NCBI GenBank assembly: GCA_028532915.1 | Contig: JAQQAI010000026.1 | Span: 1 to 64,000 of the forward strand | DNA from: Sphaerochaetaceae bacterium | Lineage (GTDB): Bacteria; Spirochaetota; Spirochaetia; Sphaerochaetales; Sphaerochaetaceae | Length of the DNA stretch: 64,000 nucleotides | Direction of reading: 5' to 3' | Shown here: piece after piece, positions 1 through 64,000 of the stretch | Numbering within the stretch: the stretch's first letter is position 1 | Layout: each line of letters opens with the position of its first letter | The notes under the pieces: model-generated | Databases searched by the model: none | What the model was told of the DNA's origin: nothing | The model's input: the letters and a program-made list of their open reading frames with translations, nothing else | Made by a program: the position numbers and the translations under genes

Positions 1-16
1 GTACTAAAGAGAATCT
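1..16 (+). rRNA. possible extreme 3' end of 23S rRNA
   Basis: The window opens with GTACTAAAGAGA directly before a 5S gene. Many bacterial 23S rRNAs end in a conserved (A)GTACTAA-type tail, and 23S precedes 5S in ordinary rRNA operons, so these bases are probably the last nucleotides of a 23S gene cut by the window edge. There is too little sequence to prove it. Confidence 0.35.
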
Positions 17-130
17 GGTCCGGTGGCCATAGCAGAGGTGTTATACCCGTTCCCATCCCGAACACGGAAGTCAAGCCCTCTAACGCCGATGGTACTGCGT
101 TCGCGCGGGAGAGTAGGTAGCTGCCGGACC
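17..130 (+). rRNA. rrf: 5S ribosomal RNA, copy 1
   Basis: This is a complete 5S rRNA of about 114 nt. The conserved core CCCATCCCGAACACGGAAGT and the GATGGTACTG and GGGAGAGTAGG blocks are present. The ends close an 11-bp helix I (positions 17-27 with 120-130) and helix II is formed by 34-38 with 77-81. A run of eight T follows at once and would serve as terminator. A second, slightly different 5S lies 67 bases downstream. Confidence 0.95.
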
Positions 131-138
131 TTTTTTTT
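131..138 (+). terminator. T-run terminator after 5S copy 1
   Basis: Eight consecutive T directly follow the closing helix of 5S copy 1, so the 5S terminal stem plus U-tract forms an intrinsic terminator or processing point. Confidence 0.5.
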
Positions 139-197
139 GCCTATAACACCACATATTGAAATATTTTCGAGATGTGATGTGATACATATATAAATTT

Positions 198-309
198 TTC
201 CGGTGACTATAGCAGAAGGGTCATACCCGTTCCCATCCCGAACACGGAAGTCAAGCCTTCTTGCGCCGATGGTACTGCGTTCGCGCGGGAGAGTAGGTCG
301 TTGCCGGAA
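198..309 (+). rRNA. rrf: 5S ribosomal RNA, copy 2
   Basis: This second complete 5S rRNA has the same conserved core as copy 1. Helix I is formed by 198-207 with 300-309, helix II by 214-218 with 257-261. Relative to copy 1 the changes in both helices are compensatory (G26-C121 becomes A206-T301; G37-C78 becomes A217-T258), so pairing is kept and the copy should be functional rather than a decaying duplicate. A T-run follows. Confidence 0.95.
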
Positions 310-317
310 TTTTTTTT
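310..317 (+). terminator. T-run terminator after 5S copy 2
   Basis: Eight T follow the closing helix of the second 5S gene, giving a stem plus U-tract arrangement at the end of the rRNA operon. Confidence 0.55.
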
Positions 318-410
318 GTCTTTTTCGCAATCCAGATGGATAATTATGTATTGAATATGTAAGATTCGGCATATTATCATTCTGATTATTCGAAAAATAT
401 CGATTGTCGC

Positions 411-440
411 TTGAAATCCTCTGATAATTTATTCTATTAT
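411..440 (+). promoter_or_regulatory. candidate promoter of metNIQ
   Basis: TTGAAA (411-416) and TATTAT (435-440) are separated by 18 bases, in the A+T-rich gap between the 5S genes and metN. It is a reasonable sigma-70-type promoter about 40 bases before the start codon. No SAM riboswitch signature (for example a recognisable S-box core) was seen in the short leader. Confidence 0.4.
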
Positions 441-481
441 GTGATACGTTTATCATAATTTAAGGCAAGGAGTAGCGGCGC

Positions 482-1498
482 ATGCAGATATCTTTACATG
501 GACTCGACAGATCCTACGGATCGTTACACGCTGTTCATGATATCTCACTGAAGATTCCTGATAACACTATTTACGGTATCATCGGTAAAAGTGGGGCAGG
601 AAAATCTACCCTTGTGCGCCTTGTCTCACTTCTTGAATCTCCCGATAAGGGAGAAATCTATTATGAATCGAATCGTGTCGATAATCTCTCAAAAGACCTG
701 CTGATATCTCAGAGGAGAAAGATCGGTATGATCTTTCAGAACTTCAATCTATTTTCTTCAAGAAATGCAGGGGAGAATATTGCCTATCCGCTGGAGATCG
801 CAGCAGTTCCATCAAAAGAGATAGATAAACGAGTTGACCAGCTTCTTGAACTTGTGGGCCTTACCGGGAGAAAAGATGCTCCGGTCAGTACACTCAGCGG
901 CGGTCAGAAACAGAGGGTTGCCATAGCAAGAGCTCTTGCGAATAACCCCGATATCCTGTTCTGTGACGAGGCCACCAGTGCCCTCGATCCGCAGACTACA
1001 CGATCTATCCTTTCTCTGCTTAAAGACCTTCAACACAAAATGAATCTCACAGTCGTGATGATCACCCATCAGATGGAGGTCGTCAGGGATGCCTGTGAAT
1101 ATGTTGCCGTGCTCGAAGACGGCAAGGTTGTCGAGGAAGGTAAAGTCGCTGATGTATTTGTCACCCCCAAAAGTGATACAACGCGCGATTTCCTTGCAAA
1201 TCTTGCGCCTCTCGCTGAAAGCGAAGATTCGAAACATCAGGACATTGTAAGGTGGTCGACCGAAGGCGGAAGATATACTCTACGTTTCAGAGGCGATCTT
1301 ACAGGCGAGCCGGTGCTCTCACGTATCCAGAAGAACTATGATGTCGAATTCAATATCAGAGCAGGAGGAGTGCAGACGGTATCTGATGAAGATGTCGGCA
1401 CTCTCATCTGTGACATTATCGGAGAGAGCGACGAAGTAGATAAGGCTGTTGCGGCTTTGAAACTGTCCGGAATAATCGTAGAAGAGGAGGGTCATTGA
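482..1498 (+). CDS. metN: methionine ABC transporter, ATP-binding protein
   Basis: The 338-residue ATPase energises import of methionine (D- and L-) through MetI. Walker A GKSGAGKST lies near residue 35, the ABC signature LSGGQKQRVAIARAL near 137, and Walker B ILFCDEATSALD near 157. The last ~75 residues match the NIL domain, the C-terminal methionine-sensing domain that inhibits transport when intracellular methionine is high in the E. coli transporter. ATG 482 has the Shine-Dalgarno AAGGAG nine bases upstream. The gene is the first of metN-metI-metQ; metI starts 1 base after its stop. Length is normal for MetN with NIL. Confidence 0.95.
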   Translation: MQISLHGLDRSYGSLHAVHDISLKIPDNTIYGIIGKSGAGKSTLVRLVSLLESPDKGEIYYESNRVDNLSKDLLISQRRKIGMIFQNFNLFSSRNAGENIAYPLEIAAVPSKEIDKRVDQLLELVGLTGRKDAPVSTLSGGQKQRVAIARALANNPDILFCDEATSALDPQTTRSILSLLKDLQHKMNLTVVMITHQMEVVRDACEYVAVLEDGKVVEEGKVADVFVTPKSDTTRDFLANLAPLAESEDSKHQDIVRWSTEGGRYTLRFRGDLTGEPVLSRIQKNYDVEFNIRAGGVQTVSDEDVGTLICDIIGESDEVDKAVAALKLSGIIVEEEGH

Positions 1499-1499
1499 T

Positions 1500-2162
1500 A
1501 TGAATCAGCTTATACTCCTGGTTTCTACAGCAACATGGCAGACTCTGGTGATGGTTTTTGCCTCCACCTTGTTCTCACTGGTTCTCGGACTGCCTCTCGG
1601 TGTTCTTCTGTGTGTTACAGGCCCTATAGAGCAGGGCGGGATCATTCCCAAACCGTTATTGAACAATATTCTCGGGCGTATTGTGAACGTTCTGAGAAGT
1701 TTTCCTTTTATCATCCTCATGATATTGCTGTTCCCTCTGTCCAGAGTGATAGTAGGGACAAGTATTGGAACAAGTGCAACTATAGTGCCACTTTCAATCG
1801 CTGCAGCTCCCTTCGTTGCACGTATTATTGAAACGTCACTAAAGGAGGTGGATCCGGGGGTCATTCAGGCCGCCCGAGCTATGGGATCCACTACTTGGCA
1901 GATCATCTACAAAGTATTACTGCCTGAGGCGATGCCTTCGCTCGTTTCAGGGGTGACGCTTACAATCATTAATCTGATTGGATATTCGGCGATGGCAGGA
2001 GCCATCGGCGGAGGCGGACTTGGAGATTTGGCAATACGGTATGGATATCAGCGGTTCAGAGGAGATATCATGTTTGTCTCTGTTGTCATTATCCTCGTAT
2101 TGGTCGAACTCATCCAGGTCCTTGGAAATAAAATCAGTGCCCGTATGATGGGCCGAAGATAG
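1500..2162 (+). CDS. metI: methionine ABC transporter, permease
   Basis: The 220-residue inner-membrane permease has five or so hydrophobic segments and the permease EAA-type loop (AARAMGSTTWQIIYKVLLPE, about residues 124-143) that docks on the ATPase. The pattern of GGGGLGDLAIRYGYQRF before the last membrane segment is typical of MetI. It starts 1 base after metN, so the two are translationally coupled. Together with MetN and MetQ it forms the MetNI-Q importer. Confidence 0.93.
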   Translation: MNQLILLVSTATWQTLVMVFASTLFSLVLGLPLGVLLCVTGPIEQGGIIPKPLLNNILGRIVNVLRSFPFIILMILLFPLSRVIVGTSIGTSATIVPLSIAAAPFVARIIETSLKEVDPGVIQAARAMGSTTWQIIYKVLLPEAMPSLVSGVTLTIINLIGYSAMAGAIGGGGLGDLAIRYGYQRFRGDIMFVSVVIILVLVELIQVLGNKISARMMGRR

Positions 2163-2206
2163 ACTATACAGAATCTTCCGACAGGAAGATCCGGGGAGAA
2201 ATACAC

Positions 2207-3010
2207 ATGAAAAAGACAATAAGCATTCTATTGATCGTTTTGGTTGCATCGTCAGCGCTATTTGCTGCCGGTGTGTCGGAACAGGAAAGTACGACTTTGA
2301 AGGTCGGAGCGACTCCGGAACCCCATGCGGCGTTCCTCGAACTGATCAAAGATGACCTGCTGGAGCAGGGTATCGAGCTCGAGATCGTCGAGTTCACCGA
2401 TTATGTCACTCCGAACAAGGCGTTGGAAGACGGCCAGATTGATGCCAACTTCTTCCAGCATATTCCTTATCTTGAATCTTTCAACGAAGAACAGGGGTAT
2501 CATCTGGTAAATGCCGGAGGAATCCATATCGAACCGATTGCTCTGTATTCAAAAGAATACAGTTCAGTCGATGATCTTCCTTCAAATGCCACCATTGCAA
2601 TACCCAACGATCCCACCAACGGCGGACGTGCGTTGCTGCTGCTGCAGAGTTACGGACTGATTACCCTGAGTGAAGGTGCCGGAATCACGGCAACTCCGTT
2701 CGATATCACATCGAATCCGCATGATCTCAAGTTCACCGAGATCGAAGCCGCATCGCTTCCTCGTGTGCTCTCTGATGTGGACGCGGCTGTCATCAATGGT
2801 AACTACGCCATTCCCGCAGGTCTGAAGGCGAATGTCGACGGACTGCTGATCGAAGGTTCCGATTCTCCTTACGTGAACGTTGTCGCTGTAAAAGAAGGCA
2901 ATGAGAACAATGAAGATATCAAGGCACTGGTGAATGCATTGCAGAGTGATACAATTAAAGACTACGTCGAACAGCACTATCCTAACGGAGAAGTCGTCGT
3001 AGTATTCTAA
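2207..3010 (+). CDS. metQ: methionine ABC transporter, substrate-binding protein
   Basis: This 267-residue NlpA/MetQ-family protein binds methionine in the periplasm. The conserved family features KVGATPEPHA, the DYVTPNKALEDGQIDANFFQH block and the PNDPTNGGRALLLLQ block are all present. The N-terminus MKKTISILLIVLVASSALFA is a signal peptide, but it ends in ...LFAAGVSEQ with no cysteine, so there is no lipobox and the protein appears to be a soluble periplasmic one, unlike most MetQ lipoproteins. The gene follows metI by 44 bases in the same operon. Confidence 0.92.
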   Translation: MKKTISILLIVLVASSALFAAGVSEQESTTLKVGATPEPHAAFLELIKDDLLEQGIELEIVEFTDYVTPNKALEDGQIDANFFQHIPYLESFNEEQGYHLVNAGGIHIEPIALYSKEYSSVDDLPSNATIAIPNDPTNGGRALLLLQSYGLITLSEGAGITATPFDITSNPHDLKFTEIEAASLPRVLSDVDAAVINGNYAIPAGLKANVDGLLIEGSDSPYVNVVAVKEGNENNEDIKALVNALQSDTIKDYVEQHYPNGEVVVVF

Positions 3011-3051
3011 TTTCGTAACGATAGAAAAGAAGGGAAACAGAGTCATACCCG

Positions 3052-4203
3052 ATGGATAGAATCTTGGATAGTTCAAACAGTCTGCTTTTCTCAGTACTCA
3101 TCGTGGTAGCTGTTTCCCTTTCTTCTTATATTGTCGTCACGATAGCGATCAGGCGCCTGGAGAAGAACATGCGTTCAGCTGTGGATGAACAGCTGAACAA
3201 GAATATCCAGACTCTGACGAACATCGCCCAGCTTACTCAGAATCAGCTTCATCAGATAAATGAGACGATAGATACCAAGCTCACGACACTGAGGACCGAT
3301 AACGAGAGAAAACTGGAACAGATTCGGCATACCGTAGATGAACAGCTTCAGCAGACTCTTGAAAGACGTCTCGGAGAGTCTTTCAGACTGGTCAGTGAAC
3401 AACTTACAACAGTGAATAAATCTCTGGGAGAGATGAGAAATCTTGCAGATGGTGTCGGTGATCTCAAAAGGGTCCTCTCCAATGTGAAGGCGAGAGGAAT
3501 CTGGGGCGAGTTCCAGCTTCATGCAATATTGAAAGAGATGTTGACCTCCGAGCAGTACGATACAAATGTTGCGACCAGGAAAGGGAGCAACGAACGGGTC
3601 GAGTTTGTTATCAAGCTTCCCGGATCAACTCCCAAAACACATGTTCTTCTTCCAATCGATGCCAAATTCCCGAAAGAGGATTATGAACGGCTGATCGATG
3701 CACAACGCAATAATGAAATCGATCAAATAGATTCTATCCGGAAAGCCATAAGGCTGAGAATCAGAGGGGAAGCCAAAGATATCAGCAGCAAATACATCAA
3801 TGTACCTGTCACAACGGATTTTGCCATTCTCTTTCTTCCCCTTGAAGGTCTCTATGCGGAGGTCCTTCAGCATCCCGGTTTCGTAGAGGAACTGCAGACT
3901 AAATATAGAGTGACGATTGCAGGGCCCACTACTCTTATGGCCCTTCTGAACAGTCTGCAGATGGGATTCAGGACTTTGTCGATACAGGAGCATTCAAGTG
4001 AAGTCTGGCAGATTCTGTCAAAAGTGAAATCAGAATTTGTTCAGTTCGGAGTGTTGCTGGATAAGACAAAGAAACGGCTTGATCTTGCCTCGACAGATCT
4101 CTCTCTTGCCTCTAAAAGAAGCGAGAAGATACAACGAACATTGGTTTCAGTGGAAACAAACGGTGCAGAAGCACACGAAGAAATAGAGGAGAATACCAAA
4201 TGA
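3052..4203 (+). CDS. rmuC: RmuC-family DNA recombination protein
   Basis: The 383-residue protein has an N-terminal membrane segment (about residues 11-32), a coiled-coil region to about residue 125, then the RmuC nuclease-like core with the recognisable block RGIWGEFQLHAILKEML, VLLPIDAKFPKEDYERL and FLPLEGLYAEV. RmuC limits recombination at inverted repeats in E. coli; its biochemical activity is not well defined. GAAGGG lies upstream of ATG 3052. The stop overlaps the argF start by four bases (ATGA), so it is cotranscribed with argF, with no obvious functional link. Confidence 0.88.
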   Translation: MDRILDSSNSLLFSVLIVVAVSLSSYIVVTIAIRRLEKNMRSAVDEQLNKNIQTLTNIAQLTQNQLHQINETIDTKLTTLRTDNERKLEQIRHTVDEQLQQTLERRLGESFRLVSEQLTTVNKSLGEMRNLADGVGDLKRVLSNVKARGIWGEFQLHAILKEMLTSEQYDTNVATRKGSNERVEFVIKLPGSTPKTHVLLPIDAKFPKEDYERLIDAQRNNEIDQIDSIRKAIRLRIRGEAKDISSKYINVPVTTDFAILFLPLEGLYAEVLQHPGFVEELQTKYRVTIAGPTTLMALLNSLQMGFRTLSIQEHSSEVWQILSKVKSEFVQFGVLLDKTKKRLDLASTDLSLASKRSEKIQRTLVSVETNGAEAHEEIEENTK

Positions 4204-5192
4204 ATTTGAAAGGAAGAAGTCTGCTAACGTTGAAAGATTTCACCCCGCAAGAGATCACCTATCTATTGGATTTGGCTGATACTCTCAAAGCTAAGAAACG
4301 ATCAGGAAAACGGGATCTTCTGTTGGAAGGAAAGAATATTGTTCTGATTTTCGATAAACCCTCTACCCGAACACGCTGTGCTTTTGAAGTTGCTGCTTTT
4401 GATGAGGGAGGAAATGTGACCTACCTTACCAACAGTCAGATGGGAAAGAAGGAATCTATCGAAGATACGGCCAATGTTCTCGGCAGATACTATGACGGTC
4501 TTCAGTACAGGGGATCAAGTCAGGATCTTGTCGAGCAGCTTGCACAACACTCCGGTATTCCTGTATTCAACGGTTTGACCGATATCGATCATCCGACCCA
4601 GGTTCTTGCAGACTTCATGACCGCAAGAGAGCATGTGGACAAACCCCTTTCCGAAATGAAGATGGTGTATGTCGGAGACGGAAGGAACAACATGGCCAAT
4701 GCTCTTATGATCGGAGCGGCAAAGGTCGGGATGAACTTCGTTGTCGCAACTCCGCAAGAACTGAACCCGCCGCAGTCATTCCTTGATTCTCTGCAGGATG
4801 ATCTGAAAGAGTCGGGAGCAAAGATAGAGATTGAAAGTGATCCTGTGAAAGCCGTCGCCGGTGCAGATATCATCTACACCGATGTATGGGTGTCTATGGG
4901 TGAAGAGGATAAGATGGCCGAAAGAATCAGTCTTCTCACCCCCTATCAGGTGAATCAGCAGCTCATAGAGGCTTCAGATAATCCTGATGTGATCTTCCAG
5001 CACTGCCTTCCTGCTTTCCATGATACCGAGACTTTCATCGCTCAGGATGTGGAGAAGCGGTTCGGACTCAAAGAGATGGAAGTGACCGATGAAGTCTTCA
5101 GGGGAAAACATTCGGTCGTCTTCGATGAAGCCGAGAACAGAATGCACACGATCAAGGCCGTGATGGTCGCCACGATGAGCGATAAACTCTAG
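4200..5192 (+). CDS. argF: ornithine carbamoyltransferase
   Basis: This 330-residue OTCase converts ornithine and carbamoyl phosphate to citrulline. Carbamoyl-phosphate binding motif PSTRTR is near residue 56, the DHPTQVLADF block near 133 and the ornithine-site HCLPAFHD near 271. No other arginine-biosynthesis or arginine-deiminase gene is adjacent, so whether it acts anabolically (ArgF) or catabolically (ArcB) cannot be decided from context. The stop codon shares the palindrome CTAG with the convergent M20 peptidase gene. Confidence 0.92.
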   Translation: MNLKGRSLLTLKDFTPQEITYLLDLADTLKAKKRSGKRDLLLEGKNIVLIFDKPSTRTRCAFEVAAFDEGGNVTYLTNSQMGKKESIEDTANVLGRYYDGLQYRGSSQDLVEQLAQHSGIPVFNGLTDIDHPTQVLADFMTAREHVDKPLSEMKMVYVGDGRNNMANALMIGAAKVGMNFVVATPQELNPPQSFLDSLQDDLKESGAKIEIESDPVKAVAGADIIYTDVWVSMGEEDKMAERISLLTPYQVNQQLIEASDNPDVIFQHCLPAFHDTETFIAQDVEKRFGLKEMEVTDEVFRGKHSVVFDEAENRMHTIKAVMVATMSDKL

Positions 5193-6634
5193 AACGAATC
5201 GTTTCTGATCAGGGTCGTATAGAATAGTATCGCATTGGAGAGGTTCTCTTTCGAGAACCTCTCATTCGTATTATGCATTCTGTCAAGTTCCGAGTTGTCC
5301 ATCAGAGCCGGGGTGAACCGGTATACATTGTCACATACTTTTTCATAATGGAGAGCATCGGAGCCTCCGGTCATCACATATGGAGAGACCACACATTCGG
5401 GAAATATCGTGCTGATTGTGTTTTTGAGATGAGCGAAACCTTTTGTATCGATGGGGGAGACAGTGGATACTGGGCTTTCATATTCGACTGTGAACCGGAC
5501 TCTATCGTCTTTCAGATCCTTTGTGATCGAATCGATAACGGTCGCGGCCTTCTCTCCCGGCAGCATGCGGATGTTCATTATTCCGTATGATGTTGTGGGA
5601 ATGATGTTCGCCGCTTCGCTTCCTTTAACCATCGTGACTGTGGTCGTGGAACGGATCAGAGCATTCATCGTCGGGTTCTTTTTGAAGATCGAGATGATGA
5701 TCGGAGCGAAGAGCCAGCTGTTGAGTACGATGTAGGCGAAGGAGAACGGTGCGTGAAGTCCTAGGTGATGGAGCATCTGTTTCACCGGAGCGATCAGACG
5801 GGGGCTCTGCGGATGGTGTTCGATTTGTGATACAGCTTTCGCGAGAATCCCCATCGATGTGGGGTTCTTCGGTGTGGAGGAGTGTCCTCCAATCAGCGAT
5901 ACTTCCATGGAAACATGCGCATTCCCTTTTTCGCAGACGCCCACGACTGCAATGGGAGCTTTGATCTGACCGATGAATCCTTTTGCCACAACCCCTCCCT
6001 CGTCAAGAAGAAAGCCGAAACGGATACCATCTTCTTCGAACCTCGATGCTATCAGGGAGGCTCCATCGCTTCCACGTGTCTCCTCGTCACATCCGAAAGC
6101 GATATACCACGTTCTTTTCGGAACGAAGTTCTGTTTCAGAAGATATTCTACAGATTCAAGAATCGCGATGAGAGAACTTTTATCATCAAAACTGCCTCTT
6201 CCGTAGATGTATCCGTCGTCATCAATTACGGCTTCGAAGGGGGGATGTTCCCATTCACCCTCATCGGCCGGGACCACATCCTGATGAGCGGTGAGAAGTG
6301 CTGGAGGAAGGGAAGGATCTTTCCCTTCGTATACGAACACGAGATTGTCGGTATCAGAATACATCCGGGAAAGTTTCGAGTGTACCAGAGGATAGTGTTC
6401 ACTGAGAAACTTGTGAAAAGGAGGAAAGTTCTCTTTTTCAGAGGCCACCGTTTTGAAGGAGACGGCTTCGGCAAGGTTTTCAGCTGCGTCTTCGAGCGGG
6501 ATATCGGAAGGGATCTCATAACTTTCCTGCAGTTTTGATGCCGCTGTGTGCCTTATGATTATCGTCCGGATAAAGGCTGTTGATAATAAGGTGACGATGA
6601 TTGACAAAATAACGATAAATGATGGCAGAATCAT
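5189..6634 (-). CDS. M20-family metallopeptidase (carboxypeptidase S-like)
   Basis: The 481-residue M20 peptidase has an N-terminal hydrophobic segment (residues ~3-22), suggesting export or membrane anchoring. Metal-ligand motifs of the family are visible: LLTAHQDVVPAD (His), YGRGSFDDK (bridging Asp), FGCDEETRGSDG (catalytic Glu pair), the LLDEGG region and the C-terminal TGGSDALHYEKV (His). Length and the N-terminal anchor fit the carboxypeptidase S / Gly-X branch rather than small cytoplasmic aminoacylases. It is convergent with argF, overlapping it by four bases, and divergent from the TetR gene. Exact substrate is unknown. Confidence 0.85.
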   Translation of the reverse strand: MILPSFIVILSIIVTLLSTAFIRTIIIRHTAASKLQESYEIPSDIPLEDAAENLAEAVSFKTVASEKENFPPFHKFLSEHYPLVHSKLSRMYSDTDNLVFVYEGKDPSLPPALLTAHQDVVPADEGEWEHPPFEAVIDDDGYIYGRGSFDDKSSLIAILESVEYLLKQNFVPKRTWYIAFGCDEETRGSDGASLIASRFEEDGIRFGFLLDEGGVVAKGFIGQIKAPIAVVGVCEKGNAHVSMEVSLIGGHSSTPKNPTSMGILAKAVSQIEHHPQSPRLIAPVKQMLHHLGLHAPFSFAYIVLNSWLFAPIIISIFKKNPTMNALIRSTTTVTMVKGSEAANIIPTTSYGIMNIRMLPGEKAATVIDSITKDLKDDRVRFTVEYESPVSTVSPIDTKGFAHLKNTISTIFPECVVSPYVMTGGSDALHYEKVCDNVYRFTPALMDNSELDRMHNTNERFSKENLSNAILFYTTLIRNDSF

Positions 6635-6735
6635 GATATATGCTTCCCCTTTGGCTTTCTAGGCTTGGCGATTTGTACAAATACGTGATATATTGTAGCA
6701 TATAGAAGCAATAATAACACAGTAGGAATAAGAGG

Positions 6736-7356
6736 ATGCCGAAAAGAATCAACCATGAAGAGAGAAAAGAGAAGATCTTGCAGACCGCACTGAAAGTGTT
6801 CGCCCGTGAAGGATATAAGGACTCTAATCTTTCTCTGATCGCTAACGAATGCGGTATCTCGCGCCCTACGATCTATCAGTATTTCAAGGATAAGGAACAA
6901 ATCTACTATTATGCGGTAAAGCTGGTTACCGGCAGGATGTTCACCAAATATGCAGATTATGCATGGAATACGGACGATCCTGTTCTGGTGAGAATCCAGA
7001 ACATCTGTAACGATATCATAGATATCTCAAAGGCCCATAGAGGCGAACTCACTGCCCTGATGGATGTGATGCTGCAGCTCAAGAAAGAGGGAACCGATTT
7101 TTCCGATATCATACTGCGCAGAACAGCTAAACTCCATATCCTTTTCAAACGGTTGCTCAGAGTAGGGATCGTCAGCAAGGAAGTGGTTCCCTGCGATGTC
7201 TTCAAGATCACCCAGCACCTGGTGATCCTTCTCGAATCGTTCTGTTTCCAGCTGGCTTTTCTGGATGCGTTCGATATCGGGGGAAGCAAACAGCTGGTGG
7301 CTAACTATCTTGAATCTCTGAGGCTGGTGGATACCCATCATTTCATCGTTTCCTGA
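6736..7356 (+). CDS. TetR-family transcriptional regulator
   Basis: The 206-residue protein has a typical TetR N-terminal helix-turn-helix: RKEKILQTALKVFAREGY, then LSLIANECGISRPTIYQYFK (about residues 34-53) with recognition helix RPTIYQYF. The C-terminal two thirds has no recognisable ligand-binding family. It is divergent from the M20 peptidase gene with about 100 bases between, so it may regulate that gene and itself; the gap contains the palindrome TTGTACAA as a possible half of an operator. Ligand unknown. Confidence 0.85.
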   Translation: MPKRINHEERKEKILQTALKVFAREGYKDSNLSLIANECGISRPTIYQYFKDKEQIYYYAVKLVTGRMFTKYADYAWNTDDPVLVRIQNICNDIIDISKAHRGELTALMDVMLQLKKEGTDFSDIILRRTAKLHILFKRLLRVGIVSKEVVPCDVFKITQHLVILLESFCFQLAFLDAFDIGGSKQLVANYLESLRLVDTHHFIVS

Positions 7357-7366
7357 ATGAGGTAAA

Positions 7367-7406
7367 TTGCCGCTTCATCCCCTTATTTGTATCTTATACG
7401 TAAGAT
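7367..7406 (+). promoter_or_regulatory. clpB promoter with overlapping inverted repeat
   Basis: TTGCCG (7367-7372) and TATCTT (7390-7395) are 17 bases apart. The -10 region overlaps the inverted repeat ATCTTA-TACG-TAAGAT (7391-7406), well placed for a repressor. This is not a CIRCE element (no TTAGCACTC) so HrcA is not implied. Confidence 0.4.
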
Positions 7407-7429
7407 AGATTCAGTTATAGGGGGATATA

Positions 7430-10003
7430 ATGAACATCGAAAACATGACACTAAAACTGCGTGAAGCTCTCTCTGCATCAGATTCGATCGCATCAACATA
7501 TAATAATCCGGTGATAGAGACCGAACATCTGTTTCTGACTTTGCTTACACAGAAGGATGGAGTATTCTCTCCTCTGTTCGACCATCTTGGAATTTCCAAG
7601 GAATTGCTTGAACAGGAAACGACTGCCCTCATTCAGCAGCTGCCCAAGACCTACGGATCTCAGCAGAGAACAATCTCTTCAGCTCTTTCCGACGTGCTCT
7701 ACAGAGCAGAGAAAGAGAAAGAGAATTTTAAAGACGAATTCATCAGTGCCGAGCACATTCTTCTTGCGATGCTTGAATCTCCGACGAAGGTGGGAGCTCT
7801 ACTGAAACGGTATCAGGTAAGGCGGGATTCTGTGATGGAAGCTCTCAAATCGGTGAGAGGAAACAACAGAGTCACAGATGAGAATCCCGAATCAAGATAT
7901 CAGTCGCTCGAGAAATACTGCAAGGATATGACCCTCCTTGCAAAGAATCAGAAGCTTGACCCTGTGATAGGCAGAGATGAGGAGATCAGACGGGTTATGC
8001 AGGTCCTCTCCAGAAGGACGAAGAATAATCCCGTACTCATAGGTGAGCCCGGGGTCGGAAAGACAGCCATTGTCGAAGGACTTGCACAGAGGATCGTGGC
8101 GAAGGACGTTCCCGAGTCGCTTGTCTCCAAAAAGCTGCTCTCACTCGATCTCGGTGCACTCATAGCAGGAGCGAAGTTCAGAGGCGAATTCGAAGAGCGG
8201 CTCAAAGCGGTCATCTCCGAAGTCGTTGCATCTGAAGGGCAGATCATTCTATTCATCGATGAGCTTCATACTCTTGTGGGAGCGGGAGCCTCCGAGGGGT
8301 CGACCGATGCTTCGAATCTGCTCAAGCCTGCTCTGGCCAGAGGAGAACTGAGGGCCATCGGTGCGACCACTCTTGATGAATATCGTAAACATATTGAAAG
8401 CGACAAGGCTCTGGAAAGACGTTTCCAGCCCGTATTCACAAAAGAGCCTACCGTCGAGGATACGATTGCCATTTTGAGGGGATTGAAAGAACGGTATGAG
8501 GTACACCACGGGGTCAGGATCAAAGATGAGGCACTCGTATCTGCAGCAACTTTATCTGACCGGTATATCACTTCCCGTTTTCTCCCTGATAAAGCCATTG
8601 ATCTGGTCGATGAGGCGGCAAGCCAGCTTAAAATGGAGATAGAGAGCCAGCCGGTCGAACTTGATCAGATTGAAAGAAAAATCCTCCAGCTCAATATCGA
8701 AAAACAGGCCCTTACCAGAGAGACCGATGCAAAGAGTGAGAAACGGCGCCAGAAGATCAATAGTGAACTTTCTCATCTTAATTCCCTCAGGGATTCTCTG
8801 CAGCTTCAATGGGGAAATGAGAAGACTGCGATCCAGTCAATCAGGGAAAACAAGGCGAAACTTGAACAGCTGAAGCATGAAGAGGTCGTCAGCGAGCGAA
8901 ACGGGAACCTCGCAAAAGCCGCCGAGATCAAACATGGTCTTATCCCGCAGTTGATGGGAGAGATAGCTTCACAGACAAAGATATTGGAGAGTGTACAGAA
9001 GGGAAAACAGCTTCTCAGAGAGGAAGTCACAGATGATGATATCGCGAAGATCGTATCAAAATGGACCGGGATTCCTGTCTCAAAGATGATGCAGTCGGAG
9101 ATGGATAAGTATTCGAATCTCGAATCCATCCTTTCTCGGCGCGTCATCGGACAGAAAGATGCCATCGTCGCGGTGAGCAATGCGATACGCAGAAACAAGG
9201 CCGGAATAGGTGATGACCTGCGTCCTTTGGGTTCCTTTCTCTTTGCCGGACCTACCGGTGTCGGAAAGACGGAACTGGCCAAAGTCCTCGCATCCTTTCT
9301 GTTCGATGATGTCAAAGCTCTGACCAGGATCGATATGAGTGAATATATGGAGAAATACTCGGTCAGCCGGCTGATCGGTGCTCCTCCGGGGTATGTAGGA
9401 TATGATCAGGGCGGTCAGCTTACCGAAATTGTCCGCAGAAGGCCGTATTCTGTGATTCTGTTCGATGAAGTTGAAAAGGCTCATCCCGATGTGTTCAACA
9501 TTCTGCTTCAGGTTCTGGATGACGGAAGGTTGACAGACGGACAGGGCCGGGTTGTAGATTTCAGAAATACCATCATCATTATGACAAGCAATCTCGGAAG
9601 CGAGTTCATATTGGAAAACGAGGATTTCGAAACAAGCAGACTCAAAGTGGAACAGGTTATCAAACGGTCATTCAGGCCCGAATTCATCAACAGGATCGAT
9701 GATATCATCATCTTCCACCGCCTCGGCAGGGATGCTCTGACTAAAATCGTATCTCTGCAGATCGACCTGCTGAAAAACAGACTTGCTTCGAAGAATATCT
9801 CGCTGCAGATATCACAGGAAGCTTTGAAATTCGTCAGTGATGCCGGTTATACGCCCGAGTTCGGAGCACGACCGATAAAGAGGGCCGTACAGAATCTGAT
9901 CGAGAACGAAATCGCCAAAAAGATTCTTTCAAGAGAGTTCGCAGCAGATGATACTGTCGTTATCGATGTATCCGGCGGTGAGCTGCAGTTCTCAAAGAGA
10001 TAG
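7430..10003 (+). CDS. clpB: ATP-dependent disaggregase ClpB
   Basis: The 857-residue Hsp100 chaperone extracts proteins from aggregates together with DnaK. It has the N-terminal double Clp-N domain (about 1-145), first AAA+ module with Walker [10 protein letters not shown] near residue 205, the long coiled-coil middle domain (about 400-530) that distinguishes ClpB from ClpA, and a second AAA+ module with [10 protein letters not shown] near 607 followed by a ClpB D2-small domain. Pore loop [15 protein letters not shown] and arginine-finger ALERRFQPV are present. GGGGG precedes ATG 7430. The gene's 3' end overlaps the convergent nucleotidyltransferase by 12 bases. Confidence 0.95.
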
Positions 10004-10570
10004 GAGTTTCCGGTAGGCGGGCATCGTGTCGACATCGAGAATCCAGCTCGGGTCGTCGCTTTCGATGTTGTTGATATCCTTTCCGACGAGAAAACTTCTC
10101 ATTGTCGAATGGATATCCTCATGCTTTGCCTGCTGTACAAGATCGGCGCTGCACAGCATGGGGTGGCCGGGAGTGCTGCGGTGAAATACTCTCACTCCGT
10201 CATGGCTCTCCAGATGCTCTTCGAGAAACAGATAGTGTTCCTTTCGAATCAGCGGAGAGTCCGAAAGTGCTATGGCGCAGCAGTCATCCCCGCTGATCTC
10301 TTTCAGTCCAGTCAATGTCGAGCTGAACTGTCCCTCAGAGGGCCTGTTGTTATGGACGATGTGAAGTGCCCGGTGGTGTTCATACCGGTATTCTTTCAAG
10401 ATGGAAAGAGTCTGCTCTCGGTAGTATCCGGTGACCAGGACAACATGCGATGAGAAATCGAGGGCGGCTTCAAGAGAATGGATCAGCAGCGGCTTATCTT
10501 TATAGAGAAGAGCAAGTTTGTTGGTTCCCATCCTGCTGCTCTTTCCTGCCGCGAGTAAGACTATCTGCAT
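9992..10570 (-). CDS. MobA-like NTP transferase-domain protein
   Basis: This 192-residue protein begins with [20 protein letters not shown], the nucleotide-binding signature (LAAGxSxRMGxxK) of MobA/MocA-type nucleotidyltransferases, followed by [20 protein letters not shown] and a central DSPLI metal-binding element. MocA relatives make CMP- or GMP-activated molybdenum cofactors and other members activate sugars or polyols; no molybdoenzyme gene is near, so the substrate is unknown. AGGAGATAAAAG lies just upstream of the start. It is convergent with clpB (12-base overlap). Confidence 0.75.
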
Positions 10571-10679
10571 CTTTTATCTCCTTGATTCATTCACAAGGGT
10601 ACCATATTTTCCCTTCTATTACCTCTGTTTCTGATGATAAAGATTGAATAGAGCAGATCATATGATTATACTCAATCAC

Positions 10680-11411
10680 ATGATTGCCACCTATATCAAT
10701 GCCATTGCTGTCATCATCGGAGCCCTCATCGGCCTGTTGATCGGTTCCAAGCTGAGTGAACAATTCAAAGAAGTCGTATTTGCCTCCGCAGGTCTTGTTA
10801 CTATCGTCATCGGACTGCAGATGGCGATGCAGACACAGAGTTTTCTCGTCCTTCTCTTTTCTCTGGTTGCCGGAGGGGCGATCGGGTATGCACTGAAAAT
10901 CGAAAAGAGGATACTGAATCTCGGTAATGTGATAGAGCGTTTCAGCTCAAGAAACAAAAAGACCGACAGCACTGCTTCGGGTACATCGCTGTTCGCTGTC
11001 GGATTTCTGAACTCTTCAGTTCTCTTTTGTTCTGGTGCGATGGCTGTGGTCGGCTCGATAGCCGCCGGAACCCACGCCGATTATAATCTGATTCTCATCA
11101 AGTCGGTGATGGATGGTGCCATGGCGATCATATTCGCTGCGGCCTATGGTCCCGGAGTTCTCGGCTCGGCTGTGACGATTCTGGTGTATCAGGGGATATT
11201 CACCCTCGGTGGGGCTACCATCTCTCCGCTTCTGAAAGAGAGCGGTCTTACGGAGCTGTCTGCTGCGGGCGGGGTTCTGCTTATCATGATCGCATTCAAT
11301 CTTCTCGGAGTGAAGCAGTTCAAAACGGGGAATTTCCTTCCTGCCCTTGTGCTCGCACCCCTGTTTGCGGCTCTAGCCGCGGTTATTACCGAAATAGTTC
11401 CCTTCATCTGA
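10680..11411 (+). CDS. DUF554 family membrane protein (YqgA-like)
   Basis: The protein is about 243 residues with six or more hydrophobic segments and the DUF554 pattern: N-terminal MIATYINAIAVIIGALIG, then VTIVIGLQMAM, the FLNSSVLFCSGAMAVVGSIAAG block and a DGAMAIIFAAAYGPGVLGSA block. E. coli YqgA is the well-known member; function unknown. Start is uncertain: in-frame TTG 10644 and ATG 10662 lie upstream and none has a good ribosome-binding site; ATG 10680 was chosen because it aligns with the usual family N-terminus. Convergent with glgP. Confidence 0.8.
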   Translation: MIATYINAIAVIIGALIGLLIGSKLSEQFKEVVFASAGLVTIVIGLQMAMQTQSFLVLLFSLVAGGAIGYALKIEKRILNLGNVIERFSSRNKKTDSTASGTSLFAVGFLNSSVLFCSGAMAVVGSIAAGTHADYNLILIKSVMDGAMAIIFAAAYGPGVLGSAVTILVYQGIFTLGGATISPLLKESGLTELSAAGGVLLIMIAFNLLGVKQFKTGNFLPALVLAPLFAALAAVITEIVPFI

Positions 11412-11422
11412 TGATAAACGGA

Positions 11423-11448
11423 GAGGAGCCGCTTTTCAGCAGCTCCTC
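11423..11448. terminator. possible bidirectional terminator hairpin
   Basis: GAGGAGC (11423-11429) and GCTCCTC (11442-11448) form a 7-bp stem in the 51-base gap between the convergent DUF554 gene and glgP. T-tracts on either side are weak, so this may be a transcript-end stabiliser rather than a strong terminator. Confidence 0.4.
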
Positions 11449-11462
11449 GATACTATCATCCA

Positions 11463-13970
11463 TCATCTTTTTCTGGCGGTCTTCATGGTCGAACTCTCGG
11501 AAGAGTCGATATCGATCGGACATCGTTTCGCCTTCCAGATATCAGTGGTATATTCCATGATCGTTCTGTCGCTGGAGAATTTGCCGGAATGCGCGATGTT
11601 CAGTATGGCTTTCTTCGCCCACAGTTCTCTGTCATTCGCATACATGGCCGAGGCCGCGCTATGTGCTTCGCTATATCGTCTCAGATCGGCGAAATGGAAG
11701 TACTTGTCCCCTTCGGCAAACAGCGCCCGTTTCAGCGGTTCGAAGATCTGGGGTTCCATGATGTTGAAGAAGTTCGAGAACAGCAGCTCCACACACTGCC
11801 TGATCTGTTCATCTTCCTGAACCCATCCATAGGGATTATACGACGATCTCATCTGTTCTATCTCGTCGGCATTGTGGCCGAAGATGAACATGTGCTCTTT
11901 CCCGACTTCCTGTGCCATCTCGACGTTTGCTCCGTCCATCGTTCCGATTGTAAGAGCTCCGTTGCACATGAACTTCATGTTTCCCGTACCGGAGGCTTCG
12001 AACCCTGCAGTGGAGATCTGTTCTGAAAGATCTGTCGCGGGAATGATGTACTCGGCCATGGTTACCCGGTAGTTCGGAAGGAAATGTACTTTGAGATATT
12101 TGTTTACATCAGAATCGTTGTTGATGATCCTGGAAACGGAATTGATGAGTTTTATGATCAGCTTCGCATTCACATATCCCGGAGCGGCTTTCCCTCCGAA
12201 AATGAATGATGTGGGCGGCAGGTCTTTCGTCTTTCCTTCTTTGATCTGCTGGTAGAGCATAATGATGTGAAGTACATTCAGCAGCTGCCGTTTATATTCA
12301 TGGATTCTCTTCACCTGAACATCGAACATGGTCTCAGAATCCAATGTGATTCCGCAGTCTTTCAGAATGAATCGCGCAGCCCGTTCTTTCGCCTTGTGCT
12401 TGATAGCAAGGAAATCTCCTCTGAATGCGCTGTCTTCTGCATATTTCTCAAGGTCTATGATCTTGCTGAAATCCGTGATCCAGCCGTCTCCGATTGCCTC
12501 GGTGATCTTTGCTGCGAGAAGAGGGTTCGAATCGAGCAGCCATCTTCTCTGCGTGATACCGTTGGTCTTATTGTTGAATCTCTGGGGGAAGACCTGGGCG
12601 AATTCGGGGAACATCCTCTCGGTCAGAAGCCGGGAGTGCAGCTCTGCTACTCCGTTCGTGGAGTGTGTCCCTATGATCGAGAGGTTTGCCATCCTGACCT
12701 GTTTTGTCTCTCCCTCTTCGATGATGCTCAGCTTCCTGAGAGCCTCGGGTTTCAAAGGGAATGAAGAGACCGCCTGCTGAAGGAAACGGTGATTAATTTC
12801 GAATATTATCTGCAGATGACGGGGCAGAATCGATTGGATCATAGGCAGAGGCCATTTTTCCAGGGCTTCAGGCATCAGAGTATGATTCGTATAACCGAGA
12901 GTCTGGACCGTGATGTTCCAGGCTTCTTCCCATTCGACTTGTTCGAGATCGACGAGAATGCGCATCAGTTCAGGAATGGCCAGTGAAGGGTGCGTGTCAT
13001 TGAGCTGTATCGCTGCGAATTCGGGCAGTTTCTGCCAGGAGGTGTTCTGCCGTTTGAATCTCCGGATGATATCGGCCAGTGAACATGCTACGAAGAAGTA
13101 CTGCTGTTTGAGTCTCAGTTCTTTTCCCATATAGAGAGTATCGTTGGGGTAGAGTACCTGAGTCAGATTCTCGGCAAGAATCTTCGAACGTACTGATTCG
13201 ATGTAATCTCCCTCGTTGAATTCCTGGAAATTGAATTCTTCGGTGGCTTTTGCACTCCACAGCCTCAGGGTGTTGATCGTCTTTCCGCCGTATCCGACGA
13301 CCGGCATATCGTAGGCGACTCCTCTCACCTGGTCTTCACTGATCCATTTGTAGAGGTCCCTTCCACCTTCCCTGATCACTCTGACTTCACCTCCGAAATT
13401 GACTGTATAGGTGATGTCATCTCTCACGATCTCCCAGGGATTTCCGTGACGGAGCCAGTTGTCGGGTTGTTCCGACTGCCATCCGTTTCTCAGCAGCTGT
13501 TTGAAGATTCCGTAATTGTAGCGGATTCCGTAACCGTATGAGGGTATATCCAAAGTGGCAAGAGAGTCGAGGAAACAGGCTGCCAGCCTTCCCAGTCCGC
13601 CGTTTCCCAGTCCGGCATCATTTTCCACATCGGCGAACTCCTCATAGGAATATCCCAGTTCGGCAATCGCGTCCTTCACTTCGTTTTCCAGTTGAAGGTT
13701 GATGATATTGTTCGTCATCGCCCTCCCCATGAGAAATTCGAGTGACAGGTAGTAGACCCGTTTCACCTGAGCCTTTCTCTGTGTTTCACGTGATTTATGC
13801 CACTGATGAATGATCCTGTCTCTTATGGTGTAGGCAAGCGCTGTATATCTGTGTTCTTCGGTGTTGTGTATTTCATCAGCATCGAGAGAATATTTGAGAT
13901 GCTCTGCGAAATCAACTTCGATGGCCTTTTTGTCGGGAGAAAAACGGGTATGTAAATCTGTGTTTGACAT
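11463..13970 (-). CDS. glgP: glycogen/alpha-glucan phosphorylase
   Basis: The 835-residue GT35 phosphorylase releases glucose-1-phosphate from glycogen or maltodextrin. It has the N-terminal YYLSLEFLMGRAM and DAGLGNGGLGRLAACFLDS blocks, and the pyridoxal-phosphate region EASGTGNMKFMCNGALTIGT (Lys carries PLP) followed by LDGANVEM-like TMDGANVEM. ATG 13970 was preferred to an upstream ATG at 13991 because the Shine-Dalgarno AAAGGAG lies between them, 5 bases before 13970. Other glycogen genes are not adjacent. A weak leftward promoter (TTGAAA, 17-base spacer, TTATTG) lies just upstream. Confidence 0.95.
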   Translation of the reverse strand: MSNTDLHTRFSPDKKAIEVDFAEHLKYSLDADEIHNTEEHRYTALAYTIRDRIIHQWHKSRETQRKAQVKRVYYLSLEFLMGRAMTNNIINLQLENEVKDAIAELGYSYEEFADVENDAGLGNGGLGRLAACFLDSLATLDIPSYGYGIRYNYGIFKQLLRNGWQSEQPDNWLRHGNPWEIVRDDITYTVNFGGEVRVIREGGRDLYKWISEDQVRGVAYDMPVVGYGGKTINTLRLWSAKATEEFNFQEFNEGDYIESVRSKILAENLTQVLYPNDTLYMGKELRLKQQYFFVACSLADIIRRFKRQNTSWQKLPEFAAIQLNDTHPSLAIPELMRILVDLEQVEWEEAWNITVQTLGYTNHTLMPEALEKWPLPMIQSILPRHLQIIFEINHRFLQQAVSSFPLKPEALRKLSIIEEGETKQVRMANLSIIGTHSTNGVAELHSRLLTERMFPEFAQVFPQRFNNKTNGITQRRWLLDSNPLLAAKITEAIGDGWITDFSKIIDLEKYAEDSAFRGDFLAIKHKAKERAARFILKDCGITLDSETMFDVQVKRIHEYKRQLLNVLHIIMLYQQIKEGKTKDLPPTSFIFGGKAAPGYVNAKLIIKLINSVSRIINNDSDVNKYLKVHFLPNYRVTMAEYIIPATDLSEQISTAGFEASGTGNMKFMCNGALTIGTMDGANVEMAQEVGKEHMFIFGHNADEIEQMRSSYNPYGWVQEDEQIRQCVELLFSNFFNIMEPQIFEPLKRALFAEGDKYFHFADLRRYSEAHSAASAMYANDRELWAKKAILNIAHSGKFSSDRTIMEYTTDIWKAKRCPIDIDSSESSTMKTARKR

Positions 13971-14031
13971 ATTACTCCTTTGGTTTATCAATAAATGATT
14001 CGATGTTGTGATTTCAAAAAATCTGTAATCA

Positions 14032-14040
14032 TGATATAAT
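14032..14040 (+). promoter_or_regulatory. extended -10 promoter upstream of the tRNA-Thr operon
   Basis: TGATATAAT matches the extended -10 motif TGnTATAAT exactly. The -35 (TTTCAA, 17 bases upstream) is poor, as is usual for extended -10 promoters. A transcript from here would cover tRNA-Thr, rpmG, tRNA-Trp and secE onward. Confidence 0.45.
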
Positions 14041-14121
14041 CGGGTTTAAAATGAATCAACCTCTTGAGATATACTCCCGGTCAAAAAACGGGAAATAGTA
14101 AAAAAGTCGCTCTGAAGGTGA

Positions 14122-14150
14122 TTGACAAAAGGAAGTTGATTTGTTACGTT
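14122..14150 (+). promoter_or_regulatory. promoter upstream of tRNA-Thr
   Basis: A perfect -35 TTGACA (14122-14127) is followed after 17 bases by TACGTT (14145-14150), a weak -10. It lies 49 bases before the tRNA-Thr 5' end. A G/C hairpin (GGGG-TTT-CCCC, around 14171-14182) lies between promoter and tRNA. Confidence 0.5.
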
Positions 14151-14198
14151 GACATCTGCTCGGTTTTAGTGGGGGTTTCCCCGCGTTTCGATATATAC

Positions 14199-14271
14199 GC
14201 CCTTGTAGCTCAGCCGGCAGAGCACCACCATGGTAAGGTGGGGGTCATCGGTTCAAATCCGATCGAGGGCT
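14199..14271 (+). tRNA. tRNA-Thr (anticodon GGT)
   Basis: This 73-nt cloverleaf has acceptor stem GCCCTTG/CGAGGGC, D-arm with AGCTCAGCCGGCAGAGC, an anticodon stem CCACC/GGTGG around the loop ATGGTAA (anticodon GGT, reads ACC/ACU), and T-arm ATCGGTTCAAATCCGAT. CCA is not encoded. It begins the classic tRNA-Thr / rpmG / tRNA-Trp / secE / nusG arrangement. Confidence 0.95.
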
Positions 14272-14337
14272 CTTCTCTTCTTACTTGAGATCGTTGAGGA
14301 GATAATACGTCGGTGTACTGCCGGCAAGGAGTTTGGT

Positions 14338-14514
14338 ATGGCTAGCAAGAAAAAGGGGCCGGTAGAGAAGATCGCCCTCCAGTGCACTGAGTGCAAGCAG
14401 AAAAACTATACAACTGAAAAAAACCGCCGGAACACACCGGGGAAACTTGAGTTGAATAAGTATTGTCCCTTCGAAAGAAAGCACACGCTTCATCGTGAGA
14501 CAAAAATAAAATAG
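14338..14514 (+). CDS. rpmG: 50S ribosomal protein L33
   Basis: The 58-residue L33 has the family blocks [20 protein letters not shown] and [20 protein letters not shown]. Only three of the usual four zinc-ribbon cysteines are present: the last CxxC reads CPFE instead of CPxC, so zinc binding is probably lost or altered. AAGGAG lies seven bases before ATG 14338. An in-frame upstream opening into tRNA-Thr is not coding. The gene sits between tRNA-Thr and tRNA-Trp. Confidence 0.93.
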
Positions 14515-14526
14515 TCTCGAATTTTG

Positions 14527-14627
14527 CTCAAGAGGTGAACAGGTCAGTAGCTCCAATGGCTAGAGCGCTGGTCTCCAAAACCGGATGTTGTAGGTTCGAG
14601 TCCTACCTGACCTGTTGACCTCTTGAG
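14527..14627 (+). promoter_or_regulatory. long inverted repeat extending the tRNA-Trp acceptor stem
   Basis: Bases 14527-14547 pair with 14607-14627 over 21 positions with a single G/G mismatch (14537/14617). Seven of the pairs are the acceptor stem itself; the rest lie outside the mature tRNA. The result is a long double-stranded stalk under the tRNA, ending just before the secE ribosome-binding site. Likely role (inferred): a double-strand RNase site that frees the tRNA from the rpmG and secE messages. Confidence 0.7.
14541..14614 (+). tRNA. tRNA-Trp (anticodon CCA)
   Basis: This 74-nt cloverleaf has acceptor stem AGGTCAG/CTGACCT, D-arm TAGCTCCAATGGCTAGAGC, anticodon stem CTGGT/ACCGG around loop CTCCAAA (anticodon CCA), and T-arm GTAGGTTCGAGTCCTAC. 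Discriminator base is G; CCA is not encoded. It lies 26 bases after rpmG and 27 before secE, and its acceptor stem is prolonged on both sides by flanking complementary sequence. Confidence 0.96.
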
Positions 14628-14641
14628 TGGAGGGGGGAATG

Positions 14642-14821
14642 ATGAAAAAGATTATTAAGTATTTTAAAGAATCTCATCTTGAGTTAAAGAAGGTGGTATG
14701 GCCCTCACGCGATGAAGTAGTTGCCTCAACAAAAGTCGTGCTTGTCTCTACGGCTATATTTGCTTTGGTCTTAGGGTTGGTTGATTTCCTCCTTGTTCAA
14801 GGTGTCGACCTGATTTTCTAG
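14642..14821 (+). CDS. secE: preprotein translocase subunit SecE
   Basis: The 59-residue SecE is the short single-span type: an amphipathic KYFKESHLELKKVVWPSRDE segment with the hallmark KKVVWPSRDE, followed by one membrane helix (about residues 30-55). It stabilises SecY in the inner-membrane channel. GGAGGGGGG lies upstream; ATG 14642 gives better spacing than the adjacent ATG 14639. nusG follows after 8 bases. Confidence 0.93.
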   Translation: MKKIIKYFKESHLELKKVVWPSRDEVVASTKVVLVSTAIFALVLGLVDFLLVQGVDLIF

Positions 14822-14829
14822 GAGAATTC

Positions 14830-15387
14830 ATGGCGAAGAGCTGGTACGTAGTGCATACCTATTCAGGGTATGAGATGAAAATTGAAAAAACTATCCGCAA
14901 ACTGATGGAAACAGACCTTTCTTTTGGAGAGGTCGTTCTTGATGTAAAAATACCGACCGAGGATGTTGTTGAGGTTAAAGACGGGGTCAAGAAGACCGTA
15001 AAGAGAAAGATCTTACCTTCTTATATCCTTGTTCAGATGGATCTGCCTGAGTACCAGTGGGAATTGTTCTGTTCACAGATCAAGCGGGTTCAGGGTGTTA
15101 CCGGTTTTGTCGGCTCTCTGGAAGGGAGAAAACCTACTCCGTTATCAAGTGAAGAACTCAAAGGGATTCTGCAGAAGACCGGAGAGATCAAAAGTGAGAA
15201 AGTGCTCAGGCCGAAGCAGAACTACAGCGTTGGCGAGCATGTCAAGATTATCGAGGGTCCTTTCGAATCGTTTACTGGAACGATCGAGGAGATCAACCTC
15301 GAAAAAGCGAAACTCAGGGTCCTCGTCGGGATCTTCGGTCGCTCTACTCCAGTAGAAGTTGATTTTTTACAGGTCGAGAAGATTTAG
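14830..15387 (+). CDS. nusG: transcription termination/antitermination factor NusG
   Basis: The 185-residue NusG binds RNA polymerase and couples it to Rho or the ribosome. N-terminal NGN domain begins SWYVVHTYSGYEMKIEKTIR and contains PSYILVQMDL and VTGFVG; the C-terminal KOW domain reads VGEHVKIIEGPFESFTGTIEE. GGAG lies before ATG 14830. It sits in its conserved place between secE and rplK, but is separated from rplK by 135 bases with a promoter-like and structured leader. Confidence 0.96.
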   Translation: MAKSWYVVHTYSGYEMKIEKTIRKLMETDLSFGEVVLDVKIPTEDVVEVKDGVKKTVKRKILPSYILVQMDLPEYQWELFCSQIKRVQGVTGFVGSLEGRKPTPLSSEELKGILQKTGEIKSEKVLRPKQNYSVGEHVKIIEGPFESFTGTIEEINLEKAKLRVLVGIFGRSTPVEVDFLQVEKI

Positions 15388-15409
15388 ATCTTCTCTCTAT
15401 TAATCTGTA

Positions 15410-15415
15410 TATAAT
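15410..15415 (+). promoter_or_regulatory. possible -10 element before the rplK leader
   Basis: A perfect TATAAT lies in the nusG-rplK gap, immediately upstream of the structured leader. The matching -35 position (15387-15392) is poor, so this is a weak or regulated internal promoter at best. Confidence 0.35.
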
Positions 15416-15433
15416 ACTTCCTGCCACCTCTGA

Positions 15434-15479
15434 TTGGTGCCAGGTGGGAGCCTTATCGTTGATGAGGCGTTAATACCAA
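15434..15479 (+). promoter_or_regulatory. candidate L1-binding autoregulatory leader of rplK-rplA
   Basis: TTGGT (15434-15438) pairs with ACCAA (15475-15479), and GCCTTAT (15450-15456) pairs with ATGAGGC (15462-15468). Between the stems is a large asymmetric internal loop containing GGTGGGAG. This resembles the L1-binding part of 23S rRNA (GGTGGGAGGCTT region). L1 is known to repress the L11-L1 operon by binding such an mRNA mimic. A second hairpin (CGCGG 15480-15484 with CCGCG 15504-15508) lies next to the rplK ribosome-binding site. Confidence 0.6.
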
Positions 15480-15522
15480 CGCGGAGGGAATGTGAGTTCC
15501 GAGCCGCGTAAGGAGAAATACT

Positions 15523-15957
15523 ATGGCAAAGAAAAAGGTTTCTGCTGTTATAAAATTGCAGTGCCCGGCCCAAAAAGCTACCCCTGCACCACCAATCGGT
15601 CCGGCTCTCGGTCCTCATGGTGTCAGTGCACCCCAGTTTGTCCAGCAGTTCAATGACAAGACAAAGAACTTCGAAGCTGGATTGATCGTTCCTGTTGTAA
15701 TTACCGTCTATACCGACCGGTCTTTTACATTCATCCTCAAAACTCCCCCAGCAGCTGTGCTCATCAAGAAAGCATGCGGCATCACCAGCGGTTCCGGAGT
15801 TCCTCATACTCAGAAGGTTGCCAAGCTGACACAGGCTCAGCTGACTGAGATTGCTCAGACCAAACTTCCTGATCTTAACGCCAACGATATCGAGGCTGCA
15901 AAGAAGATTGTTGCCGGTACAGCCAGAAGTATGGGCGTCGAAGTGGAGGCCAAATAA
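15523..15957 (+). CDS. rplK: 50S ribosomal protein L11
   Basis: The 144-residue L11 forms the GTPase-associated centre with 23S rRNA. Family motifs: [19 protein letters not shown] near residue 20, [25 protein letters not shown] and the C-terminal RNA-binding [13 protein letters not shown]-like [19 protein letters not shown] precedes ATG 15523. Its stop TAA shares a base with the rplA ATG (TAATG), giving translational coupling, as expected for an operon repressed by L1. Confidence 0.97.
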
Positions 15958-16634
15958 TGAAGCATGGAAAAAAATACCTGGAAGCAGTCAAACAGGTCGA
16001 TAAGACCAGACAGTTCACTTTCGTTGAAGCTGCGGACCTTGTAAAAAAGGTTGCATTCGCCAAGTTCGACGAGACTGTGGAAATGTCTTTGAATCTGTCT
16101 CTTAAAAAGAGCCAGTCTGTCCGTGATACCGTAGTTCTTCCTCATCAGTTCTCTGCAGAGAAGAGAGTTCTGGTCTTCGCCAAAGGTGATAAGGCCCAGG
16201 AAGCTCTCGATGCCGGTGCAACCTATGTAGGCGATACCGATCTTGTCGAGAAGATCAGAGGCGGATGGATGGAATTCGATGTTGCAGTCGCAACACCCGA
16301 TATGATGAAGGATGTTGGGCGTCTCGGTCCTATCCTCGGTCGTCGCGGTCTCATGCCAAACCCCAAGACTCAGACAGTCACTTTTGATATCAAAGGGGCT
16401 CTCGAAGAGTTGAAAAAAGGTAGAGTTGAATTCAGATCTGACAAGACGGGTGTCGTTCACCTGGCAGTCGGTAAAGTGTCGATGGACGCGGACAAGATTG
16501 CAGAGAATGCACAGGTCGTACTTTCAGAAGTTTTAAGAAAGAAACCGAGTGATGCTAAAGGTGATTTCCTTAAGAGTATCGCTCTCAGTTCGACAATGGG
16601 CCCTGGTGTAATGGTCTCAGTGAAAGAGAACTAG
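15957..16634 (+). CDS. rplA: 50S ribosomal protein L1
   Basis: The 225-residue L1 binds the L1 stalk of 23S rRNA and typically represses its own operon. Motifs: [15 protein letters not shown] at the start, [37 protein letters not shown]-type [19 protein letters not shown], and the C-terminal [14 protein letters not shown] 15957 overlaps the rplK stop. rplJ follows after 12 bases, leaving no room for a separate L10 leader. Confidence 0.97.
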
Positions 16635-16646
16635 GAGGATTGACAG

Positions 16647-17153
16647 ATGGCAGAATATCAAGCTCGAAAAGCTCAGTATAAGGTTGACGCCGTTAAAGAG
16701 ATGACTTCAGAGTTCTCTCAATTTGATGGCTACATTTTCACTGATTACCGTGGAATGACCGTTGAGCAGATTACTGAATTACGTAATCAGCTGAGAAAAC
16801 AGGAAGCAGCATACCGTGTCGTCAAGAATCGTTTTGCCAAGATTGTGCTTAACGATCTCGACCACAAGGGAACCGAGGAGAATCTCGTCGGACCTACCGC
16901 TGTGGCTCTTACAAAAGGTGAGGATGCTTCAAACGCAGTTTCAAAGATTCTCTTTGATTTTGCAAAGAATGCTCCTCTGGAAGTCAAAGGTGCTTACCTT
17001 GACGGCAAGCTGTTCAATAAAGAAGAGATCGAATCTTACAGCAAGCTGCCGACACGTCTGGAACTCATCGCTTCGTTGATGGGTACTATCAAGGCGCCTC
17101 TGAACAAACTGGCAAGGACCTTGCAGGCAGTTGCCGACGCAAGAGAAGAATAA
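16647..17153 (+). CDS. rplJ: 50S ribosomal protein L10
   Basis: The 168-residue L10 anchors L7/L12 dimers on the ribosome. It shows the family pattern FDGYIFTDYRGMTVEQITELR, AAYRVVKNRFAKIVL and VGPTAVAL, and an amphipathic C-terminal helix LGTIKAP-LNKLARTLQAVADA that carries the L7/L12 dimers. AGGAGG precedes ATG 16647. A gap of 72 bases to rplL contains a weak hairpin (ACGGT 17163-17167 with ACCGT 17200-17204). Confidence 0.96.
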   Translation: MAEYQARKAQYKVDAVKEMTSEFSQFDGYIFTDYRGMTVEQITELRNQLRKQEAAYRVVKNRFAKIVLNDLDHKGTEENLVGPTAVALTKGEDASNAVSKILFDFAKNAPLEVKGAYLDGKLFNKEEIESYSKLPTRLELIASLMGTIKAPLNKLARTLQAVADAREE

Positions 17154-17225
17154 TCAATCAGAACGGTTTTAGTCTTCGTACAGACGTAGACATGCTATTA
17201 CCGTAAAAGATAAGGAGAAGATAAT

Positions 17226-17597
17226 ATGGCTACTAAAGAAGAAATTTTGGAAGCAATCGCAGGAATGACTGTCATGGAGATCTCAGATCTCATTTCAGCT
17301 ATGGAAGAGAAGTTCGGTGTTACCGCTGCTGCTCCTGTTGCAGTCGCCGGTGGAGCTGCAGCTGCTGCTGAGGAAGTTGAAGAACAGTCGGAATTCGACG
17401 TTGTTCTCAAAGGTGTTGCTGACGGTAAGACAATTCCTGTCATCAAGGCTGTCCGTACTATCACAGGTCTCGGCCTCAAAGAGGCAAAAGATCTTGTTAC
17501 TGCAGGCGGAACAATCAAAGAAGCTGTCTCTAAAGAAGATGCTGCATCTATCAAAGAGACTCTTGAAGCTGCAGGCGGAACTGTTGAAGTTAAATAG
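17226..17597 (+). CDS. rplL: 50S ribosomal protein L7/L12
   Basis: The 123-residue L7/L12 has an N-terminal dimerisation helix region ([20 protein letters not shown]), an Ala/Glu-rich hinge (about residues 40-55) and the C-terminal factor-binding domain with [20 protein letters not shown] and [13 protein letters not shown]. It recruits translation GTPases. AAGGAG lies before ATG 17226. Separated from rpoB by 149 bases with two hairpins. Confidence 0.97.
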
Positions 17598-17620
17598 TTC
17601 GATTTTTTTCATGAAGATAC

Positions 17621-17664
17621 AGGCGAAAGCCTAAGGGGCTAGCCACCGGATTTTCTCCGGTGGC
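17621..17664 (+). promoter_or_regulatory. rplL-rpoB intergenic hairpins (attenuator or processing site)
   Basis: AGGC-GAAA-GCCT (17621-17632) is a small GNRA-loop hairpin. Nine bases later GCCACCGGA (17642-17650) pairs perfectly with TCCGGTGGC (17656-17664) over a 5-base loop. No T-run follows, so this is not a full terminator. In E. coli the same gap holds an attenuator and an RNase III site that lower rpoBC expression relative to rplL; this pair of hairpins could do the same. Confidence 0.5.
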
Positions 17665-17746
17665 CAGTCGTGTCCTTAATACGATGTGAAAGTGTTTCTG
17701 AGAAATCTTTGATTCTTTTACAATTTTCGACCTTTGGAGGGTAACA

Positions 17747-20700
17747 ATGGTTGCCAAAGGCAATTCAATCAATAGAACATATGTTGGAGCCCACTATGAG
17801 AAAGTGTGTGAGTTACCAAATCTTGTAGGAATTCAGCTCGATTCTTATGAGCGGTTTCTCCAGTTATCAAGAGTGCGGCAACACCTAGAACCAGATCCTA
17901 ACTGCGGCTTAGAACAAGTGTTTCAATCGACATTTCCGATCGAGAGCCAGAACGGAGAGATGTGTCTCCATTACCAGGGCTACACCATTGATTATGACAA
18001 CATTAAGTTTTCTGAGCTTGAATGCAAGCGCAAAGGACGAACTTATTCGGTGCAGATTAAGGCCACAATCGCTCTAGAACTCACTGGAACCGGTGAAATC
18101 AGGCAGAGAGAGCTCTATTTCGGAGATATCCCTCTGATGACTGACCGCGGAACGTTCATCATCAACGGTGCCGAACGTGTTGTGGTAAGTCAGATTCACA
18201 GATCTCCCGGTGTTATCTTCTCTGATGATAAAGGTGTCTATTCTTCCAGAATCATTCCCTACAGAGGTTCCTGGCTGGAATTCGAGATTGACGACAAAAA
18301 GAAAGAACTTATCTATGCGAAAGTTGACAGGAAGAAAAGAATCCTGGGAACTCTCTTTCTGCGTGCAATCGGACTTGATTCCAGAGAGAAGATCGTCTCG
18401 CACTTCTACAAGAGCAAAGAGGTTACCCTCTCCAAAGAGCTCAACGAGAATAACGATCTCGTCGGTGCTATCGCCTATACAGATATCTATTCAACGAAGG
18501 GCGGAAAGAATGCTCCTAAACTTCTGAGAGCAGGAGATGAATTGTCCCCGACCTTCATCGAGGCGCTGGTTCATGACGGAATCACTTCTATTCAGGTGAT
18601 TGACGAAGATCATCCTGAATCACTGCATTCCAGAGTGATCATCAACTGTCTGGATGTCGAAGATGCAAAATATACTCAGGAAGGGTATGATGAGCCGATG
18701 AAGGAGGACGTTCTGTCCCCTATCTATGCGGTTCTGCAGCCCGGAGAGATGATTGCGATCGAACGGGCGGAAAAGGATCTTCCCGACATGTTCTTCTCAA
18801 GCAGAAGATATGATCTGGGATCTGTCGGCCGTTACAAGTTCAATAAGAAATTCGGAACAGATGAGGAAGCCGAAGATGAGGATGCCAGCACTGATCTGAC
18901 AGTACTCACACCTCAGGACATCGTAAATACGATGGGCTTTCTGATCAAAGTTTATATCGGTGAAGAGAATGTCGATGACATCGACCACCTCGGAAACAGA
19001 CGTGTCCGTTCTGTCGGAGAGCTCCTTCAGAACCAGCTCAGTGCGGCATTCGCCCGTATGGAGCGTATAGCACGTGAGAGAATGAACCTTGAGTCCAATC
19101 AGGTAAAACCTCAGGATCTGATATCGAACAAACCTGTCGTCGCCGCGATCAAGGAGTTCTTCGGTTCAAGTCAGCTGAGCCAGTTCATGGATCAGGTCAA
19201 TCCTCTTGCAGAGCTGACTCATAAGAGAAGATTGAATGCACTCGGACCGGGCGGTCTTTCGAGAGACCGTGCAAGTTTCGAAGTCCGTGATGTTCACTAT
19301 ACCCACTACGGCCGTATGTGTCCCATCGAGACTCCTGAAGGTCCGAACATCGGGCTGATCGTCTCGCTCGCAAACTACACCAGGGTCAACAAGCACGGAT
19401 TCCTGGAGAGCCCGTACAGAAAGGTCATCGACGGAAAGGTCTCAAAATCTTACCGTTATCTCGATGCCAATGATGAAGAGAAGTATTTTATTGCGCAGGG
19501 TAATGCAAAGTTGAATGAAGACGGTTCTTTCCAGGAAGAAGACATTCCTGTTAGAAGAAGCGGTGACTATACGACCAAGAGCGCTCATGAAGTAAAATAC
19601 ATGGACGTCTCTCCTATGCAGGTAATCAGTGTCGCCGCATCGCTTATTCCGTTCCTGGAGCATGATGACGCCAACCGTGCATTGATGGGATCAAACATGC
19701 AGCGTCAGGCTGTGCCTCTCCTCTTCCCGGAAGCTCCGTTCGTCGGAACCGGTATGGAAGCGAAGACGGCATACGATTCCGGTGTACTCATCAAAGCGAA
19801 ACGGGGCGGAACGGTCTCCTATGTCTCTTCCACGAGAATCGAAATCACCGTGGATGAAGGCGATATCGAAGGCGAAGTCGATGTTTACAACGTGCAGAAA
19901 TTCGAGAGGACCAACCAGGATACCTGTTTCAACCAGAAGCCTGTAGTTTTCAAAGATCAGAAAGTGAAAGCGGGAGAAGTCCTTGCCGACGGTCCTGCGA
20001 CTGAGAACGGTGAACTTGCTCTGGGAAGAAATATCCTGTGCGGATTCGTCCCTTGGAACGGATACAACTACGAGGATGCTGTCCTGATAAGTGAGAGAGT
20101 CGTGAAGGAAGATATCTATACTTCCATTCATATCAAAGAATTCTCCACAGATATCAGAGAAACGAAACTCGGTCCCGAGAAGCTTACACGTGATATCCCC
20201 AATACCAGTGAAAAGAATCTGGAACAGCTTGATGAAGACGGTATCGTCCGTGTCGGGTCGGTTGTCAGATCGGGTAATATTCTTGTTGGTAAGGTCACTC
20301 CGAAATCGGAATCTGATACGACTCCGGAATTCAAGCTCCTTAATTCGATTTTCGGTGAGAAGGCCAAGGAAGTCAGAGATACTTCCCTCAAGGTTCCTCA
20401 CGGGACAGAAGGAACTGTAATCGATATCCAGCGTCTTAAACGTTCGGAAGGCGATGAGCTTCCGCCGGGAGTCGATGAGATGGTCAAGGTGCTCATCGCG
20501 ACCAAGAGAAAGCTCCGTCAGGGTGACAAGATGGCCGGTCGTCACGGAAACAAGGGTGTTGTAGCCCGTGTTCTTCCTGAAGAGGATATGCCGTACATGG
20601 CAGATGGAACTCCGCTGGATGTCTGTCTGAACCCTCTCGGTGTTCCGTCACGAATGAATATCGGACAGCTGATGGAAACGCAGCTCGGCTGGGCGGCAAG

Positions 20701-21268
20701 TGCTCTGAACGAGTGGTATTCCTCTCCTGTATTCCAGTCTGCGAGCGTTGAGACTATCGAACAGAAGATGAAGGAAGCGAATCTTCCTGTTACCAGCAAG
20801 ACGACATTGTATGACGGAAGAACCGGTGTGCCGTTCGTTAATCCTGTATTCTGCGGGTATATCTATTATCTTAAACTTCATCACCTCGTTGATGATAAGA
20901 TGCATGCCCGTTCGACAGGACCTTATTCTCTTGTCACTCAGCAGCCTCTCGGAGGTAAAGCTCAGTTCGGCGGACAGAGACTCGGAGAGATGGAGGTGTG
21001 GGCTTTGGAGGCCTACGGTGCCGCCAACACTCTGCAGGAGCTGCTCACCATCAAGAGTGATGATATGAACGGCCGTGTAAAGATTTATGAAAGTATTGTG
21101 AAAGGTGAACCTGCCACCAACGCCGGTATGCCTGAAGCATTTAATGTTCTTGTTCAAGAAGTTCGAGGTTTGGCTCTTGATATGTCTGTCTATGATTCGA
21201 AAGGTAGACAGGTGCCACTTACCGAACGTGATGAAGAGTTGATCAATAAGAGCAACTCGAATAATTAA
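17747..21268 (+). CDS. rpoB: DNA-directed RNA polymerase subunit beta
   Basis: The 1173-residue beta subunit forms the catalytic cleft with beta-prime. Expected blocks are present, including the rifampicin pocket [20 protein letters not shown] then [16 protein letters not shown], the [15 protein letters not shown] region and the C-terminal [20 protein letters not shown]. Asn497 occupies the position of E. coli Ser531; an Asn there is reported for spirochaetes that are naturally rifampicin resistant. TGGAGG precedes ATG 17747. rpoC follows after 15 bases. Confidence 0.98.
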
Positions 21269-21283
21269 GATGGGAGATTTCGG

Positions 21284-24200
21284 ATGAAGGAAATTCAGGA
21301 TTTCGACAGCATCATGATTAAACTGGCCAGCCCTGAGCAGATCAGGGCATGGTCCTACGGTGAGGTCAAGAAGCCAGAGACAATTAACTACCGGACACTG
21401 CGCCCCGAACGTGATGGACTTTTCTGTGAGAAGATTTTCGGAACGACTAAAGAATGGGAGTGTTACTGCGGTAAGTTCAAATCTATCCGTTATAAAGGGG
21501 TTATCTGTGATCGCTGTGGTGTTGAAGTGACTCACTTCAAGGTTCGGCGCGAACGGATGGGGCATATCGATTTGGCATCTCCGGTCTCTCATATATGGTA
21601 TTACCGCTCAGTCCCTTCACGGATGAGCTTACTGCTCGATATTCCCCGTGCGGCACTGCAGTCGGTTCTCTACTATGAGAAATACGTAGTCATCAACAGC
21701 GGAGATACAGACCTGAAAGAGAAGCAGCTTCTCACTGAAGATGAATATTATCAGGCGAGAGAGCAGTACGGTGAATCGTTCCAGGCGATGATGGGTGCCG
21801 AAGCGATCAAGATCCTTCTCGAGAATCTAGATCTGGAAGCCATCAGTGCCGAACTGCGGTCCACGATGATTGCGAAAGGGGAAAAAGCCGACAAGAGACT
21901 TCTGAAAAGGATCGAGGTCGTCGAAAACTTCAGAGACAGCGGAAACAAGCCGGAATGGATGATCCTCTCGGTGATTCCCGTGATACCGCCCGAACTGCGT
22001 CCCATGGTACAGCTTGACGGGGGCCGATTTGCAACAAGTGACCTTAACGACCTGTACAGAAGAGTGATCAACAGAAACAACAGACTGACGCGCCTGATGA
22101 GTCTGCATGCTCCCGACATCATCATCAGAAACGAGAAGAGAATGCTTCAGGAAGCAGTCGATGCTCTGTTCGACAACTCCAAGAAGAAGAGAGTCGTCAA
22201 AGGATCTTCCAACAGACCTCTCAAATCTCTTTCGGATATGCTTAAAGGGAAACAGGGCCGATTCAGACAGAACCTGCTCGGTAAACGTGTTGACTACAGC
22301 GGACGTTCGGTTATCGTCGTAGGTCCGGAGCTGAGGCTGCACCAGTGCGGTCTTCCTTCAAAAATGGCTCTGGAACTCTATAAACCGTTCATCATGAAAA
22401 AGCTTGTTCAGAAAGACATCGTATACAACATCAAGAAAGCGAAAGCTCTGGTCGAACAGGAGACTCCTGAGGTGTGGGCGATACTGGATGATGTGGTCAA
22501 GGAACATCCGGTTCTGCTTAACCGTGCTCCTACGCTTCACCGTCTCGGTATTCAGGCGTTCGAGCCTGTTCTCGTCGACGGAAAGGCGATCAAGCTGCAT
22601 CCTCTCGTATGTCATGCCTACAATGCCGACTTCGATGGTGACCAGATGGCTGTACACGTGCCTCTGACCCAGGCTGCCCAGATAGAATGCTGGACGCTCA
22701 TGCTCTCTGCAAACAATCTGCTGGACCCGGCTAACGGAAAACCGATCGTATTTCCTTCGCAGGACATGGTTCTCGGGATCAACTACCTTACCCGTGAAAT
22801 GAAAGGTGCTAAAGGAGAGGGCAAATATTATGACAATATTAGCGAACTCTTCCTTGCCATCGACAGCGGTGCCCTCGCATACAATGCGATGATTAAATAT
22901 AAACTGGAAACCGGTGAAGTGGTCGAGACCACTCCGGGAAGAGTCATCTTCAATTCGGAGATGCCCGAAGAGATCGGATTCCAGAATATCTGTTTCGGTG
23001 ATAAAGAGCTCAAGAAACTCGTGGGAAGCGTTATTCAGGACCAGAAGACATCTGTTGCTGTAAAAATGCTTGATTCGATCAAGGATGTCGGATTCAAGTA
23101 CGCCACACTGTTCGGGGCGACAATCGGTCTTTCCGATATGATCATTCCTGATGCGAAGGCTGAACTTGTCGCGATCGCGGACAAACGGCAGAATGAGATC
23201 AAAGAACAGTATCGTCAGGGTCATATTACTCAGGATGAACGGTATAACCGCGTCATTGAGGTGTGGAGTAAGACCACCGAAGATATTTCCAACTCTCTCA
23301 TGGATGAACTGAAGAAGAGCCAGAGCGGATTTAACCCGTTATATCTCATGGCAGATTCCGGTGCAAGAGGTTCCAAGACTCAGATCCGTCAGTTGGGCGG
23401 TATGCGCGGGTTGATGGCGAAACCTTCCGGTGACATCATCGAATTCCCGATCAGATCCAACTTCAAAGAAGGTCTTTCGATCATCGAATTCTATATTTCT
23501 ACAAACGGAGCCCGTAAGGGACTTGCCGATACGGCGCTTAAGACCGCCGAGGCCGGATACCTGACCCGTCGTCTGGTTGATATCGCGCAGGACGTTGTAA
23601 TCAACGAAGATGACTGCGGAACTATCAACGGTATCGAAAGAACTGCGATGAAAGACGGTGATGAGATCGTAGAATCTCTCTCGGACCGAATCGTGGGAAG
23701 ATATACTCTGGAGAAGGTCATTCATCCTGCTACCGGAGAACTTATCCTGGATGTGAACGAAGAGATCACAGCTGCGAAATCGATCGAGATCGAGCAGTCC
23801 GGTATCGAACGTGTTCTGATCAGAACGGTTCTTACCTGTGAGGCCCATCATGGCGTGTGCAGGAAGTGTTACGGAAGGAATCTGGCGACGAACCGTCCGG
23901 TAGATATCGGTGAAGCCGTCGGTATAATTGCGGCGCAGTCGATCGGACAGCCCGGAACCCAGCTTACGATGAGAACATTCCACGTCGGGGGAACTGCAAC
24001 GAGCGCTTCGGAAGAGAATCGTATCATTTTCAATTATCCGGTATTCGTCAACTCTGTTGCAGGAACGATCGTTACGACCGAGGATGGGGAAAAGCTTTTC
24101 ACAAGAAAAGGTTTCATGTTCTATTCCAAGGTTCTCGAGCACTTCAAGAAAGATGATTACAAGAAACTTCTGATCGGTGACGGAGATGTTGTGGCTATCG

Positions 24201-25549
24201 GAGCTCCTCTGTATACTGACAAAGACGGCCGCGACTTTACATCGGATGTCATCGGAGTCGCGAAGATCAACGGTAACGGTCTGTTTATCGTCTCTCAGGA
24301 ACAGCGCATAGATATCAGAAACGGATCGCAGCTGAAGATTGAAGTTCCCTCATATGTTGAGAGCGGAACGCCGATCGCTTTCTTCGACCCGTTCAGCGAG
24401 CCTATCATCGCAGAATTCGATGGTAAAGTCGAATTTGTCGACATCAAGCTGGGAACGACTTTGAAAGAAGAGGTGAACGTCGAGACCGGATCTATCGAGA
24501 AGAAGATCACCGAGCACATCAGTGAGACTCTTCAGCCCCGTATCTCGATCCTGAACAATCAGGAAGAAGTCGTTGCAACCTACTTTCTGCCTGCATCATC
24601 GTATCTGAGTATCGATGATCACGCACAGATCAAGAAAGGGCAGATCCTTGCCAAGATTCTGAAAGAAAGTGTAAAGACGAAAGATATTACAGGTGGTCTG
24701 CCTCGTGTCGGAGAATTGTTCGAAGCTCGAAAACCGAGAAACCCGTCCGTACTTGCGAAAGTCGACGGCGTGGTGAAATTCGGTGCGGTCACCAAAGGTA
24801 AGAGAGTCGTTGTCGTTGAAGACGATTTCGGTCATCAGTTCAAGCATCTGGTTCCGATGAGCAAGCATATGCTGGTTCGTGACGGAGACCGGGTCGAAGC
24901 CGCTGAAAGACTGTGTGACGGGCCTATCGCTCCTCATGATATCCTCGAGATTCTCGGAGAGAATGCACTGCAGTCCTTCCTGCTTGATGAAGTTCAGGAA
25001 GTCTACAGGCTTCAGGGAGTTGATATCAACGATAAACACCTCGGTGTCGTCGTCCGGCAGATGCTCCGCAAAGTCGAGATCATAGGAGTCGGTGATACTT
25101 CCTTCATTCAGGGACAGCAGGTCGACAAGTACCGGTTCCATGAGGAAAATGCCAGGGTGCTGGCACAAGGAGGGCAGCCGGCCGATGCGAAACCGATGCT
25201 TCTCGGTATTACGAGAGCTTCACTGAGTATCGACTCGTTTATCTCCGCCGCATCCTTCCAGGAGACGACGAAGGTCTTGACAAACGCGGCGATTGCTGGT
25301 AGTAGAGACGTTCTGAGGGGTTTGAAGGAAAATGTGATTATCGGACACCTGATTCCCGCCGGAACCGGAATGAAGCGGTATCGGGGCATCAGGGTGAAAG
25401 AGGATAATCCTATAGATCTTGAATCTCAGGTTGAATCTCTGATGGAATCACGTAAATCAGGCGCATATGAAGATGAACTTGAAGACGTTGTTCCTGAACA
25501 GGAAATGTTATCCGAAGGTGAAACTGTCGATGACGGGGATGATGAATAG
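21284..25549 (+). CDS. rpoC: DNA-directed RNA polymerase subunit beta'
   Basis: The 1421-residue beta-prime subunit contains the catalytic magnesium motif [12 protein letters not shown] near residue 447, the N-terminal zinc site ([20 protein letters not shown], residues ~60-80) and the second zinc site [13 protein letters not shown] near 851. The trigger-loop/bridge region [19 protein letters not shown] is intact. The tail is acidic. GGGAG precedes ATG 21284. The 145-base gap to rpsL contains three small inverted repeats. Confidence 0.98.
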
Positions 25550-25570
25550 AGATATTCATCATGTCCCTCT

Positions 25571-25665
25571 GTGAATGAATCGTTTCACATGCTGACTTTG
25601 GAGATGATATAAAATGGGTAGCGAACTTTCGCTATGATGAATGAGAACATTGCTATGTGTTCTCA
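25571..25665 (+). promoter_or_regulatory. three consecutive hairpins and a possible promoter between rpoC and rpsL
   Basis: GTGAA...TTCAC (about 25571-25588), TAGCGAA-CT-TTCGCTA (25619-25634) and TGAGAACA...TGTTCTCA (25642-25665) follow one another. A TTCACA (25584-25589) and TATAAA (25608-25613) 18 bases apart could be a promoter for rpsL-rpsG. No T-run marks a terminator. Function is inferred only from position. Confidence 0.35.
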
Positions 25666-25694
25666 CTAAAACGAGAAAGGGAGTGTATCGAAAG

Positions 25695-26069
25695 ATGCCT
25701 ACAATTAACCAATTAATACGTAAAGGACGCAGGACGAACGTCAATAAGACCAAGTCTCCGGCATTGCAGGGGTGTCCTCAAAAACGCGGGGTCTGTACGA
25801 GAGTTATGACAGTGACCCCCAAAAAGCCGAACTCGGCATTGAGAAAAGTCGCAAGAGTCCGTCTTTCAAACGGAATCGAAGTAACCGCATATATCCCTGG
25901 TATCGGACATAACCTGCAGGAGCACAGTGTTGTACTCATGCGCGGCGGAAGAGTCAAAGACCTTCCAGGTGTTCGTTATCACATTGTTCGTGGTGCAAAA
26001 GATACCCTTGGTGTGAGTGACCGAAAGAGATCCCGTTCCAAGTATGGTGCTAAAAAGCCGAAGGCATAA
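25695..26069 (+). CDS. rpsL: 30S ribosomal protein S12
   Basis: The 124-residue S12 of the decoding centre begins [12 protein letters not shown] and contains [20 protein letters not shown] with Lys at the classical streptomycin position, and [16 protein letters not shown] with the second one. ATG 25695 was chosen because S12 proteins start here and AAAGGGAG lies upstream; an 18-residue in-frame extension has no support. rpsG follows after 15 bases. Confidence 0.97.
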
Positions 26070-26555
<486 letters not shown>

Positions 26556-26572
26556 GATTTTCCATATTTTGA

Positions 26573-26600
26573 AAAGCGTCGTTCGTCGGCGCTTTTTTTT
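26573..26600 (+). terminator. intrinsic terminator after rpsG
   Basis: AAAGCGTCG (26573-26581) and CGGCGCTTT (26587-26595) form a 9-bp stem with one G-T pair and a TTCGT loop, ending in eight T (26593-26600). This closes the transcript that began upstream. Confidence 0.9.
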
Positions 26601-26668
26601 CTGGTTGCCCGATTCGTGTCCTGCTTCCGGCGGTATCTCATTTATTTGGATTTATCGTAATATATGTG

Positions 26669-26697
26669 TTGACACAAATTAGCAAACCCTCTATATT
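26669..26697 (+). promoter_or_regulatory. strong promoter of tuf
   Basis: TTGACA (26669-26674) and TATATT (26692-26697) are 17 bases apart, close to sigma-70 consensus. Predicted start is near 26704, giving a leader of about 288 nt before tuf. Confidence 0.8.
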
Positions 26698-26703
26698 AGC
26701 AAA

Positions 26704-26991
26704 GGTGTCCTTTAGGGAGCAGTATGCTCATTAAGGACATTTGTAGAGCCAAACCGATTGTCCGGACTTAATGTACTGGGATGATAAGGTGGTTCCAGAT
26801 AGCAGAATTTTTGAAATCTGTACTATGTCGTTGGCTGAAACATGTTTTTCGACCTCTGGATCCCTCTTTTCGTCTAGTGTAAAAAAATCCCGAATCAGTT
26901 TGTCTCTCTAAATCGAAAGGTAAAGGCGTCTTGCCTTTATGGAGCACGATATATTTTTTTCTGTGACAAAGATTGTCACAAGGAGGAACTG
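26704..26991 (+). promoter_or_regulatory. long structured tuf leader
   Basis: This stretch has no gene. Reading it by eye: (1) TGTCCTT/AAGGACA (26706-26712, 26733-26739) enclosing GAGCA/TGCTC; (2) a closing stem AGCCAA/TTGGCT (26747-26752, 26831-26836) enclosing three arms, at 26754-26765, 26776-26798 and 26799-26826; (3) TAAAGGC/GCCTTTA (26921-26927, 26933-26939); (4) TGTGACA/TGTCACA (26962-26968, 26974-26980), which abuts the Shine-Dalgarno AGGAGG. The branched part looks cloverleaf-like. It matches no riboswitch class I recognise. Confidence 0.55.
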
Positions 26992-28182
<1,191 letters not shown>

Positions 28183-28192
28183 CGACTAGTTG

Positions 28193-28233
28193 CTTGCTCG
28201 CATCGCATAAGGTGCGGGCAAGAATTGTTTTTT
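28193..28233 (+). terminator. terminator/attenuator between tuf and rpsJ
   Basis: Bases 28193-28203 and 28212-28222 form an 11-bp stem with wobble pairs, followed by AATTG and six T (28228-28233). The T-run runs straight into TTGGAGGAA, the rpsJ ribosome-binding site. It would end or reduce transcription from tuf into the S10 cluster. No separate promoter for rpsJ was seen, so partial read-through is likely. Confidence 0.65.
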
Positions 28234-28242
28234 GGAGGAATA

Positions 28243-28551
28243 ATGGCTAAGGATAGAATTCGGGTGCGGCTGAGAGGTTTTGACATTGAGCTCGTAGAAC
28301 AGAGCGCTAAGGCGATCGTGCAGACAGTAGTGAAGGCTGGTGCCAAAGTCTCTGGCCCCGTACCTCTCCCAACTCGTATCAACAAGTATACTGTACTTAG
28401 ATCGCCACACGTAAATAAAAAATCGCGTGAACAATTTGAGATGCGAACACATAAAAGGCTGATCGACATTCTTGACCCTACATCTAAAGTAATGGATGCC
28501 CTCATGAAGCTTGAGCTCCCTGCTGGCGTAGATGTAGAGATTAAACAGTAA
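28243..28551 (+). CDS. rpsJ: 30S ribosomal protein S10
   Basis: The 102-residue S10 of the 30S head (also NusE in antitermination) reads [40 protein letters not shown] and [23 protein letters not shown] 28243 is preceded by GGAGG; an upstream in-frame start was discarded as it lies in the terminator T-run. First gene of the S10-spc-alpha cluster. Confidence 0.97.
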
Positions 28552-28566
28552 TAGTTGAGGTAAGAG

Positions 28567-29187
28567 ATGTTAGGGCTTATCGGAAAAAAAATAGGAATGA
28601 CACAGGTCTTTGATGCTAATGGTATTCTGACTCCTGTGACTGTAATTAAGATAGAGGACAATGTGGTCATCGAGAATCGGACTGTTGAAAAGAACGGTTA
28701 CAATTCTTGTGTATTAGGCTCATTTGATAAGAAGAAGAGTCAAACCACTAAACCATATGCTGGGCAATTCACTGATGTATGTGCACCTAAGAAGACATTG
28801 GTTGAGATGCGCGACTTTGATAAAGAAGCAGCCGTAGGTGAAGTCCTGAAGGTTGATGTATTCAATGATGTCAGTTTTGTTGATGTCGTCGGTACTTCAA
28901 AAGGTAAAGGATTTCAGGGTGGTATGAAACGGCATAATTTTGCCGGTGGTCGTGCTACACACGGGTCTAAGTTCCATCGTGATATCGGTGGTACTGCGAT
29001 GTCTGCCTCTCCATCAAGAACTTTTAAAGGGAAAAGGATGGCAGGACGCATGGGAGCTGATAAGGTGACTGTGCAGAATCTTCGTGTTGTCCGTGTTGAT
29101 GAAGAGATGCAGGTTCTTTTGGTGAAAGGAGCGATTCCTGGACCCGCCCAGAGCGTAGTCATCGTGAAGAAAGCGAAGAAGAAGTAG
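28567..29187 (+). CDS. rplC: 50S ribosomal protein L3
   Basis: The 206-residue L3 reaches into the peptidyl-transferase region. Starts [16 protein letters not shown]; the [21 protein letters not shown] block and [20 protein letters not shown] are diagnostic, including the Gln (in KGFQGGM) that is methylated in E. coli. Spaced 15 bases after rpsJ. Confidence 0.97.
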
Positions 29188-29196
29188 AGGCGAGAA

Positions 29197-29826
29197 ATGG
29201 AAACAAAGGTCTTTTCAATTAAAGGGGAAGAGTTGCACGCAATTACCCTCAACGATGAAGTATTCAATCGTGAAGTTAGTGATGGTTCGATTTATCATGC
29301 TATTAACAATGAATTGGCAAATCGTCGTGTAGGGACTGCCTGTACAAAAACCAGAGGTGAAGTCAACTATAGTAACTCAAAACCATACAAACAAAAGGGA
29401 ACTGGTAATGCCCGTGCCGGTGACAAGAAGTCTCCGATATGGGTGGGCGGAGGAACCATTTTCGGTCCTAAACCCCGTGATTATAGCTATACACTTCCGA
29501 AGAAGGTTAAACGGCTGGCTATGAAATCACTGCTTTCCCTTGCTGTGAATGAAGAAAAATTGGTGGTCGTTGAGGATTTCACCATCGAAAGTGGTCGAAC
29601 AAAGGAGCTTGCATCTATTGTGCAGAACTTTGTTACTGATAAGAAGCGGACTGTACTTATTCTGAAAGATGATGATGTTATGATGCGTAGAGCAGCAAGA
29701 AACATCCCCTTTTTGAAAGTGCTTTCCTACAACAGACTTTCCGCAAAGGAACTGCTGTACGGAAGAAAAGTTTTGATGCTTGAGAGTGCCGCTATGAATC
29801 TCAACGAATTCTTCGGTGATAAATAA
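29197..29826 (+). CDS. rplD: 50S ribosomal protein L4
   Basis: The 209-residue L4 lines the exit tunnel; the extended loop [20 protein letters not shown] and [20 protein letters not shown] is clear. In E. coli L4 represses the S10 operon; no site homologous to that leader is recognised here, although a terminator-like hairpin precedes rpsJ. Located 9 bases after rplC. Confidence 0.96.
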
Positions 29827-29836
29827 GGGGTGTAAT

Positions 29837-30139
29837 GTGAGAGCAGATCAAGTAATCATACAACCTGTGCTGACTGAAAAGTCTAATATTGCCAGGGAGT
29901 TGGAAGAGAAGAAGTACACATTCAAAGTGGCTAAGGATGCAAACAAATTCCAGATCGCAAAGGCGGTCAAGGAGTTGTTCGATGTTACTCCGGTCAAAGT
30001 CAATGTTGTGTCTGTAAAAGGTAAACCAAAATATACCCGCGGTAAAAGCGGTTATATAGCTGGGACAACCGGTGACTGGAAGAAGGCGATAATCACTCTT
30101 GCCAAAGGTGATGTCATTCAGGCCGTCGAAGGACTGTAG
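29837..30139 (+). CDS. rplW: 50S ribosomal protein L23 (GTG start)
   Basis: The 100-residue L23 at the exit tunnel rim binds trigger factor and SRP. It reads VRADQVIIQPVLTEKSNIAR, TFKVAKDANKFQIAKAVKEL and VNVVSVKGKPKYTRGK. The start is GTG 29837, in frame and 8 bases after AAGGGG. An ATG at 29835 overlaps it but is followed at once by TGA (ATGTGA), so it cannot be the L23 start. Confidence 0.93.
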   Translation: MRADQVIIQPVLTEKSNIARELEEKKYTFKVAKDANKFQIAKAVKELFDVTPVKVNVVSVKGKPKYTRGKSGYIAGTTGDWKKAIITLAKGDVIQAVEGL

Positions 30140-30148
30140 GAGGAATAC

Positions 30149-30973
30149 ATGGCACTAAAGAAATATAAACCATACACTCCCGGGTTGCGCCAGAAGACCA
30201 CATTGGTATTTGATGAGCTTACAACCAACAAGAGTGAAAAGGCTCTTACCACAAAACTTTCGAAGCATGCGGGACGTGATACATTCGGTCGCATCAGTGT
30301 TAGAAGACGTGGCGGTGGTCATAAAAGAGCTTATCGTGTAATCGATTTTAAACGCGATAAGATCGGCATTCCGGGTGTTGTAAAGACAATCGAATACGAT
30401 CCGAACAGGAGTGCAAATATAGCTCTCGTCTTCTATGCTGACGGAGAGAAAAGATATATTCTGGCACCTAAAGGAATCACAGTTGGTACACGCGTTGAGA
30501 GCGGACCTCAGGCTCCTTTGGAAATCGGGAACACTCTTCCGCTGAGAAACATTCCCCTCGGTCTGACAGTTCACAACGTTGAATTGCAGCTGGGCCGCGG
30601 CGGGCAGATGGTTCGAAGTGCCGGATTAGGTGCTACCATCGTCGCCAAGGAAGGAGATTATGTTACTCTTAAACTTCCTTCCGGTGAAATGAGAATGGTA
30701 TTCGCCGAGTGTTCGGCAACCTTGGGCAGATTGGGTAATGACGATCATATGAACGTCACTCTCGGTAAAGCCGGCCGTTCAAGATGGTTGGGTAAGAGAC
30801 CGAAAGTAAGAGGTGTTGCCATGAACCCGGTCGATCACCCTCATGGTGGTGGTGAAGGAAAGACCGCATCCGGTCGTCATCCTGTTACTCCCTGGGGCGT
30901 ACAGACTAAGGGACATAAGACACGAAAGAAGAAAAAACCTTCGGGTAGTTTCATCGTGAAAAAGCGTAAGTAG
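30149..30973 (+). CDS. rplB: 50S ribosomal protein L2
   Basis: The 274-residue L2, essential for subunit joining and peptidyl transfer, starts [19 protein letters not shown] and has the [20 protein letters not shown] block and the conserved [14 protein letters not shown] with its key histidine, ending in a basic tail. It is preceded by GGAGG, 9 bases after rplW. Confidence 0.97.
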
Positions 30974-30984
30974 GAGTAGAGAAA

Positions 30985-31263
30985 GTGGCTAGGTCAATCA
31001 AAAAAGGTCCTTTTATTGAGAAAAAACTCTACAAGAGGATTACAGAATCCAACAAATCGGGTAAGAAACCTATGATCAAGACGTACTCACGCACTTCGAC
31101 GATCATCCCCGAGATGGTTGGATATACTATTTCTGTGTATAACGGCAAAACATGGGTTCCGGTATTCGTTACTGAAAACCTCGTAGGACATAAGCTTGGT
31201 GAATTCTCACCGACAAGGCTGTTCCGCGGACACGCCGCATCAGACAAGAAAGGTAGAAGGTAG
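30985..31263 (+). CDS. rpsS: 30S ribosomal protein S19 (GTG start)
   Basis: The 92-residue S19 of the 30S head reads [36 protein letters not shown] and [16 protein letters not shown]. The start is GTG 30985 with GGAG upstream; the next ATG is too far in. Length is standard. Confidence 0.96.
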
Positions 31264-31275
31264 TAGGTGTAGAAT

Positions 31276-31632
31276 ATGGAAGAAAAGAAAGGTTTTAAAG
31301 CTGTTGCCAAATATTTACCCTCTTCTCCCTCCAAAGTCCGCCCTGTTGCCGACTTGGTGAGAAGCAGATCCTATGTTGATGCTATGGCAATTCTTGACGC
31401 TCTGCCTCAGAAAGGGGCGATTCTTCTCAAGAAAGTTGTCCAGTCTGCTGCAGCAAACGCAATGAACCAGAACAAGAAACTTGATGAAGAGCAGTTGGTG
31501 ATAGCACAACTCTATGTAGATGATGGTCCTCGATTGAAAAGAGTTTGGCCGAGATCTCATGGAAGACGTGATATTCTTCTGAAGAGACAGTGTCATATCA
31601 CAGTCGTGCTCGATGAAAAGGTGGGTAAGTAA
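31276..31632 (+). CDS. rplV: 50S ribosomal protein L22
   Basis: The 118-residue L22 lines the exit tunnel. It has YLPSSPSKVRPVADLVR, the ILLKKVVQSAAANAMNQNK helix and the C-terminal tunnel hairpin GPRLKRVWPRSHGRRDILLK. Its stop TAA is followed immediately by the rpsC start, so translation is coupled. Confidence 0.96.
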   Translation: MEEKKGFKAVAKYLPSSPSKVRPVADLVRSRSYVDAMAILDALPQKGAILLKKVVQSAAANAMNQNKKLDEEQLVIAQLYVDDGPRLKRVWPRSHGRRDILLKRQCHITVVLDEKVGK

Positions 31633-32346
31633 ATGGGTCAGAAAGTTAATCCAATTGGACTTCGGTTGGGAGTCAACAAGACCTGGAAATCAAAATGGTA
31701 TGTTGATCCCAGAGAATATGCAGCAACCCTTCATGAGGATTTGAAACTCAGAAAGGTTCTCCTTACCTGTCCTGAGGTTCAAGGTGCTGAGATCGCTGAT
31801 GTTGAAATTGTCAGAAAACCACAGCGCGTTTCCCTGACGATCTCTACCAGCCGCCCCGGTATCATTATCGGAGCAAAAGGTTCAAACGTTGAGAAGCTTG
31901 GTGCAAGACTTCAGGGACTGACGGACAAGAAGGTTCAGATCAAGATCAAAGAGATCAAGAAACCCGATGCTGATGCTCAGCTCATTGCAGGCAATGTTGC
32001 CAGACAGCTTACCAACCGCGGTTCACACCGAAGAGCACTCAAGATGGCGATCAGCAAGGCTATGCAGGCCGGAGCTCAGGGAGTCAAGATCAAGGTTTCC
32101 GGAAGACTCGGCGGAAAGGAAATTGCCGGTTCGGAGTGGTTGAAAGATGGAAGAATTCCACTTCATACTCTGAGAAGCGATATCGATTACGGGTTTGCCC
32201 AGGCAAACACCTCCTTCGGGGTCATCGGTGTTAAAGTATGGGTGTACAACGGTGAGATTCTTGATAAATCAAAGAAAGACGACGCTGGCTTATTAGTGCG
32301 CAAGAGTGCACGAGAACGAGCACAGAATGTTGATAATAGGAGTTAG
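31633..32346 (+). CDS. rpsC: 30S ribosomal protein S3
   Basis: The 237-residue S3 at the mRNA entry channel begins MGQKVNPIGLRLGVNKTWKS, contains the KH signature RPGIIIGAKGSNVEKL and the C-terminal GRLGGKEIAGSEWLKDGRIP-LHTLRSDIDYGFA. ATG 31633 directly abuts the rplV stop. Confidence 0.97.
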   Translation: MGQKVNPIGLRLGVNKTWKSKWYVDPREYAATLHEDLKLRKVLLTCPEVQGAEIADVEIVRKPQRVSLTISTSRPGIIIGAKGSNVEKLGARLQGLTDKKVQIKIKEIKKPDADAQLIAGNVARQLTNRGSHRRALKMAISKAMQAGAQGVKIKVSGRLGGKEIAGSEWLKDGRIPLHTLRSDIDYGFAQANTSFGVIGVKVWVYNGEILDKSKKDDAGLLVRKSARERAQNVDNRS

Positions 32347-32352
32347 TACATC

Positions 32353-32769
32353 ATGCTGAGTCCAAAGAGAATAAAATTCAGAAAGAAACATAGAGGTACT
32401 AGAGACGGTGTTGCACATCGTGGAAATTATCTCGCATTCGGTGAGTTTGGCCTGATGGCGTTGGAACCAAAATGGATAACCAACCGTCAGATAGAGGCTG
32501 CTCGTATCGCGATGACCCGTCATATCAAACGTGGTGGTAAGGTATGGATCAGAATTTTCCCCGATATGCCTTATACCAAGAAACCCGCTGAAACCCGTCA
32601 GGGTAACGGTAAAGGTAACCCTGAAGGCTGGGTCGCAGTAGTTAAGACCGGCGCTTTGATGTTTGAGATGGGCGGCGTTGATGAAGCTCTGGCTCGCGAA
32701 GCGCTGAAGCTTGCAGCTTCGAAACTCCCGATCAAGACAAAATTTGTCACCAGAAGGGAAGTGGAGTAG
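32353..32769 (+). CDS. rplP: 50S ribosomal protein L16
   Basis: The 138-residue L16 near the A-site starts [15 protein letters not shown] and has [39 protein letters not shown] and [20 protein letters not shown]. Lies 6 bases after rpsC and 3 before rpmC. Confidence 0.97.
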
Positions 32770-32772
32770 GAT

Positions 32773-32979
32773 ATGAAAAATTCATTTAACGATTTAACAT
32801 ATGCAGAATTGGTCGCCAAGAGAGAGAAGCTCAGAAAAGAAGCATTAGATTTGAGAATGGCTAAGGTTCTTGGACATGTTGAGAATCCTTTAGCAGTGAG
32901 AACTACTAAACGAGATATCGCACGCCTTAACACCCTCATCCACGAGTATGCCCTGGGCATACGACAGAATTCTAAATAA
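32773..32979 (+). CDS. rpmC: 50S ribosomal protein L29
   Basis: The 68-residue two-helix L29 reads [20 protein letters not shown] and [16 protein letters not shown] then [16 protein letters not shown]. Starts 3 bases after rplP. Normal length for the family. Confidence 0.93.
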
Positions 32980-32995
32980 GTGAGGTTCACATCCA

Positions 32996-33247
32996 ATGGA
33001 AGTTAATAAGAAACGATATACCGGTGTGGTAACCAGCGATAAAATGGATAAGACCATTGTTGTGTCAGTCTCAACAAGAAGACTGCATCCTCTCTACAAG
33101 AAATATGTGACTCACACAAAGAAAGTGAAAGCGCACGATGAGAGAAATGATGCTGCTTTGGGTGATACTGTCCGCGTTGTTGAATGCAGACCTATCAGCA
33201 AAGACAAGAGCTGGCGTCTTGAACAAGTCATTGAACGGGCTAAGTAG
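32996..33247 (+). CDS. rpsQ: 30S ribosomal protein S17
   Basis: The 83-residue S17 (OB fold) reads [39 protein letters not shown] and [20 protein letters not shown]. The SD is weak (TGAGG well upstream), consistent with coupling to rpmC, 16 bases before. Confidence 0.96.
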
Positions 33248-33261
33248 GAAGGAGCAATTTC

Positions 33262-33630
33262 ATGGTACAAATGCAAACATATCTGAATGTAGCAGACAAC
33301 AGCGGTGCCAAAAGAGTTCAGTGTATCAAAGTTCTGGGTGGAAGCCATAGAATGATTGCTGGAGTCGGTGACATCATTGTTGTAGCAGTGAAGGACGCCC
33401 TTCCTAACGGCGCCATCAAGAAAGGTGACGTGTTGAAGGCGGTTATCGTCCGTACTAAAAAAGAATACCGGAGACCTGACGGTACCTATATCAGGTTCGA
33501 TGACAACGCTTGCGTAGTCATTGATGCCAACAATAACCCGCGTGGAAAGCGTATCTTCGGGCCTGTTGCTCGCGAACTTCGTGACGGCGGCTTTGTGAAG
33601 ATCGTCTCGCTCGCGCCGGAAGTGTTGTAG
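33262..33630 (+). CDS. rplN: 50S ribosomal protein L14
   Basis: The 122-residue L14 reads [40 protein letters not shown] and [20 protein letters not shown] with the standard LAPEVL end. AAGGAG precedes ATG 33262. Confidence 0.97.
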
Positions 33631-33641
33631 GAGAATTAGAG

Positions 33642-33947
33642 ATGAAACTGAAGAAGAATGACAATGTCAAGGTTCTTGCAGGCAAAGACAAAGGTAAGAC
33701 GGGTCGTATCCTGAAGATCGATCAGGTCAATCAGAGAGTCGTTGTCCAGGGCGTTAACATGGTGAAGAAAACCATGAAGAAGCGCTCACAGCAGGACCAG
33801 GGTGGAATCAAGGAAATCGAGGCTCCGATTCATGTTTCTAATGTAGCCCTTCTGCTGAAGAACGGCGAGACATCTAGAATCGGCTTTAGACTTGAAGAAA
33901 ACGGAGATAAGGTTCGTTTCGCTAAGAAAACCGGGGAAGTGATCTGA
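33642..33947 (+). CDS. rplX: 50S ribosomal protein L24
   Basis: The 101-residue L24 carries an N-terminal KOW motif ([18 protein letters not shown]) and HVSNVALL. Its TGA stop shares a base with the rplE start (TGATG), giving coupling. Confidence 0.95.
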
Positions 33948-34498
33948 TGGCAAAATTCGTACCCAACTTAAAAAAAACGTATCTGGAAAAAGCAGCTCCC
34001 GAATTATTGAAGGAATTCGGCTATAAAACCAAGATGCAGGTGCCGGCTATCGAGAAAGTCTCTGTCAGCATCGGTGTCGGTGAAGCTATTGTGAACAAAA
34101 AGCTTCTGGATTCAGCAGTTAAAGAACTTGAACAGATTACTGGACAGCATGTCGTGAAGACAAAAGCAAGAAAGTCCATTGCTAACTTCAAAGTTCGTGC
34201 CGGACAGGAAATCGGGGCCGTAGTAACACTTCGTGGCGATAACATGTGGTTCTTCCTTGAACGTCTGATCGGTATTGCTTTACCTCGTGTTAAAGACTTC
34301 AAGGGCGTAAAACCGAATGCGTTCGATGGTCACGGGAATTATGCGCTCGGTATCACTGAGCAGATCATCTTCCCTGAAATCGATTATGATAAAATTGAAC
34401 GTGTGAGTGGGTTGAACGTTGCTATCGTGACTTCGGCCAAGAGTGATGAAGAAGGGTATGCCTTACTCAAAAAGCTTGGCATGCCATTCGCTAAATAA
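33947..34498 (+). CDS. rplE: 50S ribosomal protein L5
   Basis: The 183-residue L5 binds 5S rRNA in the central protuberance. Motifs: [13 protein letters not shown]-like [40 protein letters not shown] and [23 protein letters not shown] 33947 overlaps the rplX stop by one base. Confidence 0.97.
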
Positions 34499-34512
34499 GG
34501 TGGAGTGAAGAG

Positions 34513-34698
34513 ATGGCAAAAAAATCGATGATCGTTAAGGCGAACAGAACGCCAAAATACAGTACCAGGAAGGTCAACCGCTGCAAAGTTTGCGGTAGAC
34601 CACGCGGGTATATGCGGAAATTCGAGATGTGCAGAATTTGCTTTCGGAAGCTTGCTAGCGAAGGGCAGATTCCCGGCGTCACCAAATCTAGCTGGTAG
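34513..34698 (+). CDS. rpsN: 30S ribosomal protein S14, zinc-binding type (S14 type Z)
   Basis: The 61-residue form of S14 has the complete zinc knuckle [20 protein letters not shown] (CxxC...CxxC) and [17 protein letters not shown] at the end. This is the short C+ class. Located 14 bases after rplE with GGTGGAG before the start. Confidence 0.97.
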
Positions 34699-34707
34699 GA
34701 GATTAAC

Positions 34708-35109
34708 ATGGCTATAAGTGATCCTGTTGCCGATATGCTGACAAAAATTAGAAATGCAAGCATGGCGAAGCATGAAAAAGTTGAGATTCCGACATCCAAA
34801 ATGAAACTTCAGATCGTTAAGATCCTGAAGAATGAAGGATTCGTCAAAAATTTCAAAAAAGTAGTGAATAAAGATGGTGTGAATACTATTAGAGTATTCT
34901 TGAAATACGATGACAAGCAAAATCCCGTTCTTCACGGTATTGATAGAATCAGTACTCCTGGACGACGTGTCTATTCCGGATATCGTGATATGCCGAGAGT
35001 GTATAATGGCTACGGAGTAGTCGTTGTTTCTACCTCTACCGGTGTTATTACGGGGAAGAAAGCTAGTGAGAAAAAGGTCGGTGGTGAACTGATCTGTACA
35101 ATTTGGTAA
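34708..35109 (+). CDS. rpsH: 30S ribosomal protein S8
   Basis: The 133-residue S8 of the 30S body starts [20 protein letters not shown] and ends [20 protein letters not shown]; in E. coli it represses the spc operon. GGAG precedes ATG 34708. Confidence 0.97.
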
Positions 35110-35120
35110 GGTGGTGAACT

Positions 35121-35663
35121 ATGTCTCGAATAGGTAAATTACCGATAGAAGTACCTAAAGGTGTGAAAGTTACTGTTGCAGACAGTGTGATCACTGCTGA
35201 AGGTCCAAAAGGGAAACTGGTTCAAGATTACCGTCCTGAAGTTACAATTGCTGTCGCTGATAACACAGTCACAGTGACAAGAAAAGACGACAGCAAACCT
35301 GCTCGTGCTTTTCACGGACTGTATCGCCAGTTGGTTCAGAATATGGTTATTGGTGTTTCTTCAGGATTCACCAAAAAGTTGATTATCAACGGTGTCGGTT
35401 ATCGTGCGGAAGTAAAAGGAAAGATCTTGTATCTCAACCTTGGTTTCTCTACTCAGATCGAATTCATGATTCCTTCTGATGTCGAGATCACATGCGAAAA
35501 CCCTTCAACTGTTGTAGTCTCGGGAACCAGTAAACAACGCGTTGGGCAGGTGAGTTCTGAAATACGTTCACTGCGTACCCCCGAACCTTATAAAGGTAAA
35601 GGAATCAGGTACAGCGATGAAGTCATTCGACGAAAAGTCGGTAAGTCTGGCGGTAAGAAATAG
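35121..35663 (+). CDS. rplF: 50S ribosomal protein L6
   Basis: The 180-residue L6 begins SRIGKLPIEVPKGVKVTV, has LIINGVGYRAEVKGKILYLN and ends PEPYKGKGIRYSDEVIRRKV-GKSGGKK, the L6 signature. GGTGGTG precedes ATG 35121. Confidence 0.97.
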   Translation: MSRIGKLPIEVPKGVKVTVADSVITAEGPKGKLVQDYRPEVTIAVADNTVTVTRKDDSKPARAFHGLYRQLVQNMVIGVSSGFTKKLIINGVGYRAEVKGKILYLNLGFSTQIEFMIPSDVEITCENPSTVVVSGTSKQRVGQVSSEIRSLRTPEPYKGKGIRYSDEVIRRKVGKSGGKK

Positions 35664-35676
35664 GTAGGATGAGAAG

Positions 35677-36036
35677 ATGAACAGAGTTTTAGATAAGAAT
35701 AGAAAGCGCGCAAGACGTAAGGTTCATATCAGAAAGCATATCTCTGGTACTGCAACCAAGCCTCGTATGAGTGTGTTCAGAAGTAATTCACATCTGTATG
35801 TCCAGGTTATCGATGATGTCGCGGGTCATACTCTCGTCTCGGCAAGCAGCATGGAAGCATCATTGAAAGATTTGAAGAATACAGTCGAAGATGGAGCCAA
35901 GCTTGGTGAAATTGTGGGAAAGAGACTTCTTGAGAAGAACATCGACACAGTCGTGTTCGATCGTAACGGGTATCTGTTTCACGGTATTGTTAAGAGTATT
36001 GCCGATGGGGCCAGAAAAGCCGGAGTTAAATTCTAG
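35677..36036 (+). CDS. rplR: 50S ribosomal protein L18
   Basis: The 119-residue L18 binds 5S rRNA. It reads [39 protein letters not shown] and ends [27 protein letters not shown] precedes ATG 35677. Confidence 0.96.
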
Positions 36037-36042
36037 GGGGAT

Positions 36043-36549
36043 ATGGTGGACAGGTCAGATAGAAAACAAGAAAATGATTTCAGCGAGAAGTTAGTTAAAC
36101 TCAACAGAGTTTCAAAAGTTGTGAAAGGTGGTCGAAGATTCTCTTTCTCAGCACTTGTCGTTGTCGGTGATAAAAACGGGAAGGTAGGTTACGGTTCAGG
36201 TAAGGCTAACGATGTCGCCGAGGCGATCCGTAAGGCTGCCGAGAAGGCGAAAGAGAACATGGTTACCATTCCTCTTTCAAAATCTACCATTCCTCACGAG
36301 ATTGTCGGGAATTATAAGAGTGCTAGTGTATTGCTGAGACCGGCTGTTCCCGGTACTGGAGTTATTGCCGGCGGTGCAGTACGTCACGTGATGGATGCTT
36401 GCGGAATCAAGGATGTACTTAGTAAATCTCTGGGTTCTAAAAATAGTGTGAACACGGTAAAAGCTACCTTCACTGCTCTTCAATCACTTTTTGATGCTAA
36501 GGAACTTGCGGAATCCCGCGGGAAAACCTTAAGCGAGATGTGGGGGTAA
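36043..36549 (+). CDS. rpsE: 30S ribosomal protein S5
   Basis: The 168-residue S5 at the mRNA entry site has the double-stranded RNA-binding-like VVKGGRRFSFSALVVVGDKN and GKVGYGSGKANDVAEAIRKA, and C-terminal GGAVRHVMDACGIKDVLSKS. The N-terminus (about 20 residues) is hydrophilic. GGGG precedes ATG 36043. Confidence 0.97.
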   Translation: MVDRSDRKQENDFSEKLVKLNRVSKVVKGGRRFSFSALVVVGDKNGKVGYGSGKANDVAEAIRKAAEKAKENMVTIPLSKSTIPHEIVGNYKSASVLLRPAVPGTGVIAGGAVRHVMDACGIKDVLSKSLGSKNSVNTVKATFTALQSLFDAKELAESRGKTLSEMWG

Positions 36550-36552
36550 TGA

Positions 36553-36747
36553 ATGGCTAAAGCTAAAGAAAATAAGATCAAGATAACATTGGTGAAAAGT
36601 GTTATTGGCACTATTCCTGCTCAGAGAAGGACTGTTAAGGCTCTTGGACTCAAGAAGATCGGATCTTCCGTGGAACATGAAGCAAGTCCTGCTATCAAGG
36701 GTATGGTTAGAGCAGTTGCCCACCTTGTGAAAGTCGAGGAGATTTAA
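36553..36747 (+). CDS. rpmD: 50S ribosomal protein L30
   Basis: The 64-residue L30 reads [20 protein letters not shown] then [20 protein letters not shown] and ends [13 protein letters not shown]. Three bases after rpsE; one base before rplO. Confidence 0.95.
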
Positions 36748-36748
36748 T

Positions 36749-37180
36749 ATGGGACAGATTAATGCACCTATCGGTGGAAATAGAAAAAAAACGATCGTCG
36801 GTCGCGGTGCCTCTTCAAAAGGAAGAACCTGCGGTCGCGGTAACAACGGTCAGAACGCCCGTAGCGGCGGTGGTGTAAGACCCGGATTCGAAGGCGGGCA
36901 GATGCCTTTGTACCGTCGTGTTGCCAGACGCGGTTTCTCAAACTATCCGTTCAAGGAAGAATATCAGGTGGTTTCTCTTGATGCGATCTCTTCCTGTTTC
37001 AATGATAATGATGTAGTTACTCTTGATGCATTGAAAGATAAAAAGCTGGTAAAAGGCTTCGATGCAAAAGCAAAAGTACTTGCCAATGGGGAACTCACCA
37101 AAAAGGTGGTGTTTGAGGGACTCAAGATTTCTGCTGCTGCGGTCGAGAAGATCAAAGCTGCCGGTGGAGAAATCAAATAA
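36749..37180 (+). CDS. rplO: 50S ribosomal protein L15
   Basis: The 143-residue L15 has the glycine/arginine-rich N-terminus (KTIVGRGASSKGRTCGRG, GGGVRPGFEGGQMPLYRRV) and C-terminal GLKISAAAVEKIKAAGG. It starts one base after rpmD and precedes secY. Confidence 0.97.
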   Translation: MGQINAPIGGNRKKTIVGRGASSKGRTCGRGNNGQNARSGGGVRPGFEGGQMPLYRRVARRGFSNYPFKEEYQVVSLDAISSCFNDNDVVTLDALKDKKLVKGFDAKAKVLANGELTKKVVFEGLKISAAAVEKIKAAGGEIK

Positions 37181-37195
37181 TAAAAGAGGATTGCG

Positions 37196-38515
37196 ATGTC
37201 TAACTCCTTAGTGAATATGTTCAAGATCGAAGAGCTTAGAAAGAAAATCTCATGGACTGTCCTGTTTCTGGTCGTTTTCAGAATCGGGGCGTTCATTCCT
37301 ATTCCCGGAATCGATCCTGAAGTGTTAAAACTCTATTTCCTCTCTCAGAGTAATTCTGCGACTATCGGCCTGACGGAGTACTTGAACTTCTTTGCCGGTG
37401 GAGCCTTCTCCAACTTCTCTGTGTTCATGCTAGGCATCATGCCCTACATCTCGACACAGATTATCTTCCAGCTGCTGATGCTGGTGGTTCCGAGTTTGAA
37501 GAAATTATCTGAAGATGCTTCTGGAAGGAAAAAAGTACAACAATATACACGTTACGGAACAATATTGGTCTGTCTTATTCAGTCTTATGTGGTTACAGTG
37601 TATGCAAACTCGATACCAGATGTGATGACGATGAATGTCCTTCCCTTCACCATCATAGCAATGCTCTCGGTTACGACCGGCTCAATGTTTTTGGTGTGGG
37701 TAGGAGATCAGATCACAGCTCGTGGCATTGGAAACGGAATTTCACTTCTCATTTTTGCTGGGATTGTAGCACGAATTCCTAACGCATTGGTGACACTGTT
37801 CAGCAGTGTTCAGTCCGGTGTGTTGAATCCAATAGTTGTGATCGTCGTATTTGCGATGTTCGCAGTTGTTGTTGCATTAGTTGTATATGAACAACGTGGT
37901 CAGAGAAAAATACCGGTACAGTACGCAAAGCGTGTTGTTGGAAGAAAGATGTACGGCTCACAGAGCTCCTACATCCCTTTCAAGATTAACCCCTCCGGTG
38001 TTATTCCTGTAATATTCGCATCCGCGTTACTTTCATTCCCGCTGCAGATCGCTGCATCGCTGGGACCTGAAGTACGGTGGCTGCAGGCAGTAGCGAATTG
38101 GCTTGACCCGCAGGGAGGCCCGTATCTAATTATCTACACCCTGTTGATTATTGCCTTCGCTTTCTTTTATACCCAGGTGTCGCTGAATCCGATCGAGATG
38201 GCTCGACAGATCAGAGAGAATGGCGGATCGGTCCCAGGTGTGCGGACAGAAAGACTTGAGGAGTATCTAACGAAGGTCTTGAACCGTATAGTATTGCCCG
38301 GATCCATATTCCTCGCATTCATTGCTCTGATTCCTACAGTAGTTCAGAAGTTCTTCAACTTCCCGTCTGCTGTGGCTATGCTGCTCGGTGGAACCTCGTT
38401 GATCATCATGGTAGGAGTCGACCTTGATACGATGAGCCAGATTGAGGGCGTCATGAAGATGCACCACCAAGATGGTATTACTTCTAAAGGGCGAATCAAA
38501 GCTAGGAACTTATAG
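37196..38515 (+). CDS. secY: preprotein translocase subunit SecY
   Basis: The 439-residue protein-conducting channel has ten hydrophobic segments. Landmarks: FRIGAFIPIPGID near the start, FSVFMLGIMPYISTQIIFQL, GNGISLLIFAGIV and the cytoplasmic loop VVYEQRGQRKIPVQYAKR-VVGRKMYG that binds SecA and ribosome. AAAGAGGA precedes ATG 37196. Partner SecE is encoded at 14642. Confidence 0.97.
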   Translation: MSNSLVNMFKIEELRKKISWTVLFLVVFRIGAFIPIPGIDPEVLKLYFLSQSNSATIGLTEYLNFFAGGAFSNFSVFMLGIMPYISTQIIFQLLMLVVPSLKKLSEDASGRKKVQQYTRYGTILVCLIQSYVVTVYANSIPDVMTMNVLPFTIIAMLSVTTGSMFLVWVGDQITARGIGNGISLLIFAGIVARIPNALVTLFSSVQSGVLNPIVVIVVFAMFAVVVALVVYEQRGQRKIPVQYAKRVVGRKMYGSQSSYIPFKINPSGVIPVIFASALLSFPLQIAASLGPEVRWLQAVANWLDPQGGPYLIIYTLLIIAFAFFYTQVSLNPIEMARQIRENGGSVPGVRTERLEEYLTKVLNRIVLPGSIFLAFIALIPTVVQKFFNFPSAVAMLLGGTSLIIMVGVDLDTMSQIEGVMKMHHQDGITSKGRIKARNL

Positions 38516-38527
38516 GAGACGATTGAA

Positions 38528-38641
38528 ATGAAAGTGAGAGCAAGTGTCAAACCGATGTGCGACAAATGCAAAGTCATTAGACGTGCCGGGGTCGTTCGCA
38601 TTGTATGTGAAAACCCAAAGCACAAACAAAGACAGAGATAA
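38528..38641 (+). CDS. rpmJ: 50S ribosomal protein L36
   Basis: This small gene encodes 37 residues starting [20 protein letters not shown]. Zinc ligands Cys11, Cys14, Cys27 and His32 are all present, so this is the zinc-binding (C+) form. AGGAG lies before ATG 38528. It sits between secY and rpsM, as usual; adk, map and infA, often found here, are missing. Confidence 0.95.
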
Positions 38642-38675
38642 TTGCTGATAAAAGCAGGTGAGAGGAGGCCAGTTA

Positions 38676-39041
38676 ATGGCGAGAATTGCAGGTGTTGATT
38701 TACCTAACAAAGCGGTAAAAATTGCATTAACCTATATTTACGGAATCGGCAGGGTCTCCGCAATGGAGATATGCCAAAAGAGCAACATTAATCCCGAAGA
38801 GAGAATGAACAATCTTTCAGCGGAAGATGTGAACGAATTAAGAAAACTTATTGAAAGCGAATATAAAGTAGAAGGTCGTTTACGAACAGAGGTTGCACTT
38901 AACATTAAACGTTTAATGGATATTGGTTGTAACCGTGGCTTACGTCACAGAAAAGGTTTACCAGTACGGGGTCAGAGAACAAAGACCAATGCAAGAACCC
39001 GTAAGGGTAAGAAGAAGACCGTTGCCGGTAAGAAGAAATAA
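38676..39041 (+). CDS. rpsM: 30S ribosomal protein S13
   Basis: The 121-residue S13 begins [20 protein letters not shown], has [13 protein letters not shown] and ends with [20 protein letters not shown] plus a lysine tail. ATG 38676 has GAGAGGAGG upstream; an in-frame GTG at 38658 precedes the ribosome-binding site and is not the start. Confidence 0.97.
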
Positions 39042-39053
39042 GGAGAACTGATT

Positions 39054-39431
39054 GTGGCTAAAGCAAAACGCAAAGTCAAAAAAACAGTATATGAGGGCAA
39101 TGTCTACATTCAGGCGACATTCAACAATACTATTGTGACCGTGACTGATCTCAATGGTAATGCAGTGTCCTGGGCGAGTGCAGGCGGACTCGGGTTCAGA
39201 GGGGCAAAGAAATCTACCCCTTATGCAGCTCAGACAGCCGCTGAGACTGCCGCAAAGAAGGCTATGGATTATGGTCTTCGTGAAGTGAATGTATTTGTCA
39301 AAGGCCCTGGTGTAGGACGAGAGTCTGCTATTAGAACCTTAGGCGGAATTGGCTTGAAAGTTCGAAGTATTCGTGACGTAACCCCCATCCCTCATAACGG
39401 ATGTCGTCCTCGAAAGACACGAAGAGTCTAA
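39054..39431 (+). CDS. rpsK: 30S ribosomal protein S11 (GTG start)
   Basis: The 125-residue S11 of the platform contains [40 protein letters not shown] and C-terminal [17 protein letters not shown]. Start codon is GTG 39054 with AAGGAG upstream. Confidence 0.97.
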
Positions 39432-39451
39432 TTTTAGGAGTAGGTAGAGAA

Positions 39452-40087
39452 ATGGCAAGATATACAGGCCCGAAATGCAGATATTGCCGCACAGAGGGGA
39501 CAAAATTATTCCTTAAAGGAGAACGTTGTCTGACCGGCAAATGTCCGATTGATAAGAAGAAAGGTGCTCCGGGAAAAGATCCTCGTGCACGAAGTAAGAA
39601 GAAAACTGACTATGGACTTCAGTTACGCGAAAAGCAGAAATTAAAAAGAATGTACTGTCTTCTCGAGAAGCAGTTCAAACTGACCTTCAATGAAGCTTCC
39701 CGTGTTCCTGGAAAAACAGGTGAGAACCTGATCATGCTGCTTGAACAGCGGTTGGACAATGTGGTGTACAGACTCCACTTCGCCAATTCACGTAATCAGG
39801 CCGCACAGATCATCAATCATGGTCATGTCCTTGTAAACGGTAAAAGAGTGAACATCCCTTCATACCGTCTCAAAGTAGGCGATGAGATTTCGATTGGCAC
39901 TCATGGACAGAAAATGCTTCTGATCAAAGAGAACCTCAAAGCATTCTCTAAAAATGGATTGGTTCCATGGTTGTCTCTCGACCCTGACAATATGAAAGGT
40001 TCTTTCCTCGCAGTACCAAGACGTACTGATATAACAGAGGTAAAAGATATCAAAGAGCAGTTAATCGTAGAACTCTATTCTCGTTAA
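39452..40087 (+). CDS. rpsD: 30S ribosomal protein S4
   Basis: The 211-residue S4 nucleates 30S assembly. N-terminal MARYTGPKCRYCRTEGTKLF, then LTGKCPIDKK: four cysteines (CxxC...CxxxxxC) suggest the zinc-binding form. S4 RNA-binding domain: LEQRLDNVVYRLHFANSRNQ, GHVLVNGKRVNIPSYRLKVG. AGGAG precedes; an in-frame upstream ATG at 39401 lies inside rpsK and is not used. In many bacteria S4 represses the alpha operon. Confidence 0.97.
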   Translation: MARYTGPKCRYCRTEGTKLFLKGERCLTGKCPIDKKKGAPGKDPRARSKKKTDYGLQLREKQKLKRMYCLLEKQFKLTFNEASRVPGKTGENLIMLLEQRLDNVVYRLHFANSRNQAAQIINHGHVLVNGKRVNIPSYRLKVGDEISIGTHGQKMLLIKENLKAFSKNGLVPWLSLDPDNMKGSFLAVPRRTDITEVKDIKEQLIVELYSR

Positions 40088-40096
40088 GGAGTAAAC

Positions 40097-41149
40097 ATGG
40101 CACGTAAAAACCTTTTGAAAGGATTTAAAAGGCCGAAAGGAATCACCTTTGAGCATAGCCTCGTCGAACCCGACAGCGGGCGGTTTATCGCCTACCCCTT
40201 TGAAAGAGGGTACGGAACGACTGTAGGCAATACATTACGAAGGATTCTTCTCTCCTCCATTCAAGGATATGCTGTTACTGCACTCAAGTTCACCTCCTTC
40301 AATGAAGAGGGATTGCCTCATCTCATTAGCAGTGAGTTTGAAGCACTCCCGGGAGTTTTGGAAGATCTTCCGGAGATCATTGCCCGCATCAAGAAACTGC
40401 AGATCAAGATGCCTGAAGATGTTGAAGGTACCGTATTGCTCATCGAGTGCAAGGGTCCTGGTGTGATAACTGGTGCTGATCTCGAGAAAAACAACGTAGA
40501 GATCACCAACAAGGATTTTGTACTCTTTACCATGATGGACGATGCGAACATTGATATGGAACTGCAGATCGATCTTGGTCGGGGATATGTTCCATCTGAG
40601 ATCAATGAGAAATACATTGAGGAAGTAGGAACGATTCCTATTGACGCAAGTTTCTCGCCCGTTACCCGGGTGAAGTATGAGATCGAGCCGACCAGAGTCG
40701 GACAGAGGAATGATTATGATAAACTCATTCTTGATGTCTATACGGACGGGACGATCTCTCCCGAGAACGCGCTGGCTGAGGCAGCAAAAATCGCCAAAGA
40801 CCATTTCGCGATATTCATCAACTTCGATGAGAGTCTGGTGAATAGCAGTGATGAGGTAGATGAAGGTGAAGAGCGGATCAAGAAGATCCTGAACACAAAT
40901 GTCATGGAACTTGAGCTCTCAGTACGTTCAAGCAACTGTCTGAAGAACGCTCATATCCAGACAATCGGTGATTTGACAAGAAAAACCGAAGAAGAGATCG
41001 GAAAGACCCGAAACTTTGGTAAGAAGTCACTTTCAGAAATCAAGGAGAAACTGAAAGAGTGGAATTTAAGTCTTGGTATGACAGATTACTCGGTCTTGAA
41101 GAACTCAATCAGAATCCCGGGGGACAAGGAAGAAGAGAATGAAGCATAG
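40097..41149 (+). CDS. rpoA: DNA-directed RNA polymerase subunit alpha
   Basis: The 350-residue alpha subunit has the N-terminal assembly domain ([33 protein letters not shown]) and the C-terminal DNA-binding domain, with [20 protein letters not shown] and [21 protein letters not shown] precedes ATG 40097. Its end overlaps rplQ by 11 bases. Confidence 0.97.
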
Positions 41150-41546
41150 AATTGGTTTTAATGCACTGAGCCGGCGTTCCGGCCAGCGTAAAGCGCTCAA
41201 GCGCAATATGGTGACTTCGCTGTTTAGATATGAACGAATCGAAACAACTAAAGCGAAGGCAAAGGAAGTTCAACGTGTTGCTGAAAAGATGATCACAAGA
41301 GCAAAGGTTGATTCTGTACACTCACGGAGAATGATTGCCCGTGATATCAAAGATGAAGCTATTCTTGCGAAGCTTTTCACTGAGATTGCACCTCTGTTCA
41401 CAGAACGCAACGGCGGTTATACCCGTATCCTCAAGACAGGAAACAGAAAGGGTGATGCTGCAGAGATGGCGATCTTGGAGCTTGTAGAGAGAACTGCAAA
41501 ATCTAAGAAGAGCGATAAAAAGGAAAAGGAAGCTAAAAAAGCTTAA
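41139..41546 (+). CDS. rplQ: 50S ribosomal protein L17
   Basis: The 135-residue L17 reads [40 protein letters not shown] and [20 protein letters not shown]. It overlaps rpoA by 11 bases; the ribosome-binding site GGAAGAAGAG lies within rpoA. The tail is lysine-rich and longer than minimal L17. Last gene of the cluster. Confidence 0.96.
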
Positions 41547-41589
41547 ATTTTCCGGGTGTTAACCTCATCTTAAAACACAAGTAGATCTG

Positions 41590-41617
41590 ATAGCCGTCCA
41601 CTTTTGTAGACGGCTAT
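41590..41617 (+). terminator. hairpin closing the ribosomal cluster
   Basis: ATAGCCGTC (41590-41598) and GACGGCTAT (41609-41617) form a perfect 9-bp stem, 43 bases after rplQ. The following AATTGTATAC is T-poor, so it may be a modest terminator or 3'-end stabiliser. Confidence 0.55.
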
Positions 41618-41677
41618 AATTGTATACAAAGTAAAGAGATGAGTTTTATTTCGTAATGATAATAATTCTACGTTCAC

Positions 41678-41706
41678 TTGACAATCATTGACAACACACG
41701 TATTAT
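41678..41706 (+). promoter_or_regulatory. promoter of rny
   Basis: TTGACA (41678-41683), 17 bases, TATTAT (41701-41706; overlapping TATAAT at 41704). Near-consensus; predicted start about 41713, 19 bases before the rny ATG. Confidence 0.8.
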
Positions 41707-41731
41707 AATTAAATTACAAACGGGGGAATAT

Positions 41732-43261
41732 ATGAATATTTTTATTATAATCCCTCTTTGTCTTGGCAGTATTATCCTAGGATGGTTAATTCGTTGGACG
41801 TATGCGAGGTTCAAGCTAACTTCGATCGAACAGAAAGCTGTACGATTGAATGAAGAAGCTATAAAAGAAGCAGAAGCAAAAAGTAAAGAACTGTTAATTG
41901 AAACTCGGGCATTGTTGCTCAAAGAACAACAGCAACAGGAACGAGAAGCAAGAGAACGGAGAGGTGAACTTCAGAAAACAGAACGAAGATTGTTAGTAAA
42001 AGAAGAAAATTTAGAACGTAAACAATCAGAACTAGATGTCCAAAAGAGACAGCTGGCAGACAAAGAGGCTGAGCATGTCCGCAGAGAGAAGACTCTCTCG
42101 GAAATGGAGTCCAAATGGCTTAGTGAACTCGAAAGAGTCGCTTCGATGACAAGTGATGAGGCAAAGAACCTCATCATAGAGAGTCTTCAGATCGAAGCGA
42201 AACGGGATGCGCAGGTCATCATAAACAAAATCGAACAGGAAGCTCAGCTGAAAGCTGATAAACTTGCTCGAGATATCATAGTCACGTCGATACAGCGGTT
42301 GGCAACAGAGGTAAGCTCTGAGGTCACCGTCACTACAGTCTCTCTCCCCGGAGATGAGATGAAAGGACGTATCATCGGACGGGAAGGAAGAAACATCCGT
42401 ACTCTCGAAACTCTCACAGGTGTTGATATCATCATCGATGATACACCGGAAGCTGTCGTGATCTCATGTTTCGATCCCGTGCGTAAAGAGATTGCGAGAG
42501 TATCCCTTGAACGATTGGTACAGGACGGAAGGATTCATCCTGCCCGGATTGAAGAGGTAGTTTCCAAAGTAACCAAGGAGATCACCCGTGTTATCGTGGA
42601 AGAAGCCGACAAGGTCTTGTTTGACCTGGGCATCCACAATATCAGTCAGGAGATGATCAGAGCATTGGGGAAACTGCATTTCAGAACGAGCTATGGACAG
42701 AATGTTCTGAATCACTCGAAGGAAGTAGCGATCCTGGCCGGTATGATAGCCAGCGAGGTCGGTGCGGACAGAGAGATAGCCCGTCGCGGAGGACTGCTTC
42801 ACGATATCGGTAAAGGGATCGAATCGGATGGTGATGCGAACCATGCTGAAATGGGAGCTGATCTGGCTAAACGGCTTGGAGAAGATCCGAGAGTCGTCAA
42901 CTCGATTCTCTCCCACCATGATGATGTGGAACCAAGCTGTATCGAGTCGGTGATCGTTCAGATTGCGGATGCGATTTCAGCAGCCCGTCCCGGTGCCCGA
43001 CGGGAGACATTGGATAACTATATCAAACGTCTTGAAAACCTCGAGCAGATAGCTGAGAGTTTCAACGGCGTTGATAAAGCTTTTGCGATTCAGGCCGGTA
43101 GAGAGCTTCGTATTCTCGTGAACAATGAGAATGTGACCGATGACGGTGCAAAGGATATAGCAAAAGGGATCGCCGGAAGAATCGAAGCCGAGCTTCGTTA
43201 CCCAGGGCGAATCAAAGTAACAATTATTCGTGAGATGCGAGTAGTTGAATATGCTCGATAG
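41732..43261 (+). CDS. rny: ribonuclease Y
   Basis: The 509-residue membrane-anchored endoribonuclease initiates mRNA decay. N-terminal membrane segment (NIFIIIPLCLGSIILGW), a long charged coiled coil (~25-185), a KH domain with MKGRIIGREGRNIRTLETLT (about 205-265) and an HD domain with LNHSKEVAILAG and GGLLHDIGKGIE (about 330-425). ATG 41732 follows GGGGGA; the in-frame TTG at 41678 is the promoter -35 and cannot be the start. The next gene is a YmdB-type phosphoesterase, a common neighbour. Confidence 0.96.
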   Translation: MNIFIIIPLCLGSIILGWLIRWTYARFKLTSIEQKAVRLNEEAIKEAEAKSKELLIETRALLLKEQQQQEREARERRGELQKTERRLLVKEENLERKQSELDVQKRQLADKEAEHVRREKTLSEMESKWLSELERVASMTSDEAKNLIIESLQIEAKRDAQVIINKIEQEAQLKADKLARDIIVTSIQRLATEVSSEVTVTTVSLPGDEMKGRIIGREGRNIRTLETLTGVDIIIDDTPEAVVISCFDPVRKEIARVSLERLVQDGRIHPARIEEVVSKVTKEITRVIVEEADKVLFDLGIHNISQEMIRALGKLHFRTSYGQNVLNHSKEVAILAGMIASEVGADREIARRGGLLHDIGKGIESDGDANHAEMGADLAKRLGEDPRVVNSILSHHDDVEPSCIESVIVQIADAISAARPGARRETLDNYIKRLENLEQIAESFNGVDKAFAIQAGRELRILVNNENVTDDGAKDIAKGIAGRIEAELRYPGRIKVTIIREMRVVEYAR

Positions 43262-43272
43262 ATAAGGATTGT

Positions 43273-44073
43273 ATGGCAACACAGCGTACACTGACGGCTC
43301 TATTACTTGGTGATGTCTGCGGACAGCCCGGGTGTAGAGCCCTTTTTATAGGACTTCCTCAGCTCATTAAACGGTATCGGGCCGATATCGTCATAGTAAA
43401 TGGTGAGAATGCAGATAACGGTTTCGGGCTGACCGAAGAGATTTCACGTCAGTTCTTCTCGCTCGGGGTCAATGTGATCACGAGCGGAAATCATATCTGG
43501 CAGAGGGAAGAGTTTATCGAGACACTCGATAAAGATGAAAGGATCCTGCGTCCGGCGAATTATCCTTCAAGGGTACGGGGGCACGGATATACCATCGTCG
43601 ATCTCAAGTTTGCGAAAGTCGGAGTAATCAACCTTCAGGGGCGGCTTCAGATGACCGCGATCGACTGTCCCTTCAATTCGGCAAAATCGATTGTCGACAA
43701 AATAAAGAAACAGTGCGATGCTCTGATAATCGACTTCCATGCAGAAGTTCCCCAGGAGAAGGAGGCTTTAGGCCTCTTTATGGATGGAAAAGCTTCTGTG
43801 GTCGTGGGCACTCATACACACGTACAGACAATGGACGAGAGAATTCTGCCGAAAGGCTGCGGCTACATAACCGATTTGGGAATGTGCGGTCCCTTCGACA
43901 GCGTGATCGGATCCGATCCCATGATCGCGATCAAACGGCAGCTCACTCAGATTCCGTTCAAGAACGAGATTCTGGATGCTCCTGCAACACTGCAGGGAGT
44001 CGTCGCGAAAATCGATCTTTCAACAAAGAAGTGTCTCTCCATTGAGCGGGTCAAAGAGAATTTCCATCTCTAG
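43273..44073 (+). CDS. ymdB: YmdB-family metallophosphoesterase
   Basis: The 266-residue protein belongs to the TIGR00282/YmdB family. Metal ligands: LLGDVCGQPGC (Asp), NGENADNGFGLTEE (Asn/Glu), ITSGNHIWQREEF (Asn-His), and VVVGTHTHVQTMDERILPKG (His pair). Bacillus subtilis YmdB is a 2',3'-cyclic nucleotide phosphodiesterase encoded after rny that alters biofilm and motility choices. It starts 11 bases after rny, so the two likely act in linked RNA/nucleotide turnover. Confidence 0.88.
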   Translation: MATQRTLTALLLGDVCGQPGCRALFIGLPQLIKRYRADIVIVNGENADNGFGLTEEISRQFFSLGVNVITSGNHIWQREEFIETLDKDERILRPANYPSRVRGHGYTIVDLKFAKVGVINLQGRLQMTAIDCPFNSAKSIVDKIKKQCDALIIDFHAEVPQEKEALGLFMDGKASVVVGTHTHVQTMDERILPKGCGYITDLGMCGPFDSVIGSDPMIAIKRQLTQIPFKNEILDAPATLQGVVAKIDLSTKKCLSIERVKENFHL

Positions 44074-44088
44074 CGGAGGCTGCTTTCT

Positions 44089-44913
44089 ATGAAGAAGCAT
44101 CAGAAAAAGATGAAGGCCGTCCAACTGCTGATGGAGCAGTTTCCCCTTTACAGCCGTTCTGAACTCCTTTCCATCATCGCCGCAAAGCAGGCAAAGATCG
44201 GCGGGGAAGGAGTGAGCGATCCGAATCAGCTGTTTTCTTCCGATTCAGAAGGACAGATTAATATTCCGAAGTATGTATCGAGAGGGGGCTTGAAACTGGA
44301 GAGCGCTCTCGAGGGGTGGAATATTGACGTGAGGGGTATGACTTTCATTGATGCCGGGTCTTCGACGGGAGGATTCACCGACTGCCTGCTCCAGCATGGA
44401 GCTGAAAAAGTATATTCGGTGGATGTGGGATATAATCAGCTCGATTACAGACTTCGTGTCCATCCTGACGTGATCGTCTACGAGAAGAAGAATATCATGC
44501 ACCTGACAGAGGAAGATGTCTCGGCGGATGCTGCGGTCGCAGACCTTTCGTTCCGGTCGATCTCTCATGCTGCATCCCATATCCTCAACCTGACGGCACA
44601 GCAGTGGATGATCTCCCTGATAAAACCCCAGTTCGAGATAGACCCTTCTATAGGAACGTTCAATGGTGTGATCCGTGACAGAGATGTTCTGTTCGATACA
44701 TTGTGCAGTGTGCAGAAGAATCTGAAAGAGGAGAACGTCCATATACAGAGGATCAAACTTTCTCCCATTCATGGAAGGAAAGGAAACCGGGAATTCCTTG
44801 CTCTTCTCTCATTTGAGGAGGGAATGGACAGCGACTCGTTCTCAAAAGAGGTTTCAGCTCTGCTCGACGGAGAGGATTTCTCCTTCGATCATAATAACAA
44901 CATCATCCAGTGA
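44089..44913 (+). CDS. tlyA: TlyA-family rRNA 2'-O-methyltransferase / hemolysin-like protein
   Basis: The 274-residue protein has an N-terminal S4-like RNA-binding part (YSRSELLSIIAAKQAKIGG) followed by a FtsJ-type methyltransferase domain with YVSRGGLKLESALEGW, SAM motif FIDAGSSTGGFTDCLLQHGA and VADLSFRSISH. TlyA of mycobacteria methylates 16S and 23S rRNA and is needed for capreomycin sensitivity; the hemolysin label is historical, including for Brachyspira. The final 60 bases overlap the convergent GerMN gene. Confidence 0.9.
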   Translation: MKKHQKKMKAVQLLMEQFPLYSRSELLSIIAAKQAKIGGEGVSDPNQLFSSDSEGQINIPKYVSRGGLKLESALEGWNIDVRGMTFIDAGSSTGGFTDCLLQHGAEKVYSVDVGYNQLDYRLRVHPDVIVYEKKNIMHLTEEDVSADAAVADLSFRSISHAASHILNLTAQQWMISLIKPQFEIDPSIGTFNGVIRDRDVLFDTLCSVQKNLKEENVHIQRIKLSPIHGRKGNREFLALLSFEEGMDSDSFSKEVSALLDGEDFSFDHNNNIIQ

Positions 44914-45414
44914 AAAATTTTCGGTCAGATTCTTTCTGACCTGAGCTATCCGCTTCTCATATCCCGATTCGAACGGTGTGTCAGAGATAAATTCAGACGA
45001 AAGATCAATATATCCGATGGATCTGGATATCGTGAACCCGATGAGGGCGGTATTCTCCGGGATGAAGGACACGGCTCCTTCGATGAGTGCTCCCTGAGGG
45101 ACCTTTGCAAGCAGTTCTTCAATGAACCTGTGGTAGGTATAAGAATCCTTTTTGACTTCAACGGAAATCGACGTGAATCTATATGAATCATCGACCGCAG
45201 ACACAATCGGAAAGTAGAGGGTGAGACTTGAGAATGCGGCTTCATTTTCTCTGTTTGAAAGGTGTTCTTTTATCAGGGGGATCATCCGGGATTCTTCGAC
45301 AGAACTTCGGATTCTGTCGAGGGAGAAAAGGACCAGTATGCCGCTGAATACGATGAAGGTCAGTATGATTATGAGGATATACAGGGTATGTTTCGGGTTG
45401 TCACCATTTTTCAT
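44854..45414 (-). CDS. GerMN-domain membrane-anchored protein
   Basis: The 186-residue protein has one N-terminal membrane helix (about residues 10-32) and a C-terminal GerMN-like domain: LTLYFPIVSAVDDSYRFTSI, then FIEELLAKVPQG, SFIPENTALIGFTI, IGYIDLSSEF and IAQVRKNLTENFSLDDVVIM. GerMN domains occur in sporulation/germination proteins and in LpqB-like envelope proteins; here it is a non-spore envelope protein of unknown role. The last 60 bases run antisense to the tlyA end. The start region carries a 17-base palindrome; a leftward promoter (TTATCA/TATCAT, 18 bases apart) lies upstream. Confidence 0.72.
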   Translation of the reverse strand: MKNGDNPKHTLYILIIILTFIVFSGILVLFSLDRIRSSVEESRMIPLIKEHLSNRENEAAFSSLTLYFPIVSAVDDSYRFTSISVEVKKDSYTYHRFIEELLAKVPQGALIEGAVSFIPENTALIGFTISRSIGYIDLSSEFISDTPFESGYEKRIAQVRKNLTENFSLDDVVIMIEGEILSVEQS

Positions 45415-45415
45415 C

Positions 45416-45432
45416 AGTGTATAGCATACACT
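45416..45432. promoter_or_regulatory. 17-base palindrome in the GerMN-ptsI divergent gap
   Basis: AGTGTATAGCATACACT has 7-bp arms around a 3-base centre. It begins one base beyond the GerMN start codon, inside that gene's leader, and 27 bases upstream of the ptsI -35. It looks like a dimeric repressor operator; the cognate regulator is unknown. Confidence 0.5.
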
Positions 45433-45458
45433 CTATCGCCTTCGATGATAAGCTTCTA

Positions 45459-45487
45459 TTTACATCGGTGATAAAACCACGTATGAT
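45459..45487 (+). promoter_or_regulatory. promoter of ptsI, predicting a leaderless mRNA
   Basis: TTTACA (45459-45464), 17 bases, TATGAT (45482-45487). The ptsI ATG is at 45498, only 10 bases after the -10, so transcription starting at the usual distance would give a 5' leader of roughly 3-5 nt. Confidence 0.6.
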
Positions 45488-45497
45488 ATTTTTATCT

Positions 45498-47234
45498 ATG
45501 AGAATTTTAAAAGGTATCGCAGCATCGGCTGGCATTGGCATCGGGAAGACTTTTCTCTATGTACATGAAAAAATCGTAATTCCTCACAACACTGTCGAAC
45601 AGGAGAATATTGCGTTTGAGATTGAACGATTTAATCAGGCCCGCAATAAGGTCCATGTCGATCTGTCTCTTCTGCTTGACGATGCGACTGCCGAGGATCA
45701 CCAGAAGATTCTCGAGACTCATATGATCATGCTGCAGGATCCGGAATTTGTCACTTCAGTGGAAAACCTCGTTGAAAATGAAGGAATCGGCAGTGAATGG
45801 GCTGTAGAGAAAGTGATAACCTCCCTCATTGAGATGCTTGAAACCTCTGCCGATCCTCTGTTGAGAGAAAGGAAGGCCGACATCTATGATATCGGCTGGC
45901 GGGTGATAAGATCGATGATGGGAAAATCGAGAGCCAATCTTTCAATTATCAATGATGAGGTCGTTCTTGTCGCAGATACTCTTCTTCCCTCGGAGGCGCT
46001 CACTCTCGATCCGGCAAAGATCAAAGCGATTGCGCTTGACCGCGGAGGTCGAACGAGCCATGTCGCCATTTTGGCCAGAGCCCTTCAGATCCCGACCGTC
46101 GTCGGACTCGGAAGGATTACCGATAAGGTGCATATGGACGATGAGATCATCGTCGACGGAAATATCGGAGAGGTTTCGATACGCCCGAATACAGCATCGG
46201 CTATGAAGATGCGCCAGCGGTTTGAAAAATGGGTCGCTCATGAGAAGGAACTGCAGGAACTCAAGAATCTCTCCGCCCGGACCAAAGATGGTCACGGCGT
46301 GATTCTCAAGGCAAATATCGAGACTGTCGAGGAACTTGACGCCGTCATCTCCCACGGTGCTGACGGCATCGGTCTTTTCAGATCGGAATTTCTTTTTCTC
46401 AAACCCGGCGGAGCAACTGAGGAAGAACAGTTCGTTGCCTATAAATCCGTCATTGAGAAGATGAAGAATGTCGGTCCTGTAACCATCAGAACGATCGATG
46501 TCGGCGGAGATAAGGTCATTCCCGGAATGGAGGGGTTGAGCGAGGAGAATCCCATTCTTGGATGGAGAGCTGTCCGCTTCTGTCTTTCGAGAAAGGATAT
46601 TTTCAGAATACAGTTACGTGCGATCCTCAGGGCAAGCGCCTTCGGAAAGGCTAAGATAATGTTCCCGATGGTGAGCGGTCCGGAAGAACTCGATAATGTG
46701 ATGGTCATTCTTGAGCAGGTTAAGGATGAATGCAGGAGGAATGGTATAGAATTCGATGAGGATATCGAGGTGGGAACGATGATTGAAGTTCCTTCCGCGG
46801 CTCTGGTTGCCGATCTGCTGGCCCCGAAGACCGATTTTTTCTCCATTGGAACAAATGATTTAATTCAGTATACTATTGCGGTCGACAGAGGAAATGATAA
46901 GATTGCCTATCTCTACCAGCCTTTTCATCCGGGAGTGCTCAGACTTGTTAAGATGATCATTGAAAAAGGTCATGAATTCAACCTTCCTGTGGCGATGTGC
47001 GGAGAAATGGCAGGAGATCCTCTCTCTGCAGTATTATTGGTCGGACTCGGTCTTGATGAACTGTCAATGAGCCCTCAGAGCTTATTGGAGATGAAGAACA
47101 TCATCCGGTCCATCACACTGAGCGAAGCACAAGAACTGGTGGATAATGTGATGAAGATGAATTCTCATATAAACATTAACACCTTCATAAGGGAATGGAT
47201 GCATGATAGATTCGGAAGTATTGTCACTGCGTAA
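45498..47234 (+). CDS. ptsI: phosphoenolpyruvate-protein phosphotransferase (PTS enzyme I)
   Basis: The 578-residue enzyme I transfers phosphate from PEP to HPr. N-terminal MRILKGIAASAGIGIGKTFL; phospho-accepting His188 in GGRTSHVAILARALQIPTVV; PEP-binding C-domain with GIGLFRSEFLFL, FFSIGTNDLIQYT and the active Cys in LPVAMCGEMAGD. ATG 45498 is where enzyme I proteins start; no Shine-Dalgarno is present, and the promoter is so close that the mRNA may be leaderless. HPr (ptsH) is not adjacent. Overlaps der by 32 bases. Confidence 0.95.
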   Translation: MRILKGIAASAGIGIGKTFLYVHEKIVIPHNTVEQENIAFEIERFNQARNKVHVDLSLLLDDATAEDHQKILETHMIMLQDPEFVTSVENLVENEGIGSEWAVEKVITSLIEMLETSADPLLRERKADIYDIGWRVIRSMMGKSRANLSIINDEVVLVADTLLPSEALTLDPAKIKAIALDRGGRTSHVAILARALQIPTVVGLGRITDKVHMDDEIIVDGNIGEVSIRPNTASAMKMRQRFEKWVAHEKELQELKNLSARTKDGHGVILKANIETVEELDAVISHGADGIGLFRSEFLFLKPGGATEEEQFVAYKSVIEKMKNVGPVTIRTIDVGGDKVIPGMEGLSEENPILGWRAVRFCLSRKDIFRIQLRAILRASAFGKAKIMFPMVSGPEELDNVMVILEQVKDECRRNGIEFDEDIEVGTMIEVPSAALVADLLAPKTDFFSIGTNDLIQYTIAVDRGNDKIAYLYQPFHPGVLRLVKMIIEKGHEFNLPVAMCGEMAGDPLSAVLLVGLGLDELSMSPQSLLEMKNIIRSITLSEAQELVDNVMKMNSHININTFIREWMHDRFGSIVTA

Positions 47235-48573
47235 GCAGGGCTTACCTATAGTAGCGATCGTTGGAAGACCCAACGTCGGAAAATCTACTTTATTTAACAG
47301 ACTGGTTCGTAAAAGACGGGCCATCACAGATTCTACCCCGGGAGTCACCCGTGACCTGATACCGGAGAAATGGCTTTTAGGCAATCACAGCGTGCTGCTG
47401 GTTGACAGCGGCGGAGTGAGACTCGATCAGGAAGGGATAGATTTTATCGTCACCAAAAAGAGCCTCTCCGTCCTCGAGATAGCCGACGCTATCGTGATGC
47501 TCATGGATTGCACGGAGGTCACAGCTGAAGATGAGATGCTGATTCAGACACTCAGACGCTTCAGCGACAAGGTCATCATAGCCGTCAACAAGGTTGATGA
47601 TGTGGCCAGGGATGTCCTCGTTCACGATTTTTACCGTTTCGGATATCCCCGTCTGGTCTCTCTCTCATCTGCACACGGTATCGGTATAGATCTGCTGGAA
47701 GAAGAGCTGATGGATCTTATGGATCTTGAAGAACTGGAGGAGCCTGCCGAGGAAGAACCCAGACTGAAGATAGCTGTTCTGGGAAAACCCAATACGGGAA
47801 AATCAACTCTCACCAATGCTCTGACCGGAAATGATACCTCGATAGTGAGCGATGTGCCGGGAACTACCCGTGATGTGATCATGGGGGAATTTTCCTACAG
47901 AGGGACCGACTTCACTATTCTCGATACCGCTGGTATCAGAAGAAAACGAAAGGTCGATGAAGACATCGAATACTATTCGGTGAACAGAGCCATCAAGACG
48001 ATCGACGAGGCGGACATCGTTCTTCTGATGATCGATGTGCAGACAGGTCTTGTGGAACAGGACAAGAAGATCGCTCAGCTGATCGTCCGCAGAGGAAAGG
48101 GGATCATTCTGGTGTTCAACAAGATAGACACCCTTACCGGTATAGCCAACGAACTTGAGGCCATAAAAGACCGGACAAGATTTCTCTTTCCGATTCTCTC
48201 GTTCGCCCCGATCGTACCGATCAGTGCAAAGAAAGGGATCGATATCACCAAGATGCTTGATGTCATCTGGTCGGTTCATAAGCAGCTGAACAAGCGGATC
48301 GAGACGGCACAGCTGAACAATTTTCTCCGCCAGTGGTCCGAAGCCTATGAACCTCCCAGAGGTTCAAAAGGACATTTCAAGGTATATTACGGAACTCAGG
48401 TCAGTGCACCTCCGGTCAGATTTCTCTTTTTCGTCAACCGAAGGAAGGATTTTCCCGAAGGCTACATCAAATATCTGCAGAACTGCATCAGACGGGATCT
48501 CGGATTCTCGGTCGTTCCCGTGGTGGTTGATCTGAAGGAACGGCGGCGTAATACTCCACAGACACGGTTATGA
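47203..48573 (+). CDS. der: GTPase Der (EngA), ribosome assembly
   Basis: The 456-residue double GTPase matures the 50S subunit. First G domain: VAIVGRPNVGKSTLFNRL near residue 17 and NKVD; second: AVLGKPNTGKSTLTNALTG near 190, DTAGIRRK and NKID; a C-terminal KH-like domain follows (NFLRQWSEAYEPPRG, KVYYGTQVSAPPVRFLFF). AAGGGA lies before ATG 47203, inside ptsI (32-base overlap). Its stop overlaps the next gene's start by four bases (ATGA). Confidence 0.96.
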   Translation: MIDSEVLSLRKQGLPIVAIVGRPNVGKSTLFNRLVRKRRAITDSTPGVTRDLIPEKWLLGNHSVLLVDSGGVRLDQEGIDFIVTKKSLSVLEIADAIVMLMDCTEVTAEDEMLIQTLRRFSDKVIIAVNKVDDVARDVLVHDFYRFGYPRLVSLSSAHGIGIDLLEEELMDLMDLEELEEPAEEEPRLKIAVLGKPNTGKSTLTNALTGNDTSIVSDVPGTTRDVIMGEFSYRGTDFTILDTAGIRRKRKVDEDIEYYSVNRAIKTIDEADIVLLMIDVQTGLVEQDKKIAQLIVRRGKGIILVFNKIDTLTGIANELEAIKDRTRFLFPILSFAPIVPISAKKGIDITKMLDVIWSVHKQLNKRIETAQLNNFLRQWSEAYEPPRGSKGHFKVYYGTQVSAPPVRFLFFVNRRKDFPEGYIKYLQNCIRRDLGFSVVPVVVDLKERRRNTPQTRL

Positions 48574-49283
48574 TGGACATTAAAGCTGTATGTTTTGACA
48601 TCGATGGAACGATGTACCCTAAATGGATGACACACCTCTTTCTGGTGCCTACGTTGTTCGGCTCTCCTTCTCTGATGCGCTCCATCCAGAAGTTTCGTGC
48701 CTATATGAGAAGCGGTGGTGACATTCAGGTGACACCCCCGACGCAAGAGGGGTTCAGAATGAAGCAGGCTGAATTCGTTCTGAAGCAGCTCAATAGAGAT
48801 CCTGATGCCTCTGAGATAGAAATGATGGAACGGCGTATCGAAAAGAGTTTTTACCGGAAGATGGAAAAACCCTTTACCCGGATTGTGGCCTACAGAGGAC
48901 TCGAAAAGACGCTGGACTTCCTTTGCAAAAGGGGGATTTGGATAGGAGCTCTTTCAGATTTTCCGATAGAGGAGAAACTGAAGACGCTGAAGGTCGCTCA
49001 TCTGATCGATTTTGCTGAATGTACGGAGGTTTCAGGGTTTCTGAAACCGCACCGGGCTCCGTTCGAATATCTGGTGAAAATGGCGAATTGTCCGCCTCAC
49101 CAGATTCTCTACGTGGGAGACAGTTACCGAAAGGATATCGTGGGGGCTCACGAAGCCGGGATGCGAACAGCCTTGCTCTTACCTCACTCGCGTGGTAAAA
49201 AGAAGGAGAAGTATCCTCTATCCGATATACTTTTTTCTGATTACGACCAATTCAAGAGGACCCTTGATACTCTTATCACTTAG
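48570..49283 (+). CDS. HAD-superfamily hydrolase
   Basis: The 237-residue protein has HAD motif I CFDIDGTMYP near residue 7, motif II-like GALSDFPIEEK, Lys in LKPHRAPFEY and motif III/IV YVGDSYRKDIVGAHEAGM. The cap domain lies between motifs I and II (about residues 20-110). The substrate cannot be told. The start overlaps der by four bases and the downstream coiled-coil gene follows after 9 bases, so all three are cotranscribed. Confidence 0.85.
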   Translation: MMDIKAVCFDIDGTMYPKWMTHLFLVPTLFGSPSLMRSIQKFRAYMRSGGDIQVTPPTQEGFRMKQAEFVLKQLNRDPDASEIEMMERRIEKSFYRKMEKPFTRIVAYRGLEKTLDFLCKRGIWIGALSDFPIEEKLKTLKVAHLIDFAECTEVSGFLKPHRAPFEYLVKMANCPPHQILYVGDSYRKDIVGAHEAGMRTALLLPHSRGKKKEKYPLSDILFSDYDQFKRTLDTLIT

Positions 49284-49292
49284 GAGGCTGCC

Positions 49293-50543
49293 ATGCGAGA
49301 ATTGTTGCCGATGATAGTTTCTATTGTCCTCTTCTTCGTCACCCTGATAGTTATCATCACTCTTCGAAAGGCCGATCGTAGAGATCGGAGCCTCGATCTT
49401 GTCAAACGATATGTGACTCAACATTCCGAAAAACTGCATCGGGCAGGAGAGGAGATGACGACGAAGATAGCGGAGGTGGAATCCCGTTTCTACAAGGCTC
49501 AAAGCGATGCCGATGTCGTCATTACCCACATCGCTGAACAGAAAAAGGAACTGTTTTCCCATCTCGAGGATCTTCAGGAACTTCAGGGGACAGTCGTACA
49601 ATATCATAAAGTGCTCACGAACCTGTCTCAGATGACAGGTGAAGTGGAAAAGAGGACACAGAAAATCAAAGAGGAGATGGAAAGAGTCAAAGAAGTTGAG
49701 CAGATGATAGCTGATTTCAATGCTTCTGTCGCCGAAACCCGTCAGGAGATCGATGAAACCCATCAGCAGCTTCATGAATCGATGAGCGTCTACAAGACGA
49801 AGATCGAACAGCTGATCGAAGATGCTCTCGCTTCACTTAGAGAGTCATTCGAGTCTGAGAAGCAGTCTGACATGGCAGCGATGGAAGCGGTCTTCCAGCA
49901 GCTGAAAGAGACGAGTACTTTTCTTCTTAAAGAGATCCGCAAAGACCTTCTGGATGCCGAAAGGAGCAATGAACTGCTTCTTCAGACCCGCAGCAGTACA
50001 CTCTATCAGATCCAGCAGAAGTGTTCACAGCAGCTTGAAGAGATCAAAGTGCGCACTGCCGAACTCGGTGAGTTGAAAGAACAGATTGATTCTTTGGGTG
50101 AAAAGATCTCGTCTTTGGAGATTGAAAAGAAAGAGAAGGAGAATCACCTCACGGAGATTCAAAATGAACTGACCTCATCCCGTGAAGAAAAAGAAGACCT
50201 TGATGATCAGAAGAAGATCCTGGAAGAACAGATCGAAGAAGCCCTGCGGATCCAAAGACAGCTGAGAGAGGAAGAAGAGCTTTCTTCTCTCATCGAAAGA
50301 GAACGGGTCGATTATCCGGACATGGAAGAGGGTGATGATGAAGCCGATGAATCCAGTGGAGAACCGGAAGAAGATTCACTGGAGGAAAATATCTCATCCG
50401 AGGTGATGTTCGATTTCGAAGAAGAATCTGATGAACAGCTGAAAGAGAAGAAGAGCACTGTGATGGATCACCAGAATGGTATCGATGAGATCGAAGAAGG
50501 CGAGGAAGAGATCTCTCTTGAAGATGATGAAAATGATCTGTAA
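49293..50543 (+). CDS. membrane-anchored coiled-coil protein (SpiroCoCo-like)
   Basis: The 416-residue protein has one N-terminal membrane helix (about residues 5-25: LPMIVSIVLFFVTLIVIITL), then about 300 residues of nearly continuous coiled coil, and a very acidic C-terminal tail (about 340-416). The KADRRDRSLDLVKRYVTQHS segment after the helix and the overall layout match what I recall of the SpiroCoCo proteins, which are restricted to spirochaetes and have no established function. GGAGG precedes ATG 49293. Its coiled-coil nature and cytoplasmic orientation suggest a structural role, inferred only. Confidence 0.65.
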   Translation: MRELLPMIVSIVLFFVTLIVIITLRKADRRDRSLDLVKRYVTQHSEKLHRAGEEMTTKIAEVESRFYKAQSDADVVITHIAEQKKELFSHLEDLQELQGTVVQYHKVLTNLSQMTGEVEKRTQKIKEEMERVKEVEQMIADFNASVAETRQEIDETHQQLHESMSVYKTKIEQLIEDALASLRESFESEKQSDMAAMEAVFQQLKETSTFLLKEIRKDLLDAERSNELLLQTRSSTLYQIQQKCSQQLEEIKVRTAELGELKEQIDSLGEKISSLEIEKKEKENHLTEIQNELTSSREEKEDLDDQKKILEEQIEEALRIQRQLREEEELSSLIERERVDYPDMEEGDDEADESSGEPEEDSLEENISSEVMFDFEEESDEQLKEKKSTVMDHQNGIDEIEEGEEEISLEDDENDL

Positions 50544-50556
50544 CGCCTTAGAGGTC

Positions 50557-50586
50557 TTGTCATTCCATCATACCTCGTGATATAGT
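50557..50586 (+). promoter_or_regulatory. candidate pyrG promoter and leader
   Basis: TTGTCA (50557-50562), 18 bases, TATAGT (50581-50586). The resulting leader of about 150 nt has a hairpin AGAATA/TATTCT (50611-50628) and TTGG/CCAA near 50672-50685. No intrinsic terminator precedes pyrG, so Bacillus-type attenuation is not evident. Confidence 0.45.
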
Positions 50587-50693
50587 CCGTAAGTACCGAC
50601 TCATTCGGCGAGAATATGACTGTATTCTAGAACTTCTACCGACTTGCGGTGCACTTGAAAAGGCATAGGAGTTGGTTTCCCCAAATTATGTAA

Positions 50694-52355
<1,662 letters not shown>

Positions 52356-52377
52356 CGAGTCGAATTGCCTATGAGTA

Positions 52378-52417
52378 TGTTTGGTCTGGTCACTAATACC
52401 TCATGTTCAGACAAACA
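52378..52417 (+). promoter_or_regulatory. imperfect inverted repeat upstream of grpE
   Basis: TGTTTGGTCTG (52378-52388) and CAGACAAACA (52408-52417) pair with one bulged G over a 19-base loop. It lies in the 113-base gap between pyrG and grpE. It is not a CIRCE element, and no good terminator T-run follows, so it may be an operator or an mRNA hairpin. Confidence 0.35.
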
Positions 52418-52468
52418 GCACTATAGGTATGTATGTTTGACCGATATTAATGTTTGCACAGGTATTCC

Positions 52469-53074
52469 ATGAGTAAGAAAGAGAAGAAAGAAGAGAAGCT
52501 AGAAGAGAAGACGGTCGAAGAGGCTGTCGAACAGACCGGTGAAACCGTTGAACAGATTCAGGACCAGCCTGAAGAGACAACCCCTTCACCGCAGGAGATT
52601 CGTATTGCAGAACTGGAAGCAGATTTGGAAGAGCTGAAGAGAGCTCTCAATGAAGAGAAAGAGACCTTCCTCCGCAAGACTGCCGATATGGATAATTATC
52701 GGAAGCGGTTGATCAGGGAAAAAGAGAGTGCGGTTCAATATGCGAACGAGCGTCTCATCAGTGATCTAATCCCGATCATAGATGATTTCGATCGTGCCCT
52801 TGAGGCTTCCGGTACTCAGGATACTGCAGGTCATGCAGACGGTATCAGGATGATACGGCAGCAGCTTCTGGATGTTCTTGACCGGAACTGGGGTCTCAAA
52901 CCGATGGAAGATATTGTCGGAAAAGAGTTCAGTCCTCATGAGCATGAGGCTCTTATGATGGAGACCGGGGATCAGTATGAATCGGAGATAGTCCTTGCCG
53001 AATTGCAAAAGGGTTATTATCTTCATTCTAAGGTGTTACGCCATGCTAAAGTGAAAGTAGGCAAACCTTCATAA
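52469..53074 (+). CDS. grpE: nucleotide exchange factor GrpE
   Basis: The 201-residue GrpE releases ADP from DnaK. An acidic/lysine-rich N-terminus precedes the long dimerisation helix (RKTADMDNYRKRLIREKE) and the C-terminal beta domain with GKEFSPHEHEALMMETGD and LQKGYYLHSKVLRHAKVKVG. ATG 52469 with a weak AGG upstream; a 5-residue TTG-started extension has no support. hrcA, usually next to it in this phylum, is absent. Confidence 0.93.
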   Translation: MSKKEKKEEKLEEKTVEEAVEQTGETVEQIQDQPEETTPSPQEIRIAELEADLEELKRALNEEKETFLRKTADMDNYRKRLIREKESAVQYANERLISDLIPIIDDFDRALEASGTQDTAGHADGIRMIRQQLLDVLDRNWGLKPMEDIVGKEFSPHEHEALMMETGDQYESEIVLAELQKGYYLHSKVLRHAKVKVGKPS

Positions 53075-53138
53075 GCTGACGGCGATGCGACGTAAGTGAC
53101 TATACAACAGTATATTGAATAAAATTAGGAGAACTATT

Positions 53139-55055
53139 ATGGGTAGAATAATCGGAATTGACTTGGGGACAACAAACTCTTGTGTTTCTGTGATGGAAAA
53201 CGGAGATGCTGTTGTAATCCAGAACGCGGAGGGACAGAGAACAACCCCTTCAATCGTCGGCTTCACTGCCAAAGGTGAACGCCTGGTGGGACAGCCTGCC
53301 AAGAACCAGATTGTAACAAACGCAGAGAACACTGTTTCTTCAATAAAGAGATTCATGGGCCGTCGTTTTACCGAGGTTCCTTCAGAAATCGGAAAAGTAT
53401 CATATAAAGTGAAAGCCGGTCCTTCTGATGATATCAGAGTGTCGATCAGAGATAAAGAATACTCACCTCAAGAGATTTCGGCTGCAATCCTTCAGAAAAT
53501 GAAACAGACCGCAGAGGACTATCTTGGTGAGAGTGTTCTGGAAGCTGTCGTAACAGTTCCTGCATACTTCAACGATGCTCAGAGACAGGCCACCAAAGAT
53601 GCCGGTAAGATCGCAGGTCTGGATGTGAAAAGAATCGTCAATGAACCGACCGCTGCCGCTTTGGCCTACGGACTCGGGAAAGATACTACGAAAGAAGAGA
53701 AGATCGCAGTCTACGACCTCGGTGGAGGTACCTTCGATATTTCGATTCTCGAACTCGGCGACGGTGTCTTCGAAGTAAAATCCACCAACGGTGATACTCA
53801 CCTCGGCGGTGATGATTTTGACCAGAAGATCATGGATTGGCTTGTTGAGACTTTCAAACAGGAATCAGGTATTGATCTCTCAAAGGATAAGATGGCCCTC
53901 CAGAGATTGAAGGAAGCTGCAGAGAAGGCTAAGATCGAACTTTCAAGCACCAAAGATACTTCGATCAATCTCCCTTACATCACTGCCGATGCTTCGGGAC
54001 CTAAACACCTTCAGGTCAATCTGACCCGTGCAAAGTTCGAGCAGATGGTTTCAGACCTTGTCGAAAGAAGCAGAAAGCCCTGTATGAATGCGCTGAAGGA
54101 TGCAGGTCTCTCCCCTTCCGATATCGATGAAGTCATCCTCGTCGGCGGAAGTACAAGAATTCCCGCAGTCGGTGCGATCGTCAAAGAGATCTTCCAGAAA
54201 GAGCCTCACAGAGGTGTGAACCCTGATGAAGTAGTTGCCATGGGTGCCGCTATCCAGGGTGGTATATTAGGTGGAGATGTCAAAGATGTTCTTCTTCTCG
54301 ATGTTACACCGCTCTCATTGGGTATCGAGACTCTCGGTGGTATTTCGACCAAGCTGATCGAAAGAAACACGACGATCCCTACCCGCAAGAGCCAGATATT
54401 CTCAACTGCGGCCGACAACCAGACAGCTGTCTCGATTCATGTTCTTCAGGGTGAGAGAGAAATGGCGAGCCAGAACAGGACGCTCGGAAAATTTGATCTG
54501 ATCGGTATTCCTGCGGCTCCACGCGGTGTACCTCAGATCGAAGTCGCCTTCGATATCGATGCTAACGGTATCGTGCATGTAAGTGCCAAAGACCTTGGGA
54601 CAGGGAAAGAGCAGAAGATCAGAATCGAATCTTCATCGGGAATATCTGAAGCAGATATCGAGAAGATGGTGAAAGATGCCGAGATGCATGCTGAAGAAGA
54701 CAAGAAAGAGAGAGAAAAGATTGAAGTGAGAAATGAGGCTGACAATCTTCTCTACTCTACCGAGAAGTCTCTGAAAGAATATGGTGATAAGATCAGTGCA
54801 GACGACAAGTCCAAGATAGAAGAAGCTCTGGAAGCATTGAAGAGTGCCATCTCTTCGGACAATGTTGATGAGATGAAAGCTAAAACTGAAGCTCTGCAGC
54901 AGGCTGCCTACAAGCTGGCTGAAGAGATGTACAAAGCGAACGCAAGTCAGCAGGGTGAAGCCGCTCCTCAGGGAGAGCCTCAGGCAGACCAGGCAGGTTC
55001 ATCAGAAAAGAAAGATGATAATGTCGAAGACGCAGACTACGAAGTCGTTGACTGA
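53139..55055 (+). CDS. dnaK: chaperone protein DnaK (Hsp70)
   Basis: The 638-residue Hsp70 begins [20 protein letters not shown]; nucleotide-binding landmarks are [19 protein letters not shown] and [18 protein letters not shown]. The substrate-binding domain and helical lid follow, ending in a Gln/Gly/Ala-rich linker and DADYEVVD, the usual acidic end. TTAGGAG precedes ATG 53139; an in-frame extension of eight residues lies before that site. Between grpE and dnaJ. Confidence 0.98.
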
Positions 55056-55083
55056 TAATCTTTGAGTAAGGAAGTGTTGCACC

Positions 55084-56202
55084 GTGGCTAAACGGGATTA
55101 TTACGAAGTTCTCGGGGTCTCAAAAGGGGCCTCGATGGACGAAATAAAAAAAGCGTATCGTAAACTGGCTGTAGCGAATCACCCGGATAAGAATCCGGGT
55201 GACAGTGCCGCTGAGGAAAGGTTTAAGGAAGCAAGTGAAGCATATGAAGTGTTGAGCAACGAACAGAAGCGTCAGGCCTATGACCAGTACGGTTTTGCAG
55301 GCCTTGATGGCGCGGGCGCTCAGGACTATTCAAATGTCTACAGAGATTTCAGCGACCTGTTCGGCGGAGGAGGGCTGGGAGATATCTTCGGCTCTTTCTT
55401 CGGTGGCGGCCAGCGGTCTCAACAGGGAAGAAGGGGCCCCTCTGCGGGTTCTTCTCTCAGATATGATGTAGAGATCGATTTCAAGGATGCTGTCTTCGGT
55501 ACGAAGGTCGAGATCTCGTTCGCCCATCATGTTCACTGTTCGACATGTTCCGGTTCCGGTGTGAAAAGCGGATCGGGAAGAAAGGTCTGTCCGACGTGTA
55601 ATGGTGTCGGGCAGGTAAGAAGGAATTCGGGCTTCTTCTCGATCGCATCGACCTGTCCCACATGTAACGGCGAGGGCTATGTGATAGAGAACCCCTGTGA
55701 TGACTGTCATGGGACAGGATTGAAACGAAAGCAGCAGAAAGTCAAAGTGACAATCCCTGCAGGAGTCGATACAGGAAACAGGATATCGCTTTCCGGTATG
55801 GGAGATGCCGGTCCGAACGGCGGTCCATCAGGCGATCTGTTCGTCTATGTGAATGTACGCCCTCATTCCTATTTTGAGAGGTCGGGAAACGATCTGTACT
55901 GTCAGATCCCGATATCATTCACTCAGGCTGCTTTGGGCGCTACGATCGAAGTACTGACCATTGATGATGTGAAAGTTAAAGTTGCGATTCCGGCAGGCAC
56001 ACAGAACGGAAAGGTCCTTCGTCTCAGAGGTAAAGGAGTTCCGCATCTGAGAAGTTCTTCGAACCAGAGAGGGGACCAGTATATCAAACTGATCGTCGAG
56101 ACACCGAAACGACTCAACCGGGAGGCGAAGAAACTTATGGGACAGCTCGCTGAAGTGTTGGGTGAGAATGAAAGGCCTACACCAGTTCCTTTCAATGATT
56201 AA
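55084..56202 (+). CDS. dnaJ: chaperone protein DnaJ (GTG start)
   Basis: The 372-residue type I J-protein stimulates DnaK. J domain [20 protein letters not shown] with the HPD motif in NHPDKNPG, Gly/Phe region (~75-110), and four zinc-finger repeats [32 protein letters not shown]. Start is GTG 55084. Follows dnaK by 28 bases. Confidence 0.97.
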
Positions 56203-56221
56203 GTAAAGGAAAGAAACGAAT

Positions 56222-56977
56222 ATGGCCGATTTTATTATAGGATTTCATGCGATTGAAGAAGCTTTGAAGAACACCAGTGAACGTGGTGTTCTTTATATCT
56301 GCAGAAATATGGAAAAAAGGAATACCCGCCTCGAATCGATGGGGCGGACGAATCCGAAGATCACTGTTAAAAAGATCGCAAAGGCGGAAATGGACAAGAT
56401 GGTTCCCCGAACGGACCATCGGGGTGTCCTGCTTCAGCTGAAAAGCTCTTCCTCATCACCTCTGAAGAAGAACGAGATGAGCGTGAAGGAGTTTCTCGGC
56501 AATCTGAAAGATGACCAGAGTGCCACTGTTCTGATTCTTGACGGAATCACGGACGTGAACAACCTGGGAGCGATCATGAGAAGTGCCGATCAGTTTTCTG
56601 TTTCTCTGGTGATAGTTCCTACACGAAGAAGTGCACAGGCGAACTCGACAGTGGAACGCATCAGCAGCGGAGCGGCATCGTATGTTCCGACCGCATCTGT
56701 AGCCAACATCGTAAGAGAGATAGAAGTACTTCAGTCAAACGGATTCTGGGTATATGGTGCCGATATGGATGGTGAAGCGCTTCACAACGTGAAATTTCCT
56801 CATCGTACCGCTATCGTCATGGGGTCCGAAGGAAGCGGCCTGAGCCAGCTGGTAGAAAAGCGGTGTGACCATATCGTGTCTATCCCGACAGAAGGTCATA
56901 TCGATTCATTGAATGTATCGGTCGCTACCGGGATTCTTCTATATGAAAGAAGCAGGCAGTTAAAAGTACGATCTTAA
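56222..56977 (+). CDS. rlmB: TrmH/SpoU-family RNA 2'-O-methyltransferase (RlmB-like)
   Basis: The 251-residue protein has a small N-terminal substrate-binding domain (FIIGFHAIEEALKN) and the SPOUT methyltransferase core with motif 1 LILDGITDVNNLGAIMRSAD, motif 2 VMGSEGSGLSQLV and motif 3 IPTEGHIDSLNVSVATGILL. RlmB makes Gm2251 in 23S rRNA; this layout fits it, but the exact target of members varies. It follows dnaJ by 19 bases. Confidence 0.85.
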   Translation: MADFIIGFHAIEEALKNTSERGVLYICRNMEKRNTRLESMGRTNPKITVKKIAKAEMDKMVPRTDHRGVLLQLKSSSSSPLKKNEMSVKEFLGNLKDDQSATVLILDGITDVNNLGAIMRSADQFSVSLVIVPTRRSAQANSTVERISSGAASYVPTASVANIVREIEVLQSNGFWVYGADMDGEALHNVKFPHRTAIVMGSEGSGLSQLVEKRCDHIVSIPTEGHIDSLNVSVATGILLYERSRQLKVRS

Positions 56978-57049
56978 AGAGATGCGGGACTATTTCCTCC
57001 GCTGTTCGTTATTTACACAAATATACAGAAAAGTCATGATGCTGCGGGC

Positions 57050-57082
57050 AATGCAGAGGCTGCCACCGCGGCATTATTTTTT
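57050..57082 (+). terminator. possible terminator after rlmB
   Basis: AATGC (57050-57054) pairs with GCATT (57071-57075), with further G-C pairs inside separated by A/G mismatches, and a T-rich run ATTTTTT (57076-57082) follows. It would end the dnaK-rlmB transcript before the outer-membrane genes. Confidence 0.45.
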
Positions 57083-57116
57083 CTTTGAAAATCTTTACAC
57101 CTGATAAACTTTTTTG

Positions 57117-57132
57117 TGTGATGGTTATCACA
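57117..57132. promoter_or_regulatory. CRP-type palindrome upstream of outer-membrane genes
   Basis: TGTGATGGTTATCACA is an exact TGTGA-N6-TCACA match, the consensus of CRP/FNR-family regulators. It lies 78 bases before the ATG at 57210. A candidate promoter TTGTGT/TAATAT (57114-57119, 57136-57141, 16 apart) overlaps it, which would mean repression; a downstream promoter would mean activation. Confidence 0.65.
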
Positions 57133-57150
57133 AGATAATATAGGTTAACT

Positions 57151-57179
57151 ATGGTAAACAGGGGCAAGAGATGGTAAAC
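57151..57179. repeat. tandem direct repeat ATGGTAAAC, 20 bases apart
   Basis: ATGGTAAAC occurs at 57151-57159 and 57171-57179, exactly two helical turns apart, between the CRP-type palindrome and the ribosome-binding site. The phasing suggests a regulator binding one face of DNA; no regulator is known. Confidence 0.5.
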
Positions 57180-57209
57180 TGTCATAGTATATTTCATCTG
57201 GAGGCCACT

Positions 57210-59000
57210 ATGAGAAAACGAGTGATTGCAGCTGTTATTCTTGCAGTTTGTATCGCGACATTCGCGTTTGCACAGAATGTAAACAATGAACAGAAGATCT
57301 ATTCCATCGACAGCCCGGTATATGAGGCACTGACTCAGCTTTATATCAGCGAAGGACTTGCACTTCCTTCTACAACAGGTCCCTGGAGTGAGAATGAACT
57401 TCTTCTTATGCTCGATAGGATAGATGAAAGTTCATTGAATTCTGTTGAGGATATCACATACAATTTTATTTATGAGACACTTCACATGGATGATAAGGCT
57501 GTGGATTTCGGCCTCGATATCAATCTTGAAGGGTATTATCATACGAACACGACAGATTTCACGATGCCGGACGACTGGATCTACACCTATGAAGACAGAG
57601 CTCCTCTCCTCGATATCGTTCTTGAGACTTCCTTGAGTGAGCATTTCTACGGGTATTCATCACTGGCAGTCACAGCAGCCCAATACGAAGATGCAGATAA
57701 TGATGTGGGGCCGATTACGAGTCTCTATGGAGCAAATGCCTTCACTTCAAATGTTTTTCTTCTTAATCCTTTGACGGACGGTAGTGCCGGATTTAATCAT
57801 CTCGATTTCGGTATGCCCTACAGAGCTTTCGGTGCCTTCGGTGGGGATGGATGGAGTGTTCAGGTGGGACGTGAGCAGCTTTCCTGGGGACCGGGAACGA
57901 GCGGTAATTTCGTCCTGGGAGATCATATCCATTATCATAATGTGGGAAGAGTGACAGCTTATGAAGATAATTTTAAATATACCTTCCTTACAAGTTTCTT
58001 CCCTCATCCAAAAGAGTATTACACTGATCCAGCATCTGCCTATAATTATGGTGGATATGTAGATTATTCAACAAATCAGACCACGGGTGTAGATGGTCTC
58101 AATATGTTTATGGCACATCGTCTTGAATGGCGTTTTTTACAGCAAAAGGTGAATCTGGTACTCACCGAGGGGATTATGTATCAATCAGAGGACAATACAC
58201 TTGACCTTCGTATCTTAAGCCCGACAGCAATCTTCCATAATTATTACATCAGGTCGAATGCGAACTCGATATTGTCTTTAGAGGTTGATGTAACGCCAAT
58301 TGACCATCTCAACATCTACAGTCAGCTTGTCGTCGATGAATTTGCCCTTCCCGGAGAACCTGTGGCAGGGGAAAGCGGTGCGTTGCCGACGGCTATGGGC
58401 TATATGATCGGAGCTCAAGGAAACTATCCTGTGATGGACGGGTTTGTTTATGGTTCGTTCGAGTGGGCGAAGACCGACCCTTATCTATATCTAAGAGACA
58501 ATGGAAATTATTCTCAAGACGCCGGAGAATATGGGATCAACTATGTGGTAGCTGTTCGTGAATATATGAGAAAGGGCGTAATCTATGATGAAAACTTCCT
58601 CGGTTACGAATACGGCGGAGATGCGATAGTCCTGAACGGACAGGTCGGCTACAAAGAGTTCGGAAAATGGCATGCTACGGCAAATGTCTTTTACATGATG
58701 CACGGTACACACGATATGTGGACCTTGTGGGAAAAAGAAGATGGCAGTAACGGAACCTCAGAACAGACAACCCCGACTACGGAGCATGTGACTGACAATA
58801 ATCTTGACGATGATGTCAGCGACCGGGACAGCGTTGAGACAACATTGGTCATCGGTGTTCAGGGCGGCTATACCATCGTTCCTGGATTCGATGTGTTCGC
58901 TCAGCTTGATTTCGTGAATATCACGAATCCGGGTAATGTGAGTACGAATGCAGATCAGCAGGATATTCAACTGACAGTCGGTGTCAGTTATGAACTGTAG
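57210..59000 (+). CDS. outer-membrane beta-barrel protein, Wzi-like, copy A
   Basis: The 596-residue protein starts with a signal peptide (MRKRVIAAVILAVCIATFAF, cleavage near AFA|Q) and is rich in alternating aromatic and polar residues, as in beta-barrels, ending in an LTVGVSYEL terminal strand. Recognisable pieces are a SPVYEALTQLYISEGLALPS block with PWSENELLLMLDRI after it, and VQVGREQLSWGPGTSGNFVL, reminiscent of Wzi capsule-assembly barrels. CTGGAGG precedes ATG 57210; an upstream in-frame ATG lies inside the repeats. Paralogous to the next gene. Confidence 0.7.
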   Translation: MRKRVIAAVILAVCIATFAFAQNVNNEQKIYSIDSPVYEALTQLYISEGLALPSTTGPWSENELLLMLDRIDESSLNSVEDITYNFIYETLHMDDKAVDFGLDINLEGYYHTNTTDFTMPDDWIYTYEDRAPLLDIVLETSLSEHFYGYSSLAVTAAQYEDADNDVGPITSLYGANAFTSNVFLLNPLTDGSAGFNHLDFGMPYRAFGAFGGDGWSVQVGREQLSWGPGTSGNFVLGDHIHYHNVGRVTAYEDNFKYTFLTSFFPHPKEYYTDPASAYNYGGYVDYSTNQTTGVDGLNMFMAHRLEWRFLQQKVNLVLTEGIMYQSEDNTLDLRILSPTAIFHNYYIRSNANSILSLEVDVTPIDHLNIYSQLVVDEFALPGEPVAGESGALPTAMGYMIGAQGNYPVMDGFVYGSFEWAKTDPYLYLRDNGNYSQDAGEYGINYVVAVREYMRKGVIYDENFLGYEYGGDAIVLNGQVGYKEFGKWHATANVFYMMHGTHDMWTLWEKEDGSNGTSEQTTPTTEHVTDNNLDDDVSDRDSVETTLVIGVQGGYTIVPGFDVFAQLDFVNITNPGNVSTNADQQDIQLTVGVSYEL

Positions 59001-59007
59001 GACATAT

Positions 59008-60696
59008 ATGAAAAAACTATCTGTAGTCACTGCCATCTTGATGATGGCAGTCTCTCTTTCTCTGTATTCCTCGAATGAAGTCAGGATGATTCCCCTCGAT
59101 TCTTCCGTCTACGGGGATATTGAGGCACTCTATCTGGTCGCAGGCTATGGAACGCCCTCGAACAAGGCTCCATGGAGTGTTGCCGAGGCCGATTTGATCC
59201 TTTCTAGAATAGATGTGAATTCTCTCTCCTTTGAGATGAAAGCTTTCTATGACCGGATAGAGGCCGAAGTGAATTCTCCTCTGCGCTATGATTATGATGA
59301 GCTTGTCGATTTCGGCTTCAACGCCGATGTCTACGGGGAGCTGTATGCCCATTCGAACGGTGATGAGTTTTCCAACGAAGCTGATTGGACTTTTGGGTTT
59401 CCAGAAAGAAAGCCGATGATCCTTCTGCGACTGGATATGGCGTTCTCCGATTTCCTTTACATCTATTCCGATCTGCAGTACGGAAGAAACAGATTCACCG
59501 ATGAGGACTCTTTCGATCAATATGATATCGACGAGGATGAAGGAATCATAACCTCAAGCGGCGGTGGAAAATACTCCACGCTTTCTTCAATCTTCAATCA
59601 GGCATTTTTGACCAACTGGATGAGCGCCACCTGGGACCTTGATTTTCAGACTCCGAAGAGGGCACTGATAGCAACCGGTTCGTCGAACTGGAACCTTTCT
59701 CTCTCTCGCGACAAGATCCGCTGGGGCAACGGTCATTCTGGAAACTTCGTCATCTCAGATCATGATGATTACCAGGAGTATCTCCGGTTTGTCACCTTCA
59801 GTGATAAATTCTCGTATGACTGGACGAACATGTTCTTCGAGACCAACTACAACAGCGGAGAAGGAAGCAGTGCCGATGAACAGTTCAAGATGTTCATGGC
59901 TCACCGGCTGGAGTTTCGACCGATCGATTCAGTAACCTTCGCTCTCTCGGAGAATGTGATGTATCAGAATGATGTGTTCTCTCTGCGTCACTTCAATCCG
60001 GCGAATATCTATCATAATCTGAACAGCAGAACGATGTTCAATGCGATAGCCCATGCGGAATTGGATGTGATGGTTTCTCCCGGAATCAATCTGTACGGGC
60101 AGTTCGCTCTTGATCAGGCGAGAGCTCCGAACGAAGGGGATTCTCAGGCTGACGCATCAGCCTACCTGTTCGGGATCGAATATGCTAAGGAAATCTCCAG
60201 CGGGATTCTCTTCTCTTCATTAGAGTTCGCATCGACAAGTCCTGCGATGTACCGTCGTGAGCTCGTCGATTTTATCACCATCAGACGATACCACGGAAAC
60301 GGCACTTCGTTTGTCACCCATTTCGATTATCTCGGATACGAGTACGGCGGTGATGCCAAGGTGATACAGCTGGATGTTACCTATCGTCTTCCGGAAGACA
60401 GGAATATCGCTTTTCAGCTGTTCTACATGAGGCACGGGGAAGTTGATTTCTTTACTGATAACAGTATTGTGAATGACATTACCGAGTCATCACCTTCTGG
60501 AGAAGTAGTAGAAGAGACCTTGAGTGCTACTCTTTCTGGAGAGTATACGATTGAGAACCTGATTTCCTTCATCGATTCATCACTGTGGGCGAATGTTTCA
60601 TTTGTTCAGAAATGGGATTACACGAAGGCTACCGAAAGTGTAAGTAACTATCACACTGATGTTCAACTTACTGTCGGTATGGGACTTTCCTTCTAG
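59008..60696 (+). CDS. outer-membrane beta-barrel protein, Wzi-like, copy B
   Basis: The 562-residue paralogue of the preceding gene has a signal peptide (MKKLSVVTAILMMAVSLSLY), SSVYGDIEALYLVAGYGTPS then APWSVAEADLILSRIDVNSL, and LSRDKIRWGNGHSGNFVISD, then MFMAHRLEFRPID and FDYLGYEYGGDAKVIQL and ends in LTVGMGLSF with a terminal Phe typical of outer-membrane proteins. It starts 7 bases after its neighbour; a weak AGGA lies upstream. The two probably act together or are alternative surface proteins. Stop shares CTAG with purD. Confidence 0.7.
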   Translation: MKKLSVVTAILMMAVSLSLYSSNEVRMIPLDSSVYGDIEALYLVAGYGTPSNKAPWSVAEADLILSRIDVNSLSFEMKAFYDRIEAEVNSPLRYDYDELVDFGFNADVYGELYAHSNGDEFSNEADWTFGFPERKPMILLRLDMAFSDFLYIYSDLQYGRNRFTDEDSFDQYDIDEDEGIITSSGGGKYSTLSSIFNQAFLTNWMSATWDLDFQTPKRALIATGSSNWNLSLSRDKIRWGNGHSGNFVISDHDDYQEYLRFVTFSDKFSYDWTNMFFETNYNSGEGSSADEQFKMFMAHRLEFRPIDSVTFALSENVMYQNDVFSLRHFNPANIYHNLNSRTMFNAIAHAELDVMVSPGINLYGQFALDQARAPNEGDSQADASAYLFGIEYAKEISSGILFSSLEFASTSPAMYRRELVDFITIRRYHGNGTSFVTHFDYLGYEYGGDAKVIQLDVTYRLPEDRNIAFQLFYMRHGEVDFFTDNSIVNDITESSPSGEVVEETLSATLSGEYTIENLISFIDSSLWANVSFVQKWDYTKATESVSNYHTDVQLTVGMGLSF

Positions 60697-61958
60697 TTGT
60701 CGAAGAATTTGTTTCCGATATCGGACCGGTACCATGCTCCATCGAACTGAACTAGGTCTATATATTCATACGCCTGCTTGTTGGCTTCGATGATGTTCTT
60801 CCCGATACCGACAACAGTAACGTTTCTCCCTCCGTTGGTGAGAGCCTTGCCTTCGTTCTCACATACCGCTCCATAGAAAATAAACGGTTTGTTGAGAAGG
60901 AGATTATTGCGGATGATCAGAGGCAGAGGCGCCACTTCCTTTCCGATTTCGGGATGACCGGGATATCCTTTGCTAGCGACGACTACAGCGACCGAGGAGT
61001 GATGGGAAACTTCCAATGCAAATGTGCTCAGTCTGTCTTTGGCCATTGCCTGGAGAATCTCGATGATGTCAGATTTGATCAGTGGGACGATAGCCTGAGT
61101 CGCAGGGTCATTGAATCTGACGTGGTAATCGACAAGTTTCGGGCCATCGCCGGTGAGTATTACACTGAAAGTAAGAACTCCCTTATATGCTATCTGTTCA
61201 ACTCTCATGCCGTAGAGAGTCGGTTCGATGATCTGTTCCGTGATAGCCTTTTTTTCTTTTGAACTGATAGGAACGGGGCAGATAGATCCCATACCACCGG
61301 TCGCTGCACCCTTGTCACCTTCACCGCTTTTCGTGTAGTCGGAGCAGATCGGCAGCATCATATACCCGTTGTTGTCAGTGAATACAGTGATTGTCACATT
61401 CAGTCCGGAAAGGGACTGTTCCAGAATCAGAGTGTCTTCTTCAAGGATCTCTTCGGCGAAATTCATGAGAGTATCATGATCTGCCGAGTTGACCATGATT
61501 CTGCTGGGAGCGAGAGCATTCTTTTTAAGGACGAACCGCTCACCTTCATGCCGGTGCAGATAGGCAGACAGGCTTTCGGCGTCCTCGAACATCTTGTTTG
61601 CCGGGGTGGGGATATTGTGTCTGCTTGTGAAACTTCGGGCGAACTGACGGTCACCTTCGAGAGGAAGAGCATATTTCGGAGCTCCGAATGTATCGATGCC
61701 TCTCTCATTGAGGTAGTCGATGACCCCGGTGAACAGAGGAGCTTCCGTTCCGACGAAAACATATGAAATACCGTGTTTTCGACAGGCATCGTATACTTGC
61801 TCAGGAGAAGATGGATCGATATCCACCAGGTTTGCTGCAATCGCACCTGTTCCGACATTCCCTTTTGCGACATAAAGCCCGTCAATCAATCGGCTTTGTG
61901 AAAACAGCCATGTGATGGCATGATCTTTTGCTCCGGAACCAAGAACTAGTACTCTCAT
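60693..61958 (-). CDS. purD: phosphoribosylamine-glycine ligase
   Basis: The 421-residue ATP-grasp enzyme makes glycinamide ribonucleotide, step 2 of purine synthesis. It starts MRVLVLGSGAKDHAITWLF, with FVGTEAPLFTGVIDYLNERG, GAATGGMGSICPVP (a variant of the family GPNTGGMG) and HVRFNDPATQAIVPLIKSDI. It is the last gene of the minus-strand group tatD-dusB-purD and overlaps the convergent outer-membrane gene by four bases. Confidence 0.92.
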   Translation of the reverse strand: MRVLVLGSGAKDHAITWLFSQSRLIDGLYVAKGNVGTGAIAANLVDIDPSSPEQVYDACRKHGISYVFVGTEAPLFTGVIDYLNERGIDTFGAPKYALPLEGDRQFARSFTSRHNIPTPANKMFEDAESLSAYLHRHEGERFVLKKNALAPSRIMVNSADHDTLMNFAEEILEEDTLILEQSLSGLNVTITVFTDNNGYMMLPICSDYTKSGEGDKGAATGGMGSICPVPISSKEKKAITEQIIEPTLYGMRVEQIAYKGVLTFSVILTGDGPKLVDYHVRFNDPATQAIVPLIKSDIIEILQAMAKDRLSTFALEVSHHSSVAVVVASKGYPGHPEIGKEVAPLPLIIRNNLLLNKPFIFYGAVCENEGKALTNGGRNVTVVGIGKNIIEANKQAYEYIDLVQFDGAWYRSDIGNKFFDN

Positions 61959-62018
61959 GAGCCTTCAATCTCCTTTATTCATACTGGGATATATGCTATC
62001 ACGGAACAAACATGGAGG

Positions 62019-63047
62019 TCAATTGAGCGGTATCAACGTCCCGTTCAACAGGCTGTCACATACCCTTTCGTATTCATGGAATGTCGTTGCCTGAACCAGT
62101 GCCTGCTTTGCTCTTGCTCCGTGGGGGAGGCCTTTGAGATAACTCGCAGCATGCTTTCTCATCTCTCTGCAGGCCAGCTGCTCACCGCTGTAGGTTCCCA
62201 TAAGATGGAGCTGTCTCAGCATTACCTGAAGTCTTGTTTCAAGCGGCGGTTCCTCTTGCGGTTTTCCGGTAAGAAGGGCCTTTGTCCTTTCAAAGATGAA
62301 TGGATTGCCGATAGCTCCTCTTGCGAACATAACTCCGTCGATTCCTGTCTGTTCGAGCATATCTTTAGCCGATTGCGGTGTGAACAGATCACCGGAACCG
62401 AAGATGATGACCGAAGGGGCCGTTTTACGGGTGTAGTCTTTTAATTCTTTCAGCGAGTCCCAGTCCGCACTTCCTGAATAGTACATGCTTCTGGTACGGG
62501 CATGCATCGTGATCATATCCACTCCGGCACCGACTGCTGCCGCGGCGACTTCCCTGAAATTGACCGATGTCTCATTCCAGCCTTTTCGTATCTTTATCGA
62601 GATGGGGATATCTGTATGTTCTTTCAATTCCTCAACCATCTTTCGAATTTTTTCAGGTTCGTTCATCAGGGCGCTTCCGGCTCCGGTCTTGACGACTTTC
62701 GGTACGGGACATCCGCAATTGATATCGATGATTGAAGGGTTGTATTTCAGCAGTTTTTCAAGAGATCTCATCGACACCGAAGAGTCGTTCATGAAGATCT
62801 GAACCCCCAGGAATTCTTCGTTTCGGGCCCGGATAAGAAGCTTTTCGGTGTTGGCGCTTTCTCGTGCCAGCCCCTCGGCACTCACCATCTCGGTATAGGT
62901 GAAAGATGCTCCGTTTTCGATGCACACAGAGCGAAAGGCCCTGTCCGTGTATCCTGCGAGCGGAGCCAGAAAGAGATTGCCGTCAAAGGTCATATTTCCT
63001 ATGGTGACGCTGTGGTATAAAGATGAGGTTTTTTCTTGAGAATTCAT
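62019..63047 (-). CDS. dusB: tRNA-dihydrouridine synthase (DusB-like)
   Basis: The 342-residue flavoenzyme reduces uridines in tRNA. Motifs: LFLAPLAGYTDRAFRSVC near residue 27, the catalytic Cys in IDINCGCPVPKVVKTGAGSA, HARTRSMYYSGSADWDSLKE and ARGAIGNPFIFERTKALL. It lies 10 bases after tatD and 60 before purD on the minus strand. Which uridine it modifies cannot be told. Confidence 0.9.
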   Translation of the reverse strand: MNSQEKTSSLYHSVTIGNMTFDGNLFLAPLAGYTDRAFRSVCIENGASFTYTEMVSAEGLARESANTEKLLIRARNEEFLGVQIFMNDSSVSMRSLEKLLKYNPSIIDINCGCPVPKVVKTGAGSALMNEPEKIRKMVEELKEHTDIPISIKIRKGWNETSVNFREVAAAAVGAGVDMITMHARTRSMYYSGSADWDSLKELKDYTRKTAPSVIIFGSGDLFTPQSAKDMLEQTGIDGVMFARGAIGNPFIFERTKALLTGKPQEEPPLETRLQVMLRQLHLMGTYSGEQLACREMRKHAASYLKGLPHGARAKQALVQATTFHEYERVCDSLLNGTLIPLN

Positions 63048-63057
63048 GACCCCGCGG

Positions 63058-63837
63058 TTAATCCTCTTCGGGCAGTTTGAAAGCTCTCAGACTGTTTTTG
63101 TACAGTGCATCGGCGGTCTCTTCCAGATCCAGCCCTTTTATATTCGCCACTGCCATCGCCGTCTCCTCAAGGTACGCCGGTTTGTTTCTCTTTCCCTTAT
63201 ATGCGGAAGGAACCATGAACGGGCTTTCCGATTCGATGAGGATCCTGTCCAGAGGGAGATTATAGATCGTCTCATGAAGATGTCGGACATTCTTGTAGGT
63301 GATGTTTCCTGCAAAAGAGAAGAACATCGGCAGATCCAGAGCCTCACGTGCGAAATTCCAGTCTTCGCTGTAGCAGTGGAAGATTCCTCCATCCTCCCCT
63401 AATCTTGTCTTGAGAATGCTGAGGATATCTTTTCCGGCATCTCTGTTGTGGATGATCACCGGGAACTTCAAAGAACGGGCGATATCAAGCTGTTTGATGA
63501 ACAGTTCGACCTGAGAGTTCTTGTCTCCGTAGTTTCTGTAGTAATCGAGGCCGATTTCTCCTATGGCGATGACTCTTTCCAGTTTGGAGAATTCATTGAT
63601 CTTCTGCTCCCAGTTGAATCCCGGGTTCGTGACTTCAGAAGGAGATACTCCCACCGCATGATATACGCCGTCGGCAGTTTTCAAATTGTTGTAGACAATC
63701 TCGAAATCTATAAGACTATTACATATACTCACAATGTGAGATACGGCTTTTCGTTTAGCGCGCTGGATGATGAGCAACTGCTCCATCTGATCTTCATGTA
63801 TTAACCCGATGTGGGCGTGAGTATCAAATAATTTCAT
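63058..63837 (-). CDS. tatD: TatD-family metal-dependent hydrolase (DNase-like)
   Basis: The 259-residue TIM-barrel protein shows MKLFDTHAHIGLIHEDQMEQ (HxH motif), IAIGEIGLDYYRNYG (Glu), FPVIIHNRDAG (His), GIFHCYS (His) and LIESESPFMVPSAYK (the last ligand, Glu in place of the family Asp of the ETD/D motif). ATG 63837 has AGGAAA upstream; an eight-residue longer reading exists. Homologues act as DNases or D-aminoacyl-like hydrolases. Confidence 0.88.
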   Translation of the reverse strand: MKLFDTHAHIGLIHEDQMEQLLIIQRAKRKAVSHIVSICNSLIDFEIVYNNLKTADGVYHAVGVSPSEVTNPGFNWEQKINEFSKLERVIAIGEIGLDYYRNYGDKNSQVELFIKQLDIARSLKFPVIIHNRDAGKDILSILKTRLGEDGGIFHCYSEDWNFAREALDLPMFFSFAGNITYKNVRHLHETIYNLPLDRILIESESPFMVPSAYKGKRNKPAYLEETAMAVANIKGLDLEETADALYKNSLRAFKLPEED

Positions 63838-63929
63838 GATTTTTCCTGATTTAGTGAACATTTACATCTATAATGGATGTACGTGTAAGATATCATGAAC
63901 CACCGTTGGCGTCAAGGAGGATTTACTGT

Positions 63930-63958
63930 TTGACAATTTTGACGCTACATGGTAATTT
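63930..63958 (+). promoter_or_regulatory. rightward promoter at the window end
   Basis: TTGACA (63930-63935), 17 bases, TAATTT (63953-63958). The -35 lies within an inverted repeat GCGTCAA (63909-63915)/TTGACGC (63939-63945). The gene it drives is beyond the window; nothing coding was seen in the last 40 bases. Confidence 0.5.
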
Positions 63959-64000
63959 AATTCAAGTTAAAGATTTGTAGTGGTTTTCGCATTAAGGAAA

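Follow-up and report, generated by a model that had tools for sequence, protein, structure and literature searches.

The messenger RNA of tuf, the gene for elongation factor EF-Tu, begins with a genuine structured RNA leader, strongly conserved between the window (a 64,000-nucleotide stretch of DNA from a Sphaerochaetaceae bacterium) and its relatives. Computational analysis showed that the leader is conserved, that its helices covary, that its core element is specific to tuf, and that two of its folds compete. Our main reading, to which we give a probability of roughly 55%, is that the leader is a cis-regulatory RNA controlling tuf through two mutually exclusive folds. Most of the detailed knowledge of how bacteria control the level of EF-Tu, which is among the most abundant bacterial proteins, comes from enterobacteria; if our reading is correct, tuf in the spirochaete class, including Treponema, would be under the control of a new RNA family. 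The conserved core of this RNA would allow a precise binding test, and the position of the RNA before tuf and the S10 operon would make it a test case for the coordination of EF-Tu and ribosome supply.

Structure, conservation and distribution of the tuf leader

The gene order in the window is rpsL-rpsG, a terminator-like hairpin, a near-consensus promoter and then tuf; all features described here lie on the forward strand. The terminator-like hairpin after rpsG (26571-26597; an 11-bp stem followed by a T run) ends the upstream unit, and the tuf unit is separate. The promoter (26669-26697; TTGACA-17-TATATT, 11 of 12 matches) has TTGACA and TATA boxes that are also present in aligned relatives. 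Transcription is predicted to start near 26704, which puts ~288 nt of leader before the ATG of tuf (26992), the length that a sequence-only reading of this DNA had proposed. The tuf gene itself (26992-28182; EF-Tu, 396 aa), which was also found in the relatives, is preceded by the Shine-Dalgarno sequence GGAGG (26982-26986), and rpsJ is the next gene after tuf in essentially all genomes that have both on one contig. We note that there is no fusA between rpsG and tuf in the str region (25641-28182), and that the sequence fetched immediately upstream of tuf showed no rpsG in some genera of the family.

Folding of positions 26704-26995 (292 nt) gave -86.7 kcal/mol versus -71.7 kcal/mol for shuffled sequences (z = -3.1), beating 200 of 200 dinucleotide shuffles; thermodynamic folding of RNAs of ~300 nt is error-prone and the energies are approximate. 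The transcript's first hairpin, P0 (26705-26740), is present in the minimum-energy fold, in agreement with the sequence-only reading, and comparable hairpins of varying length can be seen by eye in relatives. That reading had also described a branched domain ending at 26836, and such a domain exists and is conserved but extends to about 26911. The details given for it fared less well: the closing stem near 26747/26836 and the arms at 26754-26765 and 26776-26798 are absent from both the minimum-energy fold and the covarying consensus, and a third arm at 26799-26826 corresponds only roughly to the predicted hairpin P4 (26802-26821), a variable element of the minimum-energy fold in a region of uncertain alignment. 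Because the software minimum differs from the three-arm fold, that fold falls. The tRNA-like cloverleaf is not supported: its arms were misplaced, neither ARAGORN nor the Rfam model for tRNA gave a match in the leader, and the covarying structure differs from a cloverleaf with acceptor, D, anticodon and T arms. Best supported is an imperfect hairpin of considerable length, in competition with a long P3/P1 fold. The broader idea of a conserved, covarying structure upstream of tuf in relatives survived.

A DNA search with the leader plus tuf as query matched 122 of 139 family genomes, some of them in tuf only. From the family we extracted 108 leaders, and 62 non-redundant members were aligned with MAFFT without structure information (alignment A1). 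Blocks that are near-invariant in A1 are GAGCCAAACC, AAGGUGGUUCCAG, AUGUCG, and GACCUCUGG; a locus titled Sphaerochaeta sp. has the same leader element. Covariation in A1 (n = 62) supports four helices: P1 pairs 26746-26754 with 26898-26906 (88.5% paired), P2 pairs 26757-26763 with 26779-26785, P3 pairs 26787-26799 with its 3' strand UCUGGAUCCCUCU at 26855-26867 (84.5% paired), and P5, a GUCG...CGAC hairpin at 26827-26853, pairs 26827-26835 with 26845-26853 (91.5% paired, both sides changed in 6 of 8 pairs). In the minimum-energy fold of the window, P3 is longer (26772-26799/26855-26881). P2 has an alternative extension, in which 26746-26755 pairs with 26788-26795 (GAGCC with GGUUC and ACC with GGU), and because these two strands are common to both structures, the extended P2 hairpin and the P1/P3 fold are mutually exclusive. 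The four helices together had 87.8% of cells paired, as opposed to 36–52% in slid controls with the partners moved by 1-3 columns (31–52% across both structures), and a covariation score of 0.307 that 0 of 500 column shuffles reached; the extended hairpin had 92.9% of cells paired and a score of 0.335 (0 of 500 shuffles), and both scores exceeded those of all slid controls by a factor of 2.4 or more, with the structures having been picked on the same alignment later used for scoring and the shuffle counts being no probabilities because the sequences are related.

The extended P2 hairpin turned out to be class-wide, with the consensus GAGCC-AA-ACC-N-AUYRYC...GRYGRU-NA-GGU-GGUUC (26746-26795 in the window). 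In the window, its 5' strand (GAGCC-AA-ACC-G-AUUGUCC, 26746-26763), which is also the 5' strand of P1, pairs with its 3' strand (GGAUGAU-AA-GGU-GGUUC, 26779-26795), and 89–93% of cells in the aligned sequences are paired, with compensatory changes. Two class-wide alignments gave 92.0% (A2) and 89.4% (A3) paired cells. Double changes in these alignments turn GAGCC/GGUUC into AAGCC/GGUUU, GAACC/GGUUC, or GAGCC/GGCUC, and UUCC/GGAA also occurs; the outer stem shows compensatory changes, one pair being GC in 21, AU in 7, and CG in 3 cases. The invariance of CCAAACC and GGTGG in the two class-wide alignments is partly by construction because they were hand-anchored on those letters.

We searched genomes with two covariance models, R1 for the structure seen in the family and the smaller R2 for the hairpin only. 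R1 found a single true copy in the genome of the window, where the R2 match had an E-value of 2.3e-12. R1 had matches in 68 of 297 and R2 in 78 of 248 class genomes, with one real match per genome for both models, and the hairpin was found in about 20 families of the class Spirochaetia, including loci titled Treponema. Among the out-of-family matches that were fetched, 20 of 20 R1 matches lay directly upstream of tuf, as did 30 of 34 further ones (22 of 24 and 8 of 10) at a distance of 180-336 nt, which makes 50 of 54 in all, with the hairpin generally about 180-340 nt before tuf. The four weak model matches away from tuf (L298, L299, L302, and L310) were judged to be chance. The rest of the phylum beyond the class gave one weak stray match and nothing convincing, and about 65 non-spirochaete tuf loci gave no significant match to the hairpin. 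No R1 or R2 match was found among the listed genomes of family f19 (1.0-1.5 Mb), in which the element may be lost. Rfam 15 had no relevant match at gathering or permissive thresholds for the window leader or its relatives. A literature search, with subscription journals and supplements outside its reach, found no description of this leader, and spirochaetes, uL4, uS7, and uS10 do not appear under those names in the main text of a survey that reported new ribosomal leaders (PMC7247131).

Predicted competition between two folds

In computed folding of growing transcripts, the class-wide hairpin had a median pairing probability of 0.996 when transcripts ended just past it and of 0.03 in the whole leader (61 sequences). 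With the downstream part dinucleotide-shuffled, the probability was 0.52–0.60, and the native value was lower in 50 of 62 cases. Because the native downstream part displaces the hairpin far more than shuffled sequence does, the downstream sequence competes specifically, and the leader looks bistable; a role as a bistable regulatory leader is, in our view, probable. In the window, the hairpin is predicted to form in transcripts ending at 26800-26860. These calculations show the hairpin as the predicted stable structure while the first ~100-150 nt alone are transcribed. The full-length fold of the window is state A (-86.7 kcal/mol), and enforcing the hairpin (state B) costs 6.5 kcal/mol.

Two downstream strands compete with the hairpin. 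In P3, AAGGUGGUUCCAG pairs with CUGGAUCCUYCUU, and AGGUGGUUCC of the 3' strand of the hairpin doubles as part of the 5' strand of P3 (26787-26799), making P3 a direct rival of the hairpin. The second competitor, present in most of the family, is an anti-strand, AAUCAGUUUGUCUC (26893-26906), which complements the 5' strand of the hairpin and makes P1. Its complementarity to the 5' strand had a mean z of -2.3 versus shuffled sequences in the family of the window and of about -2 in families f17, f25, and f3, whose members also have the anti-strand; no such strand was detected in f22. It also fits the 5' strand of its own species better than those of other species (0 of 300 permutations). Only in ~20% of the family does P1 prevail when the whole leader is folded and, therefore, P3 is the more general competitor. 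An upstream GGUUUG that by eye could be a third partner in other families was not significant (mean z -1.3 to 0.8).

In state B of the window, the anti-strand is predicted to be freed to pair with GAACUGAU, the start site. This pairing was better than in shuffled sequences (mean z -1.5) and was not specific to the own species (20 of 300 permutations). Comparison thus does not clearly support that the anti-strand closes the ribosome-binding site in state B, and we offer this step as a hypothesis only.

Candidate regulators and known systems

The sequence-only reading had raised the idea that EF-Tu binds its own leader; because the leader is structured, branched, conserved, and tuf-specific, autoregulation is now a serious hypothesis. 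Protein binding, EF-Tu as the bound protein, and the direction of control are what we infer in the following scheme of autogenous control, which we favour. The early hairpin would be the putative protein-binding site. With the regulator in excess, the protein would hold the early hairpin, the anti-strand would be freed and the start site would stay closed; otherwise, the RNA would rearrange and tuf would be translated. In a broader and somewhat more speculative version, a class-wide spirochaete switch might measure free EF-Tu, or via the UGG free tRNA ends, either of which would hold the early hairpin against the built-in displacing strand, and might in this way set the EF-Tu level independently of the downstream ribosomal genes.

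EF-Tu is the most likely ligand, if only tentatively so, and is preferred as regulator because the element goes with tuf, occurs in a single copy, and is insulated together with tuf from the genes of the S10 operon. A terminator-like hairpin in the gap before rpsJ (28193-28222 in the window) provides this insulation. In most class members, the gap contains a strong hairpin, with stem sequences that are unrelated between members, usually followed by a T run that merges into the rpsJ Shine-Dalgarno sequence (TTTTTTGGAGG). Because this conserved hairpin cuts tuf off from the S10 genes, translational control would act mainly on tuf, and the hairpin may set the ratio of EF-Tu to ribosomal proteins. 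It argues against the main, though less likely, alternative that a protein from the S10 operon (uL4, uS10, uL3, or another) binds the early hairpin and represses the tuf-S10 transcript. Because rpsJ always follows tuf, gene context fits such a protein and cannot separate it from EF-Tu. Like ribosomal-protein leaders (r-leaders), the spirochaete element shows conservation and covariation, lies in the 5' UTR of a gene that serves translation, and has the single copy per genome typical of that group. Mimicry of the rRNA binding site is common, not universal, among r-leaders, and a sequence-only profile scan of 16S and 23S rRNA gave no consistent resemblance; likewise, no Rfam r-leader matched even at permissive E-values. 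The E. coli S10 leader, which uL4 controls, shares with the spirochaete leader its length, structure, and autogenous logic as well as a transcript with rpsJ-rplC-rplD. It differs in that the first gene in the spirochaetes is tuf, that a terminator-like hairpin precedes rpsJ, and that no sequence relation was detected; moreover, the E. coli leader uses an attenuator, and none was seen in the spirochaete leader. Control by uL4 of the S10 operon and by uS7 of the str operon in E. coli offers precedents (PMC10931766). The uS7-controlled str operon and the rpsL-leaders even occupy the same rpsL-rpsG-tuf neighbourhood, but their sites are in or before rpsL-rpsG, whereas the spirochaete element lies downstream of rpsG and has its own promoter (PMC10931766, PMC2965389).

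It is rather unlikely that the leader is a ligand-free, constitutive structure that shields the ribosome-binding site and keeps a very strongly expressed mRNA stable: P0 and the hairpins P6 and P7 described below could aid stability, and P7 beside the Shine-Dalgarno sequence is conserved, but the near-invariance of CCAAACC and AGGUGG, in paired and unpaired bases alike, across ~20 families and the selected competition of two folds exceed what stability needs. Control of tufB in Salmonella and E. coli works through translation speed and Rho. If the spirochaete leader worked similarly, ribosome speed would sense EF-Tu and pick the mRNA fold. We regard this as improbable, even though tufB, the closest functional analogue, is likewise an EF-Tu gene with alternative mRNA folds near the start, and the two-fold logic resembles the open and closed states that Salmonella tufB mRNA adopts close to its start codon (Brandis, Bergman and Hughes 2016, as cited in PMC10882980). 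In tufB, the elements occupy the region of the start codon and the first ~65 codons, whereas the spirochaete leader has ~200 untranslated nt and its own conserved hairpin. A reading frame overlapping the switch, the tufB-type trait, has no counterpart in a conserved upstream ORF: the conserved AUGUCG contains AUG in 43 of 62 sequences, with frames of 3-54 codons and no shared peptide.

Two further explanations are very unlikely. The highly conserved core and the displaced early fold would fit a small-molecule riboswitch sensing, for example, a nucleotide such as GTP or ppGpp, which would work without a protein. Most metabolite riboswitches, however, serve several genes of one pathway, and this element is found upstream of tuf only, in one copy per genome. 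Just as remote is a tRNA-sensing leader, suggested by the similarity of AGGUGGU to the UGGN bulge with which a T-box binds the NCCA end of tRNA. The leader shares with a T-box a conserved string, AGGUGG(U), and folds that exclude one another, and its conserved UGG(U) has helices on both sides in P3. In the best-supported hairpin, however, the UGG bases are paired with CC and ACC, and it is only in the alternative P3 that an internal loop takes up part of them. No stem I or specifier arm was seen, and the T-box model (RF00230) had no match at E-values up to 10 on the window leader and none on its relatives; the likeness is limited to that of AAGGUGG to the T-box core.

Hairpins next to the tuf start site

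Two further hairpins lie downstream of the branched domain. P6 (UAAAGGC...GCCUUUA, 26920-26940) is 97–100% paired, and its covariation is scarce because the sequence is almost invariant. P7 (26961-26981), directly 5' of the Shine-Dalgarno sequence, is 97–100% paired in 110 sequences and has compensatory changes, one pair being A-U in 77 versus G-C in 31 sequences and another U-A, C-G, or G-C. The Shine-Dalgarno sequence has a predicted unpaired probability of 0.01–0.04 in the full leader. We note that both strands of P6 are near-invariant in the family beyond what pairing needs; in family f22, a hairpin of unrelated sequence (ACGGC...GCCGU) seems to replace P6. Three small-genome family members (L165, L178, and L182 of genus g22) keep the class-wide hairpin, and in them P6 and P7 are degraded or absent. 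In the window (26961-26986), the U-rich 5' flank of P7 pairs with the Shine-Dalgarno sequence through U-A and U-G pairs, an arrangement reminiscent of RNA thermometers.
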